NCBI RefSeq assembly: GCF_000336935.1
Contig: NZ_AOME01000078.1
Coordinates: 9,160-66,825, forward strand
Length of the DNA: 57,666 nucleotides
DNA from: Halococcus salifodinae DSM 8989
Lineage (GTDB): Archaea; Halobacteriota; Halobacteria; Halobacteriales; Halococcaceae
Direction of reading: 5' to 3'
Part shown: positions 1 to 57,666 of the stretch, one piece after another
Numbering within the stretch: position 1 is the first letter of the stretch
How the letters are laid out: every line of letters starts with the position of its first letter
Translations under genes and position numbers: made by a program
The notes under the pieces: generated by a model
What the model saw: the letters and a program-made list of their open reading frames with translations, nothing else
Database searches by the model: none
Told to the model about the DNA's origin: nothing

Positions 1-403
1 CCAGCCGGATCGCCTCACCACCGTAGATCAGCGCGGGCCCCTGTCCCGGTGGCAGGGGGGCGATCCGAAGCCCGGTCGCCATCTCGCCGAGACCGGAGCC
101 CACGAGCCCGCCGGCGTACGCGAGCACCGCGAAATAGCCCACTGCGAGCGCGCCCGCGGCGTAGCGTCGCCGCCGACTCGCTGCCGGCGCGTCGGTCCGA
201 ACGAGCGCCCAGAGACCGACGTTGATCCAGATGAACGGGTAGACGTAGTACCGGATCGCGGTCGGTGTGACGTTCGGCTGGACGAGGTAGAGCAACAGCG
301 CCAGGAGTTCGGCGGTGACGAGAATCGCGCCCCACAGCAGGGCTTCGGGTGTCGGACTGACGCGAGCGAGGCGATCGCGGACGGCGATGCGGTCGTAGCT
401 CAT
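1..403 (-). CDS. Partial haloarchaeal membrane protein, DUF7546-like
   Basis: The start codon is at 403 and the frame stays open to the window edge, giving 134 residues of a longer protein. At least three hydrophobic segments are visible: after PTPEALLWG, around YYVYPFIWINVGLWALV, and around AAGALAVGYFAVLAYAGG, so it is an integral membrane protein. It starts 22 nt after the stop of the heme synthase gene on the same strand, so the two are probably co-transcribed. Haloarchaeal oxidase loci often carry a small membrane protein of unknown function (DUF7546) at this place, and I assign it there from context and general appearance. A direct role in oxidase or heme assembly is inference. The C-terminus is not in the window. 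Confidence 0.6.
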   Translation of the reverse strand, partial: MSYDRIAVRDRLARVSPTPEALLWGAILVTAELLALLLYLVQPNVTPTAIRYYVYPFIWINVGLWALVRTDAPAASRRRRYAAGALAVGYFAVLAYAGGLVGSGLGEMATGLRIAPLPPGQGPALIYGGEAIRL

Positions 404-425
404 GAGTGGTCTGGAAAGTACGAGG

Positions 426-1949
426 TCACAGCACGACAGCGTCGATCACGACCGCGACGAGCACCGCACCGAGGTAGGCGTTCGACGCGTGGAACGCCCG
501 GAACGCGGCGTCCTCGGTCCGCTCGCGGTGGAGCCGGACCACCGCCCAGAGGAAGAGGCCGCCGAAGGCGACCGTGGCCGCGCCGTAGAGCCACCCGAGT
601 TCGGCGACCGCAGCGAGCACGCTCGCGCCGAGCAGGGTGGCCCCGAGATACCACAGGATGTGCCGGCGGGTGACCCGATCGCCACGCACAAGCGGCATCA
701 TCGGGAACCCGCCGCGCTCGTAGTCGTCCTTGTACGCCAGGGCGAGGTTGTAGAAATGCGCCGGCGTCCAGAGGAAGATCACGCCCGCGAGCGCGAGGCC
801 CGGGATTCCGATCTTTCCCGTGACGCCGACCCAGCCGATGATCGCCGGCAGCGCGCCCGCAGCACCCCCGAGCACCGTGTTCTGCACAGTGTTGGGTTTG
901 AGTACGAGCGTGTAGATCACGCTGTAAAACAGGATGGCACACAGTCCGAGCGCCGCCGAGAGCAGGTTCACGGTGGCGAACAGACCGAGCGACGCGACCG
1001 CGAGCACGCAGCCGAAGATCATCGCGTTGCGGACACCGACTTCGTCGGTCGCGAGCGGCCGGTCGGCGGTCCGCTGCATCCGCCGGTCGATGTCGCGTTC
1101 GAGGACGTGGTTGAACGTGCCGCTCGCACCGATCGCGAGCACCCCACCACCGAGCACCCGCACGACGGTGCCAGCGTCGAGGTTTGGTCCGGCCGCGAGC
1201 GCCATCCCGGCGGCCGCGACGAGACACAGCAACCACATCAGTCGGGGTTTCATCAGCCGGAAGTACGCCGTGCCGACGGTCCGTGCGCGTTCGATCAGCC
1301 CCTCGTCAGCCGGCGACGGCGATCGGTTCGACAGTGGTTCGACGTCGTTCTCGACGACCGCTGGCTCGTCCGAGTCGTCAGCGGAGACCGTTCCGGCTGT
1401 CACCTGTTCGGTGGCTGTCGCGGCCGACGGAGCGGCGTCCGCGGCTCGTGCGTCGGTATCGGCTGCTGCGGCCGGTGTGTCGGTGCCGGGAGCATCGATT
1501 TCGAGCGTCCACGCGAGCGCGACGACGAGGCCGGTGAAGATCCCGACGCCACAGAGCAGGTGGGCGGTCGAAATCCACTCCGCGCTGGTGGTCGCGGCGA
1601 GCGCACCGATCCCGATCTGGACCGGGTAGAGCACGAACGGCACGGCGAGAGCGGTCTTCGCGCGTCGCGGGGTCGGCGCGCGCCAGGCGGCGACGATCGC
1701 GCCGAGGACGAGCAGGCCAACGAGGGCCGCGGCGATGCGATGGCCCCACGCGATGGCGAGGCGTGGGTTCGAGAGGTCGACGCCGCAGGCTGGCCACGTC
1801 GTACACGCGGCGGCGGCGTGCGAGAGCGTCGTGGTCGCCCCGATCACGATCAGGAGGTAGACGCCGACGGCGGCGGCGGCGAGCAGCGTCGTCACCCGCG
1901 TCGGGACGGAGTCTGTATCGGTGGCCACGGCTAGTGTAACTCGACTCAT
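426..1949 (-). CDS. ctaB: Heme O synthase with N-terminal CtaA-like (heme A synthase) domain
   Basis: This 507-residue membrane protein joins two domains. Residues about 15-150 contain four membrane segments with histidines in TLSHAAAA, WGHRIAAAL and STAHLLCG and a Cys pair in CTTWPAC, features of a CtaA/COX15 half-domain. A polar Asp/Thr/Ala linker follows. From about residue 225 comes a UbiA prenyltransferase domain with the allylic-diphosphate motif NHVLERDIDRRM and the second motif around YTLVLKPN. The C-terminal part should farnesylate protoheme to heme O for the neighbouring oxidase; the N-terminal part may oxidise heme O to heme A. ATG at 1949 is preferred over the upstream TTG/GTG-type extension because homologues begin close to it. 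It is divergent from coxB. Confidence 0.88.
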   Translation of the reverse strand: MSRVTLAVATDTDSVPTRVTTLLAAAAVGVYLLIVIGATTTLSHAAAACTTWPACGVDLSNPRLAIAWGHRIAAALVGLLVLGAIVAAWRAPTPRRAKTALAVPFVLYPVQIGIGALAATTSAEWISTAHLLCGVGIFTGLVVALAWTLEIDAPGTDTPAAAADTDARAADAAPSAATATEQVTAGTVSADDSDEPAVVENDVEPLSNRSPSPADEGLIERARTVGTAYFRLMKPRLMWLLCLVAAAGMALAAGPNLDAGTVVRVLGGGVLAIGASGTFNHVLERDIDRRMQRTADRPLATDEVGVRNAMIFGCVLAVASLGLFATVNLLSAALGLCAILFYSVIYTLVLKPNTVQNTVLGGAAGALPAIIGWVGVTGKIGIPGLALAGVIFLWTPAHFYNLALAYKDDYERGGFPMMPLVRGDRVTRRHILWYLGATLLGASVLAAVAELGWLYGAATVAFGGLFLWAVVRLHRERTEDAAFRAFHASNAYLGAVLVAVVIDAVVL

Positions 1950-2011
1950 TGCTTCGTCGCGACCGCACTTAGGCCCCGCGTTTTCGGCCACCGAGCGGGA
2001 AAGTCAGCAGG

Positions 2012-2019
2012 TATTTATG
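2012..2019 (+). promoter_or_regulatory. TATA box of coxB
   Basis: TATTTATG lies 25-32 nt before the chosen coxB start at 2044. This is the usual spacing for a leaderless haloarchaeal transcript and supports that start over upstream in-frame codons. Confidence 0.55.
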
Positions 2020-2043
2020 CGCTACCGGCAAACTCCAGACCAA

Positions 2044-2910
2044 ATGAAGCGAACGCGTATCGGCCTCTTCGCACCGCTCGTCGTCGCGCTACTTCTCGCC
2101 GCTGTCGAGCCGGCGATGGCGCAGTCGGTCACCGAGCGGATGATCTCGAACCTGAACACCTCGCTGCTGTACGTGGCGATCCCGATCACGATCCTCGTCG
2201 AGGTCATCCTGATCTACACGGTCATCCGATTCCGGAACAACGACGATCCCCAGCCAACCAGGGAGAACCGTCGTCTCGAGATCACGTGGACGATCACGAC
2301 CGCGATCATCCTGCTGTTCGTCGGACTCGCATCGTTCGCCGTCCTCGCGAACCCCTACGTCTCGCTGGTGCCCGACGCGAGCGGCGGCCAGGCCCAGGCC
2401 CAGGCCCAACAGCAGGTCGGGGCGGACGTGTTGATCAACCAGTCAGGCGCGACCGCACCCCCACCGGACAGTGACGCGGTCGAAGTCGAGATCATCTCCT
2501 ACCAGTGGGGCTGGACCTTCCACTACCCCGAGGCAGGCGTCAACGCCTCCACACTCGCCGTTCCGAACGGGACCGACACCTACTTCCACATCACCTCGAC
2601 CGACGTGATCCACGCGGTCCACGTCCCCGAACTCGGGCTGAAACAGGACGCGGTCCCCGGCGAGTACAACACCATCAAGACCAAACCCACCGAACCCGGC
2701 TCCTACCAGCTCTACTGCGCCGAGTTCTGTGGCTCGGGCCACTCCGGGATGCTCGCGAACATGACCGTGATGCCCCAGGACGACTACCAACAGTGGCTCG
2801 GCCAGCAGGAGGCGTCCGGCGGTAACGCCTCGTCGGGCGGCAACGCTTCGGCAGGCGGCAACGCCTCCAACAGCTCGGCGATGAGTGCGATCCCGGCGAA
2901 GCCGGCGTAA
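2044..2910 (+). CDS. coxB: Cytochrome c oxidase subunit II
   Basis: The 288-residue protein has an N-terminal signal/membrane segment (MKRTRIGLFAPLVVALLLA), two membrane hairpin segments, and a CuA cupredoxin domain facing outside. CuA ligands are visible: His190 and the block C225-x-E227-x-C229-x3-H233-x2-M236. It receives electrons from a mobile copper protein (halocyanin in this group) and passes them to subunit I. The C-terminal tail carries four N-glycosylation sequons (three NAS and one NSS) spaced by GG, an unusual feature. ATG at 2044 is chosen because of the TATA box 25-32 nt upstream and the typical signal peptide. It is divergent from ctaB and followed by the dehydrogenase gene. 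Confidence 0.95.
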   Translation: MKRTRIGLFAPLVVALLLAAVEPAMAQSVTERMISNLNTSLLYVAIPITILVEVILIYTVIRFRNNDDPQPTRENRRLEITWTITTAIILLFVGLASFAVLANPYVSLVPDASGGQAQAQAQQQVGADVLINQSGATAPPPDSDAVEVEIISYQWGWTFHYPEAGVNASTLAVPNGTDTYFHITSTDVIHAVHVPELGLKQDAVPGEYNTIKTKPTEPGSYQLYCAEFCGSGHSGMLANMTVMPQDDYQQWLGQQEASGGNASSGGNASAGGNASNSSAMSAIPAKPA

Positions 2911-3142
2911 ACTCCCTTCGACACGACGAGCATCGTTCCCGACCGACATCACGGCTGCTCGACCAAAGAATCATTTCTGCGCTCTCGTTTGCTGTAGACA
3001 TGCAACGCATTCGTCCAGTCCACTCGTTCACGACGGCCATGCAACGAGTGACCCGACCGCGGACGACCGAGTCAGAATTCGGGAGGCGTCCCCGTGATTC
3101 GGTCTCTCTCGACGGGATCGAACGCCGGGAGGTCGCTCGACG

Positions 3143-6100
3143 ATGACCAGCGAGTTCGACCGGTCGCCGACGGCCGACCGACCAGCACACGACGCGAGCT
3201 ACGACCACCGAAGCACCACGGTGGCACGGCCGGAGCTCCTCGACGATCTCCGATCGCGGATCGAGGGCGACGCACGCTTCGATACCTACACCAGACAGCT
3301 CTACGCCACCGACGCGAGCGCCTACGAGATGACGCCAATCGGCGTCGTCTTTCCTCGCTCGACTGCCGACGTGGCCGCGGTGATGGGCTACTGTGCCGAG
3401 CGGTCGATTCCGGTGCTCCCGCGTGGCGGCGGAACCAGCCTCGCGGGACAGGCGGTCAACGAGGCCGTCGTCCTCGATTTCACCCGTTACATGGATTCGC
3501 TCGTCGACGTCGATCCCGACGTGCGGACCGCACGTGCCCAGCCAGGGAGCTATCTCGCCGACATCGACGCGGCGCTCGCCTCCCACGGGCTGAAGTTCGC
3601 GCCCGATCCGGCGTGGGGCGACAAGAGCACCCTTGGGGGTGCGATCGGCAACAACTCCACGGGCGCACACTCGCTGAAATACGGCAAGACCGACGCCTAC
3701 GTCGAATCGTGTGAGGTCGTCCTCGCCGACGGCACCGTGACCGAGTTCGGCGAGATCGGGATCGAGGAACTCCACGACCGCGCCGATCCGGCAGGAGATC
3801 TCGAAGCGCAGATTCACGCCGCCGTCGCGCGGATTCTCGACGAGGAGGTGGACGCGATCGAGGACGCCTATCCCGATCTGAAGCGCAACGTCTCGGGGTA
3901 CGATCTCGATCGACTGGTCGAGGACGCCCGCGAGGTACAACGCGCCTCGGAACGGACGAACGGCGAAGCCGTGAGCGAGTCCGGATCGGTGAACCTCGCC
4001 CGCCTGCTCTGTGGCAGCGAGGGCACCCTCGCGATCGTCACCGAGGCCACCGTTTCGCTCGAACCCATCCCCGAAACGAAGGCCGTTGCGCTGCTGACGT
4101 ACGACTCACTCGGCGATGCGATGGAAGACGTCACACCCATCCTCGAACACGATCCCGCCGCCGTCGAGGTGATGGACGATGTGTTGCTCGATCTCGCGCG
4201 TGACACCAGTGAGTTCGCCGACGTCGTCGGCATGCTGTCCGACGGGACCGACTCCGTCCTCCTCGTCGAATTCTACGCCGACTCCGATGCCGACGGCAAA
4301 CAACAGGTCGCCGACCTGATCGCCGACCGGGTGCCCGACGGCGATCCAGCGACGGAGCCGAGCGCCGGCGCGGCCGAACGGACGGACGAACGACGGTACG
4401 CCCGGGCGGCGATGGAGGCCCACGACGCCGACACCCGCGCACGGTTCTGGAAGCTCCGGAAATCCGGGCTCCCGATCCTGCTCTCGCGGACCTCCGACGC
4501 GAAGCATATCTCGTTCATCGAGGACTGCGCCGTCCCCGCAGAACGCCTCCCGGAGTACGTCGCCGGGTTTCAGGAGATCCTCGACGACAACGACACGTTC
4601 GCGAGTTTTTACGCCCACGCCGGTCCCGGCGTGCTCCACGTCCGGCCGCTGATCGACACCAAAACCGTCGATGGCGTCGAGTCGATGGAACGGATCGCCG
4701 ACGCCGTGACCGATCTCGTGGTGGAGCTCGACGGGTCGGTGTCTGGCGAGCACGGCGACGGTCGCGCCCGCACTCAGTGGAACCGGAAACTCTACGGCGA
4801 CCACCTCTGGGGCGTGTTTCGCGACCTCAAATCGGCGTTCGATCCCGACTGGCTCCTGAACCCGGGCCAGGTCTGTGGCCTTCCCGACGAGGCGGCAGAC
4901 GATGCCGGGCAGGGAAGCACGGACGCGCCTGATCTGACCGAGAACCTCCGGTTCGATCCCGACTACGAGTTCGACGCCGGGTTCGATCCCGCACTCCAGT
5001 GGCAAAACGAGAACGGGTTCGAGGGGATGGCCGAGCTCTGTCACGGCTGCGGCGGCTGTCGGGGTCACCAGTCGACCACCGGCGGCACGATGTGTCCGAC
5101 CTACCGAGCCGCGGAGGAAGAGATCCTGAGCACCCGCGGCCGGGCGAACCTGCTCCGCCAGGCGATGAGCGGCGATCTCGGGGCGGCGACAGCCGCCAAC
5201 TCGGAGCGGGCCGCACGGCCCGCGAAGGGAGACGGATCTGAAGCAGCGTTCGACGTCGAGTTCATGAACGAGGTGATGGATCTGTGTATCGGCTGCAAGG
5301 GCTGTGCGAACGACTGTCCGAGCGAGGTCGACATGGCGAAGATGAAGGCCGAGGTCACCCACGAACACCACCAGCGCCACGGCGCGAGCCTCCGCGATCG
5401 TCTCTTCGCCAACATCGACCGGCTCTCGGCGCTCGGCAGTCGGTTCGCGCCGCTCTCGAACTGGGCATCCGAGCTGCCGGGCGCGCGCACCGTATTGGAG
5501 AAGACCGTCGGTATCGCCCCTGACCGCACCCTTCCCACGTTCCACGACGAGTCTTTCGAGGACTGGTTCGAGGCACGCGGCGGCGCGCGGGTGCCGGCCG
5601 GTGACGCCGATCGGCGTGTCCTGCTCTTTCCGGACACCTACACCAACTACAACCATCCGGAAGCCGGGAAAGCCGCCGTCGCGGTGCTCGAAGCCGCCCA
5701 AATCCACGTTCGGCTGCCGCTCGGGGTCGCCGACAGCGGGCGGCCCGCGTTCTCGAAGGGGTTCCTCGACAAGGCGCGCACGGCCGCCGAGCAGAACGTC
5801 GCCGCGCTCGCGCCGCTGGTCCGCCGGAACTGGGATGTCGTGGTCGTCGAACCCTCTGATGCGGTGATGTTCCAGTCCGACTATCTCGATTTGCTCGGAC
5901 CCGACGAGAGCGCGCCCACGGGTACCGTCGCGGCCGGTGAGGCCGGCGAACAGCCGGCGACGGACGGTGGGACGGCACAAGGTGGCATCGAGATCGTCGC
6001 CGAAAACACCTACGGCGTGATGGAGTATCTCGATCGGTTCCGCCTCGACGAGACGCTCGACACTGCCAGTCCCGACGAGTCGCTCACGTACCACGGCCAC

Positions 6101-6391
6101 TGCCACCAGAAGGCCACGAAGAAAGACCACCACGCGGTGGGCGTGCTCCGACGGGCGGGCTACGAGATCGATCCGCTCGACTCGGGCTGCTGTGGGATGG
6201 CCGGTTCGTTCGGCTACGAGGCCGAACATCGCTCGATGAGCCGGGCGATCGCCGACGTGCTTTTCGACCAAGTGGAGCGGAGCGACGGCGATCGGGTCGT
6301 CGCACCGGGTGCGTCCTGCCGGAGTCAGATCGGCGAGCGCGTCGACGGCGAGCCGCCACATCCGATCGAGAAACTCGCCGAAACGCTTTGA
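3143..6391 (+). CDS. FAD-linked 2-hydroxyacid (D-lactate-type) dehydrogenase with Fe-S domain
   Basis: This 1082-residue protein fuses an FAD_binding_4 domain (RGGGTSLAGQAV near residue 95; PAWGDKSTLGGAIGNNSTGA near 155), an FAD-oxidase C domain, a ferredoxin-like domain with two Cys clusters (CHGCGGC...MCP near 635 and CIGCKGCANDCP near 715), and a C-terminal CCG domain (GHCHQKAT and GCCGMAGSFGYE). This is the architecture of GlpC-fused D-lactate dehydrogenases and of bacterial YdiJ. It probably oxidises a D-2-hydroxyacid and hands electrons to menaquinone; the substrate is not readable from sequence. It lies on its own strand between coxB and coxC, a possible functional link between substrate oxidation and the oxidase. 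The 3' end overlaps an 18-bp tandem repeat that contains its stop codon. Confidence 0.85.
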   Translation: MTSEFDRSPTADRPAHDASYDHRSTTVARPELLDDLRSRIEGDARFDTYTRQLYATDASAYEMTPIGVVFPRSTADVAAVMGYCAERSIPVLPRGGGTSLAGQAVNEAVVLDFTRYMDSLVDVDPDVRTARAQPGSYLADIDAALASHGLKFAPDPAWGDKSTLGGAIGNNSTGAHSLKYGKTDAYVESCEVVLADGTVTEFGEIGIEELHDRADPAGDLEAQIHAAVARILDEEVDAIEDAYPDLKRNVSGYDLDRLVEDAREVQRASERTNGEAVSESGSVNLARLLCGSEGTLAIVTEATVSLEPIPETKAVALLTYDSLGDAMEDVTPILEHDPAAVEVMDDVLLDLARDTSEFADVVGMLSDGTDSVLLVEFYADSDADGKQQVADLIADRVPDGDPATEPSAGAAERTDERRYARAAMEAHDADTRARFWKLRKSGLPILLSRTSDAKHISFIEDCAVPAERLPEYVAGFQEILDDNDTFASFYAHAGPGVLHVRPLIDTKTVDGVESMERIADAVTDLVVELDGSVSGEHGDGRARTQWNRKLYGDHLWGVFRDLKSAFDPDWLLNPGQVCGLPDEAADDAGQGSTDAPDLTENLRFDPDYEFDAGFDPALQWQNENGFEGMAELCHGCGGCRGHQSTTGGTMCPTYRAAEEEILSTRGRANLLRQAMSGDLGAATAANSERAARPAKGDGSEAAFDVEFMNEVMDLCIGCKGCANDCPSEVDMAKMKAEVTHEHHQRHGASLRDRLFANIDRLSALGSRFAPLSNWASELPGARTVLEKTVGIAPDRTLPTFHDESFEDWFEARGGARVPAGDADRRVLLFPDTYTNYNHPEAGKAAVAVLEAAQIHVRLPLGVADSGRPAFSKGFLDKARTAAEQNVAALAPLVRRNWDVVVVEPSDAVMFQSDYLDLLGPDESAPTGTVAAGEAGEQPATDGGTAQGGIEIVAENTYGVMEYLDRFRLDETLDTASPDESLTYHGHCHQKATKKDHHAVGVLRRAGYEIDPLDSGCCGMAGSFGYEAEHRSMSRAIADVLFDQVERSDGDRVVAPGASCRSQIGERVDGEPPHPIEKLAETL

Positions 6392-6442
6392 GCCGCCGAA
6401 ACGCTTTGAGACGCCGAAACGCTTTGAGACGCCGAAACGCTC
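6377..6442. repeat. 18-bp tandem repeat across the dehydrogenase stop codon
   Basis: Units starting at 6377, 6395, 6413 and 6431 share GCCGAAACGCTTTGAG; the fourth is truncated. The first unit encodes the last residues (AETL) and the stop of the dehydrogenase. A diverged copy appears near 6459. The repeats fill most of the 80-nt gap before the convergent coxC stop. Confidence 0.85.
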
Positions 6443-6471
6443 CGATCGACGTTTTCAGCCGCCGAAACCGC

Positions 6472-7332
6472 TCAGACGTTCGCGACAGCGCCGACGTAGA
6501 GCACCACGACCAGGAAGAGCCAGACCACGTCGACGAAGTGCCAGTACATCGAGACCGTGCTCACGGAGGTGTGACGTTCGGCGGAGTACTGGCCGGCGAA
6601 CGCCCGGATGAGGACGATCCCGATCAGGATCGCCCCGAGCGTGACGTGGAGACCGTGGAGGCCCGTGAGCCCGAAGAAGGCGCTCGCGAAGATGCCGCTA
6701 GTGAGCGTGAACCCCTCGTGGACGATGAACTCGTAGTACTCGAGGATCTGCCCACCGATGAAGACGATGCCGAGGAGCGCGGTGACCGAGAGCAAGCCGA
6801 GGAAGCGTTGCCGGTTGCCCTTCCGGAGTGCGACCTCGGCGAAGTGGAACGTGAAACTGCTGATCACGAGGATCGCGGTGTTGGCGAGGACGAGCGAACT
6901 CACCAGCGGTGGTAGCTCGCCGGGTGCCCACGTGCCGACCCGGATGAAGAAGTAGTAGATGAATCCGGCCCCGAAGGTGGCGATCTCGGTCCCGAGGAAC
7001 AGGACCATCGCGAATCGGAGGGTGTCAGCGCTGTGTTCGTCGGTGCCGCGCGCCCAGAAGTCGGCGATGAAGGCGTGATACAGCCAGCCGAACAGGCCAC
7101 CGAGGAACAGTCCGGTGCTGGCGATGAACACCGCCGGACCGGCCATCGGTGACACGATCTCCACGTCGCCACGCCCCAGCAAGAACAGGGCCGCGCCGAC
7201 GTACAGCCCGGCCGCGCCCGCCGCGCTCACGAACGGCCACCAGCTCGCCTCGCCGAACCCGCGCGGCCAGTCCTCGTCCGCCGGGAGGTGATGGCCGCCG
7301 TGTTCTTCCGCCGTATCGTCCGCTGTTCCCAT
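6472..7332 (-). CDS. coxC: Cytochrome c oxidase subunit III
   Basis: The 286-residue protein has seven hydrophobic segments and the typical subunit III pattern: RFAMVLFLGTEIATFGAGF, then TFHFAEVALRKGNR, GQILEYYEF and the C-terminal GLTGLHGLHVTLGA ... YWHFVDVVWLFLFV-type block. Subunit III stabilises the oxidase core. The ATG at 7332 (MGTADDTAEEHGGHH) is chosen over an upstream in-frame codon because homologues begin with a short acidic His-containing leader. The gene is on the opposite strand to coxB and coxA, so the oxidase genes are not one operon here. It is convergent with the dehydrogenase gene. Confidence 0.95.
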   Translation of the reverse strand: MGTADDTAEEHGGHHLPADEDWPRGFGEASWWPFVSAAGAAGLYVGAALFLLGRGDVEIVSPMAGPAVFIASTGLFLGGLFGWLYHAFIADFWARGTDEHSADTLRFAMVLFLGTEIATFGAGFIYYFFIRVGTWAPGELPPLVSSLVLANTAILVISSFTFHFAEVALRKGNRQRFLGLLSVTALLGIVFIGGQILEYYEFIVHEGFTLTSGIFASAFFGLTGLHGLHVTLGAILIGIVLIRAFAGQYSAERHTSVSTVSMYWHFVDVVWLFLVVVLYVGAVANV

Positions 7333-7449
7333 GCGCTCGGGTTGCGGACCGACCACCAAAAACCCTCCCAACCTCCTCGGTCGCCACGATCGCCGTCGTG
7401 GTCGCGTGGCTTTCGATGGATTTCTTACGCTCGCTGCCCAACGTCGGGT

Positions 7450-7854
7450 ATGGATGAGCAGCCCGGAATCAGCGACCAGTACCGGATGTCGAGCCCCTGG
7501 CCGCTGATCGTGGTCCTCGGGTTCGTGTGTTCGGAGCTCGGCCTCCTCTTTAACGTCTTCCCGGTCGCCGTCGGCGGCCTCCTGTTGCTCGTCGCGTCGG
7601 TCGCGGGGATCGTCCAGGAGTCGGGCTACGCCGAGCGGCCCTGGAACCTGCTCGTGGGGCTCGGGCTCGCGCTCGTGGCGCTCGGCGCGATCCTCGCGTT
7701 CACCCAGCTCGATACCCTCTCGGTCGACGCGCTCGCGACCACTCTGCTCGAACCCAGCGCGATCGTCGCCCGTGGTGCGGCGCTCGCGGTCGCGGGAGTG
7801 GTCGCCGCACTCGTGGGGGCCGGCGGACGGTACGTCGAGAACGATCCGTACTGA
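7450..7854 (+). CDS. Small membrane protein of the oxidase locus (DUF7541-like)
   Basis: The 134-residue protein has a short polar N-terminus (MDEQPGISDQYRMSSPWP) and four hydrophobic segments. I recognise it as the type of small conserved membrane protein found with haloarchaeal cox genes (DUF7541); the biochemical role is unknown. It is divergent from coxC, with a T-rich stretch around 7423-7431 at a suitable distance for a promoter, and is followed 40 nt later by another membrane gene. A role as accessory oxidase subunit or assembly factor is inferred only from position. Confidence 0.7.
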   Translation: MDEQPGISDQYRMSSPWPLIVVLGFVCSELGLLFNVFPVAVGGLLLLVASVAGIVQESGYAERPWNLLVGLGLALVALGAILAFTQLDTLSVDALATTLLEPSAIVARGAALAVAGVVAALVGAGGRYVENDPY

Positions 7855-7863
7855 ACCGACAAC

Positions 7864-7871
7864 CTATTTAT
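7864..7871 (+). promoter_or_regulatory. TATA box of the DUF6684-like gene
   Basis: CTATTTAT lies 24-31 nt before the ATG at 7895, so this gene has its own leaderless promoter although it sits only 40 nt after the preceding stop. Confidence 0.55.
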
Positions 7872-7894
7872 CGGGCTGGCCGAACCCGCGGCCA

Positions 7895-8287
7895 ATGTCA
7901 GAGCGTACCTTCGACCGCGAGACGCTCCTCGATCTCACGGTCAACGTCATCCCCCTGGGGATCATCCTGTTTTTCGTGGTGCTGTTTCTCGTCGTCAGGC
8001 CGTGGGAGCAGAACCTCTTCCTGACGGCGGTGAGCATGGCGCTGCTGGTGGTTCCCTTCGTCGCGCTCGCGCTCCTCACGTACTTCTCCGGACGGGCGAT
8101 CGCCGGAGCCGAACAGGCCGACGCCGAAGCGGTGACCACCGATTCCAGCACCGCCGAATCCGGATCGACGGGTGCGACCGCTGACCTCGCCGATGGCGTC
8201 ACCGCCGAGACGGCCGACGACGAAACGACGACCGATGGGGATGACGACGATCTCGAACCGGCCGTCACCGAAGCCGACTCGGAGTGA
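7895..8287 (+). CDS. Two-helix membrane protein (DUF6684-like)
   Basis: The 130-residue protein begins with a polar segment (MSERTFDRETLLDLTVN), then has two transmembrane helices (IIPLGIILFFVVLFLVV-type and LTAVSMALLVVPFVALALLTY) separated by the short loop RPWEQN, and ends with a long acidic Thr/Ala-rich cytosolic tail. This matches the DUF6684 family that accompanies coxA in haloarchaea. The function is unknown; a link to oxidase assembly is inference from its place 157 nt before coxA and its own TATA box. Confidence 0.7.
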   Translation: MSERTFDRETLLDLTVNVIPLGIILFFVVLFLVVRPWEQNLFLTAVSMALLVVPFVALALLTYFSGRAIAGAEQADAEAVTTDSSTAESGSTGATADLADGVTAETADDETTTDGDDDDLEPAVTEADSE

Positions 8288-8414
8288 CGATCGACCGGTC
8301 GTGATCCGGCCGTCGAACCGTCTCCATCCCGCCGTCGGTCTCGACCCAATTCGCCCGCGAAGAGGCTCCTGTCGGGCGATTCGTCTTCCCGAACTGCTGG
8401 CCGAAATCTAAGGA

Positions 8415-8423
8415 TTCTTTACG
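8415..8423 (+). promoter_or_regulatory. TATA-like element of coxA
   Basis: TTCTTTACG lies 22-30 nt before the coxA start at 8445, in keeping with a leaderless transcript. Confidence 0.45.
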
Positions 8424-8444
8424 CTGTGGATTCGAGATCCGCGT

Positions 8445-10271
8445 ATGGTACAAGCCCAGCTCGCGCTGACGGTCCTGATGGGGCTGCTCCTCGCGGGCGT
8501 GGCGGTCTGGCTCACCCGAATCGAGGACTGGCGGTCGTACACGCCGCTGGCTGGCGGCGGTGGTGCCGTTTCCGGCGAAACCGGCTACGCCCACGAGGAG
8601 AAGCCCGGCGGGATCATCCGGTGGTTGACGACTGTCGATCACAAGGACATCGGGGTCCTGTACGGAACGTACGCAACCATTGCCTTTGCCGTCGGTGGGA
8701 TCATGGTCATGCTGATGCGTGCCGAACTCCTCGCGCCGGCCACCGACGTCATCGGCGCTGAGTTCTACAACTCGTTGCTCACGAGCCACGGCATCACGAT
8801 GCTGTTCCTGTTCGGCACGCCCGCGATCGCGGCCTTCGGGAACTACTTCATCCCGCTGCTGATCGGCGCTGACGACATGGCGTTCCCACGGATCAACGCC
8901 ATCGCGTTCTGGCTCCTTCCACCAGGGGCGATCCTGATCTGGGCGGGGTTCTTTACTGCGCCGATCGCAAGCCTCGACATCGTCCCGGCACAGACCGCGT
9001 GGACGATGTACACCCCGCTGTCGGCGGGCGTCGGGTCCGGAACGCAGGCGAACGTCGGCGTCGACTTCATGCTGCTCGGCCTCCATCTTACCGGGGTTTC
9101 GGCGACGATGGGGTCGATCAACTTCATCGCCACCATCTTCACCGAGCGCGGTCCCGACGTCAACTGGGCGAATCTCGACATCTTCAGCTGGACGATCCTG
9201 ACCCAGTCCGGGCTGATCCTGTTCGCGTTCCCGCTGCTGGGGAGCGCGCTCATCATGCTGCTGCTCGATCGCAACTTCGCGACGACGTTCTTCGCGGTCG
9301 GAGAGGGCGGCGGACCGATCCTCTGGCAGCACCTGTTCTGGTTCTTCGGCCATCCCGAGGTGTATATCCTCGCGCTACCGCCGATGGGGATACTGAGTCT
9401 CGTGATCCCGAAGTTCAGCGGACGGAAGCTGTTCGGCTTCAAGTTCGTGGTCTACTCGACGCTGGCGATCGGAGTGCTCTCGTTCGGCGTCTGGGCTCAC
9501 CACATGTTCGCGACCGGGATCGATCCCCGGATCCGCGCGAGCTTCATGGCGGTCTCGCTCGCGATCGCGATCCCGAGCGCGGTCAAGACGTTCAACTGGA
9601 TCACCACGATGTGGGGCGGCAACGTCAGACTGACAGCCCCGATGCTGTTCTGTATCGGCGCGGTGTCGAACTTCATCATCGGCGGGGTCACCGGTGTGTT
9701 CCTCGCCTCGATCCCCGTGGACCTCGTCCTCCACGACACCTACTACGTGGTGGGCCACTTCCATTACATCGTGATGGGGCTGCTCGGGTTCGCCTTCTTC
9801 GCCGGAATCTACTACTGGTTCCCGCTGTTCACCGGGAAGATGTACCAGAAGCGGCTGGCGAAAGCCCACTTCTGGCTCACCGCCATCGGGACCAACCTGA
9901 CGTTCTTCGCCATGCTGTTCCTCGGCTATCTCGGGATGCCCCGGCGGTACGCGACGTACGACTTCGGCCTCGGGCCGGTGAACATCATCACCGTCTTCCA
10001 CCAGCTCGCAACGCTCGGCGCACTGCTCATCTTCGTTGGCCAGGTCATCTGGATCTGGAACATCGTCCAGTCGTGGTACGAGGCTCCGACGATGGAGGAC
10101 GCCGATCCGTGGAACCTGAAGGAGAGCGGCCAGTTCACCCACGAGTGGCAGTGGCACGAACGCCGCACCGAGACCGCGATCGCCGACGGCGGTGAGGATA
10201 CCGACGAGGAGACGGCGATGACTGACGGCGGTGAGCCGAGCGAAACGAGGCGAACCTCGTCGGACGAGTGA
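8445..10271 (+). CDS. coxA: Cytochrome c oxidase subunit I (A1-type heme-copper oxidase)
   Basis: The 608-residue protein shows the full subunit I signature: low-spin heme His in SHGITMLFLFG, the CuB/cross-link block H303-P-E-V-Y307 (WFFGHPEVYI), the CuB pair His352-His353 (WAHHMFATG), and the heme a3/a ligands in HDTYYVVGHFHYIVMG. The Glu in GHPEV places it in the A1 class, whose D-channel gate is this Glu. It reduces oxygen to water in the cytoplasmic membrane and pumps protons. A 40-residue N-terminal extension with an extra helix precedes the core (conserved from about TTVDHKDIG), and an acidic tail follows. It is the central enzyme of this locus, with coxB, coxC and ctaB nearby. Confidence 0.97.
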   Translation: MVQAQLALTVLMGLLLAGVAVWLTRIEDWRSYTPLAGGGGAVSGETGYAHEEKPGGIIRWLTTVDHKDIGVLYGTYATIAFAVGGIMVMLMRAELLAPATDVIGAEFYNSLLTSHGITMLFLFGTPAIAAFGNYFIPLLIGADDMAFPRINAIAFWLLPPGAILIWAGFFTAPIASLDIVPAQTAWTMYTPLSAGVGSGTQANVGVDFMLLGLHLTGVSATMGSINFIATIFTERGPDVNWANLDIFSWTILTQSGLILFAFPLLGSALIMLLLDRNFATTFFAVGEGGGPILWQHLFWFFGHPEVYILALPPMGILSLVIPKFSGRKLFGFKFVVYSTLAIGVLSFGVWAHHMFATGIDPRIRASFMAVSLAIAIPSAVKTFNWITTMWGGNVRLTAPMLFCIGAVSNFIIGGVTGVFLASIPVDLVLHDTYYVVGHFHYIVMGLLGFAFFAGIYYWFPLFTGKMYQKRLAKAHFWLTAIGTNLTFFAMLFLGYLGMPRRYATYDFGLGPVNIITVFHQLATLGALLIFVGQVIWIWNIVQSWYEAPTMEDADPWNLKESGQFTHEWQWHERRTETAIADGGEDTDEETAMTDGGEPSETRRTSSDE

Positions 10272-10466
10272 AACGAGTCTCCCGGAAGTGAGCGGTCGCA
10301 ACGCGACCGCAAACCACGTCGGATCGCTCCGACGATGGTGAACGCGCCGCTGTCGTACGACTCTCGTCGAAGGAGTGAAATAGAACTCCCGAACAGCAGA
10401 AGACGAGTAGAACAGGCGGTTGTGCTGTGCGGTCGGAGATTCGATCGCAGGTTGTCGGCGACCGTA

Positions 10467-10553
10467 TCAGCTGACGACCAGCACGACGGTCATCACCGCC
10501 ATCGACATCGAGATGGCGACCAGAATCAACAGGAGGAGTTCTTTTTCGGCCAT
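10467..10553 (-). CDS. Single-helix microprotein of the oxidase locus (28 aa)
   Basis: An ATG at 10553 opens a 28-codon frame: MAEKELLLLILV, then a run of hydrophobic residues to VVLVVS and a TGA at 10467. It is one predicted transmembrane helix with a short charged N-terminus, the shape of the tiny subunits of other heme-copper oxidases (for example the 34-residue subunit IIa of the Thermus ba3 enzyme). It is divergent from the next small membrane gene, with a 60-nt shared promoter region. The other intergenic frames here give no better candidate. Whether it is translated is inference; the composition and position make it credible. Confidence 0.5.
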   Translation of the reverse strand: MAEKELLLLILVAISMSMAVMTVVLVVS

Positions 10554-10613
10554 ACGGCATGTGAGGCGCGCGAGGACAAAAGGCTGATTGTCCGGCGGGC
10601 GCGACGTAGCGGT

Positions 10614-10892
10614 ATGTCGGAGAATCCGACGGCGACGACGCCATCCACCGGCCGACGCGGTCGATCGGTGGTCATGGTCGTGTACGTCGTTGTCATCGCC
10701 ATCGCTGGGCTCACGGGCTTTTTGCTCGGAACCTATGGCCCCGAGGAGCTCCGCCCGGTCGATCTCTTCTTCCTGATCGAACTCCAGCCCACGCCGCTCG
10801 GGCTCGCGATCTACGGGATGGGGACGATGGGGGTCGGGCTGGGAATCGTTTTGATCCTCGTGAGCTACGCCTCGCAGCGCTACGACGCATAA
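10614..10892 (+). CDS. Two-helix membrane protein of the oxidase locus (DUF7520-like)
   Basis: The 92-residue protein has a Thr/Arg-rich polar N-terminus (to about residue 17), a first helix (VVMVVYVVVIAIAGLTGFLLG), an external loop rich in charged residues (TYGPEELRPVDL), and a second helix (LAIYGMGTMGVGLGIVLILV). This is the form of the DUF7520 family usually found next to haloarchaeal coxA. The function is unknown. It closes the oxidase locus; the next gene is on the other strand. Confidence 0.65.
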   Translation: MSENPTATTPSTGRRGRSVVMVVYVVVIAIAGLTGFLLGTYGPEELRPVDLFFLIELQPTPLGLAIYGMGTMGVGLGIVLILVSYASQRYDA

Positions 10893-10938
10893 CGGGCGGA
10901 TTCACGAGCAAGCCGGACGACGGACCAATCAGGACCGT

Positions 10939-11814
10939 TCAGCCGGCTGTCGTCGGCCTCGGATTCGTCTCGTTTCGATTCGACGCCGTCGCGTCGGTCG
11001 CCGCGAGCGCGTTTCCGTACCAGGTGGGGCGCTCGACATCGGTCGCGCCGATCGCGGTGTAGCGCGCCGAGACGACGATCGTCGTCGCCCCGTCGGCCCC
11101 ATCACCACTGAGTCGCTGGGTGAGCGTGTAGTTCCGCACGAGCCCCTGTTCGGTGACGCCAGCACGGACGCTGACGGATCGATCCAGAACGGTCGCCGTG
11201 TTCGACGTCTCTCGGCGAGCTACCGCCGGCACGAGGCGATAGACCGTCGTACCGTTGCGGTCCGTCCGGTTGGCGACGCGGGTTTCGGCGGCGACGAACA
11301 TCGTTTCGATCCGTCCGCTGCCCGCTCCCAGGACCGACGACCGCTGGGCGACGACCGCCTGTGGCGACAACCGGCGATACGTCGTCGTGTCGTTCGCCCT
11401 GGTCGTTGCTACGAGAACACGCTCGCTGTCGTCGTAGTACTCCACCTGCTGCAACGTCGTCGATTCGTTCCAGCGCCTCGTGACCCGAAAGCGGCCATCG
11501 GCGACACGAGTAGTGCTCTCGATCCGACGGATCGACGTGCCGTTCTCGGCTCGGTACACCACCGTCTGCCGTACCGTGAACGACGTGTTCTCGAACGCGG
11601 CGGTGTGTGCCGCTGCGAGCGCACTGGCGTTCACGACTCCTTTGCCGGTGAGACCCGGTGCGAGCCGTGGCACGGGCGTCGGGGTCGGTTCGTCGGTCGG
11701 GACGGCTACCGGCGTGAGCGTCGGCGTCCGTTCGTCGCTCTCTGTCCCGAAGACACCGTTGCAGCCGGCGAGAACGACACAGACGACGAGGACGAACGGA
11801 AGGATGCGGCGCAT
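10939..11814 (-). CDS. Secreted lipoprotein (DUF7537-like)
   Basis: The 291-residue protein starts MRRILPFVLVVCVVLAGCNG, a lipoprotein signal with lipobox LAGC, followed by a Thr/Pro linker (TPTLTPVAVPTDEPTPTPVP) and a beta-rich domain. Many sequons (NTS, NGT, NES, NDT, NRT) suggest glycosylation at the cell surface. I place it in the broad DUF7537 group of haloarchaeal lipoproteins, function unknown. The ATG at 11814 directly precedes the signal peptide and is preferred over one five codons upstream. It is divergent from the UspA gene. Confidence 0.75.
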   Translation of the reverse strand: MRRILPFVLVVCVVLAGCNGVFGTESDERTPTLTPVAVPTDEPTPTPVPRLAPGLTGKGVVNASALAAAHTAAFENTSFTVRQTVVYRAENGTSIRRIESTTRVADGRFRVTRRWNESTTLQQVEYYDDSERVLVATTRANDTTTYRRLSPQAVVAQRSSVLGAGSGRIETMFVAAETRVANRTDRNGTTVYRLVPAVARRETSNTATVLDRSVSVRAGVTEQGLVRNYTLTQRLSGDGADGATTIVVSARYTAIGATDVERPTWYGNALAATDATASNRNETNPRPTTAG

Positions 11815-11901
11815 GTGGGTGCCCCTCACGATACCCGTACTGCGATTCTGGATTCGATCCCGTCACAACAGCTAAGTCGCCGCTCTCCGGAGTGGTCGGA
11901 C

Positions 11902-12297
11902 ATGTACGAGATCCTGTTGTGTGTTGACGCGGACGGAACGAGCCTCGATCGACAGCTCGACGCCGTTACTCGTCTGCCGAACGCGGCCGACGGCGTTCAC
12001 GTCACGGTCTGTCACGTCTTCGGCGAGAACCCGTCGGGGGCGTCCGTTACCCAGGTTGGATCGGTCCGGCGCGCGCTCGATCGCCTCGACGACGCCGGGA
12101 TCGAGAACTCCGTCGCGGAGGAGAGTGGTGACCCGACCGACGCCATCCTTCGACTGGCGACCGAGCGGGACGCCGACGCGATCTACATCGGTGGACGAAA
12201 GCGCAACCCGTCGGGAAAGGCGCTGTTCGGCAGCGTGACTCAGTCGGTGATCCTCAACGCGGAGCGCCCGGTGCTCGTCGCCGGGTTGAACGACTGA
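11902..12297 (+). CDS. Universal stress protein (UspA) family
   Basis: The 131-residue protein has a UspA fold: N-terminal strand MYEILLCVD, a central region, and the nucleotide-binding C-terminal part with the sequence YIGGRKRNPSGKALFGSVTQSVI, a variant of the G-2x-G-9x-G(S/T) loop that binds ATP in part of the family, ending in the strand PVLVAG. It is cytosolic, and the trigger or partner cannot be read from the sequence. The short single-domain form is typical for haloarchaea. It is a solitary gene divergent from the lipoprotein gene. Confidence 0.88.
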   Translation: MYEILLCVDADGTSLDRQLDAVTRLPNAADGVHVTVCHVFGENPSGASVTQVGSVRRALDRLDDAGIENSVAEESGDPTDAILRLATERDADAIYIGGRKRNPSGKALFGSVTQSVILNAERPVLVAGLND

Positions 12298-12364
12298 GCG
12301 CCACGTCGCTTCGACGGCGCTCTCAAAATCGGGGTCGTTCGCCGCGCGAACCGTGCTCGCGGTG

Positions 12365-13126
12365 TCACGCGCCGTCGCCATCTTCGTAGACCTCGGTACA
12401 CGCCGCGGCGACACGGTCAGGCGTCGCCCGACCGGTGAACCCTTCCCGAAGTTCCCCGTCCGTGAACAGCGCCAGCGCCGGGGCGGCGTCGATGCCGATT
12501 GCACGCCGAAACTCGGGGCAGTCCTCACCGTCGAGACCCCCGACGGCCACCTCATCGGGGATCGCGGCGAGGATCTCGTCGAGGTCGTCCTTCATCGCCT
12601 CGCAGGGGTCACAGTGGTGTTTCCAGACCGTGACGATCGCGCGGTCGTGCGACGAGACGAACCTCTCGTAGCTCCCGTCGTCGAGTTCGACCACCGCATC
12701 CGGAACCGGTGTCCCGGGACGCAGTTCGCTCACCACACGCGCCATCCTGGCGAGGGTCGCCGTCGACGGCGACCGATCGAGGTGGGCGTCGATCGCGAGG
12801 TACGCGACGAACTCTTCGCGGGTGACGCCGAGTTCGTCGACCTGCTCGGCCGCAGCCCCCGCCGAGTCGAGACCGAACACCTCGGCGACCGACTCGTGGA
12901 ACCGTTCGGCCGACGCGTCGGCGTAGGTGTCGTGATACACCGCACGGGTGTCCTCGAATTCGGCGGTCGTGGCGACCGTCGAGGTTTCCGGGTCGACCGC
13001 GACCACGCCGCCGTCGATGAGCGCGTCGAGGAGCGCTTCGGCGTCGGGGTCGGCTCTATCGTTGTCGTCACTGCCGGTATCCACGGTGGCTCCTGTGCGT
13101 TCGGTGTCGGTATCGTCGGCCGTCAT
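12365..13126 (-). CDS. Thioredoxin-fold protein at the end of the liv operon
   Basis: The 253-residue acidic protein has a haloarchaeal helical N-terminal part (to about residue 145) and a C-terminal thioredoxin fold with the redox motif CDPC (IVTWKHHCDPCEAMKDDL-type context) and a cis-Pro region (AAPALALFTDGE). It probably reduces or isomerises disulfides in the cytosol; no signal peptide is seen. Its ATG at 13126 overlaps the stop of livF (ATGA), so it is the last cistron of the importer operon. Why a thioredoxin is coupled to a Liv transporter is not known. Confidence 0.8.
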   Translation of the reverse strand: MTADDTDTERTGATVDTGSDDNDRADPDAEALLDALIDGGVVAVDPETSTVATTAEFEDTRAVYHDTYADASAERFHESVAEVFGLDSAGAAAEQVDELGVTREEFVAYLAIDAHLDRSPSTATLARMARVVSELRPGTPVPDAVVELDDGSYERFVSSHDRAIVTVWKHHCDPCEAMKDDLDEILAAIPDEVAVGGLDGEDCPEFRRAIGIDAAPALALFTDGELREGFTGRATPDRVAAACTEVYEDGDGA

Positions 13127-13866
13127 ACGCCGAGATACCGTTCACGGGTTTCGTCGTCGTCACGAAGCTCCTCGGCGGTGCCGTCGAACACGATCGCACC
13201 CTGGTCGATCACGTAACACCGATCCGCGATCTTGATCGCCGCCGCGGCGTTCTGCTCGACCAGCAGGAGGGTCGTGCCTGCGTCGCGGATCCGCTCGATC
13301 GCGTTCTCGACCGCCTGGATGATCTGCGGTGCGAGCCCCTCGTAGGGTTCGTCGAGCATCAACAGCTCGGTGTTCTGTTTCAGCGCGCGACCGATCGCGA
13401 GCATCTGTTGTTCGCCACCGGAGAGCGTGCCGGCCTTCTGGGATTCGCGCTCTTCGAGTCGGGGGAAGAACTCGAACACATCCTCGGTCGACATCCCGCT
13501 CCGCTGGACCTGTACCGAGCGTCCGAACGTGTTTGAACGGTTGCGCGCGACGTCCGCAAGGTGGAGGTTCTCGCCGACGGTGAGGTCCGCGAAGATCCGT
13601 CGCTCCTCGGGCACGAGCGATATCCCGGCCATCGCGACGTCCTCGACGGCTCTCCCGGTGATGTCCTCGCCGTCGTAGGTGATCGTACCGTCGCGGACGT
13701 CGGGCGGCTTCGAACTCGCGATCGAGCGCAGCGTCGTCGTCTTCCCCGCGCCGTTGCGACCGAGCAGCGCACAGATCTCGCCGTCCTCGACCGTCATCGA
13801 GAGGTCGCGCAGGATGTGGCTCTCGCCGTAGTACGCGTCGACCTCGTCGAGCGTAAGCAGGCTCAC
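13123..13866 (-). CDS. livF: Branched-chain amino acid-type ABC importer ATPase LivF
   Basis: The 247-residue ATPase has Walker A GRNGAGKTTT, Q-loop region with SLVPEERRIFADLTV, signature LSGGEQQ, Walker B LLMLDEPYEGL and switch LLLVEQN, all typical of LivF. It starts with GTG at 13866, overlapping the livG stop (GTGA), which fixes the start and shows translational coupling. It energises import through LivH/LivM. The downstream thioredoxin gene overlaps its stop in turn. Confidence 0.92.
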   Translation of the reverse strand: MSLLTLDEVDAYYGESHILRDLSMTVEDGEICALLGRNGAGKTTTLRSIASSKPPDVRDGTITYDGEDITGRAVEDVAMAGISLVPEERRIFADLTVGENLHLADVARNRSNTFGRSVQVQRSGMSTEDVFEFFPRLEERESQKAGTLSGGEQQMLAIGRALKQNTELLMLDEPYEGLAPQIIQAVENAIERIRDAGTTLLLVEQNAAAAIKIADRCYVIDQGAIVFDGTAEELRDDDETRERYLGV

Positions 13867-14621
13867 AGCTCGACACCACCGAGGTAGGCTTCCTGAACGT
13901 CCGGATCGCCCTGGATCTCCTCGGGGGTCCCCTCCGCGATGACTCGGCCCCGATTGAGGACGATGATGCGATCGGAGACCTCGAAAACGATCTCCATGTC
14001 GTGTTCGACCAACACCAGTGTGAGTCCGAGCTCCTCCTTCACGTCCTCGATGAGCGAGACGGTCGCGTTGGTCTCCTCGGGGCTCATTCCGGCGGTGGGC
14101 TCGTCCATCAGGAGGAGATCCGGCTCGCTTGCGAGCGCGATCCCGATCTCCAGCCGGCGCTTGTCGCCGTAGGGGAGATCGGCCGCCGGCACTTCGCGCT
14201 GGCCCCAGAGATCGACGGCTTCGAGGGTTCGCTTGGTCGCGTCGTCGACCGCCGAATACCGGTTGCGATGACGGAGGAAGTTGAGCCGGAACGAGCCGTG
14301 TTCGGCCCCGAGTGCAGCTATTTCGGCGTTCTCCTCGACCGTGAGTTCCGGGAAGATCGAGGCGGTCTGGAACGATTTGCTGATCCCCTGCTGGACGACC
14401 TCGTAGGGGGCACGGTCGGTGATCGACTCGCCCTGGAACACGATGTCGCCCTCGGTTGGATCGAGCATCCGCGTGATGAGGTTGATGAGCGTGGTCTTCC
14501 CCGCGCCGTTCGGCCCGATCACGCTCACGCGCTCGCCCTCTTCGATCGCGATATCGACGTCGTCGGTCGCGGTGAGCCCGTTGAACCGCTTCACGAGCCC
14601 ACGGGTTTCGAGCAGCGCCAT
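13863..14621 (-). CDS. livG: Branched-chain amino acid-type ABC importer ATPase LivG
   Basis: The 252-residue ATPase has Walker A GPNGAGKTTL, the LivG-specific segment GISKSFQTASIFPELTVEEN, a shortened signature region (LPYGDKRRLEIGIAL), Walker B LLLMDEPTAGM and switch LVEHDM. It pairs with LivF under the LivH/LivM permeases. Its start overlaps the livM stop by one base (TGATG), and its stop overlaps the livF GTG, so the three genes are tightly coupled. Confidence 0.92.
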   Translation of the reverse strand: MALLETRGLVKRFNGLTATDDVDIAIEEGERVSVIGPNGAGKTTLINLITRMLDPTEGDIVFQGESITDRAPYEVVQQGISKSFQTASIFPELTVEENAEIAALGAEHGSFRLNFLRHRNRYSAVDDATKRTLEAVDLWGQREVPAADLPYGDKRRLEIGIALASEPDLLLMDEPTAGMSPEETNATVSLIEDVKEELGLTLVLVEHDMEIVFEVSDRIIVLNRGRVIAEGTPEEIQGDPDVQEAYLGGVEL

Positions 14622-15763
14622 CAGCGCTCCTCCAGCCGTGCCGCGATCCACGATCGACCGTCCTCCACGACGCCCCAGACGCCCTGGGGGAACAGGACGA
14701 CGACCGTGACGAAGACCAGTCCGAGCACGAGATGCCAGTAGGGGCCGATCCAGTCGAAGGGGTAGCCACCGCTCACGATGTACTCGACCCAGAGGTAGAT
14801 CCCGGCTCCGATCAGCGGGCCGATCAACGTCCCGACGCCGCCGAGAACGGTCATGATGACCACTTCGCCGCTCGTGGTCCAGTACAGCGAGGACAGCGGG
14901 ACGTACTCGCCGTGGACGGTGAACAGCGCTCCCGCGAGCCCCGCAAACGTCCCCGAGAGCACGAACGCCGCCAGTTTGTATCGCCAGACGTTGAAGCCGA
15001 CGAACGACGCGCGCTGCTCGTTCTCGTGGATGGCACGGAACACGATCCCGTACAGTGAGTTGAGGATCCGCAGGATGACCGCGACGCTCGCCACCAGTGC
15101 CGCGGCGATGAACGCGTATCGCCACGTGCCGAGCAGCGTTCCGGCGACCGACGGGAGCTCTGTCCCGAGGTCGAACGAGCCGAGCAGCGGCCCGATCTCC
15201 ACGCCGGTCAACCCGTTGTCGCCGCCAGTGATGGACGCGAGCGGTGCCGAGGCCATGTAGTAGATCATCTGGGCGAACGCCAGCGTGAGAATCGCGAAGT
15301 AGATCCCGCCCCGCCGGAGCGACAACACCCCGAGCACGACCGAGAGGACCACAGCGAACAGCACCGCGATCCCGACGATCACGAGCGGGGACTGGACGAC
15401 GTTCGCACTGAGCCAGCCGGCCGCGTACGCACCCGCTCCCCAGAGCGCAGCGTGGCCGAAGGAGAGCAGTCCTGTGCGCCCGAGCAGCAGATCGAACCCG
15501 ATCGCGAAGATCCCCCAGACGAGGATCAACGACGCCAGCTCCTGGTAGCCCTGAAGCAGATCGCTGATCACCGGTGCTCGGGCGAGCAGATACGGAAACA
15601 GCGCGACGCCGACGATCGTCAGCGCGATGATCGTCGACTCCCGCCCGCGGACGCGCTCCCACCGGGATCGGACCCCATCGAGGGACGCCGTACCGGTCCC
15701 CCCACTCACGGTCTCGCCGCCGTCGGCTTCGGTCTCGGTCGCGTTCGCGTTCTTATCACTCAT
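14621..15763 (-). CDS. livM: Branched-chain amino acid-type ABC importer permease LivM
   Basis: The 380-residue permease has a polar N-terminal extension of about 40 residues and then eight to nine hydrophobic segments. Typical LivM markers are DLLLGRTGLLSFGHAALWG, RGGIYFAILTLAFAQMIYY and GLAGALFTVHGEYVPL, plus the late segment VLGGVGTLIGPLIGAG. It forms the membrane channel with LivH. ATG at 15763 (MSDKNANATE) is chosen; upstream in-frame codons run into the intergenic region without a homologous sequence. Confidence 0.92.
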   Translation of the reverse strand: MSDKNANATETEADGGETVSGGTGTASLDGVRSRWERVRGRESTIIALTIVGVALFPYLLARAPVISDLLQGYQELASLILVWGIFAIGFDLLLGRTGLLSFGHAALWGAGAYAAGWLSANVVQSPLVIVGIAVLFAVVLSVVLGVLSLRRGGIYFAILTLAFAQMIYYMASAPLASITGGDNGLTGVEIGPLLGSFDLGTELPSVAGTLLGTWRYAFIAAALVASVAVILRILNSLYGIVFRAIHENEQRASFVGFNVWRYKLAAFVLSGTFAGLAGALFTVHGEYVPLSSLYWTTSGEVVIMTVLGGVGTLIGPLIGAGIYLWVEYIVSGGYPFDWIGPYWHLVLGLVFVTVVVLFPQGVWGVVEDGRSWIAARLEER

Positions 15764-15944
15764 GCACACCACCTCCACGGACGGCCACGAATCCACGTGG
15801 CCCAGTTCCGTCGACACCGTGGAACCGTACAATGGGGGTCGGTACCGTGATCGACGGTCTCATGTCTCTCACACGGAGTGCGCGCTAATAAACGCCGCGG
15901 GCGTGGGTCGGTCGATTCACCGTGGATCGGCGTCGTCTCCAGTC

Positions 15945-16916
15945 TCATGAGATATCCACCTCGCTGCCGAGCAGGCCCTGAGGACGCACGAGGAGGATGA
16001 TCGCGGCGATCGCGTAGATCCCGACCTGGGACCACGGCGCGAGCCCGTAGTTGATCCCGAGCGCGGGGATCACGAGGCTCCACTGGATCAGGAACGACTG
16101 CGTGATCCCGAGGATCAGCCCGCCAAGCACCGCGCCTCTGATGCTGCCGAGCCCGCCGATGACGACCGTGAGGAACGCTGGCACGAGAACGTCGGTCCCG
16201 ACGGTCGGGTTGACGACGGTCAGCGGGCCACCGACGACGCCGGCGACGCCAGCCAGCGCGGCACCGATACCGAACACCGCGATGTACGGCCGCGTGATCT
16301 TGATCCCGAGGAGTTGGACCATCTCCGAATCCTGGGTGCCCGCTCTCACGGTGAGCCCGAAGTCGGTGAACTCGATCAGCGCGTACACGAGCACAACCAA
16401 CACTGCCGTGATGACGATCACCCAGAGCCGCCACTGGGGGAACCCGCCGACCAGCGGCAGCTGCACCGCCCCTGACGCCCACGCGGGCTGGGCGAAGCTT
16501 TGACTGTTGCCGCCGAAAAGCACCCTGAGAGCCTGCTGAACCACGATCGCGAGCCCGAAGGTGAGGAGGATCTGGTCGGTGTCGGGGCGGTCGTAAAACG
16601 GTCGTGCGACGAACCGTTCCATCGCCATCCCGAGCACGAAAACGATGATTGGGACGATGATCAACGCGGCCAGAAATCCCATGTCGAGCCCGAGCGTGCC
16701 GAATCCGAACTCGGCGAGCTGTCCCTGCGAGAACGTCGTTTCCTGGGAGACCAGAAGGCCGACGTAGAGTCCCACGACGTACAGCGCGCCGTGGGCGAAG
16801 TTCACGAACTTGAGCGTGCCGAGGATGATCGACAGCCCGATCGCCAACAGCACGTAGATCGCCCCCGTCTGGAGGCCGTTGAGGAGAATGCGGACCGTTT
16901 CGGCAAGGAGGCTCAT
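15945..16916 (-). CDS. livH: Branched-chain amino acid-type ABC importer permease LivH
   Basis: The 323-residue permease has eight hydrophobic segments and the LivH sequence GLQTGAIYVLLAIGLSIILGTLKFVNFAHGALYVVG at its N-terminus (quoted here only in part: GLQTGAIYVLLAIGLSI and FVNFAHGALY). ATG at 16916 (MSLLAETVRI) is chosen because homologues begin there. It is separated by 181 nt from livM and by 195 nt from livK, so internal promoters or processing are possible between these cistrons. Confidence 0.92.
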   Translation of the reverse strand: MSLLAETVRILLNGLQTGAIYVLLAIGLSIILGTLKFVNFAHGALYVVGLYVGLLVSQETTFSQGQLAEFGFGTLGLDMGFLAALIIVPIIVFVLGMAMERFVARPFYDRPDTDQILLTFGLAIVVQQALRVLFGGNSQSFAQPAWASGAVQLPLVGGFPQWRLWVIVITAVLVVLVYALIEFTDFGLTVRAGTQDSEMVQLLGIKITRPYIAVFGIGAALAGVAGVVGGPLTVVNPTVGTDVLVPAFLTVVIGGLGSIRGAVLGGLILGITQSFLIQWSLVIPALGINYGLAPWSQVGIYAIAAIILLVRPQGLLGSEVDIS

Positions 16917-17111
16917 CGAACGCTCCTGCTCTCGCTTCTCGGTCGTTCGCCACCGACGCCGAACTGCCGACGGTGGCAGGGAGATCGGTGGTACTTGACG
17001 GTACTGTTCGAGTCGGTCGCTGTTGGATCGTTCATTCTGTCGTCTTCTCTCGGCCGGTCGCTCGATCGTCGGTACCACATATTGCCCTCGAAACGCGGTG
17101 TGATGGGAGAA

Positions 17112-18563
17112 CTACTCGTAGCTGCCGAGCTCGCACTCGGCCGCCGGGCCGGTGTTGCAGTCGTAGCCGACCTGGTCGCTGGGGACGAGGTTGACGAGAT
17201 CCAGCAGGTCGCCCTCGCTCTGGTCGCCGGTCTGTTTCCCCTGGACGACCGGGACCGCCCGTTGAGCCTGGTGGTCGCATTTCCGCATCACTTCCTGGCC
17301 CAGACCGATGTTGTTGTACTCGTAACCCTCGAGCTGTCGGATGACTTCCGGCGGGTAGAACGTCCCAGCGCGTTCGGCGGCGGCCGCGTACTGGAGGATC
17401 TGTGCGTACGCGAGCTGTGCGACGCCCGGTGGTGGGTTGCCATACTCCTGCTGGAACGCGTCGGCGAACGTGTTCGATGGCTCGTTGTCGATCCCCGGAT
17501 CCCACGCGGTCGTCCCGAACACGCCCGGGATCGCCTGTTTCGCGTTACCGGCCACCAGCTGGTTGTACAGCGGGACGACGATTTCCATGTTCTCCGTCAG
17601 ACCCTGGTTGACGGCCTGCTTGAGCGAGTTCGCACCGTCGAGCCCGTACTCGTCGAGGAACAGCACGTCCGCGTCCGAGCTTTGGGCCTCCGAGAGGTAC
17701 GAGGAGAAATCGGAGGTTCCCAGCGGCGTCGCCGTGTTGCCGACCTCGGTCCAGCCGGCCTCCTCGAAGAACTGCTTCATCGACGACTGGACGCTCTGGC
17801 CCCACGTGTAGTCGGCGTAGAGCTGGTAGAAGTTCAGGTCGTCCCCGTACTCCTCCGTCACCGGTGGCACGAGTGCCTGTGCGGTCGTGTATGCGTTGAA
17901 CATCTCCCGGAAGGCGTACCGCCGGCAGTCCTTTCCGGTCGTGGCGTTCGAGTGGGTGAGACAACACTGGTACAGCACCTTCTCCTGTTGGGCCAGCGAT
18001 TCGAGCGCGATCGCCACTGCACTCGACGACCCGCCGGTGAACATGATCACGTTGTCCCGATTGATCATCCGGCTGGCGGCGTTCCGTGCCGTGTCGGGGT
18101 CGGTCGCTGTGTCGCCCTCTACGAAGTCGATCTGCTTGCCGAGCACGCCATCACCGCTGAGGTCCTCGAAGTTGCCGACCCAGCCGCCGCCGTTGTTGAG
18201 ATGGTTGATGGCGAGTTTGTACGCGTTGAGTTCGCTCGCGCCCTCTGCTTGGTAGGACCCGCTCTGGGGGACGGTGAGCCCGAACATCGCGGTATCGCCT
18301 TCGATCGGGAAGTTGCCGAGTGACGGGTAATCCCCGCCGCCACCGCCGGAACCGTTACCACCACCGCCGGAACCGTTACCACCACCACCGGACCCGTTGC
18401 TTCCACCGCCGCCACCGCCGGAACCGTTACCGCCACCACTGGAGTCGTTTCCGTCGCCACCACCGCCGAGACAGCCTGCCAAACCGGCGATACCGACGGT
18501 TCCCGATGCACCGGCCAGTTTGAGCACGTCACGGCGGGTCTGTCCTGTGTCCTCGCGTCGCAT
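17112..18563 (-). CDS. livK: Liv-type substrate-binding lipoprotein, Tat-exported, with glycine sequon linker
   Basis: The 483-residue protein has a Tat lipoprotein signal (TRRDVLKLAGASG ... GLAGC lipobox), then a Gly-rich linker of about 40 residues with one NDS and four NGS sequons, then a periplasmic-binding-protein type 1 domain (FGLTVPQSGSYQAEGASEL; GDTATDPDTARNAASRMI; MFTGGSSSAVA). It captures the substrate outside the membrane for LivHMGF. Such domains bind branched-chain amino acids, amides, urea or short organic acids; the neighbouring acs and mutase genes make a small carboxylate or branched-chain amino acid attractive, but this is inference. The ATG at 18563 gives a complete Tat signal. 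Confidence 0.9.
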   Translation of the reverse strand: MRREDTGQTRRDVLKLAGASGTVGIAGLAGCLGGGGDGNDSSGGGNGSGGGGGGSNGSGGGGNGSGGGGNGSGGGGGDYPSLGNFPIEGDTAMFGLTVPQSGSYQAEGASELNAYKLAINHLNNGGGWVGNFEDLSGDGVLGKQIDFVEGDTATDPDTARNAASRMINRDNVIMFTGGSSSAVAIALESLAQQEKVLYQCCLTHSNATTGKDCRRYAFREMFNAYTTAQALVPPVTEEYGDDLNFYQLYADYTWGQSVQSSMKQFFEEAGWTEVGNTATPLGTSDFSSYLSEAQSSDADVLFLDEYGLDGANSLKQAVNQGLTENMEIVVPLYNQLVAGNAKQAIPGVFGTTAWDPGIDNEPSNTFADAFQQEYGNPPPGVAQLAYAQILQYAAAAERAGTFYPPEVIRQLEGYEYNNIGLGQEVMRKCDHQAQRAVPVVQGKQTGDQSEGDLLDLVNLVPSDQVGYDCNTGPAAECELGSYE

Positions 18564-18584
18564 ACCAGTTGCATGGAAGAAGAA

Positions 18585-18596
18585 CATAATAATCTT
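18585..18596 (-). promoter_or_regulatory. TATA-like element of livK
   Basis: On the minus strand AAGATTATTATG lies 22-33 nt before the livK ATG at 18563, the place of a TATA box for a leaderless transcript. The surrounding 18580-18630 is markedly AT-rich. Confidence 0.45.
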
Positions 18597-18722
18597 TGCA
18601 TCAGAACAATATCTGTGGTTGATCAATAAAGCAGGCGATTGATGCCACTCCTGGAACTGAATCGATACCGTTCGACACGTTGGACCGTCGAGACGGCTCG
18701 GTGAGGACGAGTGGACGGCTGT

Positions 18723-20699
18723 TTAGTCGGCCTGGACCTGGTCGCGGATCTCCTCGGGGACGCTCGGATCCCGAAGTGTGGTGGTGTTCCCCAGATCGTC
18801 ACCGTTCGAGATGTTCTCGAGCAGTCGGCGCATGATCTTGCCCGACCGGGTTTTCGGGAGGTCGTCGACGAAGATGACCTCGTTCGGTCGCGCGAACTTC
18901 CCGATCTCCTGCTCGATCGCGCCCACGATCCGGTCGCGGACCGCCTCGCTCTCTTCGACACCCTCCCTGACGGTGACGTAGACGTCGGGGACTTCGCCCT
19001 TCTGGGCGTCCTCGCGCGCGGCGACCGCGGCCTCGGCGACGTCCTCGACCTCCGCGACGGCACTTTCGAGCTCCATCGTTCCCAGCCGGTGGCCGGCGAC
19101 GTTCATCACGTCGTCGAGCCGCCCGAGAACACGATAGTAGCCGTCCTCGGCCTGGACCGCGCCGTCGCCCGCCTCGTACACCCAGTCGCTCGAATCGTCG
19201 GAATCCGTGTCCGAGAACCGCTCCCAGTACTCCGAGATGAACCGCTCGTCGTTGCCGTAGACGGTCTGGAGCATCCCGGGCCACGGGCGCTCGATGACGA
19301 GGTTGCCCGCCTCGTCGCTTTCGGTCGGGATCGCCTCGCCGTTGTCGTCGTAGATCGCGGGCTGGATCCCCGGTGCGGGGTGGCCCGCGCTGCCTGGCTT
19401 CATGTCTTGGATCGCGGGCAGGTTGGTGATGAGGTGGCCGCCAGTCTCGGTCTGCCACCACGTGTCGACGATGACCGCGCTCTCGTCGCCGATGTGCTTG
19501 TAGTACCAGAGCCACGCCTCGGGCTGGATCGGCTCGCCCACGGTGGTCATGTGTCGGAAGTCGAAGTCGTGGCCCTCGACGTGCTCCTCGCCCCATTTCA
19601 TGAACTGACGCACGGCAGTCGGCGAGGTGTGGAAGATATCGACGTCGTAGGACTCGGCGATCTCCCAGATCCGGCTCTTGGTGGGATGATCGGGTGCGCC
19701 CTCGTACATCACCGTCGTCGTGCCCAGCGAGAGTGGGCCGTAGACGATGTAGGAGTGGCCGGTGATCCAGCCGATGTCGGCGGGACACCAGTAGGTGTCC
19801 TCGGGTTTGATGTCCTCGACGTACTTCGAGGTCCCCGTCACGTACGCGAGATACCCGCCGGTGCGGTGCTGACAGCCCTTCGGCTGGCCGGTCGTGCCGG
19901 AGGTGTACATCAAAAAGAGGGGGTCCTCGGCGTCGCGACTGACCGGCTCGACCGTCTCGCCGCGGTGGTCGTCCAGCAGCGCCGACATCATCGTGTAGTC
20001 GTCGCTGACGTCGACCTCCGGCTCGTCGTGGCGGGTCCACGCGAGGACCTCGGGATCACGGTCGGTCTCCGTCATGGCCTGGTCGGCCTTCTCGATGTGA
20101 TCGAGGAACTCGCCGCGGCGGTAGTAGCCGTCGATCGTCACGATGTGATCCGACTCGGCGCTGCCGACGCGCTCGGCGAGCGCGTTCGCCGAAAAGCCCG
20201 CGAAGACCACGCTGTGGGGCGCACCGATCCGGGCACACGCGAGCATCGTGATCGGGAGCGCGGGCACCATCGGGAGGTGGATCGTGACGATATCGTCCTC
20301 TTCGACCCCGACCGATCGGAGTGCGGCCGCGGTCTCGTTGACCTGTTCGTGGAGATCGTCGTAGGTGATGTCGCGGGTCTCGCCGTCCTCACCCTCCCAG
20401 AGGATGGCGGTCTCGTCGCCACGCTCTGCGAGGTGGCGGTCGACGCAGTTGTGGCTCGCGTTCAACTCCCCGCCGACGAACCACTCGTAGAACGGTGGGT
20501 TGGAGTCGTCGAGCACCGTGTCCCACTCGGACTCCCAGTCGAGCATCTCGGCGTACTCCTCGAAGCCTGCGGGGAACTCGTCGAAGCGGTCGTAGATCGC
20601 GGGGTCGGCGGCGTTCGCCTGGTCGACGAACGATTCGGGCGGCTCGAAGTAGTCCTGTTCGGCGAGCCGCGACTCGATCGTGATATCCTCGTCTGACAT
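18723..20699 (-). CDS. acs: Acetyl-CoA synthetase (AMP-forming)
   Basis: The 658-residue enzyme has the Acs N-terminal region (YDRFDEFPAGFEEYAEMLDW-like start), the AMP-binding P-loop YTSGTTGQPKG, the acyl-pocket region with WWQTETGGH, the hinge GRLDDVMNVAGHRLGT, and the C-terminal catalytic Lys motif TRSGKIMRR. It converts acetate, ATP and CoA to acetyl-CoA in the cytosol; related enzymes may use propionate. The ATG at 20699 matches the normal family start. It is followed downstream by livK, 160 nt away on the same strand, and preceded by the methylmalonyl-CoA mutase gene. A 14-bp perfect palindrome lies 39-52 nt upstream. Confidence 0.94.
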   Translation of the reverse strand: MSDEDITIESRLAEQDYFEPPESFVDQANAADPAIYDRFDEFPAGFEEYAEMLDWESEWDTVLDDSNPPFYEWFVGGELNASHNCVDRHLAERGDETAILWEGEDGETRDITYDDLHEQVNETAAALRSVGVEEDDIVTIHLPMVPALPITMLACARIGAPHSVVFAGFSANALAERVGSAESDHIVTIDGYYRRGEFLDHIEKADQAMTETDRDPEVLAWTRHDEPEVDVSDDYTMMSALLDDHRGETVEPVSRDAEDPLFLMYTSGTTGQPKGCQHRTGGYLAYVTGTSKYVEDIKPEDTYWCPADIGWITGHSYIVYGPLSLGTTTVMYEGAPDHPTKSRIWEIAESYDVDIFHTSPTAVRQFMKWGEEHVEGHDFDFRHMTTVGEPIQPEAWLWYYKHIGDESAVIVDTWWQTETGGHLITNLPAIQDMKPGSAGHPAPGIQPAIYDDNGEAIPTESDEAGNLVIERPWPGMLQTVYGNDERFISEYWERFSDTDSDDSSDWVYEAGDGAVQAEDGYYRVLGRLDDVMNVAGHRLGTMELESAVAEVEDVAEAAVAAREDAQKGEVPDVYVTVREGVEESEAVRDRIVGAIEQEIGKFARPNEVIFVDDLPKTRSGKIMRRLLENISNGDDLGNTTTLRDPSVPEEIRDQVQAD

Positions 20700-20737
20700 G
20701 ATTGTCCTCCAGTCGTGTGGTTCGGTGGTACGCCACA

Positions 20738-20751
20738 TATCGTTAACGATA
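20738..20751. promoter_or_regulatory. Palindrome in the acs promoter region
   Basis: TATCGTTAACGATA is a perfect 14-bp palindrome 39-52 nt before the acs start codon, just upstream of where a TATA/BRE should be. It is a candidate binding site for a dimeric activator or repressor. Confidence 0.4.
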
Positions 20752-20845
20752 CCCGCATTGTTTCGCGACACAAGAACTCGAATCGAAAATCCGGGCGTGT
20801 CGCCGTCGGTCGATCGGGCGTGTTCGGACGTCGACGCTTCCGTGA

Positions 20846-22546
20846 TCAGGCGACGCCGACGGTCTCGCTGTACGAACCGTGGCGCGCCTCGAACACCCGC
20901 ATGATCTCGCCCATCGACGTCCCGACCTTGACCGCGTCGACGATCGCCGGCATCGTGTTCTCGCCCGTCTCGATGGCGTCTTCGAGGTCCGCCAGCGCGT
21001 CCTCGACCTTCCCGTCGTCGCGTTCTGCTTTCACGTCGGCGAGGCGGGACTGCTGTCGTTCCTGGACCCCCTCGTCGACTTCGAGGATCTCCGGGCGGGT
21101 GTCCTCGTCCATCGTGTACTCGTTGACGCCGACGACGGTCTCCTCGCCTTCCTCGACGCGCTCTTGATACTCGAACGAGGCGTCCTGAATCTCGCGGTGG
21201 AAGTAGCCCTGTTCGATTCCCGTCAGGACGCCGTCTCGAACGGAGCCGTCGCCCATCTCGCGGATCTCCTCGATGTATTCCATCGCTTTCGCCTCGGTCT
21301 CGTCGGTCAGCGACTCGACCGCGAAACTCCCCCCGAGCGGGTCAACGATGTCGGCCGCACCGGATTCCTCGGCGATGATCTGCTGAGTCCGGAGCGCCAC
21401 ACGAACGGCGTCTTCGGATGGCAGCGCAAGCGCCTCGTCGTAGCTGTTGGTGTGGAGGCTCTGTGTTCCACCGAGCACGCCCGCGAGCGCCTGAACCGTC
21501 ACGCGGGCGATGTTGTTGAGCGGCTGCTGGGCAGTGAGAGACTGACCCGCGGTCTGGGTGTGGAACTTCAACTGCTTCGATTTCGGGTCCTCGGCGTCGT
21601 ACCACTCGTCCATCACGTTCGCGTAGATCCGGCGGGCGGCCCGGAACTTCGCGACCTCCTCGAACAGCGAGTTGTGCGAGTTGAAGAAAAAGGACAGTTG
21701 CGGGGCGAACTCGTCGATCTCGAGTCCGCGCTCCATCGCGTCCTCGACGTACGCGAACCCGTCGGCGAGGGTGAAGGCGAGCTCCTGAATCGCGGTCGAG
21801 CCCGCTTCCCGGATGTGATATCCCGAGATCGAGATCGGCTTGATCTTCGGGGTCTCTTCGACCGCGAACTCGACAGTATCAGTAACGAGTTCGAGTGAAG
21901 ACTCGGGGGGCGTGACCCACTCTTTCTGGGCGATGAACTCCTTCAGCATGTCGTTCTGCATGGTCCCACGAAGTTTCTCGCGGGGCACGCCACGCTTGTC
22001 GGCGAGCGCGACGTACATCGCGAAGATCACGGGTGCGCTCGGGTTGATGGTGAAGGAGGTCGAGACCTCTTCGAGATCGATCCCGTCGAAGAGGATCTCC
22101 ATGTCCCGAAGCGTGTCGACAGCGACGCCCTCTCTCCCCACTTCGCCGTCGGCCATCGGATCGTCCGAATCGATCCCCATCAGCGTCGGCATGTCGAACG
22201 CGGTCGATAGGCCGGTTTGCCCTTCGTCGACGAGGAAACGGAACCGCTCGTTGGTCTCTTCTGCGGTGCCGAACCCGGCGAACTGGCGCATCGTCCACGT
22301 CCGACCGCGGTACATCGTGGGGTAGACACCCCGGGTGTAGGGCTCCTCGCCGGGGTACCCGAGATCCTCCTCGTAGTCGATGTCCGCGACGTCGTCGGGG
22401 GTGTAGAGTCGGTCGACTTCGAGGTTCGAGACGGTGGCGAAGCGCTCCTGGCGCTCGCCGTGGCGATCGAGAACGGGGTCGAGCGTCTCCTCGCTCCACC
22501 GTTCTTTCTCCTCCCGAATTGCGGCGAGATCTTCATCGTCGTACAT
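20846..22546 (-). CDS. Methylmalonyl-CoA mutase large (catalytic) subunit
   Basis: The 566-residue protein is the TIM-barrel catalytic part of methylmalonyl-CoA mutase, with YTRGVYPTMYRGRTWTMRQ, GLSTAFDMPTLMGIDSDDP, SISGYHIREAGST and QQPLNNIARVTVQALAGVL. It lacks the cobalamin-binding domain (DxHxxG), which in archaea is a separate small subunit encoded elsewhere. The enzyme interconverts methylmalonyl-CoA and succinyl-CoA, used in propionate, branched-chain amino acid or methylaspartate metabolism. ATG at 22546 (MYDDEDLAAIREEKERW) matches the family start. It lies upstream of acs on the same strand, 146 nt away. Confidence 0.92.
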   Translation of the reverse strand: MYDDEDLAAIREEKERWSEETLDPVLDRHGERQERFATVSNLEVDRLYTPDDVADIDYEEDLGYPGEEPYTRGVYPTMYRGRTWTMRQFAGFGTAEETNERFRFLVDEGQTGLSTAFDMPTLMGIDSDDPMADGEVGREGVAVDTLRDMEILFDGIDLEEVSTSFTINPSAPVIFAMYVALADKRGVPREKLRGTMQNDMLKEFIAQKEWVTPPESSLELVTDTVEFAVEETPKIKPISISGYHIREAGSTAIQELAFTLADGFAYVEDAMERGLEIDEFAPQLSFFFNSHNSLFEEVAKFRAARRIYANVMDEWYDAEDPKSKQLKFHTQTAGQSLTAQQPLNNIARVTVQALAGVLGGTQSLHTNSYDEALALPSEDAVRVALRTQQIIAEESGAADIVDPLGGSFAVESLTDETEAKAMEYIEEIREMGDGSVRDGVLTGIEQGYFHREIQDASFEYQERVEEGEETVVGVNEYTMDEDTRPEILEVDEGVQERQQSRLADVKAERDDGKVEDALADLEDAIETGENTMPAIVDAVKVGTSMGEIMRVFEARHGSYSETVGVA

Positions 22547-22649
22547 ACTGGACGTTGTTACCGGGCCGGTAAAGAAGATTCGGGCATCGGTGTCGATCGA
22601 GCACGGATCGATACCGACGGACGGCCGAACGTCGACCACGACCCACTCC

Positions 22650-22890
22650 ACAGCGGATCCGAGCGACGCCTCTCGGCCCTCGGCAACGAAACGCGGGTCG
22701 CCATCCACCGTGAGATCGCGGATGCCGAGGACGCGCTTTCCTTTTCGGACCTGCGCGAGCGAGTCGGGACCCGCGACTCGGGGAAGTCCGTGGGTTGGAC
22801 GGGTGTTGGAACTGCGGAGAGGAGGGGTTTCTGGAACGCTACGCCGCTTCGCTCGTCACTCGGGAGTCATATTCGGATCCGATGACACAC
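22650..22890 (+). pseudogene. Remnant of a winged-helix (ArsR-like) regulator with zinc-ribbon end
   Basis: In one frame 22655-22787 encodes SERRLSALGNETRVAIHREI ... LSFSDLRERVGTRDSGK, the start of a common haloarchaeal winged-helix regulator (LGNETRxxIL, SFSELRxRVGxxDSG). The expected middle part (recognition helix onward) is missing. From 22795, two bases out of that frame, CWNCGEEGFLERYAAS resembles the C-terminal CxxCG zinc-ribbon of the same proteins. No proper start codon or full domain remains. I read this as a deleted and frameshifted gene. It sits between the divergent mutase start and the cystathionine enzyme stop, whose coding sequence it abuts. Confidence 0.5.
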
Positions 22891-24099
22891 TCATTGCGCT
22901 ATCGATGCAAATCCGTCGTCGAGATCCGCAACGAGGTCGTCGATATGCTCGATACCTACGGACATTCTGATGAGTGTATCGGTGATTCCGAGCGCCGATC
23001 GGGTTTCGGCTCCCAGCGGTTCGTGCGTCATCGCTGCGGGCAGTTGGATCAGCGACTCGACACCACCAACCGAAACTGCCAGTGAGAACTCCGAAAGCGA
23101 TTCGAGAAATTCGATCGCATCGGACTGATCTCCCTGGATATCGAACGAAAGAATACCCCCGTAGCCGGACTGCTGGCGCTCGGACAGATCGTGTTGGGGG
23201 TGGGACTCCAATCCAGGATAGTGGACGGTATCCACCGCATCGTGGTCTTCCAAGTACTCTGCGATCACCAGTGCGTTAGCTTCGTGATCACGCATCCGGG
23301 CAGAGAGCGTTTTCGTCCCCCGGAGAAGGAGATATGCGTCGAATGGCGGCATCTGATTCCCCAATGCGATCTGTTGGAGGAATTTCATCTCTTCGGCTAC
23401 CGTATCGTGATCGGTGACGACAGCACCGCCGATGGAGTCGGAGTGGCCGTTGAGGTACTTCGTCGTGGAGTGAGCGACCACGTCAGCACCGAGCGAAAGT
23501 GGTTGCTGGAAGTACGGAGAGAGAAACGTGTTGTCGACACCGAGCAGCGCATCGTTTTCGTGGGCAACGTTCGCTATCGTAGACAGATCACATATCCGCA
23601 TGGATGGGTTCGTTGGGGACTCCATCCAGACCAGCTTCGTTTCGGGCTGGATGGCTGCCTCGACGTTCCCAGGGTCGGTTGCATCAACACTGGTCACTCG
23701 AACGTTCAACTGCTTTTCGAAGAAATCGGTCAGCATCCGTGTTGTACCTGCATAGAGGTCATCGAACGCGACGACGTGATCACCTGGCTCGACGGTGGCG
23801 AGAAACGTGGTCGCGATGGCAGCAGAACCCGACGCGAAACAGAAGCCGTGATCTGCCCGTTCGAGGCTAGCAATTCGCTTCTCAGCAGCGTGCCGTGTTG
23901 GGTTCGAGAGCCGACCGTAGAGGTATTCGCCGCGATCCGGGTCGACGTCTTCCAACGAGAGGTCGGAGTCGATACCGGGGAGGGTGTACGTAGAGGCCAG
24001 ATGAATCGGGACCGTCACGTCTCCGGCACTCGTCTCTGCGGGATCTTCGCCGGTCGAGACACTCCGTGTCTCGAAACGAGGCTCAGTCTCTCTCTCCAT
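22891..24099 (-). CDS. Cystathionine gamma-synthase/lyase family PLP enzyme
   Basis: The 402-residue enzyme is a Cys/Met metabolism PLP protein: RLSNPTRHAAEKRIASLE, the cofactor-contacting FASGSAAIATTFLA, the Asp in LLGVDNTFLSPYFQQPL, the PLP lysine in VVAHSTTKYLNGHSD, and GGILSFDI. It is cytosolic and a tetramer in the family. Synthase, gamma-lyase and O-acetylhomoserine sulfhydrylase activities cannot be separated by sequence reading. ATG at 24099 (MERETEPRFETRSV) is preferred over one seven codons upstream because a TATA-like GATAAA (minus strand TTTATC) lies 24-29 nt upstream. Confidence 0.88.
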   Translation of the reverse strand: MERETEPRFETRSVSTGEDPAETSAGDVTVPIHLASTYTLPGIDSDLSLEDVDPDRGEYLYGRLSNPTRHAAEKRIASLERADHGFCFASGSAAIATTFLATVEPGDHVVAFDDLYAGTTRMLTDFFEKQLNVRVTSVDATDPGNVEAAIQPETKLVWMESPTNPSMRICDLSTIANVAHENDALLGVDNTFLSPYFQQPLSLGADVVAHSTTKYLNGHSDSIGGAVVTDHDTVAEEMKFLQQIALGNQMPPFDAYLLLRGTKTLSARMRDHEANALVIAEYLEDHDAVDTVHYPGLESHPQHDLSERQQSGYGGILSFDIQGDQSDAIEFLESLSEFSLAVSVGGVESLIQLPAAMTHEPLGAETRSALGITDTLIRMSVGIEHIDDLVADLDDGFASIAQ

Positions 24100-24120
24100 G
24101 CCACTGCCACGGACAGCCAC

Positions 24121-24130
24121 GCGATAAACG
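24121..24130 (-). promoter_or_regulatory. TATA box of the cystathionine enzyme gene
   Basis: Minus-strand CGTTTATCGC lies 22-31 nt before the ATG at 24099. Confidence 0.5.
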
Positions 24131-24475
24131 TGTGCAATTTCGGGTAATAAAAACCAATATTCGTATTACTTTCGATCATCACGCAACGATACTACCTCTG
24201 GATTCGTGGGTTGTGTGCTGCTTTCAGAACTTCTTCGCGATTCGGGGTGGAACCCGATCGCTCCCGGTAGTTGTCGAACCGCTCGTATTCGAAGTGTGTC
24301 CCGGATCGCCGATGCTGATAACGGTAGCAACACAAAAGCGACGACTGGTGGCGTGCAAACGGGGGACAGGCTGTCGAGAGGGTAGCGAAAGTCCATGAAA
24401 TCGTGCCGATCCCGGTCGCGAACAGTTCGCCGAGCTCGGCGACGCGATCCGGGCGGAGACGGCGGCGTCGAGCGC
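24131..24475. other. Intergenic stretch without a recognisable gene
   Basis: About 345 nt with lower GC than its flanks. On the minus strand around 24200-24330 a short frame contains HFEYERFDNYRERSGSTPNR, which looks protein-like but has no start codon context and matches nothing I can name. It may be the end of a decayed gene. No tRNA, repeat or terminal inverted repeat was found. Confidence 0.4.
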
Positions 24476-25291
24476 TCAGTAGTGACCCATGACGCCCTTT
24501 CGCCGCGCGCGGCGCTGCGCCCGGTGGAAGGCGAGATAGCCGACGCCGAGATAGCCGACCGCGGTGGCGACGAGGATCGCGAGCTCGGTGACAGGAAGCT
24601 CCCAGAGCCGGACGCCATCGGTCATCGCGCGCCCGAGGAGGTGGCTGCCCTGGGCGAGCGGGAGCCATTTGAGGAGCGGGTACTGGGTGACCGGCGCGGC
24701 GATCAGGCCGATCAGCACGAACTGGACGATGTTGAAGGCGTTCTCGACCCGCTTGTAGAGCAGGGCGAGCGCCCCCATGGCGAACCCGACGCCGACCGCG
24801 GGTGCGACCGCGAGCCCGCCGAGGATCAACACCGTCACCGGTTCGATGACGAGGGACTGACCGGTCGTGGCGAGCATCAACGCGAGGATAAGCACTCCCC
24901 AGAGGAACGCCTCCAGTACGTTTACCGCGGTCTTGATCGCCATCACCCGCCCGAAGCCAAAGGGCGACATGAACAGCTGTTCGAGGGTGCCCCACTGTGA
25001 CTCGCGAGTCACGTTCCACGCGAGCCCGGAATAGGCCGTGATCGAGACCGACCAGAGCATGTAGCCCACGATGATCCCCTCGATCGAGTTCGCGAGCGCC
25101 GCGCCCGCGATCGCGCGCCCGCCGAAGAAGATGATGAGGAAGACCAGATACATCACCCCGAACTGTGAGAGCGTGTTGACCGGGTAGCGCACGAGGAGGA
25201 GCGCGCGCTTTTTCGCGATCGCCCTGACGAGGGTCGCAAGGCTGGCGTCGGTGGTTGCGCCCGTTCCTGGGCTCGCGGTGTCCGTACTCAT
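24476..25291 (-). CDS. ABC-2 type exporter permease
   Basis: The 271-residue protein has a polar N-terminus and six hydrophobic segments, typical for an ABC-2 permease: VMYLVFLIIFFGGRAIAG, EGIIVGYMLWSVSITAYSG, the coupling segment NVTRESQWGTLEQLFMSPFGFGRV and a final helix followed by a basic tail (HRAQRRARRKGVMGHY). It pairs with the ATPase encoded just upstream, whose stop overlaps its start by 4 nt (ATGA). The exported compound is unknown. Confidence 0.88.
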   Translation of the reverse strand: MSTDTASPGTGATTDASLATLVRAIAKKRALLLVRYPVNTLSQFGVMYLVFLIIFFGGRAIAGAALANSIEGIIVGYMLWSVSITAYSGLAWNVTRESQWGTLEQLFMSPFGFGRVMAIKTAVNVLEAFLWGVLILALMLATTGQSLVIEPVTVLILGGLAVAPAVGVGFAMGALALLYKRVENAFNIVQFVLIGLIAAPVTQYPLLKWLPLAQGSHLLGRAMTDGVRLWELPVTELAILVATAVGYLGVGYLAFHRAQRRARRKGVMGHY

Positions 25292-26310
25292 CCGTCCTCA
25301 CTCCCAGTGAGTTCGAGGAACACGTCTTCGAGGTCGGGCTCAATCGAGTCGACCGACGCCGGCACGGTGTCTGCCTCTCGAAGCGCGTCCATCACGTCGT
25401 AGAGCGCGCGCCCGTCGGGCAGCGACACTGCAAAGCGTGCCTGATCGCCGACCGACTCGAACCCGTCGGCGTCGAACTCGGCTTCGAGCCGGTCGCGCAC
25501 CCCGTCCGGGAGGTCGTCGACGGTGATGTGGTAGGCCTGGCTCCGGAAGAGATCGATGAGGCCGTCGACGGTGTCGTCGGTCACGACGCGGCCGTCGTTC
25601 ATGATGATCACCCGGTCGCAGACTGCCTGCACCACGTCCATGTCGTGGCTCGACAGCACGACCGTCATCGATTCTTGGTCGGCGAGCCGGCGGAGCTCTC
25701 GCTGGAGTTCGAGCGAACTCTCGACATCGAGGCCGAGGGTGGGTTCGTCGAGGAAAGCCACCGAGGCGTCGCGTGCGAGGGTGCAGGCGAGCGACACCTT
25801 CTGTTTCATCCCGCGTGAGAGGTCGTTCACGGGCTTGTCGGCCTTCTCCGCGAGCGCGAGCTGGTTGAGCAGCCGATCGTGGCGGTCGGCCACCGCGGCG
25901 GGCCGCCGGCCGCTGAGCGCGGCGAAGAACTCCAAGTTCTCTCTAACGGTGAGCTTCCAGTAGACGTTCCGCGCACCTTCCAGCATCGCGCCGACTTGCC
26001 GGTAGGCCGCCCGTGGATCGTCGTGGACATCGACGCCGTCGATCGTCACCGTTCCGGCGGTGGGGACGACGAGCCCGAGCATCGCCTTGATCGTCGTGGT
26101 CTTTCCGGCCCCGTTCGGCCCCAGCAGTCCGACCACAGTGCCCGGTTCGATGTCGAACGAGACGTCCTCGACGGCGCGAACAGCGTCGTCACCGTCTCCG
26201 TAGGTCTTTTCGAGTCCCTCAACTGAAACCACGGAACGACTCCGTTCGTCGGATTGCTCGGTCGCTCGATCGCTCGCCTGTTCGTGTTCGAGCGGTGCGT
26301 TCGTGCTCAT
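25288..26310 (-). CDS. ABC-2 type exporter ATP-binding protein
   Basis: The 340-residue ATPase has Walker A GPNGAGKTTT, Q-loop in VGAMLEGARNVYWKLTVREN, the signature LSRGMKQKVSL (typical of ABC-2 drug/antibiotic-type ATPases), Walker B VAFLDEPTLGLD and switch LSSHDM. A C-terminal domain of about 100 residues follows (HITVDDLPDGV ... LEDVFLELTG), also usual in this group. Together with the downstream permease it forms an exporter of unknown substrate. Confidence 0.9.
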   Translation of the reverse strand: MSTNAPLEHEQASDRATEQSDERSRSVVSVEGLEKTYGDGDDAVRAVEDVSFDIEPGTVVGLLGPNGAGKTTTIKAMLGLVVPTAGTVTIDGVDVHDDPRAAYRQVGAMLEGARNVYWKLTVRENLEFFAALSGRRPAAVADRHDRLLNQLALAEKADKPVNDLSRGMKQKVSLACTLARDASVAFLDEPTLGLDVESSLELQRELRRLADQESMTVVLSSHDMDVVQAVCDRVIIMNDGRVVTDDTVDGLIDLFRSQAYHITVDDLPDGVRDRLEAEFDADGFESVGDQARFAVSLPDGRALYDVMDALREADTVPASVDSIEPDLEDVFLELTGSEDG

Positions 26311-26334
26311 TCGATCACATTCCCATGGCCGCTA

Positions 26335-26344
26335 TCATTAAACG
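26335..26344 (-). promoter_or_regulatory. TATA box of the ABC-2 operon
   Basis: Minus-strand CGTTTAATGA lies 25-34 nt before the ATPase start at 26310. Confidence 0.5.
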
Positions 26345-26632
26345 TTTCCAGAGTTATATTTCTGTTTGATGGAACACATGTGTCGGGGGAGGAGTTCTCG
26401 GGACTATCTCGAATGCGACTTCATCGGCGGACACGGCGGGACCGTCGTTTCCGAGGATCCCCCTCCCGGGTCAGGGTCGCCGTTACAGTCGACACTGACA
26501 CGCTCCAGTTGACGCTCGACGGGATGCTGAGCGTCGTCGATTTCGATCACGCAGCCGGGAACGCGTAGCGTCACGGGCGTCTCTACCTGCTCTAAGAACG
26601 ATCGACGGTGGCGGCTCGCGCGGCCGCGTCGC
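26345..26632. other. Intergenic stretch, nothing recognised
   Basis: Between the ABC promoter and the CBS-ParB stop. A plus-strand frame ends with VDTDTLQLTLDGMLSVVDFD at about 26490-26550, but it has no credible start and no family I recognise. No RNA gene or repeat is visible. Confidence 0.35.
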
Positions 26633-27436
26633 TCACTCGGCTTCGTTCAGTCTGGTGATCGTCTGCACCAGGGGATGGTGGGCGTAGTCGACGACGCAGA
26701 TGTCTTCGATCGATTCGAGCCCCTCCTTGCGCGCGGTTTCGGCCATTCCGAGCTCGACGCTCTCCCCGAGTACGATCACGTAGGCGTCGGACTCCTCGAT
26801 CCCCTGGCGGTCGGCAGCCTTCACGCGGTGGTGGCCGTCGGCGAGCAGGAGATTCCCCCCGTTGTCGATGACGACGAGAGGTTCGGCGAGACCGTGTTCG
26901 AGTTCGTATCGCCGGCCTTCGAGTTCGTCGGCGTACACCTTCGACTGGGTTGGTGTGAGGTCGTCGAGCGCGACCCGACGGCGCTCTTCTCGCGTCCCGA
27001 TCTCGTGGATGTTTTCGAGGGTGCGCGAGAGCTTGCCGACCTTCTCGGGGGTGGCGCGCTCGATCTGGCTCCGGATCACGTCGGCGTTCGAGATGATCCC
27101 GACGAGATTGCCGGCGTCGTCCACGACGGGGAGTTTCTGGATGCCCGAGCGGAGGATGACCCGTGCGGCGTCGTCGAGATCCATCTCGGGGTGGGCGACG
27201 ACTAGATCCTCGGACATCACCGTGAAAACGGCGGCGTTGTCCGCGGCGAGCAGGAGGTCGCGGGCGGTGACGAACCCCTCGCACCGCCGGCCGTCACACA
27301 CCGGAAAACCGCTGTGTTCCTCGTCGCTCTCGGCGACGCGGCGGGCGACCGACGCGACCGTGTCGTCGGGCGAGACCGTCACGACGTCGCGAGTCATGTA
27401 GTCGCTGACCCGCGGTGTGCCGGTGTCGGTGGCCAT
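26633..27436 (-). CDS. CBS-pair protein with ParB/SerK-like domain
   Basis: The 267-residue protein has two CBS motifs (MTRDVVTVSPDDTVASVARR and the segment with SGIQKLPVVDDAGNLVGIIS), then from about residue 150 a ParB/sulfiredoxin-fold domain with the motif LLADGHHRVKA. In archaea, free serine kinase (SerK) has this fold and a D-G-H-H-R type motif, and CBS-ParB fusions occur in this lineage. CBS pairs bind adenine nucleotides, so the activity may be gated by AMP/ATP level. A kinase or nucleotide-dependent activity is inference; DNA binding is less likely as no parA partner is near. Confidence 0.75.
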   Translation of the reverse strand: MATDTGTPRVSDYMTRDVVTVSPDDTVASVARRVAESDEEHSGFPVCDGRRCEGFVTARDLLLAADNAAVFTVMSEDLVVAHPEMDLDDAARVILRSGIQKLPVVDDAGNLVGIISNADVIRSQIERATPEKVGKLSRTLENIHEIGTREERRRVALDDLTPTQSKVYADELEGRRYELEHGLAEPLVVIDNGGNLLLADGHHRVKAADRQGIEESDAYVIVLGESVELGMAETARKEGLESIEDICVVDYAHHPLVQTITRLNEAE

Positions 27437-27484
27437 TGGGTGTGTGATCGTCGTCGCCGGACAAAAACCTCTCGTTCAGGTGGC

Positions 27485-29065
27485 TCAACCGTCGTCGGTC
27501 GTTTCGCGACGTTCGTCATCGTCGCCGGACGCCTCCTCGGGGTCGCTATGGTTCCTACTCGTTCCGTCGCCCGCATTCGTTTCGACCGCCTCGCCCGTCT
27601 CGTCCGCCCCAGCCAGCTCGGTCGCTCCCGCGGTCACGTCGGGCGTCGTCGTTGTCGGCTCCACGTCCGGCCGCGATTCGATCGCTCCGAAGAACCGATC
27701 GTTGATGACGTCGTGGACGATCCCTGAGAGCGCGGTCTCGTCGGCGTCGCCGAGCAGTCCGAGCGGGAGCTGTGCGCCCGCCATGTCGGCGTGGCCGCCG
27801 GCACTCCCGATCCGATCGAACGCGTCCCGGAGCGTCTCGCCGATGTCGAGACCGCCACCCCGCGTCCGGCCGGAGCAGTAGATCGTGCCGTCGATGATCC
27901 CGTAGACGAGCGTCGTTCGGATGTCTTCGATGTCGAGGAGCTGGTCGGCGGCCTGGGCGAGCGCGTCGCGCTCGTGGAGGTCGTCGATGTAGCTCACCAG
28001 CACCGAACCCGAGACCTCGCGGTTCGAGATCGCGCGCGCGATCGTTTCGAGCGTCTCGGCGCTCATGCTCGGCGTCTCGACCTGCTCCAAGATGTCTTCG
28101 TCTGCGTACGGGAGCAAGAACGCAGCGGCGTCGAAGTCCACGGTCGACACCTCGCGCTGGAAGTCCTTGGTGTCGACCCGAATGCCGTAGAGCAGCGCTG
28201 TCGCCACCGTGCTGTCGATCTCGATCCCGAGTCGGCCGAGATAGTCCACGAGGAGGGTGCTGGTCGCACCGACGTCGCTCCGGAGGTCGACGAACCGCGC
28301 TTCGACCGGCGCGCGCGGCGGATGGTGGTCGATCAGCACGTCGATAGGGGTGTCCTCGGGGAGCTGGTCGTTGACTCCCGGCCGCGAGTGATCGACCAGC
28401 GCGATCCCGCCGTACTCGTCGATGTCGTCGGGCGCGAGCTCGCGCATCTCGATGTCGAGCAGGTTGACCATCGCGCGGTTCTGTTGGTGGGTGATCGCGC
28501 CGAAATAGCAGACCTCGGCGTCACAGCCGGCCGCTGCGGCGATCCGGCGGAGCGCGAGCGCGCTCGCGATCGCGTCGGGATCGGGGTTGTCGTGGGTCAC
28601 GATCGCGAGCGGGCCGTCGATCGTGCGGAGCACCCGCCAGAGCCGGCGGGGGCGCATGCTCTCCTCGCCGATACGTTCGAGGAGTTCGGTCGCCGCGGTC
28701 GTCGCCGACGTGATCGTGCGGTCGGCGATCGACTCGATCGCGAACCGGCGGTCGTCGGTCGGTTCTTCGCCGGTGTACGCCAGTACGAACGCGTTCGGGT
28801 GGGTTTCGCGTGCCGCCGTCGCGGCGGCTTCGTTGGTTGCAGGGTCGTCGCTCGCTACGACGACGACGTCGACCGGTTTGTCGAGGTCGGCGAGCGTCGC
28901 GGGATCGGTCGGGTCGGCTCGTCGCGCCGCGACGCGGTCGCTTCGTAGCGTCTCGACGCGGTGCTCGTCGGTGCAGAGCACCGTGACGCCGCCGGGACGA
29001 TCGCCGAGCGCGTCGACCAGAATGCGCCCGACCGAGCCACATCCCAGCACGAGCCGCGAGACCAT
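27485..29065 (-). CDS. TrkA_N (Rossmann) - DHH phosphoesterase fusion protein
   Basis: The 526-residue protein starts with a NAD-binding TrkA_N/RCK-like domain (LVLGCGSVGRILVDALG) up to about residue 130, then a DHH/DHHA1 domain with metal motifs THDNPDPDAIASALAL, ALVDHS, LIDHHPP and the DHHA1 end GSAGGHADMAGAQLPLG. A long acidic Thr/Glu tail of about 75 residues ends it. DHH proteins hydrolyse oligonucleotides or cyclic dinucleotides; the Rossmann domain may sense NAD(H) or a nucleotide. The substrate is unknown. ATG at 29065 (MVSRLVLGCG) is chosen; a GTG lies two codons upstream. Confidence 0.82.
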   Translation of the reverse strand: MVSRLVLGCGSVGRILVDALGDRPGGVTVLCTDEHRVETLRSDRVAARRADPTDPATLADLDKPVDVVVVASDDPATNEAAATAARETHPNAFVLAYTGEEPTDDRRFAIESIADRTITSATTAATELLERIGEESMRPRRLWRVLRTIDGPLAIVTHDNPDPDAIASALALRRIAAAAGCDAEVCYFGAITHQQNRAMVNLLDIEMRELAPDDIDEYGGIALVDHSRPGVNDQLPEDTPIDVLIDHHPPRAPVEARFVDLRSDVGATSTLLVDYLGRLGIEIDSTVATALLYGIRVDTKDFQREVSTVDFDAAAFLLPYADEDILEQVETPSMSAETLETIARAISNREVSGSVLVSYIDDLHERDALAQAADQLLDIEDIRTTLVYGIIDGTIYCSGRTRGGGLDIGETLRDAFDRIGSAGGHADMAGAQLPLGLLGDADETALSGIVHDVINDRFFGAIESRPDVEPTTTTPDVTAGATELAGADETGEAVETNAGDGTSRNHSDPEEASGDDDERRETTDDG

Positions 29066-29211
29066 GCCCACCGATGGACGCCACGATGGTTAAAACCCTC
29101 CGCCAGCATCCGGATCATGCCGCCGGATCGTCGTCGAACGGACGACCCACCACCGTTCCGCTCCCGCCCCGGTTTCAAAGGCTTTGTAACGACTGGCCGC
29201 GCAGGACGGAC

Positions 29212-30366
29212 ATGACCGAAACCGTTGTCGTGCTCGGTGCTGGCTACGCCGGCGCTGGGGCGATCAAGAGCCTCGAAGACGCCCTCGACGACGAGGCCGA
29301 CATCATCTGGCTCTCCGATCACGACCACCACCTCGTGCTCCACGAGGCCCACCGGTGCATCCGGGACCCGAGCGTCCGTCAGAACATCACGATCCCGGTC
29401 GAGGAGATCAAATCCCCACACACCCGCTTCATCGAGGGCGAGGTCACCGATCTCGACTGCGACGACCGAGAGATCGCGCTTGCCGACGGCTCGACGGTCG
29501 ACTACGACTACGCGCTGGTCACGCTGGGTTCGCAAACGGCGTACTACGGGATCGACGGTCTCGAAGCGCACTCGTTCACGCTCAAGAGTCTCGACGACGC
29601 GCTCGAGATCCACGACGAAGTGAAGGAAGCCGCCCGCGACGCCACTCCCGACGACCCGGCACAGGTCGTCGTCGGCGGTGCGGGCCTCTCGGGCATCCAG
29701 ACCGCGGGCGAGATCGCGGAGTTCCGTGATCTACACCACGCCCCGATCGAGATCACGCTCGTCGAGGCCTTAGAAGAGATCTTCCCGGGCAACGATCCCG
29801 AACTCCAGGGCGCGCTCAGAAAGCGTCTGCTCGAACGCGACATCGAGATCTCGACCGCCGACCCGATCACCGAGGCCGACGAAGACGTGATCCACTTCGA
29901 GTCGGACGCAACGCTCGAACACGACGTCTTCGTCTGGGCCGGCGGGGTTACGGGTCAGGACGCGATGGGCGGTACAGAACTCGACAACGAGCACAACCGC
30001 GTCAACGCCGCAGCGACCTTCGAGACGAGCGACGATCGGGTGTTCGCGCTGGGCGATTCGGCGATCGTCGATCAGCCCGAGGGTCCGTGTCCACCGACCG
30101 CCCAGGCCGCGTGGCAGGCCGCCGAGGTCGCCGGCGAGAACGTCGCGCGCGCGCTCCACGGCCAGCCGCTGACGTCGTGGACTCACGAGGACAAGGGAAC
30201 GCTGGTATCGGTCGGCGAGAAGGCGGTCGCGCACAACGTGGTCAACGTCCCGATCAACACCTTCGGCGGGCCGGCCGCGAAGTTCCTGAAGAAAGCGGTC
30301 GCCGCGCGGTGGATCCGGGACATCGCGGGCTCGTCCCGGGCGGCGCGCGCGTGGCCCGACATGTAG
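29212..30366 (+). CDS. ndh: Type II NADH dehydrogenase-like FAD oxidoreductase
   Basis: The 384-residue flavoprotein has the N-terminal FAD-binding motif VVVLGAGYAGAGAIKSLE, a second dinucleotide motif VVVGGAGLSGIQTAGEIAE for NAD(P)H, and the C-terminal FAD site FALGDSAIVDQP. It belongs to the single-subunit NADH:quinone oxidoreductases or their relatives, which pass electrons from NADH to menaquinone at the membrane without proton pumping. The C-terminal part (AAKFLKKAVAARWIRDIAGS) may form the amphipathic membrane anchor. ATG at 29212 is chosen; the longer frame upstream is basic and non-homologous. It is divergent from the DHH gene. Confidence 0.82.
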   Translation: MTETVVVLGAGYAGAGAIKSLEDALDDEADIIWLSDHDHHLVLHEAHRCIRDPSVRQNITIPVEEIKSPHTRFIEGEVTDLDCDDREIALADGSTVDYDYALVTLGSQTAYYGIDGLEAHSFTLKSLDDALEIHDEVKEAARDATPDDPAQVVVGGAGLSGIQTAGEIAEFRDLHHAPIEITLVEALEEIFPGNDPELQGALRKRLLERDIEISTADPITEADEDVIHFESDATLEHDVFVWAGGVTGQDAMGGTELDNEHNRVNAAATFETSDDRVFALGDSAIVDQPEGPCPPTAQAAWQAAEVAGENVARALHGQPLTSWTHEDKGTLVSVGEKAVAHNVVNVPINTFGGPAAKFLKKAVAARWIRDIAGSSRAARAWPDM

Positions 30367-30424
30367 CGGTTCGGGACCGACAACACATCTCTACGCCGTC
30401 TGCTCCTTTCTCGGTCGCTGTAAA

Positions 30425-30553
30425 TGGGCCCTGTCGGATTCGAACCAACGACCACTCGGTGTCTCATGTCATCCGAGGGTCGCACTGAGACGGCGGTGCA
30501 TACCTTCAGATGTCAGTATGAGCCGAGCGCTCTTACCACTGAGCTAAGGGCCC
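30425..30553 (-). tRNA. tRNA-Met(CAU), elongator, with intron
   Basis: Minus strand: acceptor GGGCCCT pairs with AGGGCCC, discriminator A73; D-arm GCTC...GAGC; anticodon stem CTCGG/CCGAG with loop CTCATA-A; T-arm GTTGG-TTCGAAT-CCGAC. The 37-nt 5' exon is 30517-30553, the 36-nt 3' exon is 30425-30460, and a 56-nt intron (30461-30516) lies after position 37. The 5' exon CTCAT can pair with ATGAG at the intron end, as expected for a bulge-helix-bulge splice site. Elongator tRNA-Met is known to carry an intron in haloarchaea. RtcB at 53.5 kb is the ligase needed to join the exons. Confidence 0.95.
30461..30516 (-). other. Intron of tRNA-Met
   Basis: 56 nt between positions 37 and 38 of the tRNA; the ends can pair with each other to present a splicing-endonuclease site. 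No ORF or box C/D-like guide is evident. Confidence 0.85.
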
Positions 30554-30676
30554 TTGATTGGTTTCTTCCTGTGTCTGGCCCTTTAGCTTACCGAATGTGC
30601 TTTCGGCGATCCACGATCGGATAAAAATGGTAAAATCACTCCGCTCGCCACGTTGCGCGCCGAAAGAAGCGCCGTC

Positions 30677-30835
30677 GTCAGATTCCGGCGGGATCTGACG
30701 GGCCGTGAGATTTCGCAGAAATCTCACGCCGTCGTGAAAACTCGATGAGTTTTCACGGGTCGTAAAATCGCGGAGCGATTTTACACCGTCGCGAGACTAC
30801 GTCTCGCGGGCCGTGAATTTCCGAAGAAAATTCAC
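30677..30835. repeat. Array of six consecutive, different 23-nt palindromes
   Basis: Hairpin 1 (30677-30699) arms GTCAGATTCC/GGGATCTGAC, loop GGC, one mismatch. Hairpin 2 (30705-30727) GTGAGATTTC/GAAATCTCAC, loop GCA, perfect. Hairpin 3 (30734-30756) GTGAAAACTC/GAGTTTTCAC, loop GAT, perfect. Hairpin 4 (30762-30784) GTAAAATCGC/GCGATTTTAC, loop GGA, perfect. Hairpin 5 (30790-30808) CGCGAGAC/GTCTCGCG, loop TAC, perfect. Hairpin 6 (30813-30835) GTGAATTTCC/GAAAATTCAC, loop GAA, one mismatch. Linkers alternate between GGGCC/GGGTC and GCCGTC/ACCGT. Centres are 25-29 nt apart. The stem sequences differ from each other, so these are not copies of one repeat. Confidence 0.95.
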
Positions 30836-30855
30836 GCCGCCGCCAGGGCTCGAAC
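30834..30855 (-). repeat. Displaced 22-bp copy of the tRNA-Asn 3' end
   Basis: Identical to 30978-30999 (T-arm and acceptor 3' strand of tRNA-Asn plus discriminator and one flanking base), 144 bp away in direct orientation. It looks like an attachment-site remnant or gene-conversion echo. Confidence 0.8.
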
Positions 30856-30978
30856 GCCGAAAGACGGTCGGCCTCACTTCGTTCGGCCGCTGCGACTTTC
30901 GAGCCCGACCCCTGTCGGGTTGCGCTTTCACGGCGCGCTGGTGACTCGCTCCGCTCGTCACGTTGCGCGCCGAAAAGA

Positions 30979-31051
30979 CGCCGCCGCCAGGGCTCGAACC
31001 TGGGACAACCTGGGTAACAACCAGGTGCTCTACCAACTGAGCTACGGCGGC
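30979..31051 (-). tRNA. tRNA-Asn(GUU)
   Basis: Minus strand, 73 nt: acceptor GCCGCCG/CGGCGGC, D-arm with GTTGGTAGAGC, anticodon stem CCTGG/CCAGG with loop TTGTTAC (anticodon GTT), T-arm CCAGG-TTCGAGC-CCTGG, discriminator G. No intron and no encoded CCA. It lies 85 nt before the divergent cca gene, whose product adds the CCA end. Confidence 0.96.
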
Positions 31052-31135
31052 TCTACTCCATCCTAACGCGAGTTCGTTCATAGCCGTTTCGCTTTCGACC
31101 GACACGTTTTCGCCCGGCGGCGGGGAACCCTCGGT

Positions 31136-32500
31136 ATGACCGACGACGCCCTCGACGCCGTTCTCACGCGGGTCCGCGATCGCGTCACTCCCGACGCCGA
31201 GGAACGCACCCGTCTCGACGAGGCCGTCGATCGGCTCACCGACGCCACTGAGCGCGCGGTCGCGGATCGCCCGGTCGAAGCGGACGTCGTCCACGTCGGC
31301 TCAACCGCTCGCGGCACGTGGCTGCCCGGCGACCGCGACATCGATCTGTTCGTCCGGTTCCCGCCTGATCTCCCGCGCGAGGAGCTCGAACGCCACGGGC
31401 TCGCGGTCGGCCACCGGGTCCTCCCCGACGGCCGCGAGGAATACGCCGAACACCCCTACGTCACGGGCACGTTCGACGGGTTCGCGGTCGATCTCGTCCC
31501 CTGCTTTCGGGTCGAGCGCGCGGCCGACGTCCGGTCGGCGGTCGATCGGACGCCCTTCCACACGCAGTATCTCGACGCCCGACTCGACGCAGGACTCGCC
31601 GCCGACGTCAGACTCGCCAAACGATTCCTCTCGGCAGTCGGTGTCTACGGCAGCGACCTCCGCACACGGGGGTTTTCGGGCTATCTCGTCGAACTCCTCA
31701 CGCTCGAACACGGCGGATTCCGCCCGCTGATCGAGGCGGCCGCCGACTGGAACTCCCCTGTGCGGTTCGATCCCGCTGGCCACGGCGACGCCCACAGCGA
31801 GAGCTTCGATGATCCGCTCGTGGTGGTCGATCCCACTGACTCGGGACGCAACGTCGCGGCGGTGCTCTCGACTACCAATCTCGCCCGGTTCCAGCACTAC
31901 GCCCGCGACCTCCTCGCCGACCCGCGCGAATCGGCGTTCGATTTCGACTCGCCGACACCGCTCTCGGCCGCAAAGGTCCGGACCGAACTCGAACGCCGCG
32001 GCACGATCCCGGTCGCCGTGCGGTTCGACGCGCCGGATCTCGTCGCCGACCAGCTCTACCCCCAACTCGAACGCTCCCGTCGCGGGGTAGTCGACGCGCT
32101 CGACCGTCGCGGGTTCGACTCGCTCCGCTCGGCCGCGTTCGCCGACGAGTCGGCCGTTCTGTTCGTCGAACTCGGGGTTGCCGAACGTCCAGCGATCGAG
32201 CGCCACGAGGGTCCCCCGGTGAGCGCGCGCGAGCACGCAACCACCTTCTACCAGAAGTACTCCGATACGGACTGCTACGGTCCGTTCATCGATGACGGAC
32301 GATACGTGGTCGAGCGCGACCGCACGTTTCCCAGCCCCCGCGCGTTCCTCGAAAGCGACGCACTGTTCGACGTAGCGCTCGGCGCGGACATCGAACGCGC
32401 GCTCGCAGCCGATTACACGGTGCTCGTTGGGGACGAGACGGCTCGCTTGGCCGACGAGTTCGGAGTAGAGCTGGCGCGTTACTTCTCGCCGAGACCGTGA
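31136..32500 (+). CDS. cca: CCA tRNA nucleotidyltransferase (archaeal class I)
   Basis: The 454-residue enzyme has the class I nucleotidyltransferase motif HVGSTARGTWLPGDRDIDLFVRF with the two catalytic Asp in DID, a third carboxylate in FAVDLVPCFRV, and the archaeal CCA domains (FLSAVGVYGSDLRTRGFSGYLVELL; TEFLERRG-like region). It adds CCA to tRNA 3' ends, needed here as none of the four tRNAs encodes CCA. The 3' end overlaps the convergent histone deacetylase gene by 22 nt. Confidence 0.95.
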   Translation: MTDDALDAVLTRVRDRVTPDAEERTRLDEAVDRLTDATERAVADRPVEADVVHVGSTARGTWLPGDRDIDLFVRFPPDLPREELERHGLAVGHRVLPDGREEYAEHPYVTGTFDGFAVDLVPCFRVERAADVRSAVDRTPFHTQYLDARLDAGLAADVRLAKRFLSAVGVYGSDLRTRGFSGYLVELLTLEHGGFRPLIEAAADWNSPVRFDPAGHGDAHSESFDDPLVVVDPTDSGRNVAAVLSTTNLARFQHYARDLLADPRESAFDFDSPTPLSAAKVRTELERRGTIPVAVRFDAPDLVADQLYPQLERSRRGVVDALDRRGFDSLRSAAFADESAVLFVELGVAERPAIERHEGPPVSAREHATTFYQKYSDTDCYGPFIDDGRYVVERDRTFPSPRAFLESDALFDVALGADIERALAADYTVLVGDETARLADEFGVELARYFSPRP

Positions 32501-33492
32501 GCCGCCTGGACTTCGTCGATGACCGCACGTGCGCGATCGTCGGCCGAGCCCTCGGGTTCGACGGGATCGTACCCGCCGAACACCTCGTTCACCGTCGTGA
32601 TACTTTCGGAGAGGGTGTCGAGACCGTAGCCGCCTTCGAGAACGAACCCGAAGCCCGCGTCGGACCGGGCCGCGAGATCGCGGAGTCGGGCGGCCAGCAC
32701 GCCGTAGCCCTCGGTCGAGACGCTCATCCGTGAGATCGGGTCGTGTTCGTGGGCGTCGAAGCCCGCGCTCACGAGGAGGAGATCGGGATCGAAATCGTCG
32801 AGCAGCGGAGCGAGCACCTCGTCGACTGCGGCGACGTACGCCGGATCGCCCGCCCCGGAGGGGAAGGCGAGGTTCGCGGTCGTCCCCTCGCCGTCGCCCG
32901 TTCCGATCTCGCCGGCCTCGCCAGTGCCCGGGTAGAGCCCGCGCTCGTGGATCGAGGCGTAGAACACGTCGCCCCGATCCTCGAAGATATCTTGGGTTCC
33001 GTTGCCGTGGTGGACGTCCCAGTCGATGATTGCGACCCGCTCCGCGCGGCCGTCGTCGATCATCGCCTCGGCCGCGATGGCGGCGTTGTTGAGGAAACAA
33101 AAGCCCATCGCGTCGTCGGCGACCGCGTGGTGGCCCGGCGGCCGCCCGAGAGCGAACGGCGTCTCGCGCTCGCTCGCACCGTCGAGGGCGGCCTCGGCGG
33201 CCCACACCGCCTGGCCCGCGCTCCGGAGTGCGGCGTCCCACGTCGCCTCGACAGCGACGGTGTCGGGATCCCACTGGCCGCCGCCCGACGCGCAGAACTC
33301 GCGGAACTTCTGTACATAATCGGGGTCGTGGGCCGCTCGTGCGGCGGACTCGTCGATCGGATCGGCCTCGACGTACTCGACACCGTGGCGTTTCGCGAGC
33401 GCCCGGCGGATGGCGCGGAGCCGATCGGGACTCTCGGGGTGGCGCGAGCCAGGGTCGTGTTCGAGACACTCCGCGGAGTAGCCGAATCTCAT
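32479..33492 (-). CDS. hdaI: Histone deacetylase family protein (class II-like, HdaI)
   Basis: The 337-residue enzyme has the deacetylase core: RPPGHHAVADDAMGFCFLNN (charge-relay His pair), the zinc-site IIDWDVHHGNGTQDIF, a second zinc Asp in LLLVSAGFDAHEHDP, and the late Tyr motif LEGGYGLD. It removes acetyl groups from lysine; the histone encoded just upstream is an obvious partner candidate because the genes overlap by 4 nt (ATGA at 33489-33492). Acetylpolyamine substrates are an alternative for this superfamily. Confidence 0.92.
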   Translation of the reverse strand: MRFGYSAECLEHDPGSRHPESPDRLRAIRRALAKRHGVEYVEADPIDESAARAAHDPDYVQKFREFCASGGGQWDPDTVAVEATWDAALRSAGQAVWAAEAALDGASERETPFALGRPPGHHAVADDAMGFCFLNNAAIAAEAMIDDGRAERVAIIDWDVHHGNGTQDIFEDRGDVFYASIHERGLYPGTGEAGEIGTGDGEGTTANLAFPSGAGDPAYVAAVDEVLAPLLDDFDPDLLLVSAGFDAHEHDPISRMSVSTEGYGVLAARLRDLAARSDAGFGFVLEGGYGLDTLSESITTVNEVFGGYDPVEPEGSADDRARAVIDEVQAAHGLGEK

Positions 33493-33932
33493 TCGTTGTG
33501 GTAGTACGGCGCGAGTTCGAAGTACGTCTCGACGTCGGCGACCGTGATCGTGCGCCGGCCGGCGTGGCGCGCGAGCACCGCCGCGGCCGTCGCGACCCGG
33601 CCGGCGTAGCGTTCGAGCCGGCCGGCGAGGGCGACACGGGCGTCGCGGGCGACCCGGTAGCGGTCGTCGATGTCGAGGCGAGCGATACGGTCGACCGGCG
33701 CGACCGGGAGTTCGAGTTCCCCGGACTCGGCGGCGTCAGTCTCGAAGTCAGCGGCCTGGAGAGTCTTGCGGTCGTCGTCGGTCGCGCGCTGGGCGGCGTC
33801 TGCCGCGAGGCGCGCGCCGCGCTCCTGGATGCGTTCGGCGAGCTCCTCGGTGGCCTCACTGCTCACCCGCAGCGAGCCGGCGTGCCGACGAATCACGGCA
33901 TCGACCGGCGCGAACGGGAGCTCGACGCTCAT
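33489..33932 (-). CDS. hstA: Archaeal histone with two histone folds in one chain
   Basis: The 147-residue acidic protein contains two histone folds: the first MSVELPFAPVDAVIRRHAGS ... RKTLQAADFE and the second ELPVAPVDRIARLDIDDRYRV ... RRTITVADVETYFE. Each has the LPxAPVxRI start and the TIxxxDV end of archaeal histones. Tandem fusion is characteristic of haloarchaea and makes a pseudo-dimer. The acidic surface is usual for this group and may change DNA wrapping. Its stop overlaps the start of the deacetylase gene, and RPA is encoded 45 nt upstream on the same strand. Confidence 0.93.
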   Translation of the reverse strand: MSVELPFAPVDAVIRRHAGSLRVSSEATEELAERIQERGARLAADAAQRATDDDRKTLQAADFETDAAESGELELPVAPVDRIARLDIDDRYRVARDARVALAGRLERYAGRVATAAAVLARHAGRRTITVADVETYFELAPYYHNE

Positions 33933-33977
33933 AGCGCATACGGGGACTGTTCCGGTCTTAAGGGTTTCCGTGGGACG

Positions 33978-35429
33978 TCAGAACACCTCGTCCGCATCGA
34001 GCGTGCCGTCGGCCGTCCGTCCCCGAGCGGTGAGCTCCTCGCCGAGATGCACAGTCGAGGACGTCTCGACACGCATCGTCTCGCTGCCGTTGTCGAGCAC
34101 CACCGGATCGCTCGCCTGCACGACCGTTCCGGTGAACTCGATCGGGCCGTCCTCCGTGTTGCTTCCGGCCCCGTTTTCGGCTGCCGCGTCCACTTCCGCT
34201 TCACGTTCGGTTTCGTGTCCGTCGCCCGTCGTCCCGTCCTCGCTGTCCGCACCATCGCCGGCGAACGCCCCGAGACCCGTCTCGTCGTCTGCGCCGGCCT
34301 CGTCGTCCTCGGTAGTCGAGGGCACCCCACCAGTGTCGAACGTCGTCACGCTCGTCTGCCAGCCCGCCGAGGCTTCGAGATCGTCCTGCCAGCCGTCCTG
34401 GATCTCGACGTCCGCGAACTGGACCTCGTCACCCGGTCCGAGATCACGGTCGGCCTTCTCGCCCCACAGCGCGACGCGGATGTCGCCGGTCTCGTCCTGG
34501 ACGCGGATGTTTTTGACCTGGCCCTCCGAACCGTCGTCGCGGTCGAAGGTGCGTTTCGGATCGGTCGACCTGATGACGCCGCCGATGTCGACGGTCGTAT
34601 CGATTTCGAGTCCCTCGATCGACGTGGTTTCGGGCGTGTACTCGACAGTCGTGTCGACCTCCGTGAGCCCGCCGCGATCGCCGACGTGGAGTTCGAGGTC
34701 GCCGTTGCGCTCGCGGACGTAGCCGTCGGTGAGTTCGATCGTCGTGCCGGCGGCGAGTTCCTCGACCCGTTCGGCCTGGTCGTCCCAGAGCGTCACTCGC
34801 GTCCGTCCCGTTTCGTCGCCGAGCGTGAGGTTCGCCACTCGTCCCTCCGAGCCGTCGTCGCGGTCGAACGTCCTGACGGTGTCGGTATCGAGGATCAATC
34901 CCGTGAGGTCGACGTCGGACTGACCGAGCGAGAGTCCGTCGATGGTGTCGGCGGCGTCGAGATCGACGTCGACTTCGACGTCGGCCGGCTCGACCCGATC
35001 CGCGCTGACCTCGATCCCGTTGTACCCTTCTCGCGGTCGGCCCGCAACCCTGAGCACCGCACCGGTTTCGAGCTCTTCGGCCGCGCCCGTTGCCTGTTCG
35101 TCCCAGAACGCGACCCTGATTCGCCCGGTTTCGTCGGCGACCTCGACGTTGATGACTTGGCCGTCCTCGTCCTCCTCGTCGCGCTCGAAGGTGCGGAGTT
35201 CGCCGACGCTCGTGACTTTCGCGACGAACTTCGCCTCCTCCATCCCCGGTTCGACGTCGGCGACGCCCTCGACTTCGCCGTCGGCGACCTCGTGGGCGAT
35301 CAACATCGCGGCGGTCTCCTCGTCGGCGAGCCCCCCCATCTCCTCGACTTTCTCCTCGACGGCCTCCCGGAACTCCCCCTCGGGTACGTCGGCGTCGAGG
35401 TCCGCGTAGATCTCTGCTATCGCACCCAT
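33978..35429 (-). CDS. rpa2: Replication protein A (single-stranded DNA-binding, multi-OB)
   Basis: The 483-residue protein has a helical N-terminus (MGAIAEIYADLDADVPEGEF) and repeated OB folds. Three similar units are marked by VTSVGELRTFERDEEDEDGQ, DTDTVRTFDRDDGSEGRV and STDPKRTFDRDDGSEGQV, each followed by a VxFWD/VTLWDD/VALWGE segment. An acidic linker (about residues 370-430) leads to a last OB-like segment (IEFTGTVVQASDPVVLDNG). It coats single-stranded DNA during replication and repair and is the haloarchaeal Rpa2 type by architecture. No zinc finger is seen. Confidence 0.9.
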   Translation of the reverse strand: MGAIAEIYADLDADVPEGEFREAVEEKVEEMGGLADEETAAMLIAHEVADGEVEGVADVEPGMEEAKFVAKVTSVGELRTFERDEEDEDGQVINVEVADETGRIRVAFWDEQATGAAEELETGAVLRVAGRPREGYNGIEVSADRVEPADVEVDVDLDAADTIDGLSLGQSDVDLTGLILDTDTVRTFDRDDGSEGRVANLTLGDETGRTRVTLWDDQAERVEELAAGTTIELTDGYVRERNGDLELHVGDRGGLTEVDTTVEYTPETTSIEGLEIDTTVDIGGVIRSTDPKRTFDRDDGSEGQVKNIRVQDETGDIRVALWGEKADRDLGPGDEVQFADVEIQDGWQDDLEASAGWQTSVTTFDTGGVPSTTEDDEAGADDETGLGAFAGDGADSEDGTTGDGHETEREAEVDAAAENGAGSNTEDGPIEFTGTVVQASDPVVLDNGSETMRVETSSTVHLGEELTARGRTADGTLDADEVF

Positions 35430-35458
35430 GTTCTACGCCAGTCCACGAGCGATGCGCG

Positions 35459-35465
35459 CTTAAAC
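35459..35465 (-). promoter_or_regulatory. TATA box of rpa2
   Basis: Minus-strand GTTTAAG lies 30-36 nt before the rpa2 ATG at 35429. Confidence 0.5.
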
Positions 35466-35756
35466 ATTGTCGTCACGGCGTCGCACCGCCGTGGCCACCG
35501 ATTCGCCTGACGGGATCGTCCATCCGCTCGTCGCTTTCGCGGTCGCCGACGAATCGGCCCGTTCGATACGGATCGTCGCGGATCATCGGAACTGCTCACG
35601 TCGTCCATGAGAACGTGAGTTACTCGCACAGCCATCTCGAAGACGATATCGACGAATCGATCGGTCCCGTAATCCGCCTTCGTGAGACAGACACAAACAC
35701 CCTTACTGAGAATAATAAAATACCGACAAATACTGTAATATCATCCAATAACCAAA
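35466..35756. other. Intergenic region, AT-rich near the subtilase
   Basis: No gene seen. GC drops sharply in 35698-35793, with runs such as AATAATAAAATACC and TACTGTAATATC. Such a low-melting stretch in a high-GC chromosome marks the subtilase promoter region and could hold regulator sites. Confidence 0.5.
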
Positions 35757-35770
35757 TGATATTTATTTAT
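35757..35770 (+). promoter_or_regulatory. TATA box of the subtilase gene
   Basis: The sequence ATATTTATTTAT (35759-35770) lies 24-35 nt before the ATG at 35794. Confidence 0.55.
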
Positions 35771-35793
35771 CGAACTACGATAGGCTAAAGACG

Positions 35794-37420
35794 ATGGAAC
35801 GAACCCGACGGACGTTCATGAAACTGGCGGGAGTCACCGGTGGTCTGGTGCTGGGTGCCGGTCCCGTTGCGGCACAGGGGAGCGGCGACAACCAGCGGTT
35901 CATGATCGACCTCGAAGAGGTGTCTCGGTCGGAGATTCCCGAAAGCGTGGAGATCGTCCACGACCTCTCGGCGATCGACGTGCTGGCTGCCCGCGGCGAC
36001 CCCGAGTCGGTCGGTGGCGACGCGGCGACCGTCCCCGACCTCGAGATGGTCAAACACGGGTCTGCCGCGGACAAGTCGCTTCAGGGCGATGTCGCGGCGG
36101 AGGCCGAGGGGGGGGCCGGTGAAAGAATACGACGACGAGGACGAAGACGAGGAGGGGTCGGGGCTTCCCGAGCGCCGTCGGCTCCAGTGGGACAAGCGAG
36201 TACAGGACATCGAAGAAGTTCACGAAGTCACCGAGGGTGAGGGGTCACGGATCGCCATCATCGATTCCAGCGTGTACGCCGACCACCCGGATCTCGACGA
36301 AGTCGTCAATCGCGACCTCTCGAAGAACTTCACCAGCGACGGGAAGGGGTTCTTCGCCCCTGGTGGGGGCGACCACGGCACACACGTCGCCGGCATCGCC
36401 GCCGCGACGAACGACTTCGACGGCGGACGCGGCGGCGTGCTCGGCGTCGCTCCGGAGACTGACCTCCTCGCGCTTCGGGTGTTCTCGCCGACGGCCGAGA
36501 ACAGCGGAGCCAACAGCGCTATCATCGCCGCGATCATGGACGCCGCCGACAAAGGCTGTGACGTGGCGAACATGAGCCTCGGTTTCCCAGAGATCTTCAC
36601 CAACCCGCGCTTTTACGAGGGGTTGCTCCCGATCAAGGAGATGTTCGACCGAGCCGTCGCGTACGCCAACGAGCGGGGAACGGTGGTCGTCAACTCCGCC
36701 GGCAACGATGGAGACGATCCCGGTCTCGACGGAACCGACCTCGACCCCAAGCGGGTACTCGGTATCCCGACTGAGGCCGAGGGCATGTTCGTCGTTTCGG
36801 CGACGGGACCGATCGGCTTCCTCTGGGACGACGAGCCGCGGACCGGCGAGGGCGATGATGAAGAGGAGGACGACGAGGACGACGGAGAGTACGAGGGGCT
36901 CCCGCCGCTCCGGCAGCCGACCACGCAGCCGGCGAAGTACACCTTTTACGGCGGCAGCGTCATCGACGTGAGCGCCGGCGGCGGCAACTTCGATCCCGAG
37001 GCGTCTACGGAGTTCGGCGACGGCGATGCGGACAAACCCAAGTATTTCTACGACCTCGTGCTTTCGACGGTCTTCAGCCAACAGAACGGCGAAGTCTCCG
37101 CCGAGTACGGCTTCAAGGCTGGAACCTCGATGGCGGCCCCGCAGGTCGCGGGTGCGGTCGCACTCGCCAGATCGCTGCGACCCGATCTCAGCGTCAGCGA
37201 GGTCGAGGACGCCATCCGGAACACCGCGAGCGACATCGGTGAACCCGACTTCCGTGGCGACGGCCATCTCGACCTCACTGCGCTGGTTGCCAGGCTGTCG
37301 GACGACGACGAAGACGATGACGGCGAAGAAGAGGACGACGGGGAGAGGGAAGACGACGAAGAGGAAGAAGAAGAAGAAGAAGAAGAAGAAGAAGACGAAA
37401 AGGAAGAAGAAGATGACTGA
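35794..37420 (+). pseudogene. Subtilisin-like serine protease (halolysin type) with a frameshift in a G8 run
   Basis: The 5' part encodes a Tat signal (MERTRRTFMKLAGVTGG) and propeptide. At 36108-36115 a run of eight G shifts the frame; the Tat frame then ends at 36240. With seven G the frame continues into a complete S8 domain: catalytic Asp (IAIIDSSVYADHPD, Asp codon 36263), His (GGGDHGTHVAGI, near 36383), oxyanion Asn region (VVNSAGNDGDD) and Ser (GTSMAAPQVAGA, Ser codon near 37127). The joined product would be about 541 residues. An acidic insert (GEGDDEEEDDEDDGEYEG) and a polyacidic C-terminal tail of about 40 residues are unusual. Either phase variation, a recent null mutation or a base-calling error explains the run; the intact downstream domain favours a recent event. 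Confidence 0.85.
37366..37411 (+). repeat. GAA/GAG triplet repeat encoding a poly-Glu tail
   Basis: A near-perfect run of GAA codons (briefly broken by GAC and AAG) encodes the Glu-rich end of the subtilase. Triplet repeats of this kind are slippage-prone but keep the frame. Confidence 0.85.
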
Positions 37421-37515
37421 AAGCGGCTAACGACGCGGTCTCTTTCGTTCGTCACAAACCCCCCGATCAGAATGAGACGGCGAGTGCGCGTTCGTTCGGT
37501 CTCTCGCTCGGACGG

Positions 37516-38205
37516 TCAACTGCCGGGTTCGGCGGTGGTGACTGTCTCCTCGCCGCCAGCGCCGCGGTGGATCACCGTCACCGACGTCGGCTGGCTCTCC
37601 ACGGTGACGGTCGCGCGATAGCTGATCCCGACGAGCGCCTGCGTACACATCGTGCCGGCGTCCGCGGCGCGCTCGGTGGCGACCACGACTTGGAGTGTCC
37701 CGTCGTCGGTCCGCACTGCATCGAGGACGGCCGTCTGACACCCGTTCCCACCGGTGATCGTTCCGGCCACGACGATCCGCGAGCCCCCGCTCTCGACGGT
37801 CACGCTCGCCTCGTTGCCCGGTTCGCCTCCTGTCTCGCGCACCGTGAACGATCGGTCGGCCGCCGAGTCGCCCGTCGCCGTGCCGTTGGTCGCTGTCCCG
37901 TTCGTCGGCCCATCCGTGGTCGTTCCGTCCATCGTCGTTCCCTCTGGCGTCTTGGTGCGGGCTGCGGTGGTTTTCGTGGCCTCACCGCCGGTCGTCGTCC
38001 CCGTCGATTCGGCGGTCGTCGTGGCCGTTTCGGTCGCGGTGGTGGTCGATTCGGCCGTGTCCGTGGCGTCGGCTTCGGTCGTCTCGGTCGTTGTGGCGGC
38101 TCCATCGGTGGGTTCGGCAGTCGAGCCGTTCTCGCCCCCGCTGTTGCCGAGACAGCCAGTGCTCACGATGGCGGCAGTCGCCACGAGGACTTCACGACGG
38201 TTCAT
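37516..38205 (-). CDS. Tat lipoprotein with Thr-rich linker
   Basis: The 229-residue protein starts MNRREVLVATAAIVSTGCLG, a twin-arginine lipoprotein signal with lipobox STGC. A Thr/Glu/Ala linker of about 95 residues (many TTT and sequons NGT) leads to a C-terminal domain of about 100 residues (SFTVRETGGEPGNEASVTVESG ... VTVIHRGAGGEETV) with two cysteines (GGNGCQTAVL and GTMCTQAL). The linker is a typical O-glycosylated stalk. The domain is a small beta-rich fold found in haloarchaeal lipoproteins; function unknown. Confidence 0.75.
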   Translation of the reverse strand: MNRREVLVATAAIVSTGCLGNSGGENGSTAEPTDGAATTTETTEADATDTAESTTTATETATTTAESTGTTTGGEATKTTAARTKTPEGTTMDGTTTDGPTNGTATNGTATGDSAADRSFTVRETGGEPGNEASVTVESGGSRIVVAGTITGGNGCQTAVLDAVRTDDGTLQVVVATERAADAGTMCTQALVGISYRATVTVESQPTSVTVIHRGAGGEETVTTAEPGS

Positions 38206-38301
38206 GTTGGCACGTCACCGGGCGAAAACATGTGTCTTGTGGCGGCTCGCCGACGCGGCAACCGTAACGGGTTTAACCCGAACTGGTGTAGAGGGGAGTG
38301 A

Positions 38302-38374
38302 GTCCTGGTTGGGTAGTGGACTATCCTACTGGCCTGCGGAGCCGGTGACCGGAGTTCAAATCTCCGCCAGGACG
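38302..38374 (+). tRNA. tRNA-Arg(GCG)
   Basis: 73 nt: acceptor GTCCTGG/CCAGGAC, D-arm GGGT...ATCC (one G-T pair), anticodon stem CTGGC/GCCGG with loop CTGCGGA (anticodon GCG), T-arm CGGAG-TTCAAAT-CTCCG, discriminator G. No intron, no CCA. Its 3' part is copied twice at the far end of the adjacent 2-kb island (40348-40388 and 40449-40494). Confidence 0.95.
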
Positions 38375-38447
38375 TTCACTCGCTTCGCTCGTTCACGTCC
38401 TGGCGTGCCCTGCGCTCACTGCGTTCGCGCAGGACTCCGCCAGGACG
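38367..38447. repeat. Hairpins and 13-nt echo directly after tRNA-Arg
   Basis: CCAGGACGT at the tRNA end pairs with ACGTCCTGG at 38395-38403 around the sequence TCACTCGCTTCGCTCGTTC. A second large inverted repeat follows (GTCCTGGCG...CGCCAGGAC, ending at 38446). CTCCGCCAGGACG recurs at 38435-38447. This could terminate tRNA transcription or be an integration footprint. Confidence 0.65.
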
Positions 38448-38632
38448 TCAATTTCACATAATGTGGTGTGCTGTTGGCCTGCCACCCACTCAGCATATTT
38501 GCTCTTATCGTCGCCGTAAGACTCGTTACGTACGTTGACGACGCCGTTTCGACACACTGTGAAGCCGAAAGACTCCCTGCGTGCGCGCTTCTCGACCAAA
38601 GTTTCATTGCCGTCGCTGTCGTTTGATTGCAT
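38393..38632 (-). pseudogene. Truncated SWIM-type small protein gene
   Basis: From ATG at 38632 the frame gives MQSNDSDGNETLVEKRARRE, then SFGFTVCRNGVVNVRNESYG. The part KRARRE-x-F-x-FTV ... V-x-V-x-N-x-SYG resembles the start of small haloarchaeal SWIM zinc-finger proteins, whose later CxCP...CKH part is expected downstream. Instead the sequence diverges and runs into the tRNA-Arg tail repeat, ending at 38393. I read it as a gene cut off by integration or deletion at the tRNA junction. Confidence 0.45.
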
Positions 38633-38646
38633 GGCTTTCTGCCACC

Positions 38647-38708
38647 ATGAGAAAGCCACGTTCGGGCGCTGCAACGCCCGGACGCTTCTGTTATCGTGAC
38701 TTTCTCAT
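38647..38708. repeat. Nested inverted repeat in the tRNA-Arg island
   Basis: Outer arms ATGAGAAAGCCACG (38647-38660) and CGTGACTTTCTCAT (38695-38708) pair with one mismatch. Inside, CGGGCG-CTGCAA-CGCCCG forms a second hairpin. A very AT-rich stretch with ATATATAGATATATTAAG follows at 38707-38724. The arrangement resembles an origin, a terminus of a small element, or a divergent promoter operator. Confidence 0.8.
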
Positions 38709-38907
38709 ATATAGATATATTAAGCGCGGATATAAACCTTCCCCTGAGACTATTGGTAGCGGCAAAATACGATTGACTAATCCGTCGATCTGCGAGATAT
38801 GAGGGTCTTCTAAGTCCTAGAGTAAGACCACCAACACCTTCTTATGTTCTTAGCAACAATTGATAATTGCCTCTCAATGAAAACAGTAAGAGGCTGGCTA
38901 GCAGAGA

Positions 38908-39771
38908 ATGAATTCCGCAAGTTCTACAGGCGATAGTGGCAACTCCAAGCCGCTAACCGACAGTACGGATACTACTGAGGGAGGGTATCCGCGAGGCATT
39001 GTTACGAAGTTCGAGCCCAGCAACTCGAACCATAGGGGGTTCCTTCCAGATTGCTCGAACCTGGAATACTTGATGACGACTCGCGAGCGAGCGAAGTGGC
39101 TTGCACGTCGTCCAGAGGTATTCAACGAAACATTTCGGCCCGACCAGAAGCTCATCGTCACTACCACTCAGGAGGACAAGTATCTCGTCGATCTGGAAGT
39201 CGAAGAAGAACTCGAGCAAATCGAAGAAGTCCGCCCTGACTACTACATCCCCCACGACAGGTGGGTATACAGGTCGATGACCGCTGACGAGCAAATCGAG
39301 CAGATCGATGAGTGCATGAACGGCCTGTTGGAGATCTACGAACACCTCAATGAGATCGCCAGCAGCACCCAAATCATCCCACTTGCAAAGGGATACAAAC
39401 GGTGGCATTTCAAACGATGTTTGCGGACGTTCGAGAAGATCGACACTGGGTACTGTGCGTTCGACGTCACTCAATATCCTGGCTACCGCAGTATGGTCAG
39501 ACACGCCACACGTCTTGTCGACGTGATAGACCCTAGCGGAGTTCTACTCATTGGGCGGCTCGCTCCCGATCATCTTCGGAGGCTTCCCCCTCGCGTCGTC
39601 GCAGCTGCAGGTAAGAGCAACTGGATCCGTGCGTGCAGAACTGAGTCGGGGGCATTCTCTCACGAAGAATTCGCTGCATGGGAGCCCAGCCCCAGAACAG
39701 CACTTCTCAAACCAACGACGCTCGATCACTTCACACAGTCGAGCGATCAAGAGGTCGACATTCATGGGTAA
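38908..39771 (+). CDS. Island protein, possible TGT/DpdA-like fold
   Basis: The 287-residue protein is not one I recognise with certainty. The central and C-terminal parts read like a TIM barrel of the tRNA-guanine transglycosylase kind: RPDYYIPHDRWVYRS (possible nucleophile Asp), TQIIPLAKGYKRWHFKRCLR, TGYCAFDVTQYPGYRS, then SGVLLIGRLAPDHLRRLPP and KSNWI, in the order TGTs show as MALD, IVQGG, GYAIGG, LMGVG and DxxDS. DpdA proteins use this fold to insert deazaguanines in DNA. This assignment is an inference from pattern order only. Codon use is less GC-rich than in neighbours. The stop overlaps the next start by 8 nt, so the two form an operon. Confidence 0.75.
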   Translation: MNSASSTGDSGNSKPLTDSTDTTEGGYPRGIVTKFEPSNSNHRGFLPDCSNLEYLMTTRERAKWLARRPEVFNETFRPDQKLIVTTTQEDKYLVDLEVEEELEQIEEVRPDYYIPHDRWVYRSMTADEQIEQIDECMNGLLEIYEHLNEIASSTQIIPLAKGYKRWHFKRCLRTFEKIDTGYCAFDVTQYPGYRSMVRHATRLVDVIDPSGVLLIGRLAPDHLRRLPPRVVAAAGKSNWIRACRTESGAFSHEEFAAWEPSPRTALLKPTTLDHFTQSSDQEVDIHG

Positions 39772-40198
39772 CACATACGGCACACGACCAGAACGGGATG
39801 AAGACGAGGACAGCGCCGAAGAAACAACTGGAACCGATTCACGACAGCAGACACTCTCGGGGGGCGGGGCAGCCGAGGTTGACCAGGGGCTAAAATTCGG
39901 CGACATCGTCCACGACATCGATGACTCGGACCCCGATGATTTGGTCGTCGTGAATCTCCCCGACGCGACCGCATCGGAATGGGATCTCCCCGGTACAGGA
40001 GAAACTCTCGCTAAGCGAGACGACCACTATCCGCCGAACGACGACGTGGTCATCGTCGTCGAGCGTGATGTGCTCGATGATTACATGCCGAGTTGGCCTG
40101 ATAGGGAAGAGGAGATACCCCTCTCAAAGCTCAACGGTGATGGAGTAGATTACGAGGTGTATCCCTCTCGCCGCCTGAAGCTGGCCGAGAAAAAGTAG
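39764..40198 (+). CDS. Hypothetical acidic protein of the tRNA-Arg island
   Basis: The 144-residue protein has a disordered acidic N-terminus (MGNTYGTRPERDEDEDSAEE) and a compact C-terminal part (GLKFGDIVHDIDDSDPDDLV, VVNLPDATASEWDLP, VVIVVERDVLDDYMPSWPD, VDYEVYPSRRLKLAEKK). No membrane segment or known motif. The start overlaps the previous stop (ATGGGTAA), showing translational coupling with the TGT-like gene. Proteins of this look occur on haloarchaeal plasmids and proviruses; function unknown. Confidence 0.75.
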   Translation: MGNTYGTRPERDEDEDSAEETTGTDSRQQTLSGGGAAEVDQGLKFGDIVHDIDDSDPDDLVVVNLPDATASEWDLPGTGETLAKRDDHYPPNDDVVIVVERDVLDDYMPSWPDREEEIPLSKLNGDGVDYEVYPSRRLKLAEKK

Positions 40199-40336
40199 TC
40201 AGCGGACTCGGCCAGCAGCGATTGGCCAACAGCCAGTGACGCGCGTCTTTATCAATCCTGATCACGTCGAATCGTACTGTGAGCAGGGGAGCACGTCCTA
40301 TCCGGGTTTCTCACGCGGTGCGCCCCCGGCGCACCC

Positions 40337-40394
40337 GTGGAGTAACACTACTGGCCTGCGGAGCCGGTGACCGGAGTTCAAATCTCCGACAGGA
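40337..40394 (+). pseudogene. Degenerate tRNA-Arg(GCG) 3' fragment
   Basis: 40348-40388 is identical over 41 bp to 38326-38366 (anticodon arm to T-arm). The acceptor 3' strand has changes (ACAGGAG in place of CCAGGAC), and a diverged D-arm remnant (GTGGAGTAAC) precedes it. The 5' acceptor strand is missing. It is not a functional tRNA and most likely an attachment-site product. Confidence 0.85.
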
Positions 40395-40448
40395 GATTTG
40401 AGCAGACAAGTCGCAACCTGCGAGCAAAGCGAGCAGGTCCGTCTTGGC

Positions 40449-40494
40449 GAGTTCAAATCTCCGCCAGGACGTTCACTCGCTTCGCTCGTTCACG
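40449..40494 (+). repeat. Second copy of the tRNA-Arg 3' end plus tail
   Basis: 46 bp identical to 38352-38397 (T-arm, acceptor 3' strand, discriminator and following TTCACTCGCTTCGCTCG). The similarity continues at lower identity to about 40545. This marks the likely outer att site of the island. Confidence 0.85.
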
Positions 40495-40573
40495 ACCTGG
40501 CGTGCCCCACGCTCGCTGGCGCTCGCGTGGGACTCCGCCAGGACTTCCGCATCGAAAACCGGTGAGCGGTCGC

Positions 40574-41188
40574 TCAGTCTGCGATTTCTGCGCCGAGCGC
40601 GTTCGCCTTGAGCGCGGTGATGGATTCCTCGGCGTCCTCGCGCGACTCGTAGCCCGTCGGGCTGACCGCGAGCGTCTCGTCGTCGTGGGTCAGCCGCCAG
40701 CGCCAGCTCCCGCCGTCGTCCTCGTAGAGATCGAACGTCGCCGACGTTCCCGACAGCGAGATTTCGACGGTCGTATCGCGCGGACCAGGGATTTCGACCG
40801 TTCGGGGCGTTTCGGCCGCCCCGTCAGCATCCGCGATCCCGAGCGACGATCCCGACCGTCGCTCGCGGAGGTCCCCGATGCGCTCGCGCAACTGCCGGCC
40901 GTACTTGGTGGCGGTGTCGACGCCGCGTTCGAGACCGCGCTCGACGTCGCCCGATTCGACGAACGGTGTCCCGCGATCGAGGACGTTCTCGCCGTTGCGC
41001 GAGAGCGCGATCTCGTAGCCCCGCCATACGACCCCTTCGCTGGCGTCGCTCATTCCCTCGACTCCGTCGTGGCCGTACTCGAACGCGACCAGCGCCTTTT
41101 CGAGCGCCCCCTCGTCGGTGCTGTACGCGACTCTGAGGGTGGCGTTCGGCCGGACAGTCAGCGTGTAGTCGTGATCGTGCTCGCTCAT
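40574..41188 (-). CDS. Haloarchaeal protein with C-terminal DUF1508/HVO_2922-type domain
   Basis: The 204-residue acidic cytosolic protein has an N-terminal domain (MSEHDHDYTLTVRPNATLRV to about residue 140) and a C-terminal domain with FDLYEDDGGSWRWRLTHDDE ... GYESREDAEESITALKANA. The latter is the YegP/DUF1508 fold, a small alpha-beta domain with a conserved W-R-x-x-x and G-Y-x-S pattern, function unknown. It lies just outside the tRNA-Arg island and is divergent from the VOC gene. Confidence 0.8.
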   Translation of the reverse strand: MSEHDHDYTLTVRPNATLRVAYSTDEGALEKALVAFEYGHDGVEGMSDASEGVVWRGYEIALSRNGENVLDRGTPFVESGDVERGLERGVDTATKYGRQLRERIGDLRERRSGSSLGIADADGAAETPRTVEIPGPRDTTVEISLSGTSATFDLYEDDGGSWRWRLTHDDETLAVSPTGYESREDAEESITALKANALGAEIAD

Positions 41189-41319
41189 GGGATCACCGTT
41201 GATCGTCCGCTCTCATAAACCTCCATCCGGCGATTGCAACTCCTCTCCCCTCCCCTCCCCATCCTCCTCCCTCTCCGCCACGGACAGATTCATCCACGTC
41301 GGCACCCGAATTCGACACG

Positions 41320-41940
41320 ATGAGCGACGATCCATCTCCTGTCACGGCAACACGACCCGACAGCCCCTTCCACACCACCGGCACCGATCACGTCACCGTC
41401 TGGGGCAGCAACGAAGCCGACACGCTCGCGTTCTACCGCGATCTCTTCGGAATGTCCCTCGTGTTGCGCCAGCCCAACCTCGACGACCCTTCCCAAACAC
41501 ACCTCTTTTTCGACACCGGCGACGGCCGCATCATCACCTTCTTCGTGAGCGACGACCGCGAGTCGAACCCTCAGCCCCAGCGCAGCGGCGTCGGTGGGGT
41601 CCATCACCTCTCCTTCGGCGTCGATCCCGACCGTTTCGACGAGGTGATGGCAGCACTCGACGACGACGGCCGCGGCTACAACGTCTTCGACCGCGGGGTC
41701 TTCCACTCGCTGTACACCCGCGACAACAACGGCCTCGTGATCGAACTCGCCACCGACAAGTACGAGATCCCCGACGATCGTCGGGGTGAGGTGCTCGCGA
41801 CCGCCCAGCGTATCCGTGAGGACGAGGGTGCCGATTACGCCGAGGAAGAACATCTCGCGGCCGCGCTCGAAGAACTCGACCTCCCCGCCGAACCCCACGA
41901 CCTCCCGGACGCGGCGAGCGGCGTCGGTGGCGTCGAGTAA
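41320..41940 (+). CDS. VOC family (glyoxalase/dioxygenase-like) metalloenzyme
   Basis: The 206-residue protein has a vicinal-oxygen-chelate fold: the first metal His in GTDHVTVWGSNEADTLAFYR, LFGMSLVLRQ, the second His in GGVHHLSFGVDPDRFDEV, and the Glu ligand in NGLVIELATDKYE. A C-terminal acidic extension follows. Enzymes of this fold include glyoxalase I, ring-cleaving dioxygenases and resistance proteins; the substrate cannot be told. An ATG at 41320 follows a C/T-rich leader. Confidence 0.85.
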   Translation: MSDDPSPVTATRPDSPFHTTGTDHVTVWGSNEADTLAFYRDLFGMSLVLRQPNLDDPSQTHLFFDTGDGRIITFFVSDDRESNPQPQRSGVGGVHHLSFGVDPDRFDEVMAALDDDGRGYNVFDRGVFHSLYTRDNNGLVIELATDKYEIPDDRRGEVLATAQRIREDEGADYAEEEHLAAALEELDLPAEPHDLPDAASGVGGVE

Positions 41941-41989
41941 CCCGGTCGCTCGTTTTGGCTGACGACCGTCAGTTACAGCGGACGCCCGC

Positions 41990-42436
41990 TCACTCCGGGT
42001 CGCGTCGCTCGTACAGCACGAGCCCGACCATCGACATGACGGTCTCGTCGTCCTGATTCTCGGTCGTCGTCTCGCTCCGAACCAGTCCGAGACGATCGCT
42101 CCACGACTCGGTGTCGAGCACCTCCGTCCGCACCGAGAGCGTGTCGCCCGGTCGCACCGGGTTCGGCCAGCGAAGCTCGTCGACCCCGACCGCACCTGTC
42201 GCGGCCGACCCCTCGAAGACGTTCGTGACGAGTAGTTCCATCGTCATCGCCGCGGTGTGCCACCCGCTCGCGATCAACCCGCCGAACATGGACTCCCCGG
42301 CCGCTGTTGCGTCGGTGTGGAACGGCTGTGGATCGTAGCGCCCGGCGAACTCGACGATCTCCTCGCGGGTCACGTCGCGGCTGCCGAACTCACGTGTCTC
42401 GCCGACGGCAACGTCCTCGAAGCACTCGCGCGCCAT
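41990..42436 (-). CDS. MaoC-like hot-dog dehydratase
   Basis: The 148-residue protein has the MaoC/R-hydratase hot-dog fold with the catalytic D-x4-H motif in EFAGRYDPQPFHTD, followed by FGGLIASGWHTAAMTM and WPNPVRPGDTLSV. Such enzymes hydrate enoyl-CoA esters (for example mesaconyl or crotonyl type). ATG at 42436 (MARECFEDVAVGE) is preferred; the longer frame adds 22 residues with no homology. The partner pathway is not clear from neighbours. Confidence 0.85.
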   Translation of the reverse strand: MARECFEDVAVGETREFGSRDVTREEIVEFAGRYDPQPFHTDATAAGESMFGGLIASGWHTAAMTMELLVTNVFEGSAATGAVGVDELRWPNPVRPGDTLSVRTEVLDTESWSDRLGLVRSETTTENQDDETVMSMVGLVLYERRDPE

Positions 42437-42582
42437 GTCCCGAACTGTCGGCCGGCGGCTATAGCTGTTCCCCACACCCCCGTTCGACGCCAGAACTCCC
42501 ATCCGGCGAACGGAGACGGCGCGTGACGGTGCGTGCTCTCGCCGGCAGCATGTCTATCCGTGTGCGGGTCGGTGATGAGCGT

Positions 42583-43020
42583 ATGCCAGGAGACGACCCG
42601 TCCACGGACTGGTTCGAAGACGTGACTGCCACCGAGGACGGTCTCGATCCCGACACACTCCCGTCCCGCGAGCGTGCGGCGCTGAAACGCTCCCGAGCGA
42701 TGGCCACACTTCTCGACGAGGCGATCCCGATCCCCGGGATCGGCTACCGGGTCGGCATCGATCCGATCCTGAGCATCGCTCCGGTCTCGGGCGATATCGC
42801 TGGCGCGGCGCTTTCCTCACACATCGTCGTCGAGGCCACACGCCTCGGGGTACCGCCGAAGACGCTCGTCCGGATGATCGGCAACGTCGCCCTCGACACG
42901 ATCGGTGGGCTGATTCCGGTCGCCGGAACGCTCCTCGATGCGGTCTGGAAAGCCAACAAGCGCAACGTCGCGCTGCTCGAATCCCACCTCGAAAACCGTA
43001 CCGACGTGCCCATCGAGTGA
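42583..43020 (+). CDS. DUF4112 family membrane-associated protein
   Basis: The 145-residue protein has the DUF4112 pattern: LLDEAIPIPGIGYRVGIDPILSIAPVSGD (first part), then a helix around AGAALSSHIVVEATRLGVP, MIGNVALDTIGGLIPVAGTLLDAVWKAN. Two hydrophobic hairpins suggest membrane attachment. The role is unknown. ATG at 42583 is chosen; an in-frame ATG 11 codons upstream is possible. Confidence 0.82.
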   Translation: MPGDDPSTDWFEDVTATEDGLDPDTLPSRERAALKRSRAMATLLDEAIPIPGIGYRVGIDPILSIAPVSGDIAGAALSSHIVVEATRLGVPPKTLVRMIGNVALDTIGGLIPVAGTLLDAVWKANKRNVALLESHLENRTDVPIE

Positions 43021-43085
43021 GCGGGCAACCCCCGCAGCGTGGGCACACCCGGAACGCGTTTCGGCTCACGAACCGAACGGCAGGT

Positions 43086-43706
43086 ATGGACGCTCATCTC
43101 CAGGCCGGTATCGCGATCTACAACGCCGGTCGCTTCCACGCCGCCCACGACGCGTGGGAAGACCGCTGGCTCGCTCTCGATGCGGGCGAGGACGAACGCT
43201 TTCTGCATGGATTGATCCAGTTCACTGCGGCAGTCCATCACGCGACTGAGCACAACTGGACGGGCGCGTGTGGCCTCGCCGAAAGCGCCCGCGAGTATCT
43301 CGCCGACCTCCCCGAAGACTACCGCGGCGTGAACGTCGACGAGGTCCGAGAGTATCTCGCCGTTCTCGGCACTGATCCCGAATCGATCGAACGCGCACCG
43401 CCGCTCTCGCTGACCCACGAGGGCCGCCAACTCGTCCTCGATGACCTCGACTTCGAAGCGAGTGCAGTCGCTGCGGAGGTCCTCGCCGAAGAGGGCGACT
43501 CCGACCACGCGACCGTCGAGTGCGCCGTCGAATACGCCCGCGAGGATGTCGCTGCCGGCAACGAGACCAGTCCGTTCGTGACGCTCGTGATGGACTTCGT
43601 CCGTGATCCCAACAACCGAGGAATCGTCCTCCAGCGCCTCACTGAACACACTGAACGCCGAGCCGCCCGCGACCGCGACGTTGATGGGCTGTTCGAGGAG
43701 CGGTAA
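43086..43706 (+). CDS. DUF309 domain protein
   Basis: The 206-residue protein has the DUF309 core near the N-terminus: YNAGRFHAAHDAWEDRW and FLHGLIQFTAAVHHATEHNW, a helical bundle with conserved His/Glu/Trp residues that could hold a metal. The C-terminal half (about residues 110-206) is an acidic helical extension. Family function is unknown. It follows DUF4112 by 65 nt on the same strand. Confidence 0.85.
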   Translation: MDAHLQAGIAIYNAGRFHAAHDAWEDRWLALDAGEDERFLHGLIQFTAAVHHATEHNWTGACGLAESAREYLADLPEDYRGVNVDEVREYLAVLGTDPESIERAPPLSLTHEGRQLVLDDLDFEASAVAAEVLAEEGDSDHATVECAVEYAREDVAAGNETSPFVTLVMDFVRDPNNRGIVLQRLTEHTERRAARDRDVDGLFEER

Positions 43707-43732
43707 AAAGTCACGAAGGTTATTTGTCGTTC

Positions 43733-43745
43733 AAAAATACTATTA
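43733..43745 (+). promoter_or_regulatory. TATA-like element of the SHOCT gene
   Basis: AAAAATACTATTA lies 23-35 nt before the ATG at 43768. Confidence 0.5.
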
Positions 43746-43767
43746 GTGTGTCATCCGTGCTCGTGAT

Positions 43768-44262
43768 ATGGCCGATCACCCTTCACCACGCTCGACTACT
43801 CGACAGCAGTGCCACGAACGCATCGAGCACTACACGCCGGACGGTGCTTCCGGTCGGCTTCTCGTCGCAGTACCGTCCGGCTCCGTCGGTGTGTACTCGC
43901 TCGTCTGGTCGGTCGCTGGTCTCATCACGTCGAGTGCTTTCTGGGCTCCGTTCCTGCTGGCAGGGGTTAGTCTCGGGCTCGTTGTTTTCTCCCTCATGAT
44001 GATCTGGCCGGTCTATCTCTCGCTCATCGGGAACGTCGAGTCGCCAGAAGCGTACTCCCAGCCTGATGCGACGCCACCATCCGAAGAGAACCACGACGAC
44101 TCCATTGCTGTCGCGAAACGCCAGTATGCGGCCGGGAACATCTCCGAGATGGAGTTCGAACGGCGGGTTGAGACCATTCTGGATACCGACGCGAGAATGC
44201 GTCCGGAGTCGGGAACGACGAACTACCGGGACGATACCGATGTCGTCAGAGAAACGAACTGA
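43768..44262 (+). CDS. Membrane protein with C-terminal SHOCT domain
   Basis: The 164-residue protein has two membrane helices (SVGVYSLVWSVAGLITS and FLLAGVSLGLVVFSLMMIWP) and a C-terminal SHOCT motif (SIAVAKRQYAAGNISEMEFERRVETIL). SHOCT is a short oligomerisation-like module found at protein ends. It has its own promoter. Codon use is somewhat less GC-rich than its neighbours. Function unknown. Confidence 0.8.
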   Translation: MADHPSPRSTTRQQCHERIEHYTPDGASGRLLVAVPSGSVGVYSLVWSVAGLITSSAFWAPFLLAGVSLGLVVFSLMMIWPVYLSLIGNVESPEAYSQPDATPPSEENHDDSIAVAKRQYAAGNISEMEFERRVETILDTDARMRPESGTTNYRDDTDVVRETN

Positions 44263-44298
44263 GTACCACTGCAAGGGAGACGGGCGAGGGCGAGTGAG

Positions 44299-45054
44299 TC
44301 AGTATCTTGCCGAGTTGTCCTGGGGATCGTAGCCGAGCACTTCGCGGGCGCGCTCGATCGAGTAGTACTTCCGGTCGTTGTCGGAGATGCCGTAGACGAT
44401 CTCGTAGTCGTAGTCGGCTTCGAGACACCGCTCGAAGAGGTGGGCACAGTCCCGATAGGAGAGCCACATCGCTTGCCCGCGCTCGTAATCGATCGGCGGG
44501 TGATCCTCGGTCAGGTTCCCGACGCGGACACAGACCGTGTTCATCCCCGTTTCGTCGTGGTAGTACCGACACAGCGTCTCGCCGGCGACCTTGCCGACGC
44601 CGTAGAGATTGCTCGGTCGCGGTAGCTCGGTGCCGTCGAGTCGGAACTCGTCGCTCGTACGATACAGCTCTGGTGTGCGCTCGTCGGTCTCGTACGCGCC
44701 GACTGCGTGGTTCGAGGACGCGAAGACGAACTTCCCGACGCCGGCGTCGGCGGCCGCCGCGACAACGGTCTGGGTCCCGTCGATGTTGTTCGCGAGCACG
44801 CTGTCCCACGGCGCTTCCGGCCGCGGATCGCCGGCGAGATGGATGACTGCATCCATCCCGTCGACTGCCTCGCGAACGGCCTCCTCGTCGGTGACGTCCG
44901 CGACGACGTACTCGTGGTCGGGCTCGCCCGTCGGTGGCTCGCGGTCGAGCAGCCGCCAGTCGTACTCCTCACCGAGCCGGCGCAGGATCGCCTCGCCGAC
45001 GCGCCCCGACGCGCCGGTAAGTAACACTCTCGAATCCCGTGGCCTCTCCGCCAT
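44299..45054 (-). CDS. azf: NAD-dependent glucose-6-phosphate dehydrogenase Azf
   Basis: The 251-residue extended short-chain dehydrogenase has the Rossmann motif VLLTGASGRVGEAILRRLG, IHLAGDPRPEAPWDSVL, the catalytic Tyr/Lys in SNLYGVGKVAGE, and the ending RGQAMWLSYRDCAHLFERCL and YGISDNDRKYYSIERAREVL. This closely resembles the Azf enzyme of Haloferax volcanii as I remember it, which oxidises glucose 6-phosphate with NAD in the archaeal oxidative pentose phosphate route. It is unrelated to bacterial Zwf. A uronate-dehydrogenase-like activity is the main alternative. Confidence 0.88.
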   Translation of the reverse strand: MAERPRDSRVLLTGASGRVGEAILRRLGEEYDWRLLDREPPTGEPDHEYVVADVTDEEAVREAVDGMDAVIHLAGDPRPEAPWDSVLANNIDGTQTVVAAAADAGVGKFVFASSNHAVGAYETDERTPELYRTSDEFRLDGTELPRPSNLYGVGKVAGETLCRYYHDETGMNTVCVRVGNLTEDHPPIDYERGQAMWLSYRDCAHLFERCLEADYDYEIVYGISDNDRKYYSIERAREVLGYDPQDNSARY

Positions 45055-45153
45055 TCAGCCGGGAGTCGGGAACCCGCCGGTAAGTAACGTGCGGTTCACC
45101 CCGCGGCGGAAACAGTCGAAGAACAGCGACCCACTGGAATCCGTTTCGGCGCG

Positions 45154-45762
45154 CTACGCCAGCCGGGCGAACGCGAGCGTCCCGCTGATGTTCTCGATGT
45201 AGGCGTCGACCACGTCGCCCTCCTGTGCGCCGGGCACGAAGATGGTGTACTTGCCCTTTTCGGCGACGCCATCGCCTTTCCGGCCCGTACCCGTTATCTT
45301 GACCTCGTAGGTTCGGCCCTCCTCGACGTCGGGCTGCTGGCTGGACTGCTGGGAGCCCGTGTTCTTCGCGACCGGGCGGAAGGCCCCACACGCCTCACAC
45401 CGGAGCATTCGGGTCCGTCCTTCCATTTCGAGGCGTGTGTCCGGGAGGCCACACTCCGAACAGGTCACGAACTCCTCGATGTAGCCGTCGATGGCCGTGC
45501 CGAAATCGTCGCTGGAGAACGATCCGTTGTACCGCGCGCGATCGTCGCCGAACTGGCCGTTCGTCCCGAGTTCGCGCTGGATCACCCGGTGGAGGTGTTC
45601 GGGCTCGCGCGAGAGCGCGTCGGCGACCCGTCCCAGATTCACGAGCCGCGTGAATGCGCCGTCCTTCTGGGCCTCCGCGTCGGGCACGTCGAGCCGCGAA
45701 TCACCGGTGTCGAGATCGGGGACCGAGTCCATCGCTCGGTCGAGACTGGCTTCGTAATCCAT
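45154..45762 (-). CDS. Translation initiation factor aIF2 beta subunit with TRAM domain
   Basis: The 202-residue protein has the aIF2-beta core (FTRLVNLGRVADALSREPEH; LGTNGQFGDDRARYNGSFSS) and the zinc ribbon CSECGLPDTRLE ... CEACGA. A C-terminal TRAM domain (GRTYEVKITGTGRKGDGVAE, YTIFVPGAQEGDVV) is fused, a haloarchaeal trait. It acts in the aIF2 complex that brings initiator tRNA-Met to the ribosome. ATG at 45762 (MDYEASLDRAM) gives the normal family N-terminus. The minus-strand CCATTTAGGG about 25-33 nt upstream may be its TATA region. Confidence 0.93.
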   Translation of the reverse strand: MDYEASLDRAMDSVPDLDTGDSRLDVPDAEAQKDGAFTRLVNLGRVADALSREPEHLHRVIQRELGTNGQFGDDRARYNGSFSSDDFGTAIDGYIEEFVTCSECGLPDTRLEMEGRTRMLRCEACGAFRPVAKNTGSQQSSQQPDVEEGRTYEVKITGTGRKGDGVAEKGKYTIFVPGAQEGDVVDAYIENISGTLAFARLA

Positions 45763-46040
45763 GACTGATACGAGGATCTCACTCCCTAAATGGATTCCGT
45801 GAGAGAACGCGCCAGGGACGTTCGCCGCCGTTTGACACCGAGAACGGTGGACGGTAGGCGGTCGGCGGTAGGCGGTGGCGCGCGGGAGCACGCCGGAGGC
45901 GTGCGACTCGTGCGAGGGATGAGTGAGCGACCATAGGGAGCGAAAGAATCGGTTGGGGAGGGTGTGGCCTGCGGTTCTCATTTGTGTCGGAATTTGTTCG
46001 AATGAACTCATCCGACTGACAGTGTATTTGTCTACCCAGC
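45763..46040. other. Intergenic region with short repeats and a GGA-loop hairpin
   Basis: Repeats of GGTAGGCGGT (near 45854 and 45868) and a perfect hairpin GCACGCC-GGA-GGCGTGC at 45888-45904. TGTATTTG at 46023-46030 fits a TATA box for an mptD start at 46056. No gene seen. Confidence 0.5.
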
Positions 46041-46055
46041 ATGAACCCCTACTTG

Positions 46056-46427
46056 ATGACCGCCAACTCCGAAGCAAGTTCGCCCCCACCGACCGACGCC
46101 CAGACCGCCTGCTTCGAGGCGGGGATCAAGTTCGGCACGCTGTATCACCAGTTCGCCGGCACGCCGGTCAGTCCCGAAAGCGCGGCCAGTCTGGAGCGCG
46201 CGATCGAGGACGCGATCGAAAACCAGCCGTACTGCGAATCGGTCTCGGTCACGATCCTCGTCGACGAACTCGACGCCGCCATCGATCACGGCTACACCGA
46301 ACTCACGGGCCGGTTCATGGAAGTCGAACTCGTCGTGGAGTACGAAGGAAACGAGATCACCGCACGAATGGCGATGGAGGAAGGGTATCCCCGGATGCGG
46401 GTCACATCGGTCGAGGCGCTGGACTGA
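46056..46427 (+). CDS. mptD: Archaeal dihydroneopterin aldolase MptD
   Basis: The 123-residue protein matches the DUF372/MptD family with CFEAGIKFGTLYHQFAGTPVS, SLERAIEDAIENQPYCESV and YTELTGRFMEVELVVEYEG. The family releases glycolaldehyde from 7,8-dihydroneopterin to form 6-hydroxymethyl-dihydropterin for archaeal pterin or folate synthesis. ATG at 46056 (MTANSEASSP) is preferred because a TATA-like element lies 26-33 nt upstream; the in-frame ATG at 46041 is only 11 nt from it. Confidence 0.82.
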   Translation: MTANSEASSPPPTDAQTACFEAGIKFGTLYHQFAGTPVSPESAASLERAIEDAIENQPYCESVSVTILVDELDAAIDHGYTELTGRFMEVELVVEYEGNEITARMAMEEGYPRMRVTSVEALD

Positions 46428-46437
46428 CCACGCCGGG

Positions 46438-46743
46438 TCAGCCGTCGGACGAGGCACTTCCCGTTTCGTCGAGACGCTCCTCGTACTTCGCGAGCGATTC
46501 GTCGAGAGCGTCTCCAGCATCGATGTCGAGCGATTCCGCCACGGCGAGCAACGAGAACAGGGCGTCGCCGATCTCGTCGGTCTCGACGTCGAGATCGTTC
46601 GGTTTCGTTCCCCAGTCGGTCGATTTTGTCGCGTCGGCCGCGATCTCGCCGACCTCGGCAGCCAGATCGAGAACCCGAAACGCCGGCTCGCCCTGCAGAT
46701 CGTACTCCTCGACGAACGCCGCGACGCGCTGTTGTTCGTCCAT
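46438..46743 (-). CDS. MazG-like nucleotide pyrophosphohydrolase
   Basis: The 101-residue protein shows the MazG fold: LDLAAEVGEIAADATKSTDW and VETDEIGDALFSLLAVAE, with the E-x-x-E...E-x-x-D metal-binding pattern. It hydrolyses NTPs or dNTPs and cleans the nucleotide pool in known relatives. ATG at 46743 (MDEQQRVAAF) is chosen as the longer frame gives a basic non-homologous extension. It is convergent with mptD, 10 nt apart. Confidence 0.85.
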   Translation of the reverse strand: MDEQQRVAAFVEEYDLQGEPAFRVLDLAAEVGEIAADATKSTDWGTKPNDLDVETDEIGDALFSLLAVAESLDIDAGDALDESLAKYEERLDETGSASSDG

Positions 46744-46873
46744 TCGTGTCGATCGCTCCCGGCTGGAAAGTAAGCGTTGTGACGTCCGACGACTCCGACC
46801 CGATCGGAACGATACCGAAAACGGGTCGCGAACGGCGAAATCGGTTGTTTTCACTTTCACTTTCGGGCGCGGG

Positions 46874-46879
46874 TTTAAA
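46874..46879 (+). promoter_or_regulatory. TATA box of the DUF5790 gene
   Basis: TTTAAA lies 26-31 nt before the ATG at 46905. Confidence 0.6.
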
Positions 46880-46904
46880 CCACGTGCTGACGAACCACAC
46901 GGGT

Positions 46905-47423
46905 ATGAGCCAGTCGACGTTCGAGGACGACGATCTGTTCGACGAGGCTGCAGCGGACGTCCGGAGCGATGTCGAGGCCGACCTCGCGGCGGCGCGCGAC
47001 GCGCTCCCCGCGTCCGACGCGATCTGGATGGTCGAGGCCGACAACACCCTCGGGGTGCTCAACGCGCTCGGCCAGGCGCTCGACACCGGCGACGCCGCCG
47101 AACGCCTCCGCGACGCAAAGAAGTGGTACGCGATGGGCGAGCGCGCCGACGCGTTCGACGACGCCGACGACCTCGCCGACCAGATCGAGGAACTCGAAGC
47201 CGTACTGGAGGACGTCGAGACCGCCCACGACCACGCGAACGAGCTTTCGAGTACGGTCCCCGAACTTCGGGGGGCGCTCGACGACGCCAGCGAGGCTGCG
47301 GATGCGGACGACGCAGACGGCACGGACGACGCAGACGGCGCAGGTGAGAGCGGCGATGCGGACGACGCCGACGCGACTGACGCCTCCAGCGAGACGGATG
47401 AAACTGGAGAGGCCGCCGAGTAG
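46905..47423 (+). CDS. DUF5790 family acidic protein
   Basis: The 172-residue protein starts MSQSTFEDDDLFDEAAADVR and is helical and strongly acidic, with YAMGERADAFDDADDL and an Asp/Ala-rich repetitive tail (ADADDADGTDDADGAGES). I place it in DUF5790, a haloarchaeal family of unknown function. The helical core could be a coiled coil. The stop directly abuts the stop of the convergent next gene (TAGTCA), with no spacer. Confidence 0.8.
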   Translation: MSQSTFEDDDLFDEAAADVRSDVEADLAAARDALPASDAIWMVEADNTLGVLNALGQALDTGDAAERLRDAKKWYAMGERADAFDDADDLADQIEELEAVLEDVETAHDHANELSSTVPELRGALDDASEAADADDADGTDDADGAGESGDADDADATDASSETDETGEAAE

Positions 47424-48170
47424 TCACTTCCTCGCCGGTCGGCTCACGTCCCGTTCCTCGATGGCTTCCAGCAGTGTCACGAGTGCCGTCGTTGCGTCCT
47501 CTAGCAGTTCCTCGCCACGTTCCGCGCTTTCCTCTCCGGGGTCGCCGACCGCGCCGCTGTCGGTGAACTCTGCCGCATCGAACGCGAGGTTCGTCCCCGA
47601 GACCCACTCGCCCCACGTCTCGCTCGCTCCGTCCTGTGCCTCCTTGATGCGATCCTCGCGGACGAGGTCAGGGTGGATGGCCCGCAGGAGCGCGGTCTCG
47701 ATCGGTCCCCCGTGGCCCATCTCGGACAGGATCGCAGCGGCCTCGAACCACGTGAACAGGACGGCGTAGGCCGCGTCGTGGCGAGTGATCGTCCCACAGA
47801 CCTCTCTGAGAGCACCGACGTTGCCGCCGTGGCCGTTGACGAGCACGACCCGATCCCAGCCGTGCGAGGCGAGGCTCGCGACGGTCTCGCGGACGTACTC
47901 CCGGAGGGTATCGGGTGTGACCCAGAGCGTCCCGGCGAACTGACGGTGCTCCTCGGCGATCCCCACTGGAATGGTGGGTGCGACGACCACTTCGGTGTCG
48001 CGGGTTTCCTCGTAGCGCTCCGCGCCCGCCGCCGCGACCGCACGCGCGGTGAGGCGGTCGGTGCCGAGCGGGGCGTGGGGACCGTGCTGTTCGGTGCTGC
48101 CGACGGGGAGGAGCGCGAGGTCGGTCTCGGCGGCGTCGGCGTCGGTCCACGTCGCCTCGGTGAGATCCAT
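47424..48170 (-). CDS. Creatininase/ArfB-like metal amidohydrolase
   Basis: The 248-residue enzyme has the creatininase metal motifs: LLPVGSTEQHGPHAPLGTD, IPVGIAEEHRQFAGTL, VLVNGHGGNVGAL, and EMGHGGPIETALL. In archaea one member, ArfB, deformylates FAPy nucleotide in riboflavin and F420 synthesis. Haloarchaea make F420, so ArfB is the most likely role, but creatininase-like activity on another amide is possible. A TATA-like element is part of an inverted repeat 28 nt upstream. Confidence 0.82.
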   Translation of the reverse strand: MDLTEATWTDADAAETDLALLPVGSTEQHGPHAPLGTDRLTARAVAAAGAERYEETRDTEVVVAPTIPVGIAEEHRQFAGTLWVTPDTLREYVRETVASLASHGWDRVVLVNGHGGNVGALREVCGTITRHDAAYAVLFTWFEAAAILSEMGHGGPIETALLRAIHPDLVREDRIKEAQDGASETWGEWVSGTNLAFDAAEFTDSGAVGDPGEESAERGEELLEDATTALVTLLEAIEERDVSRPARK

Positions 48171-48197
48171 ATCGGGGTGAACGCCGCCGGAGGCTTA

Positions 48198-48292
48198 TAC
48201 TGCCGGAGAGCCCCCTCCAGAGTCGACTGCGATGCTCGTCACTGTCCACCGAGTCGTCGTCATCGGCTGGTGAAGTCGGCTCTCCGACAGTA
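48198..48292. repeat. 15-bp inverted repeat between divergent genes
   Basis: TACTGCCGGAGAGCC (48198-48212) and GGCTCTCCGACAGTA (48278-48292) pair with one mismatch, 65 nt apart, in the divergent promoter region of the creatininase-like and DUF5789 genes. The left arm overlaps the TATA region of the creatininase-like gene. Confidence 0.85.
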
Positions 48293-48340
48293 AAGCAGGC
48301 ACAACTCCTTTGCCGTCGCTGTGCGTCGATCCGCTGCACC

Positions 48341-48667
48341 ATGACCGACGAAGACGACGCCAGAGAGCACGGTATCGAGTTCGGCGACGTCGAGGACGAG
48401 CTCGAATCCATGAACTACCCTGTCGACAACGAAACGGTGATCGAACGCCACGGTGACGCGGAGATCGGTCTGCCCGATGGGAGCACCTCCCTCGAAGAAA
48501 TCCTCGAACCCCTCCAGGACGAAGACCAGACCTATCAGAACACCGACGAAGTCACGACGATGGTCAAGAACATGGTCGACGCCGACGCCGTCGGTCGTGA
48601 GGGCTACTCCGATCGAGGCCCTTCGACGGAACCCGATCGCAACGGCGACGACGCGGAGTCGCTCTAA
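48341..48667 (+). CDS. DUF5789 family protein
   Basis: The 108-residue acidic protein (MTDEDDAREHGIEFGDVEDE, SMNYPVDNETVIERHGD, SLEEILEPLQDEDQTYQNTD, VTTMVKNMVDADAVGREGYS) fits DUF5789, a small haloarchaeal family of unknown function. No membrane part or cysteines. It is convergent with the ABC exporter gene, 12 nt apart. Confidence 0.85.
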   Translation: MTDEDDAREHGIEFGDVEDELESMNYPVDNETVIERHGDAEIGLPDGSTSLEEILEPLQDEDQTYQNTDEVTTMVKNMVDADAVGREGYSDRGPSTEPDRNGDDAESL

Positions 48668-48679
48668 CCCGGCCCCGCG

Positions 48680-50617
48680 TCAGTCGTCGCCGGCTTCGGC
48701 CTCGGTCTGTGCCTGACGCTGGGTCGCGCGCTCGATGAACTCCTGTGGCAGCTCGTCGATCTCGCCGGCCTGGACCGCCCAGAGATTCGCGTACAGCCCG
48801 TCTTCGTCGATGAGGGCGTCGTGGCTGCCCCGCTCGTGCACCTGGCCGTCCTCGAGAACCACGATCTGATCGGCGTCCTTGATACTCGACAGCCGGTGGG
48901 CGATCGCGAACGTGGTGCGGTCGGCGGTCAGCCGATCGAGACTGCGCTGGATCAGCATCTCGGTTTCGGTGTCGACGTCGCTCGTCGCCTCGTCGAGCAC
49001 CAGGATCTCGGGATCCTTGAGGATCGCACGCGCGATGGTGATGCGCTGGCGTTGGCCGCCCGAGAGCTTCACGCCGCGTTCGCCGGCCATCGTGTCGTAC
49101 CCGTCCGGAAGGTTCTGGATGAACTCGTGGGCCTCGGCGGCCTTCGCGGCCTCGACGATCTCCTCGTCGGTCGCGTCGAAGGAGCCGTACGCGATGTTCT
49201 CCTTCACCGTGCCGTAGAACAGGTAGGAGTTCTGGCTGACGTAGCCGATCGACTTCCGAAGGCTCGACAGCGTCACGCTGTCGATGTCCTGGCCGTCGAT
49301 CCGGATCTCGCCCTCGTCGACGTCGTACATCCTGAGCAGGAGCTTCAGGACGGTGGACTTGCCGGCACCCGTGGGGCCGACGAGCGCCACAGTGTCGCCG
49401 CCCGACACGTCGAAGGAGATGTTCTCCACCGTGGAGCCGGTCTCGCCACGCTCGCTCTCGTAGCCGAAGCTCACGTCGTCGTACTCGACGTGCCCCTCGG
49501 AGACAGTGAGATTCCCGGCGTCGGGGTCTTGGTCCAGCCGGCTCGGCTCGTCCATCAACCCGAAGATGCGCTCTGCGGAGGCGCGGGCGCGCTGGTACAT
49601 GTTGATGATCTGTCCGAACTGCGCCATCGGCCAGATGAACCGTTGGGTGTAGAGGATGAACGCGACGAACAGGCCCGGCGAGAGGCTGCCGGTGAACGGG
49701 CCGAACGGACCGTTGAGGACCCAGAACCCGCCGACGACGAACGTGGCGACGAAGCCGATGCCCGCGATGACTCGGAGCGTGGGGAAGAACTTGATCCGGA
49801 GATCGATCGCACCCCACTGGGCGTCGTAGTAGCTCTGTGAGACGTCATCGACGCGGTCTGACTCGTAGCCCTCGGTGTTCGTCGATTTGATGACCTGGAT
49901 CCCGCCGAGGTTGTTCTCCAGACGAGAGTTCATCTCCCCGACGGTCGAGCGGACCTCGGCGTATTTGGGCTGGATCTTCTTGACGAAGTAGTAGGTGAAC
50001 CCGGCGATCAGCGGAACCGGCAACAGCGCGATGATGGCGAGTTGCCAGTTGGTGACGAACATGATCACCGAGATGCCAACCACCATCGCTGCGAGCCGGA
50101 ACACCGAGTTCATCCCACCGTTCAGGAACTGCTCTAACCTGTTGACGTCGTTCGAGAGCACCGACATCATCTCGCCGGTCTGCTTGTCGGCGAAGAAGTC
50201 CATGTTCAGGCGCTGCATCTTGTCGTACGTGTCCGTCCGGACCTGGTGCTGGATGTTCTGGGAGAAGGCGTTCCATCCCCAGTTCCGGCCGTAGTGAAAG
50301 CCCGCGCCGCCGAAGAAGGCAAACGCGATCAGTCCACCGAGCAGCCAGAACTGGCCGGTTCGGGTCGTGGGCAGCCACCCCTGTGGGACGAACGCCAGCC
50401 CGAACGGTTTTTGCTGATAAAACACCGAATCGATGGCGATCCCGAGCAACAGCGGTGGCAGCAGGTCAAGAATCCGAGCGACGAGACTCGTCAGTGTCCC
50501 GACTGCAAACGAAAACGTATTTTCGCGGCCGTAGACCGCAAACAACCGCCGCATCGCGTTCTCCGTTCCCTCCCGTTGATCTTCGAAAGGATCGTCGTCC
50601 TCAGTAGAAATACCCAT
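48680..50617 (-). CDS. ABC exporter, fused membrane and ATPase domains
   Basis: The 645-residue protein has a six-helix exporter domain (about residues 40-340) and an ATPase domain with Walker A GPTGAGKSTVLK, Q-loop GYVSQNSYLFYG, signature LSGGQRQRI, Walker B LVLDEATSDVD and switch IAHRLS. It is a half-transporter of the MsbA/lipid or multidrug type that should work as a homodimer. ATG at 50617 (MGISTEDDDPFED) is chosen; the longer frame adds a non-homologous 20 residues. The substrate is unknown. Confidence 0.92.
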   Translation of the reverse strand: MGISTEDDDPFEDQREGTENAMRRLFAVYGRENTFSFAVGTLTSLVARILDLLPPLLLGIAIDSVFYQQKPFGLAFVPQGWLPTTRTGQFWLLGGLIAFAFFGGAGFHYGRNWGWNAFSQNIQHQVRTDTYDKMQRLNMDFFADKQTGEMMSVLSNDVNRLEQFLNGGMNSVFRLAAMVVGISVIMFVTNWQLAIIALLPVPLIAGFTYYFVKKIQPKYAEVRSTVGEMNSRLENNLGGIQVIKSTNTEGYESDRVDDVSQSYYDAQWGAIDLRIKFFPTLRVIAGIGFVATFVVGGFWVLNGPFGPFTGSLSPGLFVAFILYTQRFIWPMAQFGQIINMYQRARASAERIFGLMDEPSRLDQDPDAGNLTVSEGHVEYDDVSFGYESERGETGSTVENISFDVSGGDTVALVGPTGAGKSTVLKLLLRMYDVDEGEIRIDGQDIDSVTLSSLRKSIGYVSQNSYLFYGTVKENIAYGSFDATDEEIVEAAKAAEAHEFIQNLPDGYDTMAGERGVKLSGGQRQRITIARAILKDPEILVLDEATSDVDTETEMLIQRSLDRLTADRTTFAIAHRLSSIKDADQIVVLEDGQVHERGSHDALIDEDGLYANLWAVQAGEIDELPQEFIERATQRQAQTEAEAGDD

Positions 50618-50722
50618 TACTACACTGCAAGCCGACACGTGCCTAAAAGCGTTCGTAACCCTGAGAAAATACCCCATAGTTACGGCGCAGAGCTCGGTTC
50701 GTGGCCGCCACGAACCCGGTTC

Positions 50723-51250
50723 CTATCGTCGATCCGATCGGTCGATGTCGACCCGATGACCGACGTGGATTCCGTGGCTGGCCATCCACCCGCGCGGCAC
50801 TTCGAGGATGTACTGTGCCTGGCCGGTACGCTGGATGTTCTCGCCGTTCTCGTTCGGCCCCGGTGCGGGCGCGCTCTCGATCGCGTTGATCCGGCCGTCG
50901 GCCCCGATGAAGACGATGTCGAGCGGGAAATCCATCTCCCGCATCACGTAGGTGTGTTCGGCCGGCTCCTCGTAGGTGAACAGCATGCCGGAGCCGTTCG
51001 CGAGCGACGTGGTGTTCGACAGTCCGGTGTACTTCTGCTGGTAGGTGTCGGCGATCCGGACGTCGACGGTGCCGAGAACCTGACTACAGTTGTTGGTGAT
51101 CGTCACCTCCGTGCGCTCGTAATCGCCGTTGTCGGGCGCACCCATGAACGCCCCCGGCGGCGGGACGACTCCGGCCGCGACTGCCGCGGTGAGCACCAGC
51201 GCGAGCACCGCGATCACGCCGACGACGTTGAGAGCGCGCTGGAGCGCCAT
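50723..51250 (-). CDS. DUF192 family exported protein
   Basis: The 175-residue protein has an N-terminal membrane anchor (LNVVGVIAVLALVLTAAVAAGVV) and an extracellular DUF192 domain: VRIADTYQQKYTGLSNTTSL, GMLFTYEEPAEHTYVMREMDFPLDIVFI (in two parts) and VLEVPRGWMASHGIHVGHRV. Sequons NNCS and NGS are present. DUF192 is widespread with unknown role. It is divergent from tRNA-Val. Confidence 0.88.
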   Translation of the reverse strand: MALQRALNVVGVIAVLALVLTAAVAAGVVPPPGAFMGAPDNGDYERTEVTITNNCSQVLGTVDVRIADTYQQKYTGLSNTTSLANGSGMLFTYEEPAEHTYVMREMDFPLDIVFIGADGRINAIESAPAPGPNENGENIQRTGQAQYILEVPRGWMASHGIHVGHRVDIDRSDRR

Positions 51251-51332
51251 ACTTCGATCGTGGGTCGGGGACGGCCTAAGCGTTCCGACAGAGAGAAAGG
51301 GTTATTCGCGCCGCACCGATTGGTCGGATGCG

Positions 51333-51406
51333 GGGCTCGTGGTCTAGGTGGTTATGACGCGGCCTTTACAAGGCCGAGGTCGGTGGTTCGAATCCGCCCG
51401 AGCCCA
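51333..51406 (+). tRNA. tRNA-Val(UAC)
   Basis: 74 nt: acceptor GGGCTCG/CGAGCCC, D-arm with GTCTAGGTGGTTATGAC, anticodon stem CGGCC/GGCCG with loop TTTACAA (anticodon TAC), T-arm CGGTG...CGCCC variant with GGTTCGAATCC, discriminator A. No intron, no CCA. A 23-bp copy of its 3' end lies 140 bp downstream. Confidence 0.96.
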
Positions 51407-51576
51407 TACTGGACCGCGGCGAACGGACGTGGGCCGCGCGTCCGTATCACGCGAGGGCGATTCGAACCCCGGCAGTCGCAGCGCGCACAGCGACCGCAGG
51501 GAGCGAGCACGACCGTCTGGCTCCGGTTCGAATCCGCCCGAGCCCATGAGTTCCTGCAAGCGACAGCGAGCAGCGG
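51407..51576. repeat. tRNA-Val tail with a 23-bp echo of the tRNA 3' end
   Basis: 51525-51547 is identical to 51385-51407 (T-loop to discriminator plus one base). Between them a segment with AGTCGCAGCG and CGACCGTCT also occurs, in the same relative place and orientation, in the tail of tRNA-Asn. No gene seen. Confidence 0.8.
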
Positions 51577-52080
51577 TCAGCGCCGCATGAACTCCGAAAG
51601 CCGATCGGTGAGGCCGCCACCGCCGAGTTTGAGGTAGTACGCCGCACCGCCGTCCTCGTAGTAGTTTTCGATATGGCGTTTGATCTCGAAGCCGATGTGT
51701 TCGTAGAAATCGATGGCGACCTCGTTGGTCGCGCGGGCGTGACAGGTCACGGAGTCGTGTTCGTCGGCGACGGTCGCCATGAGTTTGCGACCGAACCCTT
51801 CGCCGCGGTGGGCGGGATCGACCGCGAGAAAGAGCACGTAACCGTCGCGGCGAACGGCAGCAAACCCGATGAGATCGTCCGCCTCCGAGTCGTGTTCGCT
51901 GCCGTGGACGCCCGCGAACAGGAGATGGACGGTCGCGCGACGATAGGCGTTGGCGAAAAAGCCGTGGCGTTGTTTGAGTACGGCGTCCTCGCGACGAATG
52001 CGCTCTTTCAGCTCCCACGCGGCGTCGACGTGCTCGTCGCTGCCCGCCTCAACGACACGTTTCGTGACATCGACGCTCAC
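51577..52080 (-). CDS. GNAT family N-acetyltransferase
   Basis: The 167-residue enzyme has the GNAT fold with the acetyl-CoA loop VDPAHRGEGFGRKLMATV preceded by GYVLFLAV, and the C-terminal motif FYEHIGFEIKRHIENYY. It transfers acetyl from acetyl-CoA to an amine, possibly a protein N-terminus. GTG at 52080 is chosen: the protein then begins (M)SVDVTKRVVEAGSDEHV like relatives, and minus-strand AATTATATC lies 24-32 nt upstream as TATA box. Confidence 0.87.
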   Translation of the reverse strand: MSVDVTKRVVEAGSDEHVDAAWELKERIRREDAVLKQRHGFFANAYRRATVHLLFAGVHGSEHDSEADDLIGFAAVRRDGYVLFLAVDPAHRGEGFGRKLMATVADEHDSVTCHARATNEVAIDFYEHIGFEIKRHIENYYEDGGAAYYLKLGGGGLTDRLSEFMRR

Positions 52081-52103
52081 TGCAGACCGGTAGCGGGCGC
52101 ATC

Positions 52104-52112
52104 GATATAATT
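52104..52112 (-). promoter_or_regulatory. TATA box of the GNAT gene
   Basis: Minus-strand AATTATATC, 24-32 nt before the GTG at 52080; it supports the GTG start. Confidence 0.6.
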
Positions 52113-52166
52113 CCACCGCCCGTGCATGCACAACGCTTTCGCGTGGGGCTCCAGTCAGGCGAGGGT

Positions 52167-53072
52167 ATGTCCGATGTCGATGCCGCTGCGACGACCGCAC
52201 CGGGGACGAACGCGGGAGTTCGCGAAACGCTCCGCGAGTGGGTGATCACTGGGGCCGCGCTCACGATCCCGTTTCTCATCACGGTGATGGTGCTCGCGTT
52301 CGTGTTGAACTTCGTCAGCGACCTCCTCACGCCGATCGTCGGTGTCGCGAGATATTTCGGGCTCGTCAGCCCGATGGTGGTGATGGCGCGCTCGCTCGGC
52401 CTCGGGCCGGAGTTCGGCTCCGTGCTCATCGAACTCGGGACGGTTCTCGTGCTGGTGGCGATCATCCTCGGCGTCGGGATCGTCGCCACCCACACTTCTT
52501 CCGACCGCGAGTTCTCGAAGCTCTTTCACACCGCAATGGAAGCGATTCCGGGGGTTGGATCGGTCTACACCAGCTTCCGGCGGATGAGCGACGTGTTGAT
52601 CGAGAGCGACACGTCGAGCTTTCAGGAGGTGAAGCTCATCGAGTTCCCGAACGAAGGGACCTACTCCTTCGCGTTCGTGACCGCCGAACCGCCCGCCTCG
52701 GTCGACGATGCCGCACGCCACGACGACCTCCGAACGCTGTTCATGCCGCTCGCGCCGAACCCCGTGATGGGAGGGTTCCTGATCCACGTCCCAGCGGAGC
52801 AGATCTACGACGTGGATCTCACTGTCGAGGAGGCCGTCAGCGCGATCGTCACCAGCGGCGTCGCGATCGGCGACACCGACGACGCGACGAGTCTCTCGGC
52901 CGACGAACTCGCCGCGCTCGGGCGGTACGGCGGTGCCGGGCCTGCCAGTTCGGAGAGCACCGAACCGACCGAGCCCACCGATACCGAGGAGGCGATCGTG
53001 GGTGCGACGGACGGTGCCGAACCGGCGATCAGCAAGACTAACGACGGAACGGCCCGGAACGAGGAGTCGTGA
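52167..53072 (+). CDS. DUF502 family membrane protein
   Basis: The 301-residue protein has an N-terminal polar part, two membrane helices (WVITGAALTIPFLITVMVLAF and LIELGTVLVLVAIILGVGIV), and the DUF502 soluble core with AIPGVGSVYTSFRRMSDVLI, EVKLIEFPNEGTYSFAFVT, and PNPVMGGFLIHVPAEQIYDV, then an acidic tail. Family function is unknown. The archease gene overlaps its stop (GTGA), so it is in one operon with the RNA ligase system. Confidence 0.85.
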   Translation: MSDVDAAATTAPGTNAGVRETLREWVITGAALTIPFLITVMVLAFVLNFVSDLLTPIVGVARYFGLVSPMVVMARSLGLGPEFGSVLIELGTVLVLVAIILGVGIVATHTSSDREFSKLFHTAMEAIPGVGSVYTSFRRMSDVLIESDTSSFQEVKLIEFPNEGTYSFAFVTAEPPASVDDAARHDDLRTLFMPLAPNPVMGGFLIHVPAEQIYDVDLTVEEAVSAIVTSGVAIGDTDDATSLSADELAALGRYGGAGPASSESTEPTEPTDTEEAIVGATDGAEPAISKTNDGTARNEES

Positions 53073-53494
53073 CGTTCGAACTCCGGGAACACACGGCCGA
53101 CGTCGCGGTCGCCGCCGACGGCTCTAGCCTCGACGGAGCCTTCGCGGCGGTCGCCGACGGACTGGCGGCGGCGATGTGCGAGTCGGTTCCGGCGGACGGC
53201 GCGCGTTTCGATCTCACCGCGTCGGCCGAAAACCGGGAGGCGCTGCTCTACGAGTACCTCGCGGAACTCATCTACCAACGCGACGTGAGGGGCGTTCTGC
53301 CGGTCGACAACCAGGCGACGATCCGACACGACGGCGGTGCGCAAGAGGCGGACGCCTGGCAGCTCGACGCGAGCGCACGTGGCGTCCCGCTCGAAACCGT
53401 CGACGCGCGGGAGGTGAAGGCAGTCACGTACTCCGAAATGCGCATCGAACGGACCGCCGACGGCTGGCGAGCCTACGTCGTGTTCGACGTGTAG
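53069..53494 (+). CDS. Archease, RtcB ligase activator
   Basis: The 141-residue protein matches archease (DUF101): FELREHTADVAVAADGSSLD with the conserved metal-binding Asp, AAVADGLAAAMCE, EALLYEYLAELIYQRD and VKAVTYSEMRIERTADGW. Archease speeds guanylylation and turnover of RtcB. The GTG start at 53069 overlaps the DUF502 stop by 4 nt. The rtcB gene follows 60 nt later, so all three are likely one transcript. Confidence 0.93.
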   Translation: MTFELREHTADVAVAADGSSLDGAFAAVADGLAAAMCESVPADGARFDLTASAENREALLYEYLAELIYQRDVRGVLPVDNQATIRHDGGAQEADAWQLDASARGVPLETVDAREVKAVTYSEMRIERTADGWRAYVVFDV

Positions 53495-53554
53495 TGTGAG
53501 CCGAGCGGCCCGGGAGACGAAACCCTCTCGGGCAACGCCGGAGTAGGCCTCGGT

Positions 53555-55012
53555 ATGGACACCTACGACGCCGACGGGATCACGCTCGAACGAGTGGAGG
53601 AGTACGTCTGGGAGATCCCCCAAGAAGGGGAGATGAACGCGCCCGCACGGGTGCTCGCGAGCGAGGCGCTGCTGGACGAGATTTCGGACGACATGACGCT
53701 CGAACAGCTCAAGAACTCGACGCACCTTCCCGGTGTGCAAAAGTACGCGATCTGCATGCCCGACGGCCACCAGGGCTACGGTTTCCCGGTTGGCGGGGTC
53801 GCAGGAATCGACGCCGAGAACGGATGTATCTCGCCCGGAGCGGTGGGATTCGACATCAACTGCGGCGTCCGGATGATGACGACGAATCTGACCTACGCAG
53901 ACGTCGAGGGCCACGAGGAAGAGCTGGTCGAGTCGCTGTTCGCGAACATCCCCTCGGGACTCGGCGGCGGTGGCGTGGTCGAGTCGGGCATCGACACCGT
54001 GGAGGCCATCCTCGAACGGGGAATGGACTGGGCGCTCGAAGAGGGCTACGCCGTCGAGGACGACCTCGCACACTGCGAGGACGAGGGTCGCCGACCGGAC
54101 GCCGATCCAGGCGTGGTCTCACAGAAGGCGAAAGACCGCGGGAAGAACCAGATCGGGAGTCTCGGCTCGGGCAACCACTTCCTCGAAGTCCAGCGCGTGA
54201 CCGACGTCTTCCGGGAGGACGTGGCGGATGCGTACGGCCTCACCGAGGACCAGATCGTGGTGTTGATCCACTGCGGGAGCCGGGGGCTGGGTCACCAGGT
54301 CTGTACCGAGTACACCCGCGAGGTTGAACAGGCCCATCCTGGGCTGCTCGATCGACTCCCGGACAAGGAGCTCGCGGCCGCACCCGCCGGGAGCCAACTC
54401 GCCGAGGAGTACTACGGCGCGATGTGTGCCGCGATCAACTACGCGTGGGTCAACCGCCAGCTCATCATGCACCGCACGCGCGAGGTGTTCGAGCGCGTCT
54501 TCGATCGCTCGTGGGAAGACATGGAGATGGATCTTCTCTATGACGTCGCGCACAACATCGCGAAGAAAGAGATTCACGATGTGGAGGGGGAGGAACGCGA
54601 ACTGTACGTCCACCGGAAGGGCGCGACGCGGGCGTTCCCGGCCGGCCATCCGGAAGTCCCGAGCGCGTACCGCGACGTCGGCCAGCCCGTCATCATTCCG
54701 GGGAGCATGGGCGCGGGGAGCTACGTCCTCCGTGGCGGCGAGGCGTCGCTCGAAACGACGTTCGGCTCGACGGCCCACGGCGCGGGTCGGACGATGAGTC
54801 GGACTCAGGCGAAAAACGAGTTCTGGGGCGAGGACGTCCAGGACGACTTGGAAGAACAGAAGGTGTACGTGAAGGCCCAGAGCGGCGCGACGGTGGCCGA
54901 GGAGGCACCGGGCGTCTACAAGGATGTCGACGAGGTGGTGCGGGTCTCCGACGAGTTGGGAATCGGCGACACGGTCGCGCGGACGTTCCCGGTCTGCAAC
55001 ATCAAGGGCTGA
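53555..55012 (+). CDS. rtcB: RNA-splicing ligase RtcB
   Basis: The 485-residue ligase has the RtcB metal and guanylate sites: CMPDGHQGYGFPVGGVAG, AVGFDINCGVRMM, LGSGNHFLEVQ, VLIHCGSRGLGHQV, HRKGATRAFPAGHPE, the guanylated His in GSTAHGAGRTMSR, and the end VARTFPVCNIKG. It joins tRNA halves with 2',3'-cyclic phosphate and 5'-OH ends after intron removal, here including tRNA-Met at 30.4 kb. There is no intein. The end overlaps the convergent phosphoesterase by 11 nt. Confidence 0.96.
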   Translation: MDTYDADGITLERVEEYVWEIPQEGEMNAPARVLASEALLDEISDDMTLEQLKNSTHLPGVQKYAICMPDGHQGYGFPVGGVAGIDAENGCISPGAVGFDINCGVRMMTTNLTYADVEGHEEELVESLFANIPSGLGGGGVVESGIDTVEAILERGMDWALEEGYAVEDDLAHCEDEGRRPDADPGVVSQKAKDRGKNQIGSLGSGNHFLEVQRVTDVFREDVADAYGLTEDQIVVLIHCGSRGLGHQVCTEYTREVEQAHPGLLDRLPDKELAAAPAGSQLAEEYYGAMCAAINYAWVNRQLIMHRTREVFERVFDRSWEDMEMDLLYDVAHNIAKKEIHDVEGEERELYVHRKGATRAFPAGHPEVPSAYRDVGQPVIIPGSMGAGSYVLRGGEASLETTFGSTAHGAGRTMSRTQAKNEFWGEDVQDDLEEQKVYVKAQSGATVAEEAPGVYKDVDEVVRVSDELGIGDTVARTFPVCNIKG

Positions 55013-56405
55013 ACGGCCAATCGCGCTCGGGAACGTCGCCCGCTTCGAGCGTCGGTCGCTGGATTCGCCCGTCACGTTCGGGATCGAGGCCAGTTTCGCG
55101 CGCGTACTCCACGACTGCTTCGTACTGGAGTCCGTAGCTCGCAACGACGTCGTCCGGTCCGAACGCCGGAAACAGATCGTCGTTCGCGACGAAGAACTCG
55201 GTAGTCGCGATCTCATACGTCGTGTTCGGATCCACCGGAGACCCATCGACGCGCGCCTTTTGAAGCTCGTTCTTCGCATCGTCCCAGACGAGTTCCGCAC
55301 CGCTCACGTGACTGAAGTGCCAGCGTGGCAGGCCGTCGGCGGCTCTCGCGAGCGCAGCGTGTCGAAGCGTTGCCAGCAGGTCCTTGCCATCGATCGTCAG
55401 CACTACGAGATCCGCACCGTACGGCGTGACGCCGACGAGATCGAAGGCCGTCACGTCCCCCGTGAGTGGCGGCTGTCGGCGAAATCCACCACCCGAATTG
55501 AGACCAATGGCCGCTCCCGTCCGCCATCGATAGGCATCCACGATCAGATTCCCGATCCTGCTCTCGCCGCGCTTGCAGGCCTGCAGATCGCAGACGATCG
55601 GTTCTTCGACAGTACCGACGACCTCCGTGAGTCCCGCTGTGTCCATCCGGTCGCGAAGCGTCGCCGTGATATCCGTATCGAGTGGGCCATCGGTGACTGT
55701 GTGATGAGTCGCCCGCGGCCGATCGCCATCGAACGAGACTTCGAGGAGGTATCGACCCGTTCCGCCTGGCCGACAGACGAGCGTCCCATCGATGCGTTCG
55801 ACCAGCGCCTCGTGATCGTGGCCGCCGAGCACGACGTCCACATTCACCATCCGGGCGAGTTCGGTGTCGTCGCCGAGGTGAGAAATCACGACGATCCGAT
55901 CGACGTTCTCGTCCTGGAGCGCATCGACGCCCGTCTCGACCGCCTGAATCGCGTCAGTGAACCGAACGTCGGCTGCGTTCGGATTGATCGTGGCGGTCTC
56001 AGGGTGAGTGACGCCGACGATACCGACCCGACGATCCCCTGCCTCGACGACGGTCCACGGGATGGCACCCTCGGCTGCCGCGAACCGTTCGCCGTTCTGG
56101 AAGGCGTTCGCACACACCCACGGCTGTGGCGAGTCGTCGACGACCGACAGCAAGGCGTCCGAGCCGTGGTCGAAGTCGTGGTTACCGAAGGTGTCAACGT
56201 CGGGATCGACCGCCTGGAAGAAATCGAGCGCCTGTCGTCCCTGCGTCACGAGCGAGAGCACGCCGGGTCCGGTGTTGTCGCCGGCTCCCGTGACCACCGT
56301 CTCCTCGTCACGCAGGTGGTCGACGAGACCGGCGAGTCGCCCGATCCGTTCGGGATCGTCGTAGGCGTTCTCGATATCGGCGTAATGGAGGAGACGAAGC
56401 GACAC
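55002..56405 (-). CDS. 5'-nucleotidase/UshA-like metallophosphoesterase
   Basis: The 467-residue protein has the calcineurin-like domain (LRLLHYADIENAYDDPER, GAGDNTGPGVLSL, TFGNHDFDHG, ISHLGDD, VLGGHDHEA) and the C-terminal 5'-nucleotidase domain (LIVDAYRWRTGAAIGLNSGG, TIDGKDLLATL). DNT...GNHDFD...GGHDH are metal ligands. Note that the usual N-terminal DxH reads DIE here, a possible change in one metal ligand. No signal peptide, so it may act in the cytosol, unlike bacterial UshA. GTG at 56405 is chosen as start since it precedes the first strand; TTG at 56432 is the alternative. Confidence 0.85.
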   Translation of the reverse strand: MSLRLLHYADIENAYDDPERIGRLAGLVDHLRDEETVVTGAGDNTGPGVLSLVTQGRQALDFFQAVDPDVDTFGNHDFDHGSDALLSVVDDSPQPWVCANAFQNGERFAAAEGAIPWTVVEAGDRRVGIVGVTHPETATINPNAADVRFTDAIQAVETGVDALQDENVDRIVVISHLGDDTELARMVNVDVVLGGHDHEALVERIDGTLVCRPGGTGRYLLEVSFDGDRPRATHHTVTDGPLDTDITATLRDRMDTAGLTEVVGTVEEPIVCDLQACKRGESRIGNLIVDAYRWRTGAAIGLNSGGGFRRQPPLTGDVTAFDLVGVTPYGADLVVLTIDGKDLLATLRHAALARAADGLPRWHFSHVSGAELVWDDAKNELQKARVDGSPVDPNTTYEIATTEFFVANDDLFPAFGPDDVVASYGLQYEAVVEYARETGLDPERDGRIQRPTLEAGDVPERDWPFSP

Positions 56406-56443
56406 ACCGGGGGAGACAGCAGCGGCGAACAAAGGCGTTCGGG

Positions 56444-56737
56444 CTACCGAAGAAAATCGAACGAAACGTCGGCCGGCGTCGTGCGCGCGTCGACCTCGCG
56501 GCCCAACTCGTATTTCACGAAGTTCAGATAGAACACCTCGCCGCAGCCCTCACCGTCGGTTTCGCTCGCCCCGCAGACGATCTCGACGCCGTCGCTTTCC
56601 TCGAACTCCTCGTACGGGGCGGCGTACTCCCAGTCGTCGAGCCCGAACGGCGTGACCGATTTGTCAGCGAGAGAAGCGTTGCGGTCGAGGGTGACGACCG
56701 CATCGCAGCGCGGGCAGGTGTACCGGACGGCGACCAT
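56444..56737 (-). CDS. Small zinc-ribbon protein
   Basis: The 97-residue protein has an N-terminal ribbon half MVAVRYTCPRCDAVVTLDRN and a later CGASETDGEGCGEVF that may complete a four-Cys zinc site. It is acidic and probably cytosolic. Not a family I can name with certainty. ATG at 56737 is chosen over one eight codons upstream because it directly precedes the ribbon. It lies 38 nt upstream of the phosphoesterase start and may share its transcript. Confidence 0.7.
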   Translation of the reverse strand: MVAVRYTCPRCDAVVTLDRNASLADKSVTPFGLDDWEYAAPYEEFEESDGVEIVCGASETDGEGCGEVFYLNFVKYELGREVDARTTPADVSFDFLR

Positions 56738-57062
56738 ATTGGCTGGTGGGACCGATCGCATATAGCTCCGGTGTCCCCGGCAGTAGTGGTGTGGTGGTGG
56801 TGGTGCGGTGGTAGCGGTGTGGTGGCGGTGCGGCGGCGGTTCCTGGTGGATGAAGGGCGAGGCCCGCGGAGCGGGCCGAGGGCTTCGGCGGTGCGGTAGT
56901 AGTTGCGGAAAGCGCCAGTGATTTCACCGCGAGTGAGCGGAGCGAACGAGCGGGTGTTTTTGGTCCAGATTTTTGCGAGGAGTGGTTCGCGCGAAGCGCG
57001 AACCCGACGAAGTAAAAAGGTGGAGGGGAAGGGCTTTCACCGCGACCCGACACATGGGGGGT
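56738..57062. repeat. G/T-rich and hairpin-rich intergenic region
   Basis: 56786-56841 is a GGTGGTGG-type G-rich run on the plus strand with potential for G-quadruplex. Two perfect hairpins follow: GGCCCGC-GGA-GCGGGCC (56861-56877) and GGTTCGCGC-GAA-GCGCGAACC (56984-57004). GAGCGGAGCGAACGAGCG lies near 56936. No ORF of credible composition was found. Confidence 0.6.
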
Positions 57063-57666
57063 ATGATCGACGAGACGGTCGAGGAGATCCGAGAGATGCG
57101 GACCCACTCCTCCTCTGTGGTCGCCGTCAAGGCCGCCCACGCGCTCGAAACGCTGACCGAGCGGGAGTTCCGGAGCCTCGACGACTATCTCCGGGACGTC
57201 GAGCGCAACGCGACCGCACTCCGCCAGGCCAATCCCTCTCACGCCTCGCTCCAGAACACACAGCGCGAGATCGTCGACAGCGTAATGGACGCGGATCCCG
57301 CGGACATCGACGCCGCGAAAGCCCGCACCAGCGAGGCGATCCGCACCGTGATCGAGCGGGTCGAGATGGCCAAACGTCGGGCCGCGGAGTACGGCGCAGC
57401 CGCGATCGAGGACGGGATGACCGTCTTGACCCACGATTACTCCTCCACAGTGTTGGAGGCGATCGAGCTCGCGGCGCGCGACGGGGCCGCGATCGAAGTG
57501 TACGTGACCGAGGCGCGTCCGCGCTATCTCGGGCGCAAAAGCGCGCGCCCCCTCGCGGGGATCGACCGGGTCGAGCCACATCTGATCGTCGACAGCGCCT
57601 GTGGCCACTTCCTCTCCGAGTGCGACCGCGCTCTCTTCGGGATGGACTGCATCGTCGGTGACACCC
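57063..57666 (+). CDS. Ribose-1,5-bisphosphate isomerase (partial, 5' part)
   Basis: From ATG at 57063 the frame is open to the window end (201 codons). It begins MIDETVEEIREMRTHSSSVV, with ANPSHASLQNTQREIVDSVM, LTHDYSSTVLEAIELAARDG, VYVTEARPRYLGRKSARPLA and FGMDCIVGDT. This is the eIF2B-alpha-like family; in haloarchaea and Thermococcales the RHSSSVV and TEARP forms are ribose-1,5-bisphosphate isomerase of the archaeal NMP pathway, which feeds type III RuBisCO. An eIF2B-like annotation is the older alternative. An in-frame ATG lies three codons upstream (57054). Confidence 0.88.
   Translation, partial: MIDETVEEIREMRTHSSSVVAVKAAHALETLTEREFRSLDDYLRDVERNATALRQANPSHASLQNTQREIVDSVMDADPADIDAAKARTSEAIRTVIERVEMAKRRAAEYGAAAIEDGMTVLTHDYSSTVLEAIELAARDGAAIEVYVTEARPRYLGRKSARPLAGIDRVEPHLIVDSACGHFLSECDRALFGMDCIVGDT

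What the first reader, a model, noticed from the sequence alone, without database searches (positions are those of the whole stretch)
30677..30835. Six consecutive 10+3+10 palindromes with different stems and alternating linkers
Six inverted repeats stand in a row with centres 25-29 nt apart. Three are perfect 10-bp stems with 3-nt loops, two have one mismatch, one has a perfect 8-bp core. The stem sequences are unrelated (GTCAGATTCC, GTGAGATTTC, GTGAAAACTC, GTAAAATCGC, CGCGAGAC, GTGAATTTCC), so they are not copies of one repeat, yet each arm pair has stayed complementary. Linkers alternate GGGYC and RCCGTC. Chance cannot give this. It could be an ordered set of cruciforms, a multi-hairpin RNA from the tRNA-Asn read-through (minus strand), a substrate array for a recombinase, or a product of template switching that writes palindromes. 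The first two ideas would need stem conservation across strains.
Basis: seen in the sequence. Interest (0 to 1): 0.75.

Follow-up and report, generated by a model that had tools for sequence, protein, structure and literature searches.

The report
Dispersed triloop palindrome arrays in Halococcus
The row of six tiny hairpins is real, and it is one cluster of a hairpin family scattered through the non-coding DNA of this salt-loving archaeon, whose arms change together and whose three-letter loops often appear flipped, as expected if DNA copying itself keeps rewriting them.

Summary
In detail: six 8-12 bp palindromes with exactly 3-nt loops, 25-29 nt apart, at 30676-30836 between tRNA-Asn and an intron-bearing tRNA-Met; 5000 shuffles never gave more than one. 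The genome is a Halococcus. The row is not a feature of the tRNA locus: a second species has 5 units there, one has remnants, others none. It is one run of a genome-wide family. In 208 kb of this genome's intergenic DNA, 97 perfect palindromes (arm >=9 bp) have a 3-nt loop, against 2-12 for any other loop length; coding DNA shows no peak. Family traits: 9-10 bp arms, C-G loop closure (96%), purine-rich 5' arm, loops GAA/TTC/GGA/TCC, ~27-nt pitch. Matched copies differ at 47% of loop sites, 12% of flank and 4% of stem sites (stems partly by sampling). In 41 of 95 copy pairs with different loops, one loop is the exact reverse complement of the other (15.6 expected). Stem changes are mostly two-sided. 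This is the footprint of replication template switching at hairpins. Best reading: REP/BIME-like mosaic repeats maintained by template switching, probably without locus-specific function. I found no earlier description of this archaeal class.

The parts
30425..30553 (-). tRNA-Met (CAT) gene with intron, downstream boundary of the spacer on the transcribed strand
   Evidence: Rfam RF00005, 59 bits; not found by ARAGORN; CAT anticodon and intron read directly from the sequence
30676..30836 (.). array of six triloop palindromes
30676..30700 (.). unit 1, CGTCAGATTCC.GGC.GGGATCTGACG, one mismatch; inner stem shared with modules at L115:3320, L219:1714 and L243:17780
   Evidence: identical in G002
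30702..30730 (.). unit 2, CGTGAGATTTC.GCA.GAAATCTCACG; in G002 CGTGAATTTTC.GAA.GAAAATTCACG with identical flanks
30733..30757 (.). unit 3, CGTGAAAACTC.GAT.GAGTTTTCACG, identical in G002
30762..30784 (.). unit 4, GTAAAATCGC.GGA.GCGATTTTAC; same inner 8 bp as CGAAAATCGC modules elsewhere in the genus
30790..30808 (.). unit 5, CGCGAGAC.TAC.GTCTCGCG; a degraded relative with the same loop in G006
30812..30836 (.). unit 6, CGTGAATTTCC.GAA.GAAAATTCACG, one mismatch
30834..30855 (-). 22-nt exact duplicate of the tRNA-Asn 3' end region (30978-30999)
   Evidence: repeat family D4
30856..30977 (.). inserted segment with further inverted repeats, homologous in G008, absent in G002 and G006
30979..31051 (-). 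tRNA-Asn (GTT), upstream boundary of the spacer on the transcribed strand

Best explanation
The array is one run of a dispersed family of intergenic palindromes in Halococcus. Each unit is a 9-10 bp stem with a purine-rich 5' arm, a C-G pair closing the loop, and a 3-nt loop. Units are chained at about 27-nt pitch into mosaics in the style of bacterial REP/BIME repeats, and mosaics are duplicated, broken and reshuffled between species (shown). When a stem is single-stranded during replication it folds into a hairpin, and the polymerase switches template between the arms. One such event copies one arm onto the other, which keeps arms complementary although sequences drift, and flips the 3-nt loop (inferred from the footprints). 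The palindromes then persist without selection on any particular sequence. I think the tRNA-Asn array has no locus-specific function; a general structural role of such hairpins in the chromosome is possible but untested.
For: Triloop peak restricted to intergenic DNA: 97 versus 2-12 for other loop lengths, coding DNA 17 versus 10-27 (Halococcus pooled). Same consensus structure across 237 perfect intergenic palindromes, with C closing 96%, purine 87-96% at positions 5-8, and lengths of 9 (129) and 10 (95) dominating; 87 coding-region palindromes lack these biases. The window array fits the family pitch: among close neighbours in 1.2 Mb the commonest spacings are 26-28 nt, there are 12 runs of three or more, and this run of 6 is second to one of 8. 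Composite modules recur in all ten Halococcus genomes searched, in both orientations, with breaks between modules. Loop inversion: 41 exact reverse complements among 95 copy pairs with different loops, against 15.6 (max 27) in 2000 permutations; outside the GAA/TTC class 11 against 2.6 (max 8); at >=95% flank identity 11 of 16 changed loops are inversions. Per-site divergence: loop 0.465, flank 0.121, stem 0.043. Two-sided stem changes 44 against 22 one-sided; 16 of the 44 are transversions. In the array itself, unit 2 differs between G000 and G002 by two two-sided stem changes plus one loop base with 36 of 36 scored flank positions identical. Published template-switch footprints match: arm homogenization and spacer inversion, inversions only on arms longer than 9 bp, including a GAA to TTC case (PMC8604942); template switching can create hairpins and invert loops (PMC8794818).
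Against: No loop inversion was seen inside the window array itself. Most copies compared are paralogues, so module conversion between copies can imitate two-sided changes; unit 2 of G002 resembles unit 6 of G000. Palindromes were collected by their pairing, which biases stems towards low and two-sided divergence. The sharp 9-10 bp length, purine-rich 5' arm and C-G closure are not predicted by template switching alone and point to some further constraint. Gene calls were heuristic and the survey covered 29% of the genome.
Confidence: 0.68

Rival explanations
1. A structured RNA: the array is transcribed from tRNA-Asn and its hairpins are selected as RNA, so the arms covary.
For: Strong predicted fold of the minus strand, z -7.1. 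Arms differ by compensatory changes between G000 and G002. It lies between two co-directional tRNA genes.
Against: Absent at the same place in five related species and reshuffled in another. The family is palindromic on both strands, occurs in all gene contexts including divergent spacers, and loops flip between reverse complements at matched sites, which would change an RNA loop. Only a sub-threshold, presumably chance Rfam match besides the tRNAs.
Confidence: 0.08
2. A REP/RAYT-type system: units are mobilised as hairpins by a Y1 (HUH) transposase.
For: Short extragenic palindromes in mosaics; Y1 transposases occur in 7 of 10 Halococcus genomes. IS605-related palindromic elements (PATEs) are known in Haloquadratum (PMC3119063).
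Against: G002 and G008 give no Y1 match at 97-99% completeness yet carry many modules. There is no fixed sequence, no GTAG tag, and flanks vary by module.
Confidence: 0.08
3. Protein-bound or structural DNA hairpins: cruciforms or ssDNA hairpins selected genome-wide, for example for supercoil absorption or polymerase pausing. Template switching adds noise but selection sets length, purine strand and closing pair.
For: Sharp length of 9-10 bp, C-G closure 96%, GNA-type loops common, each unit of the array folds well as DNA. The same stem words recur in distant haloarchaeal families.
Against: Density varies widely between relatives, from about 0 to 1.2 per kb of intergenic DNA in small samples. 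No binding protein or phenotype is known to me. Whole units are gained and lost at orthologous spacers.
Confidence: 0.16

Closest known systems
Bacterial REP sequences and BIME mosaics (including the GTAG and CGTC super-families, PMC3733652)
   Same: Short extragenic palindromes, many copies, clustered in mosaics, uneven between relatives, modules of different stems side by side.
   Different: Here the loop is fixed at 3 nt while stem sequence is free within a purine/pyrimidine rule; no GTAG tag and no consistent CGTC tag; no link to a Y1 transposase; loops occur inverted; host is an archaeon.
Template-switch mutation at hairpins (quasipalindrome correction, spacer inversion; PMC8794818, PMC8604942)
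   Same: Arm homogenization, two-sided changes, exact loop inversion, short loop, arms of 9-10 bp or more.
   Different: Described for scattered events in rRNA genes and yeast coding genes; here the footprints pervade a dispersed repeat family.
PATEs of Haloquadratum walsbyi (PMC3119063)
   Same: Haloarchaeal, transposase-free, palindrome-bearing intergenic repeats.
   Different: PATEs are elements with palindromes near their termini, related to IS605 ends; here the palindromes make up the element itself in series.
Repetitive hairpin-forming elements of organelle genomes (PMC2800124)
   Same: Small hairpin elements spread through intergenic DNA (from title and abstract only).
   Different: Organellar and eukaryotic; not compared in detail.

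Membership tests
REP/BIME palindromic repeats | short palindromes in many extragenic copies | tested here: met
   97 perfect triloop palindromes in 208 kb intergenic DNA sampled, far fewer for other loops
REP/BIME palindromic repeats | organised in mosaics of several units | tested here: met
   12 runs of 3-8 units; recurring composite modules
REP/BIME palindromic repeats | a shared consensus sequence | tested here: not met
   many stem words; what is shared is arm length, loop length, C-G closure and purine bias
GTAG/CGTC REP super-families | unpaired GTAG or CGTC tag at one end; CGTC loops 4-5 nt | tested here: not met
   loops are 3 nt; the CGTC linker adjoins units 1, 3 and 5 of this array but flanks differ among modules elsewhere
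RAYT-mobilised REPs | REP-associated Y1 transposase in the genome | tested here: not met
   no PF01797 match in G002 and G008, which carry the family; flanking association not checked in genomes that have Y1 genes
PATE elements | element whose ends match IS605-type termini | not tested
   no IS605 element of this genome was compared
Template-switch hairpins | exact inversion of the loop between otherwise matched copies | tested here: met
   41 of 95 differing pairs, 15.6 expected by permutation; seen across the family, not in this array
Template-switch hairpins | two-sided (compensatory) arm changes in single events | tested here: inconclusive
   44 two-sided against 22 one-sided, including 16 transversions, and unit 2 of this array with unchanged flanks; but module conversion and sampling bias remain possible
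Conserved structured RNA of the tRNA locus | array present and conserved at orthologous loci | tested here: not met
   absent in G001, G003, G004, G008 and G009
Conserved structured RNA of the tRNA locus | stable transcript | not testable with these tools
   no expression data

The most novel reading that the evidence does not exclude
Haloarchaeal intergenic DNA carries a repeat class defined by hairpin geometry instead of sequence (9-10 bp purine/pyrimidine arms, C-G closed 3-nt loop, about 27-nt pitch). It is propagated and kept palindromic by replication template switching, with a geometry imposed by a hairpin-recognising factor that is still unknown.
Probability: 0.35. Interest if true: 0.8.

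Novelty: new variant of a known kind. Interest (0 to 1): 0.6.

Why it matters
How prokaryotic genomes acquire and keep thousands of short palindromes is an old question, and most answers invoke transposases or selection on RNA. Here is a natural family in which loop orientation acts as a built-in recorder of template switching, with dozens of matched copies in one genus of culturable archaea. It makes the rate and strand bias of template switching measurable, warns against reading compensatory changes as proof of RNA function, and shows that archaea have a BIME-like repeat landscape.

Tried and rejected
Mobile element, plasmid or virus origin of the array: no match of the 371-nt region in plasmid or phage collections; another composite module gives short matches in haloarchaeal plasmids and a third gives none in phages. 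Other copies of the array found through its linkers: patterns for both linkers hit only the known arrays in G000 and G002 plus unrelated sites. Rfam: only the tRNAs, plus a sub-threshold EFASI match of E 0.34. Y1 transposase dependence: rejected on G002 and G008. Literature on Halococcus palindromes: only an unrelated Streptomyces paper; RepRanger (PMC12306157) and a 118,019-genome hairpin survey (PMC13155455) do not mention 'halo' in their main text. Sampling nine genomes from other genera showed the triloop peak clearly in G096 and G105 but weak or absent elsewhere.

Full report
What is there. The stretch 30676-30836 holds six palindromes with 3-nt loops, centres 25-29 nt apart. In 5000 dinucleotide shuffles of the 171 nt, none had more than one such palindrome. 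The stretch lies on the transcribed side between tRNA-Asn (30979-31051, minus) and a tRNA-Met with an intron (30425-30553, minus). Each unit folds as DNA hairpin at -6.6 to -10.4 kcal/mol, z -3.9 to -7.7. The array is less GC-rich (0.56) than the window (0.65).

Where it comes from. A scan with the neighbouring CCA-adding enzyme gave Halococcus thailandensis and H. morrhuae as closest named records, on contigs of the same lengths as G009 and G001 of the same genus. The window is therefore from a Halococcus; I do not name the species.

The same spacer in relatives. G002 has five units at the orthologous place: one new, unit 1 identical including its mismatch, a changed unit 2, unit 3 identical, and one different last unit abutting tRNA-Asn directly. 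G006 has two degraded units. G008, G001, G003, G004 and G009 have tRNA-Asn followed by tRNA-Met without the array. So it is real and not an assembly product, but it is neither conserved nor fixed in content. Unit 2 differs between G000 and G002 at two stem positions on both arms and at one loop base, with all 36 scored flank positions identical. Unit 2 of G002 resembles unit 6 of G000, so conversion or unequal recombination within the array is possible.

The genome-wide family. I sampled 1.21 Mb of the genome (window included) and called genes with a codon model. Among 208 kb of intergenic DNA, perfect palindromes with arms of at least 9 bp numbered 97 for loop 3, against 11, 12, 11, 8, 5, 5, 4, 2 and 5 for loops 1, 2 and 4-10. 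In coding DNA the numbers were 10-27 without a peak at 3. Pooled Halococcus samples gave the same picture, with about one expected from shuffled intergenic DNA. The 237 perfect intergenic units from Halococcus share a geometry: closing pair C-G in 96%, G at the next position in 75%, purine in 87-96% at positions 5-8 from the loop, arm length 9 (129) or 10 (95). The 87 coding-region triloop palindromes show none of this. Loops are mostly TTC, GAA, GGA, TCC and TAC.

Chaining. In the sampled 1.2 Mb, neighbouring units are most often 26-28 nt apart, there are 12 runs of three to eight, and 67 of 364 longer spacers hold at least one unit. The window array, with six units at 25-29 nt, is the second longest run. 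Composite modules with shared flanks recur across the genome in both orientations, and three composite queries found copies in 9 or 10 of 10 Halococcus genomes, with matches breaking between modules. Units occur in divergent, convergent and tandem spacers. Unit 1 of the window shares its 8 inner stem bases, CAGATTCC, and unit 4 its 8 inner bases, AAAATCGC, with modules elsewhere. The array is AT-richer than the family average, so I read it as a diverged local subfamily.

Loop inversion. I matched unique intergenic units by flanks 13-30 nt from the centre, in a defined orientation, giving 159 nearest pairs. Loops were identical in 64, exact reverse complements in 41, and otherwise different in 54. 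Permuting loops among the 95 differing pairs gave 15.6 reverse complements on average and never more than 27 in 2000 runs. Leaving out GAA/TTC, 11 were seen against 2.6 (maximum 8). At flank identity of 95% or more, 11 of 16 changed loops were inversions. Loops differ at 46.5% of sites, flanks at 12.1%, stems at 4.3%; the stem figure is lowered by the pairing requirement. Two-sided stem changes (44) outnumber one-sided ones (22), and 16 of the 44 are transversions, which do not pass through a G-U intermediate.

Mechanism. Published work describes this set of footprints for DNA polymerase template switching between arms of short inverted repeats: arm homogenization and spacer inversion, inversions seen only on arms longer than 9 bp, spacer changes of 2-5 bp, and a GAA to TTC example (PMC8604942). 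A second study shows that template switching can create perfect hairpins and invert loops (PMC8794818). I infer that the same process maintains this family. What sets the narrow geometry is not explained by it. C-G closed GNA triloops are known to make unusually stable DNA mini-hairpins (my own knowledge; papers naming GCGAAGC were not read beyond the abstract), and such stability could favour hairpin extrusion and switching.

Spread. An exact stem pattern, CGAAAGRCGCNNNGCGYCTTTCG, occurs in all ten Halococcus genomes (4-17 sites each), in up to 38 sites of a relative in the same family, and in 65 of 146 genomes of the order, with no hit for the reversed control. Sampled genomes G096 and G105, of other families, also show the 3-nt loop peak; most others do not. 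Short pieces of one composite occur in haloarchaeal plasmids.

Known kinds. The nearest are REP/BIME repeats. A shared sequence consensus and the GTAG/CGTC tags are missing, and dependence on a Y1 transposase is not supported, because G002 and G008 have none detected. I therefore say it is organised like BIMEs but is not a member of the described REP super-families. I found no paper describing it in haloarchaea, within an open-access library.

Limits. Gene calls are heuristic, genome sampling is partial, paralogues and orthologues are mixed, and no expression data were available. The template-switching evidence rests on the family; in the array itself only the two-sided change of unit 2 bears on it.

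Noticed in passing
window 30834-30855 and 30978-30999: A 22-nt exact copy of the tRNA-Asn 3' end region lies 144 bp downstream of the gene; the segment between is shared with G008 but absent in G002 and G006, like a small insertion with a duplicated tRNA end.
   Followed up: partly
L003 (G002) and L007 (G001), downstream of tRNA-Met: The tRNA-Met 3' end (GTGGTTCGAATCCGACAGGGCCCA) is duplicated about 100 nt downstream in two species, the same pattern at a second tRNA gene.
   Followed up: no
window 30636-30665 and 30946-30975: A 30-nt direct repeat (93% identical) flanks the array and the inserted segment.
   Followed up: no
L122 9717-9766 (G000 contig 74): A transposon sequencing adapter (CTGTCTCTTATACACATCT in both directions around an N) sits inside a contig of this genome assembly.
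   Followed up: no
L018 1105-1222, L033 3076-3175, L075 3079-3156: In three other haloarchaea (L033 a Halovenus, L075 a Halorhabdus, L018 unnamed) the neighbourhood of tRNA-Asn also carries 3-4 palindromes in a row, with other sequences.
   Followed up: partly
L360-L379 (G096, G105): Two genomes of other haloarchaeal families show the same excess of 3-nt-loop palindromes, while close relatives of Halococcus (G012, G016) do not.
   Followed up: partly
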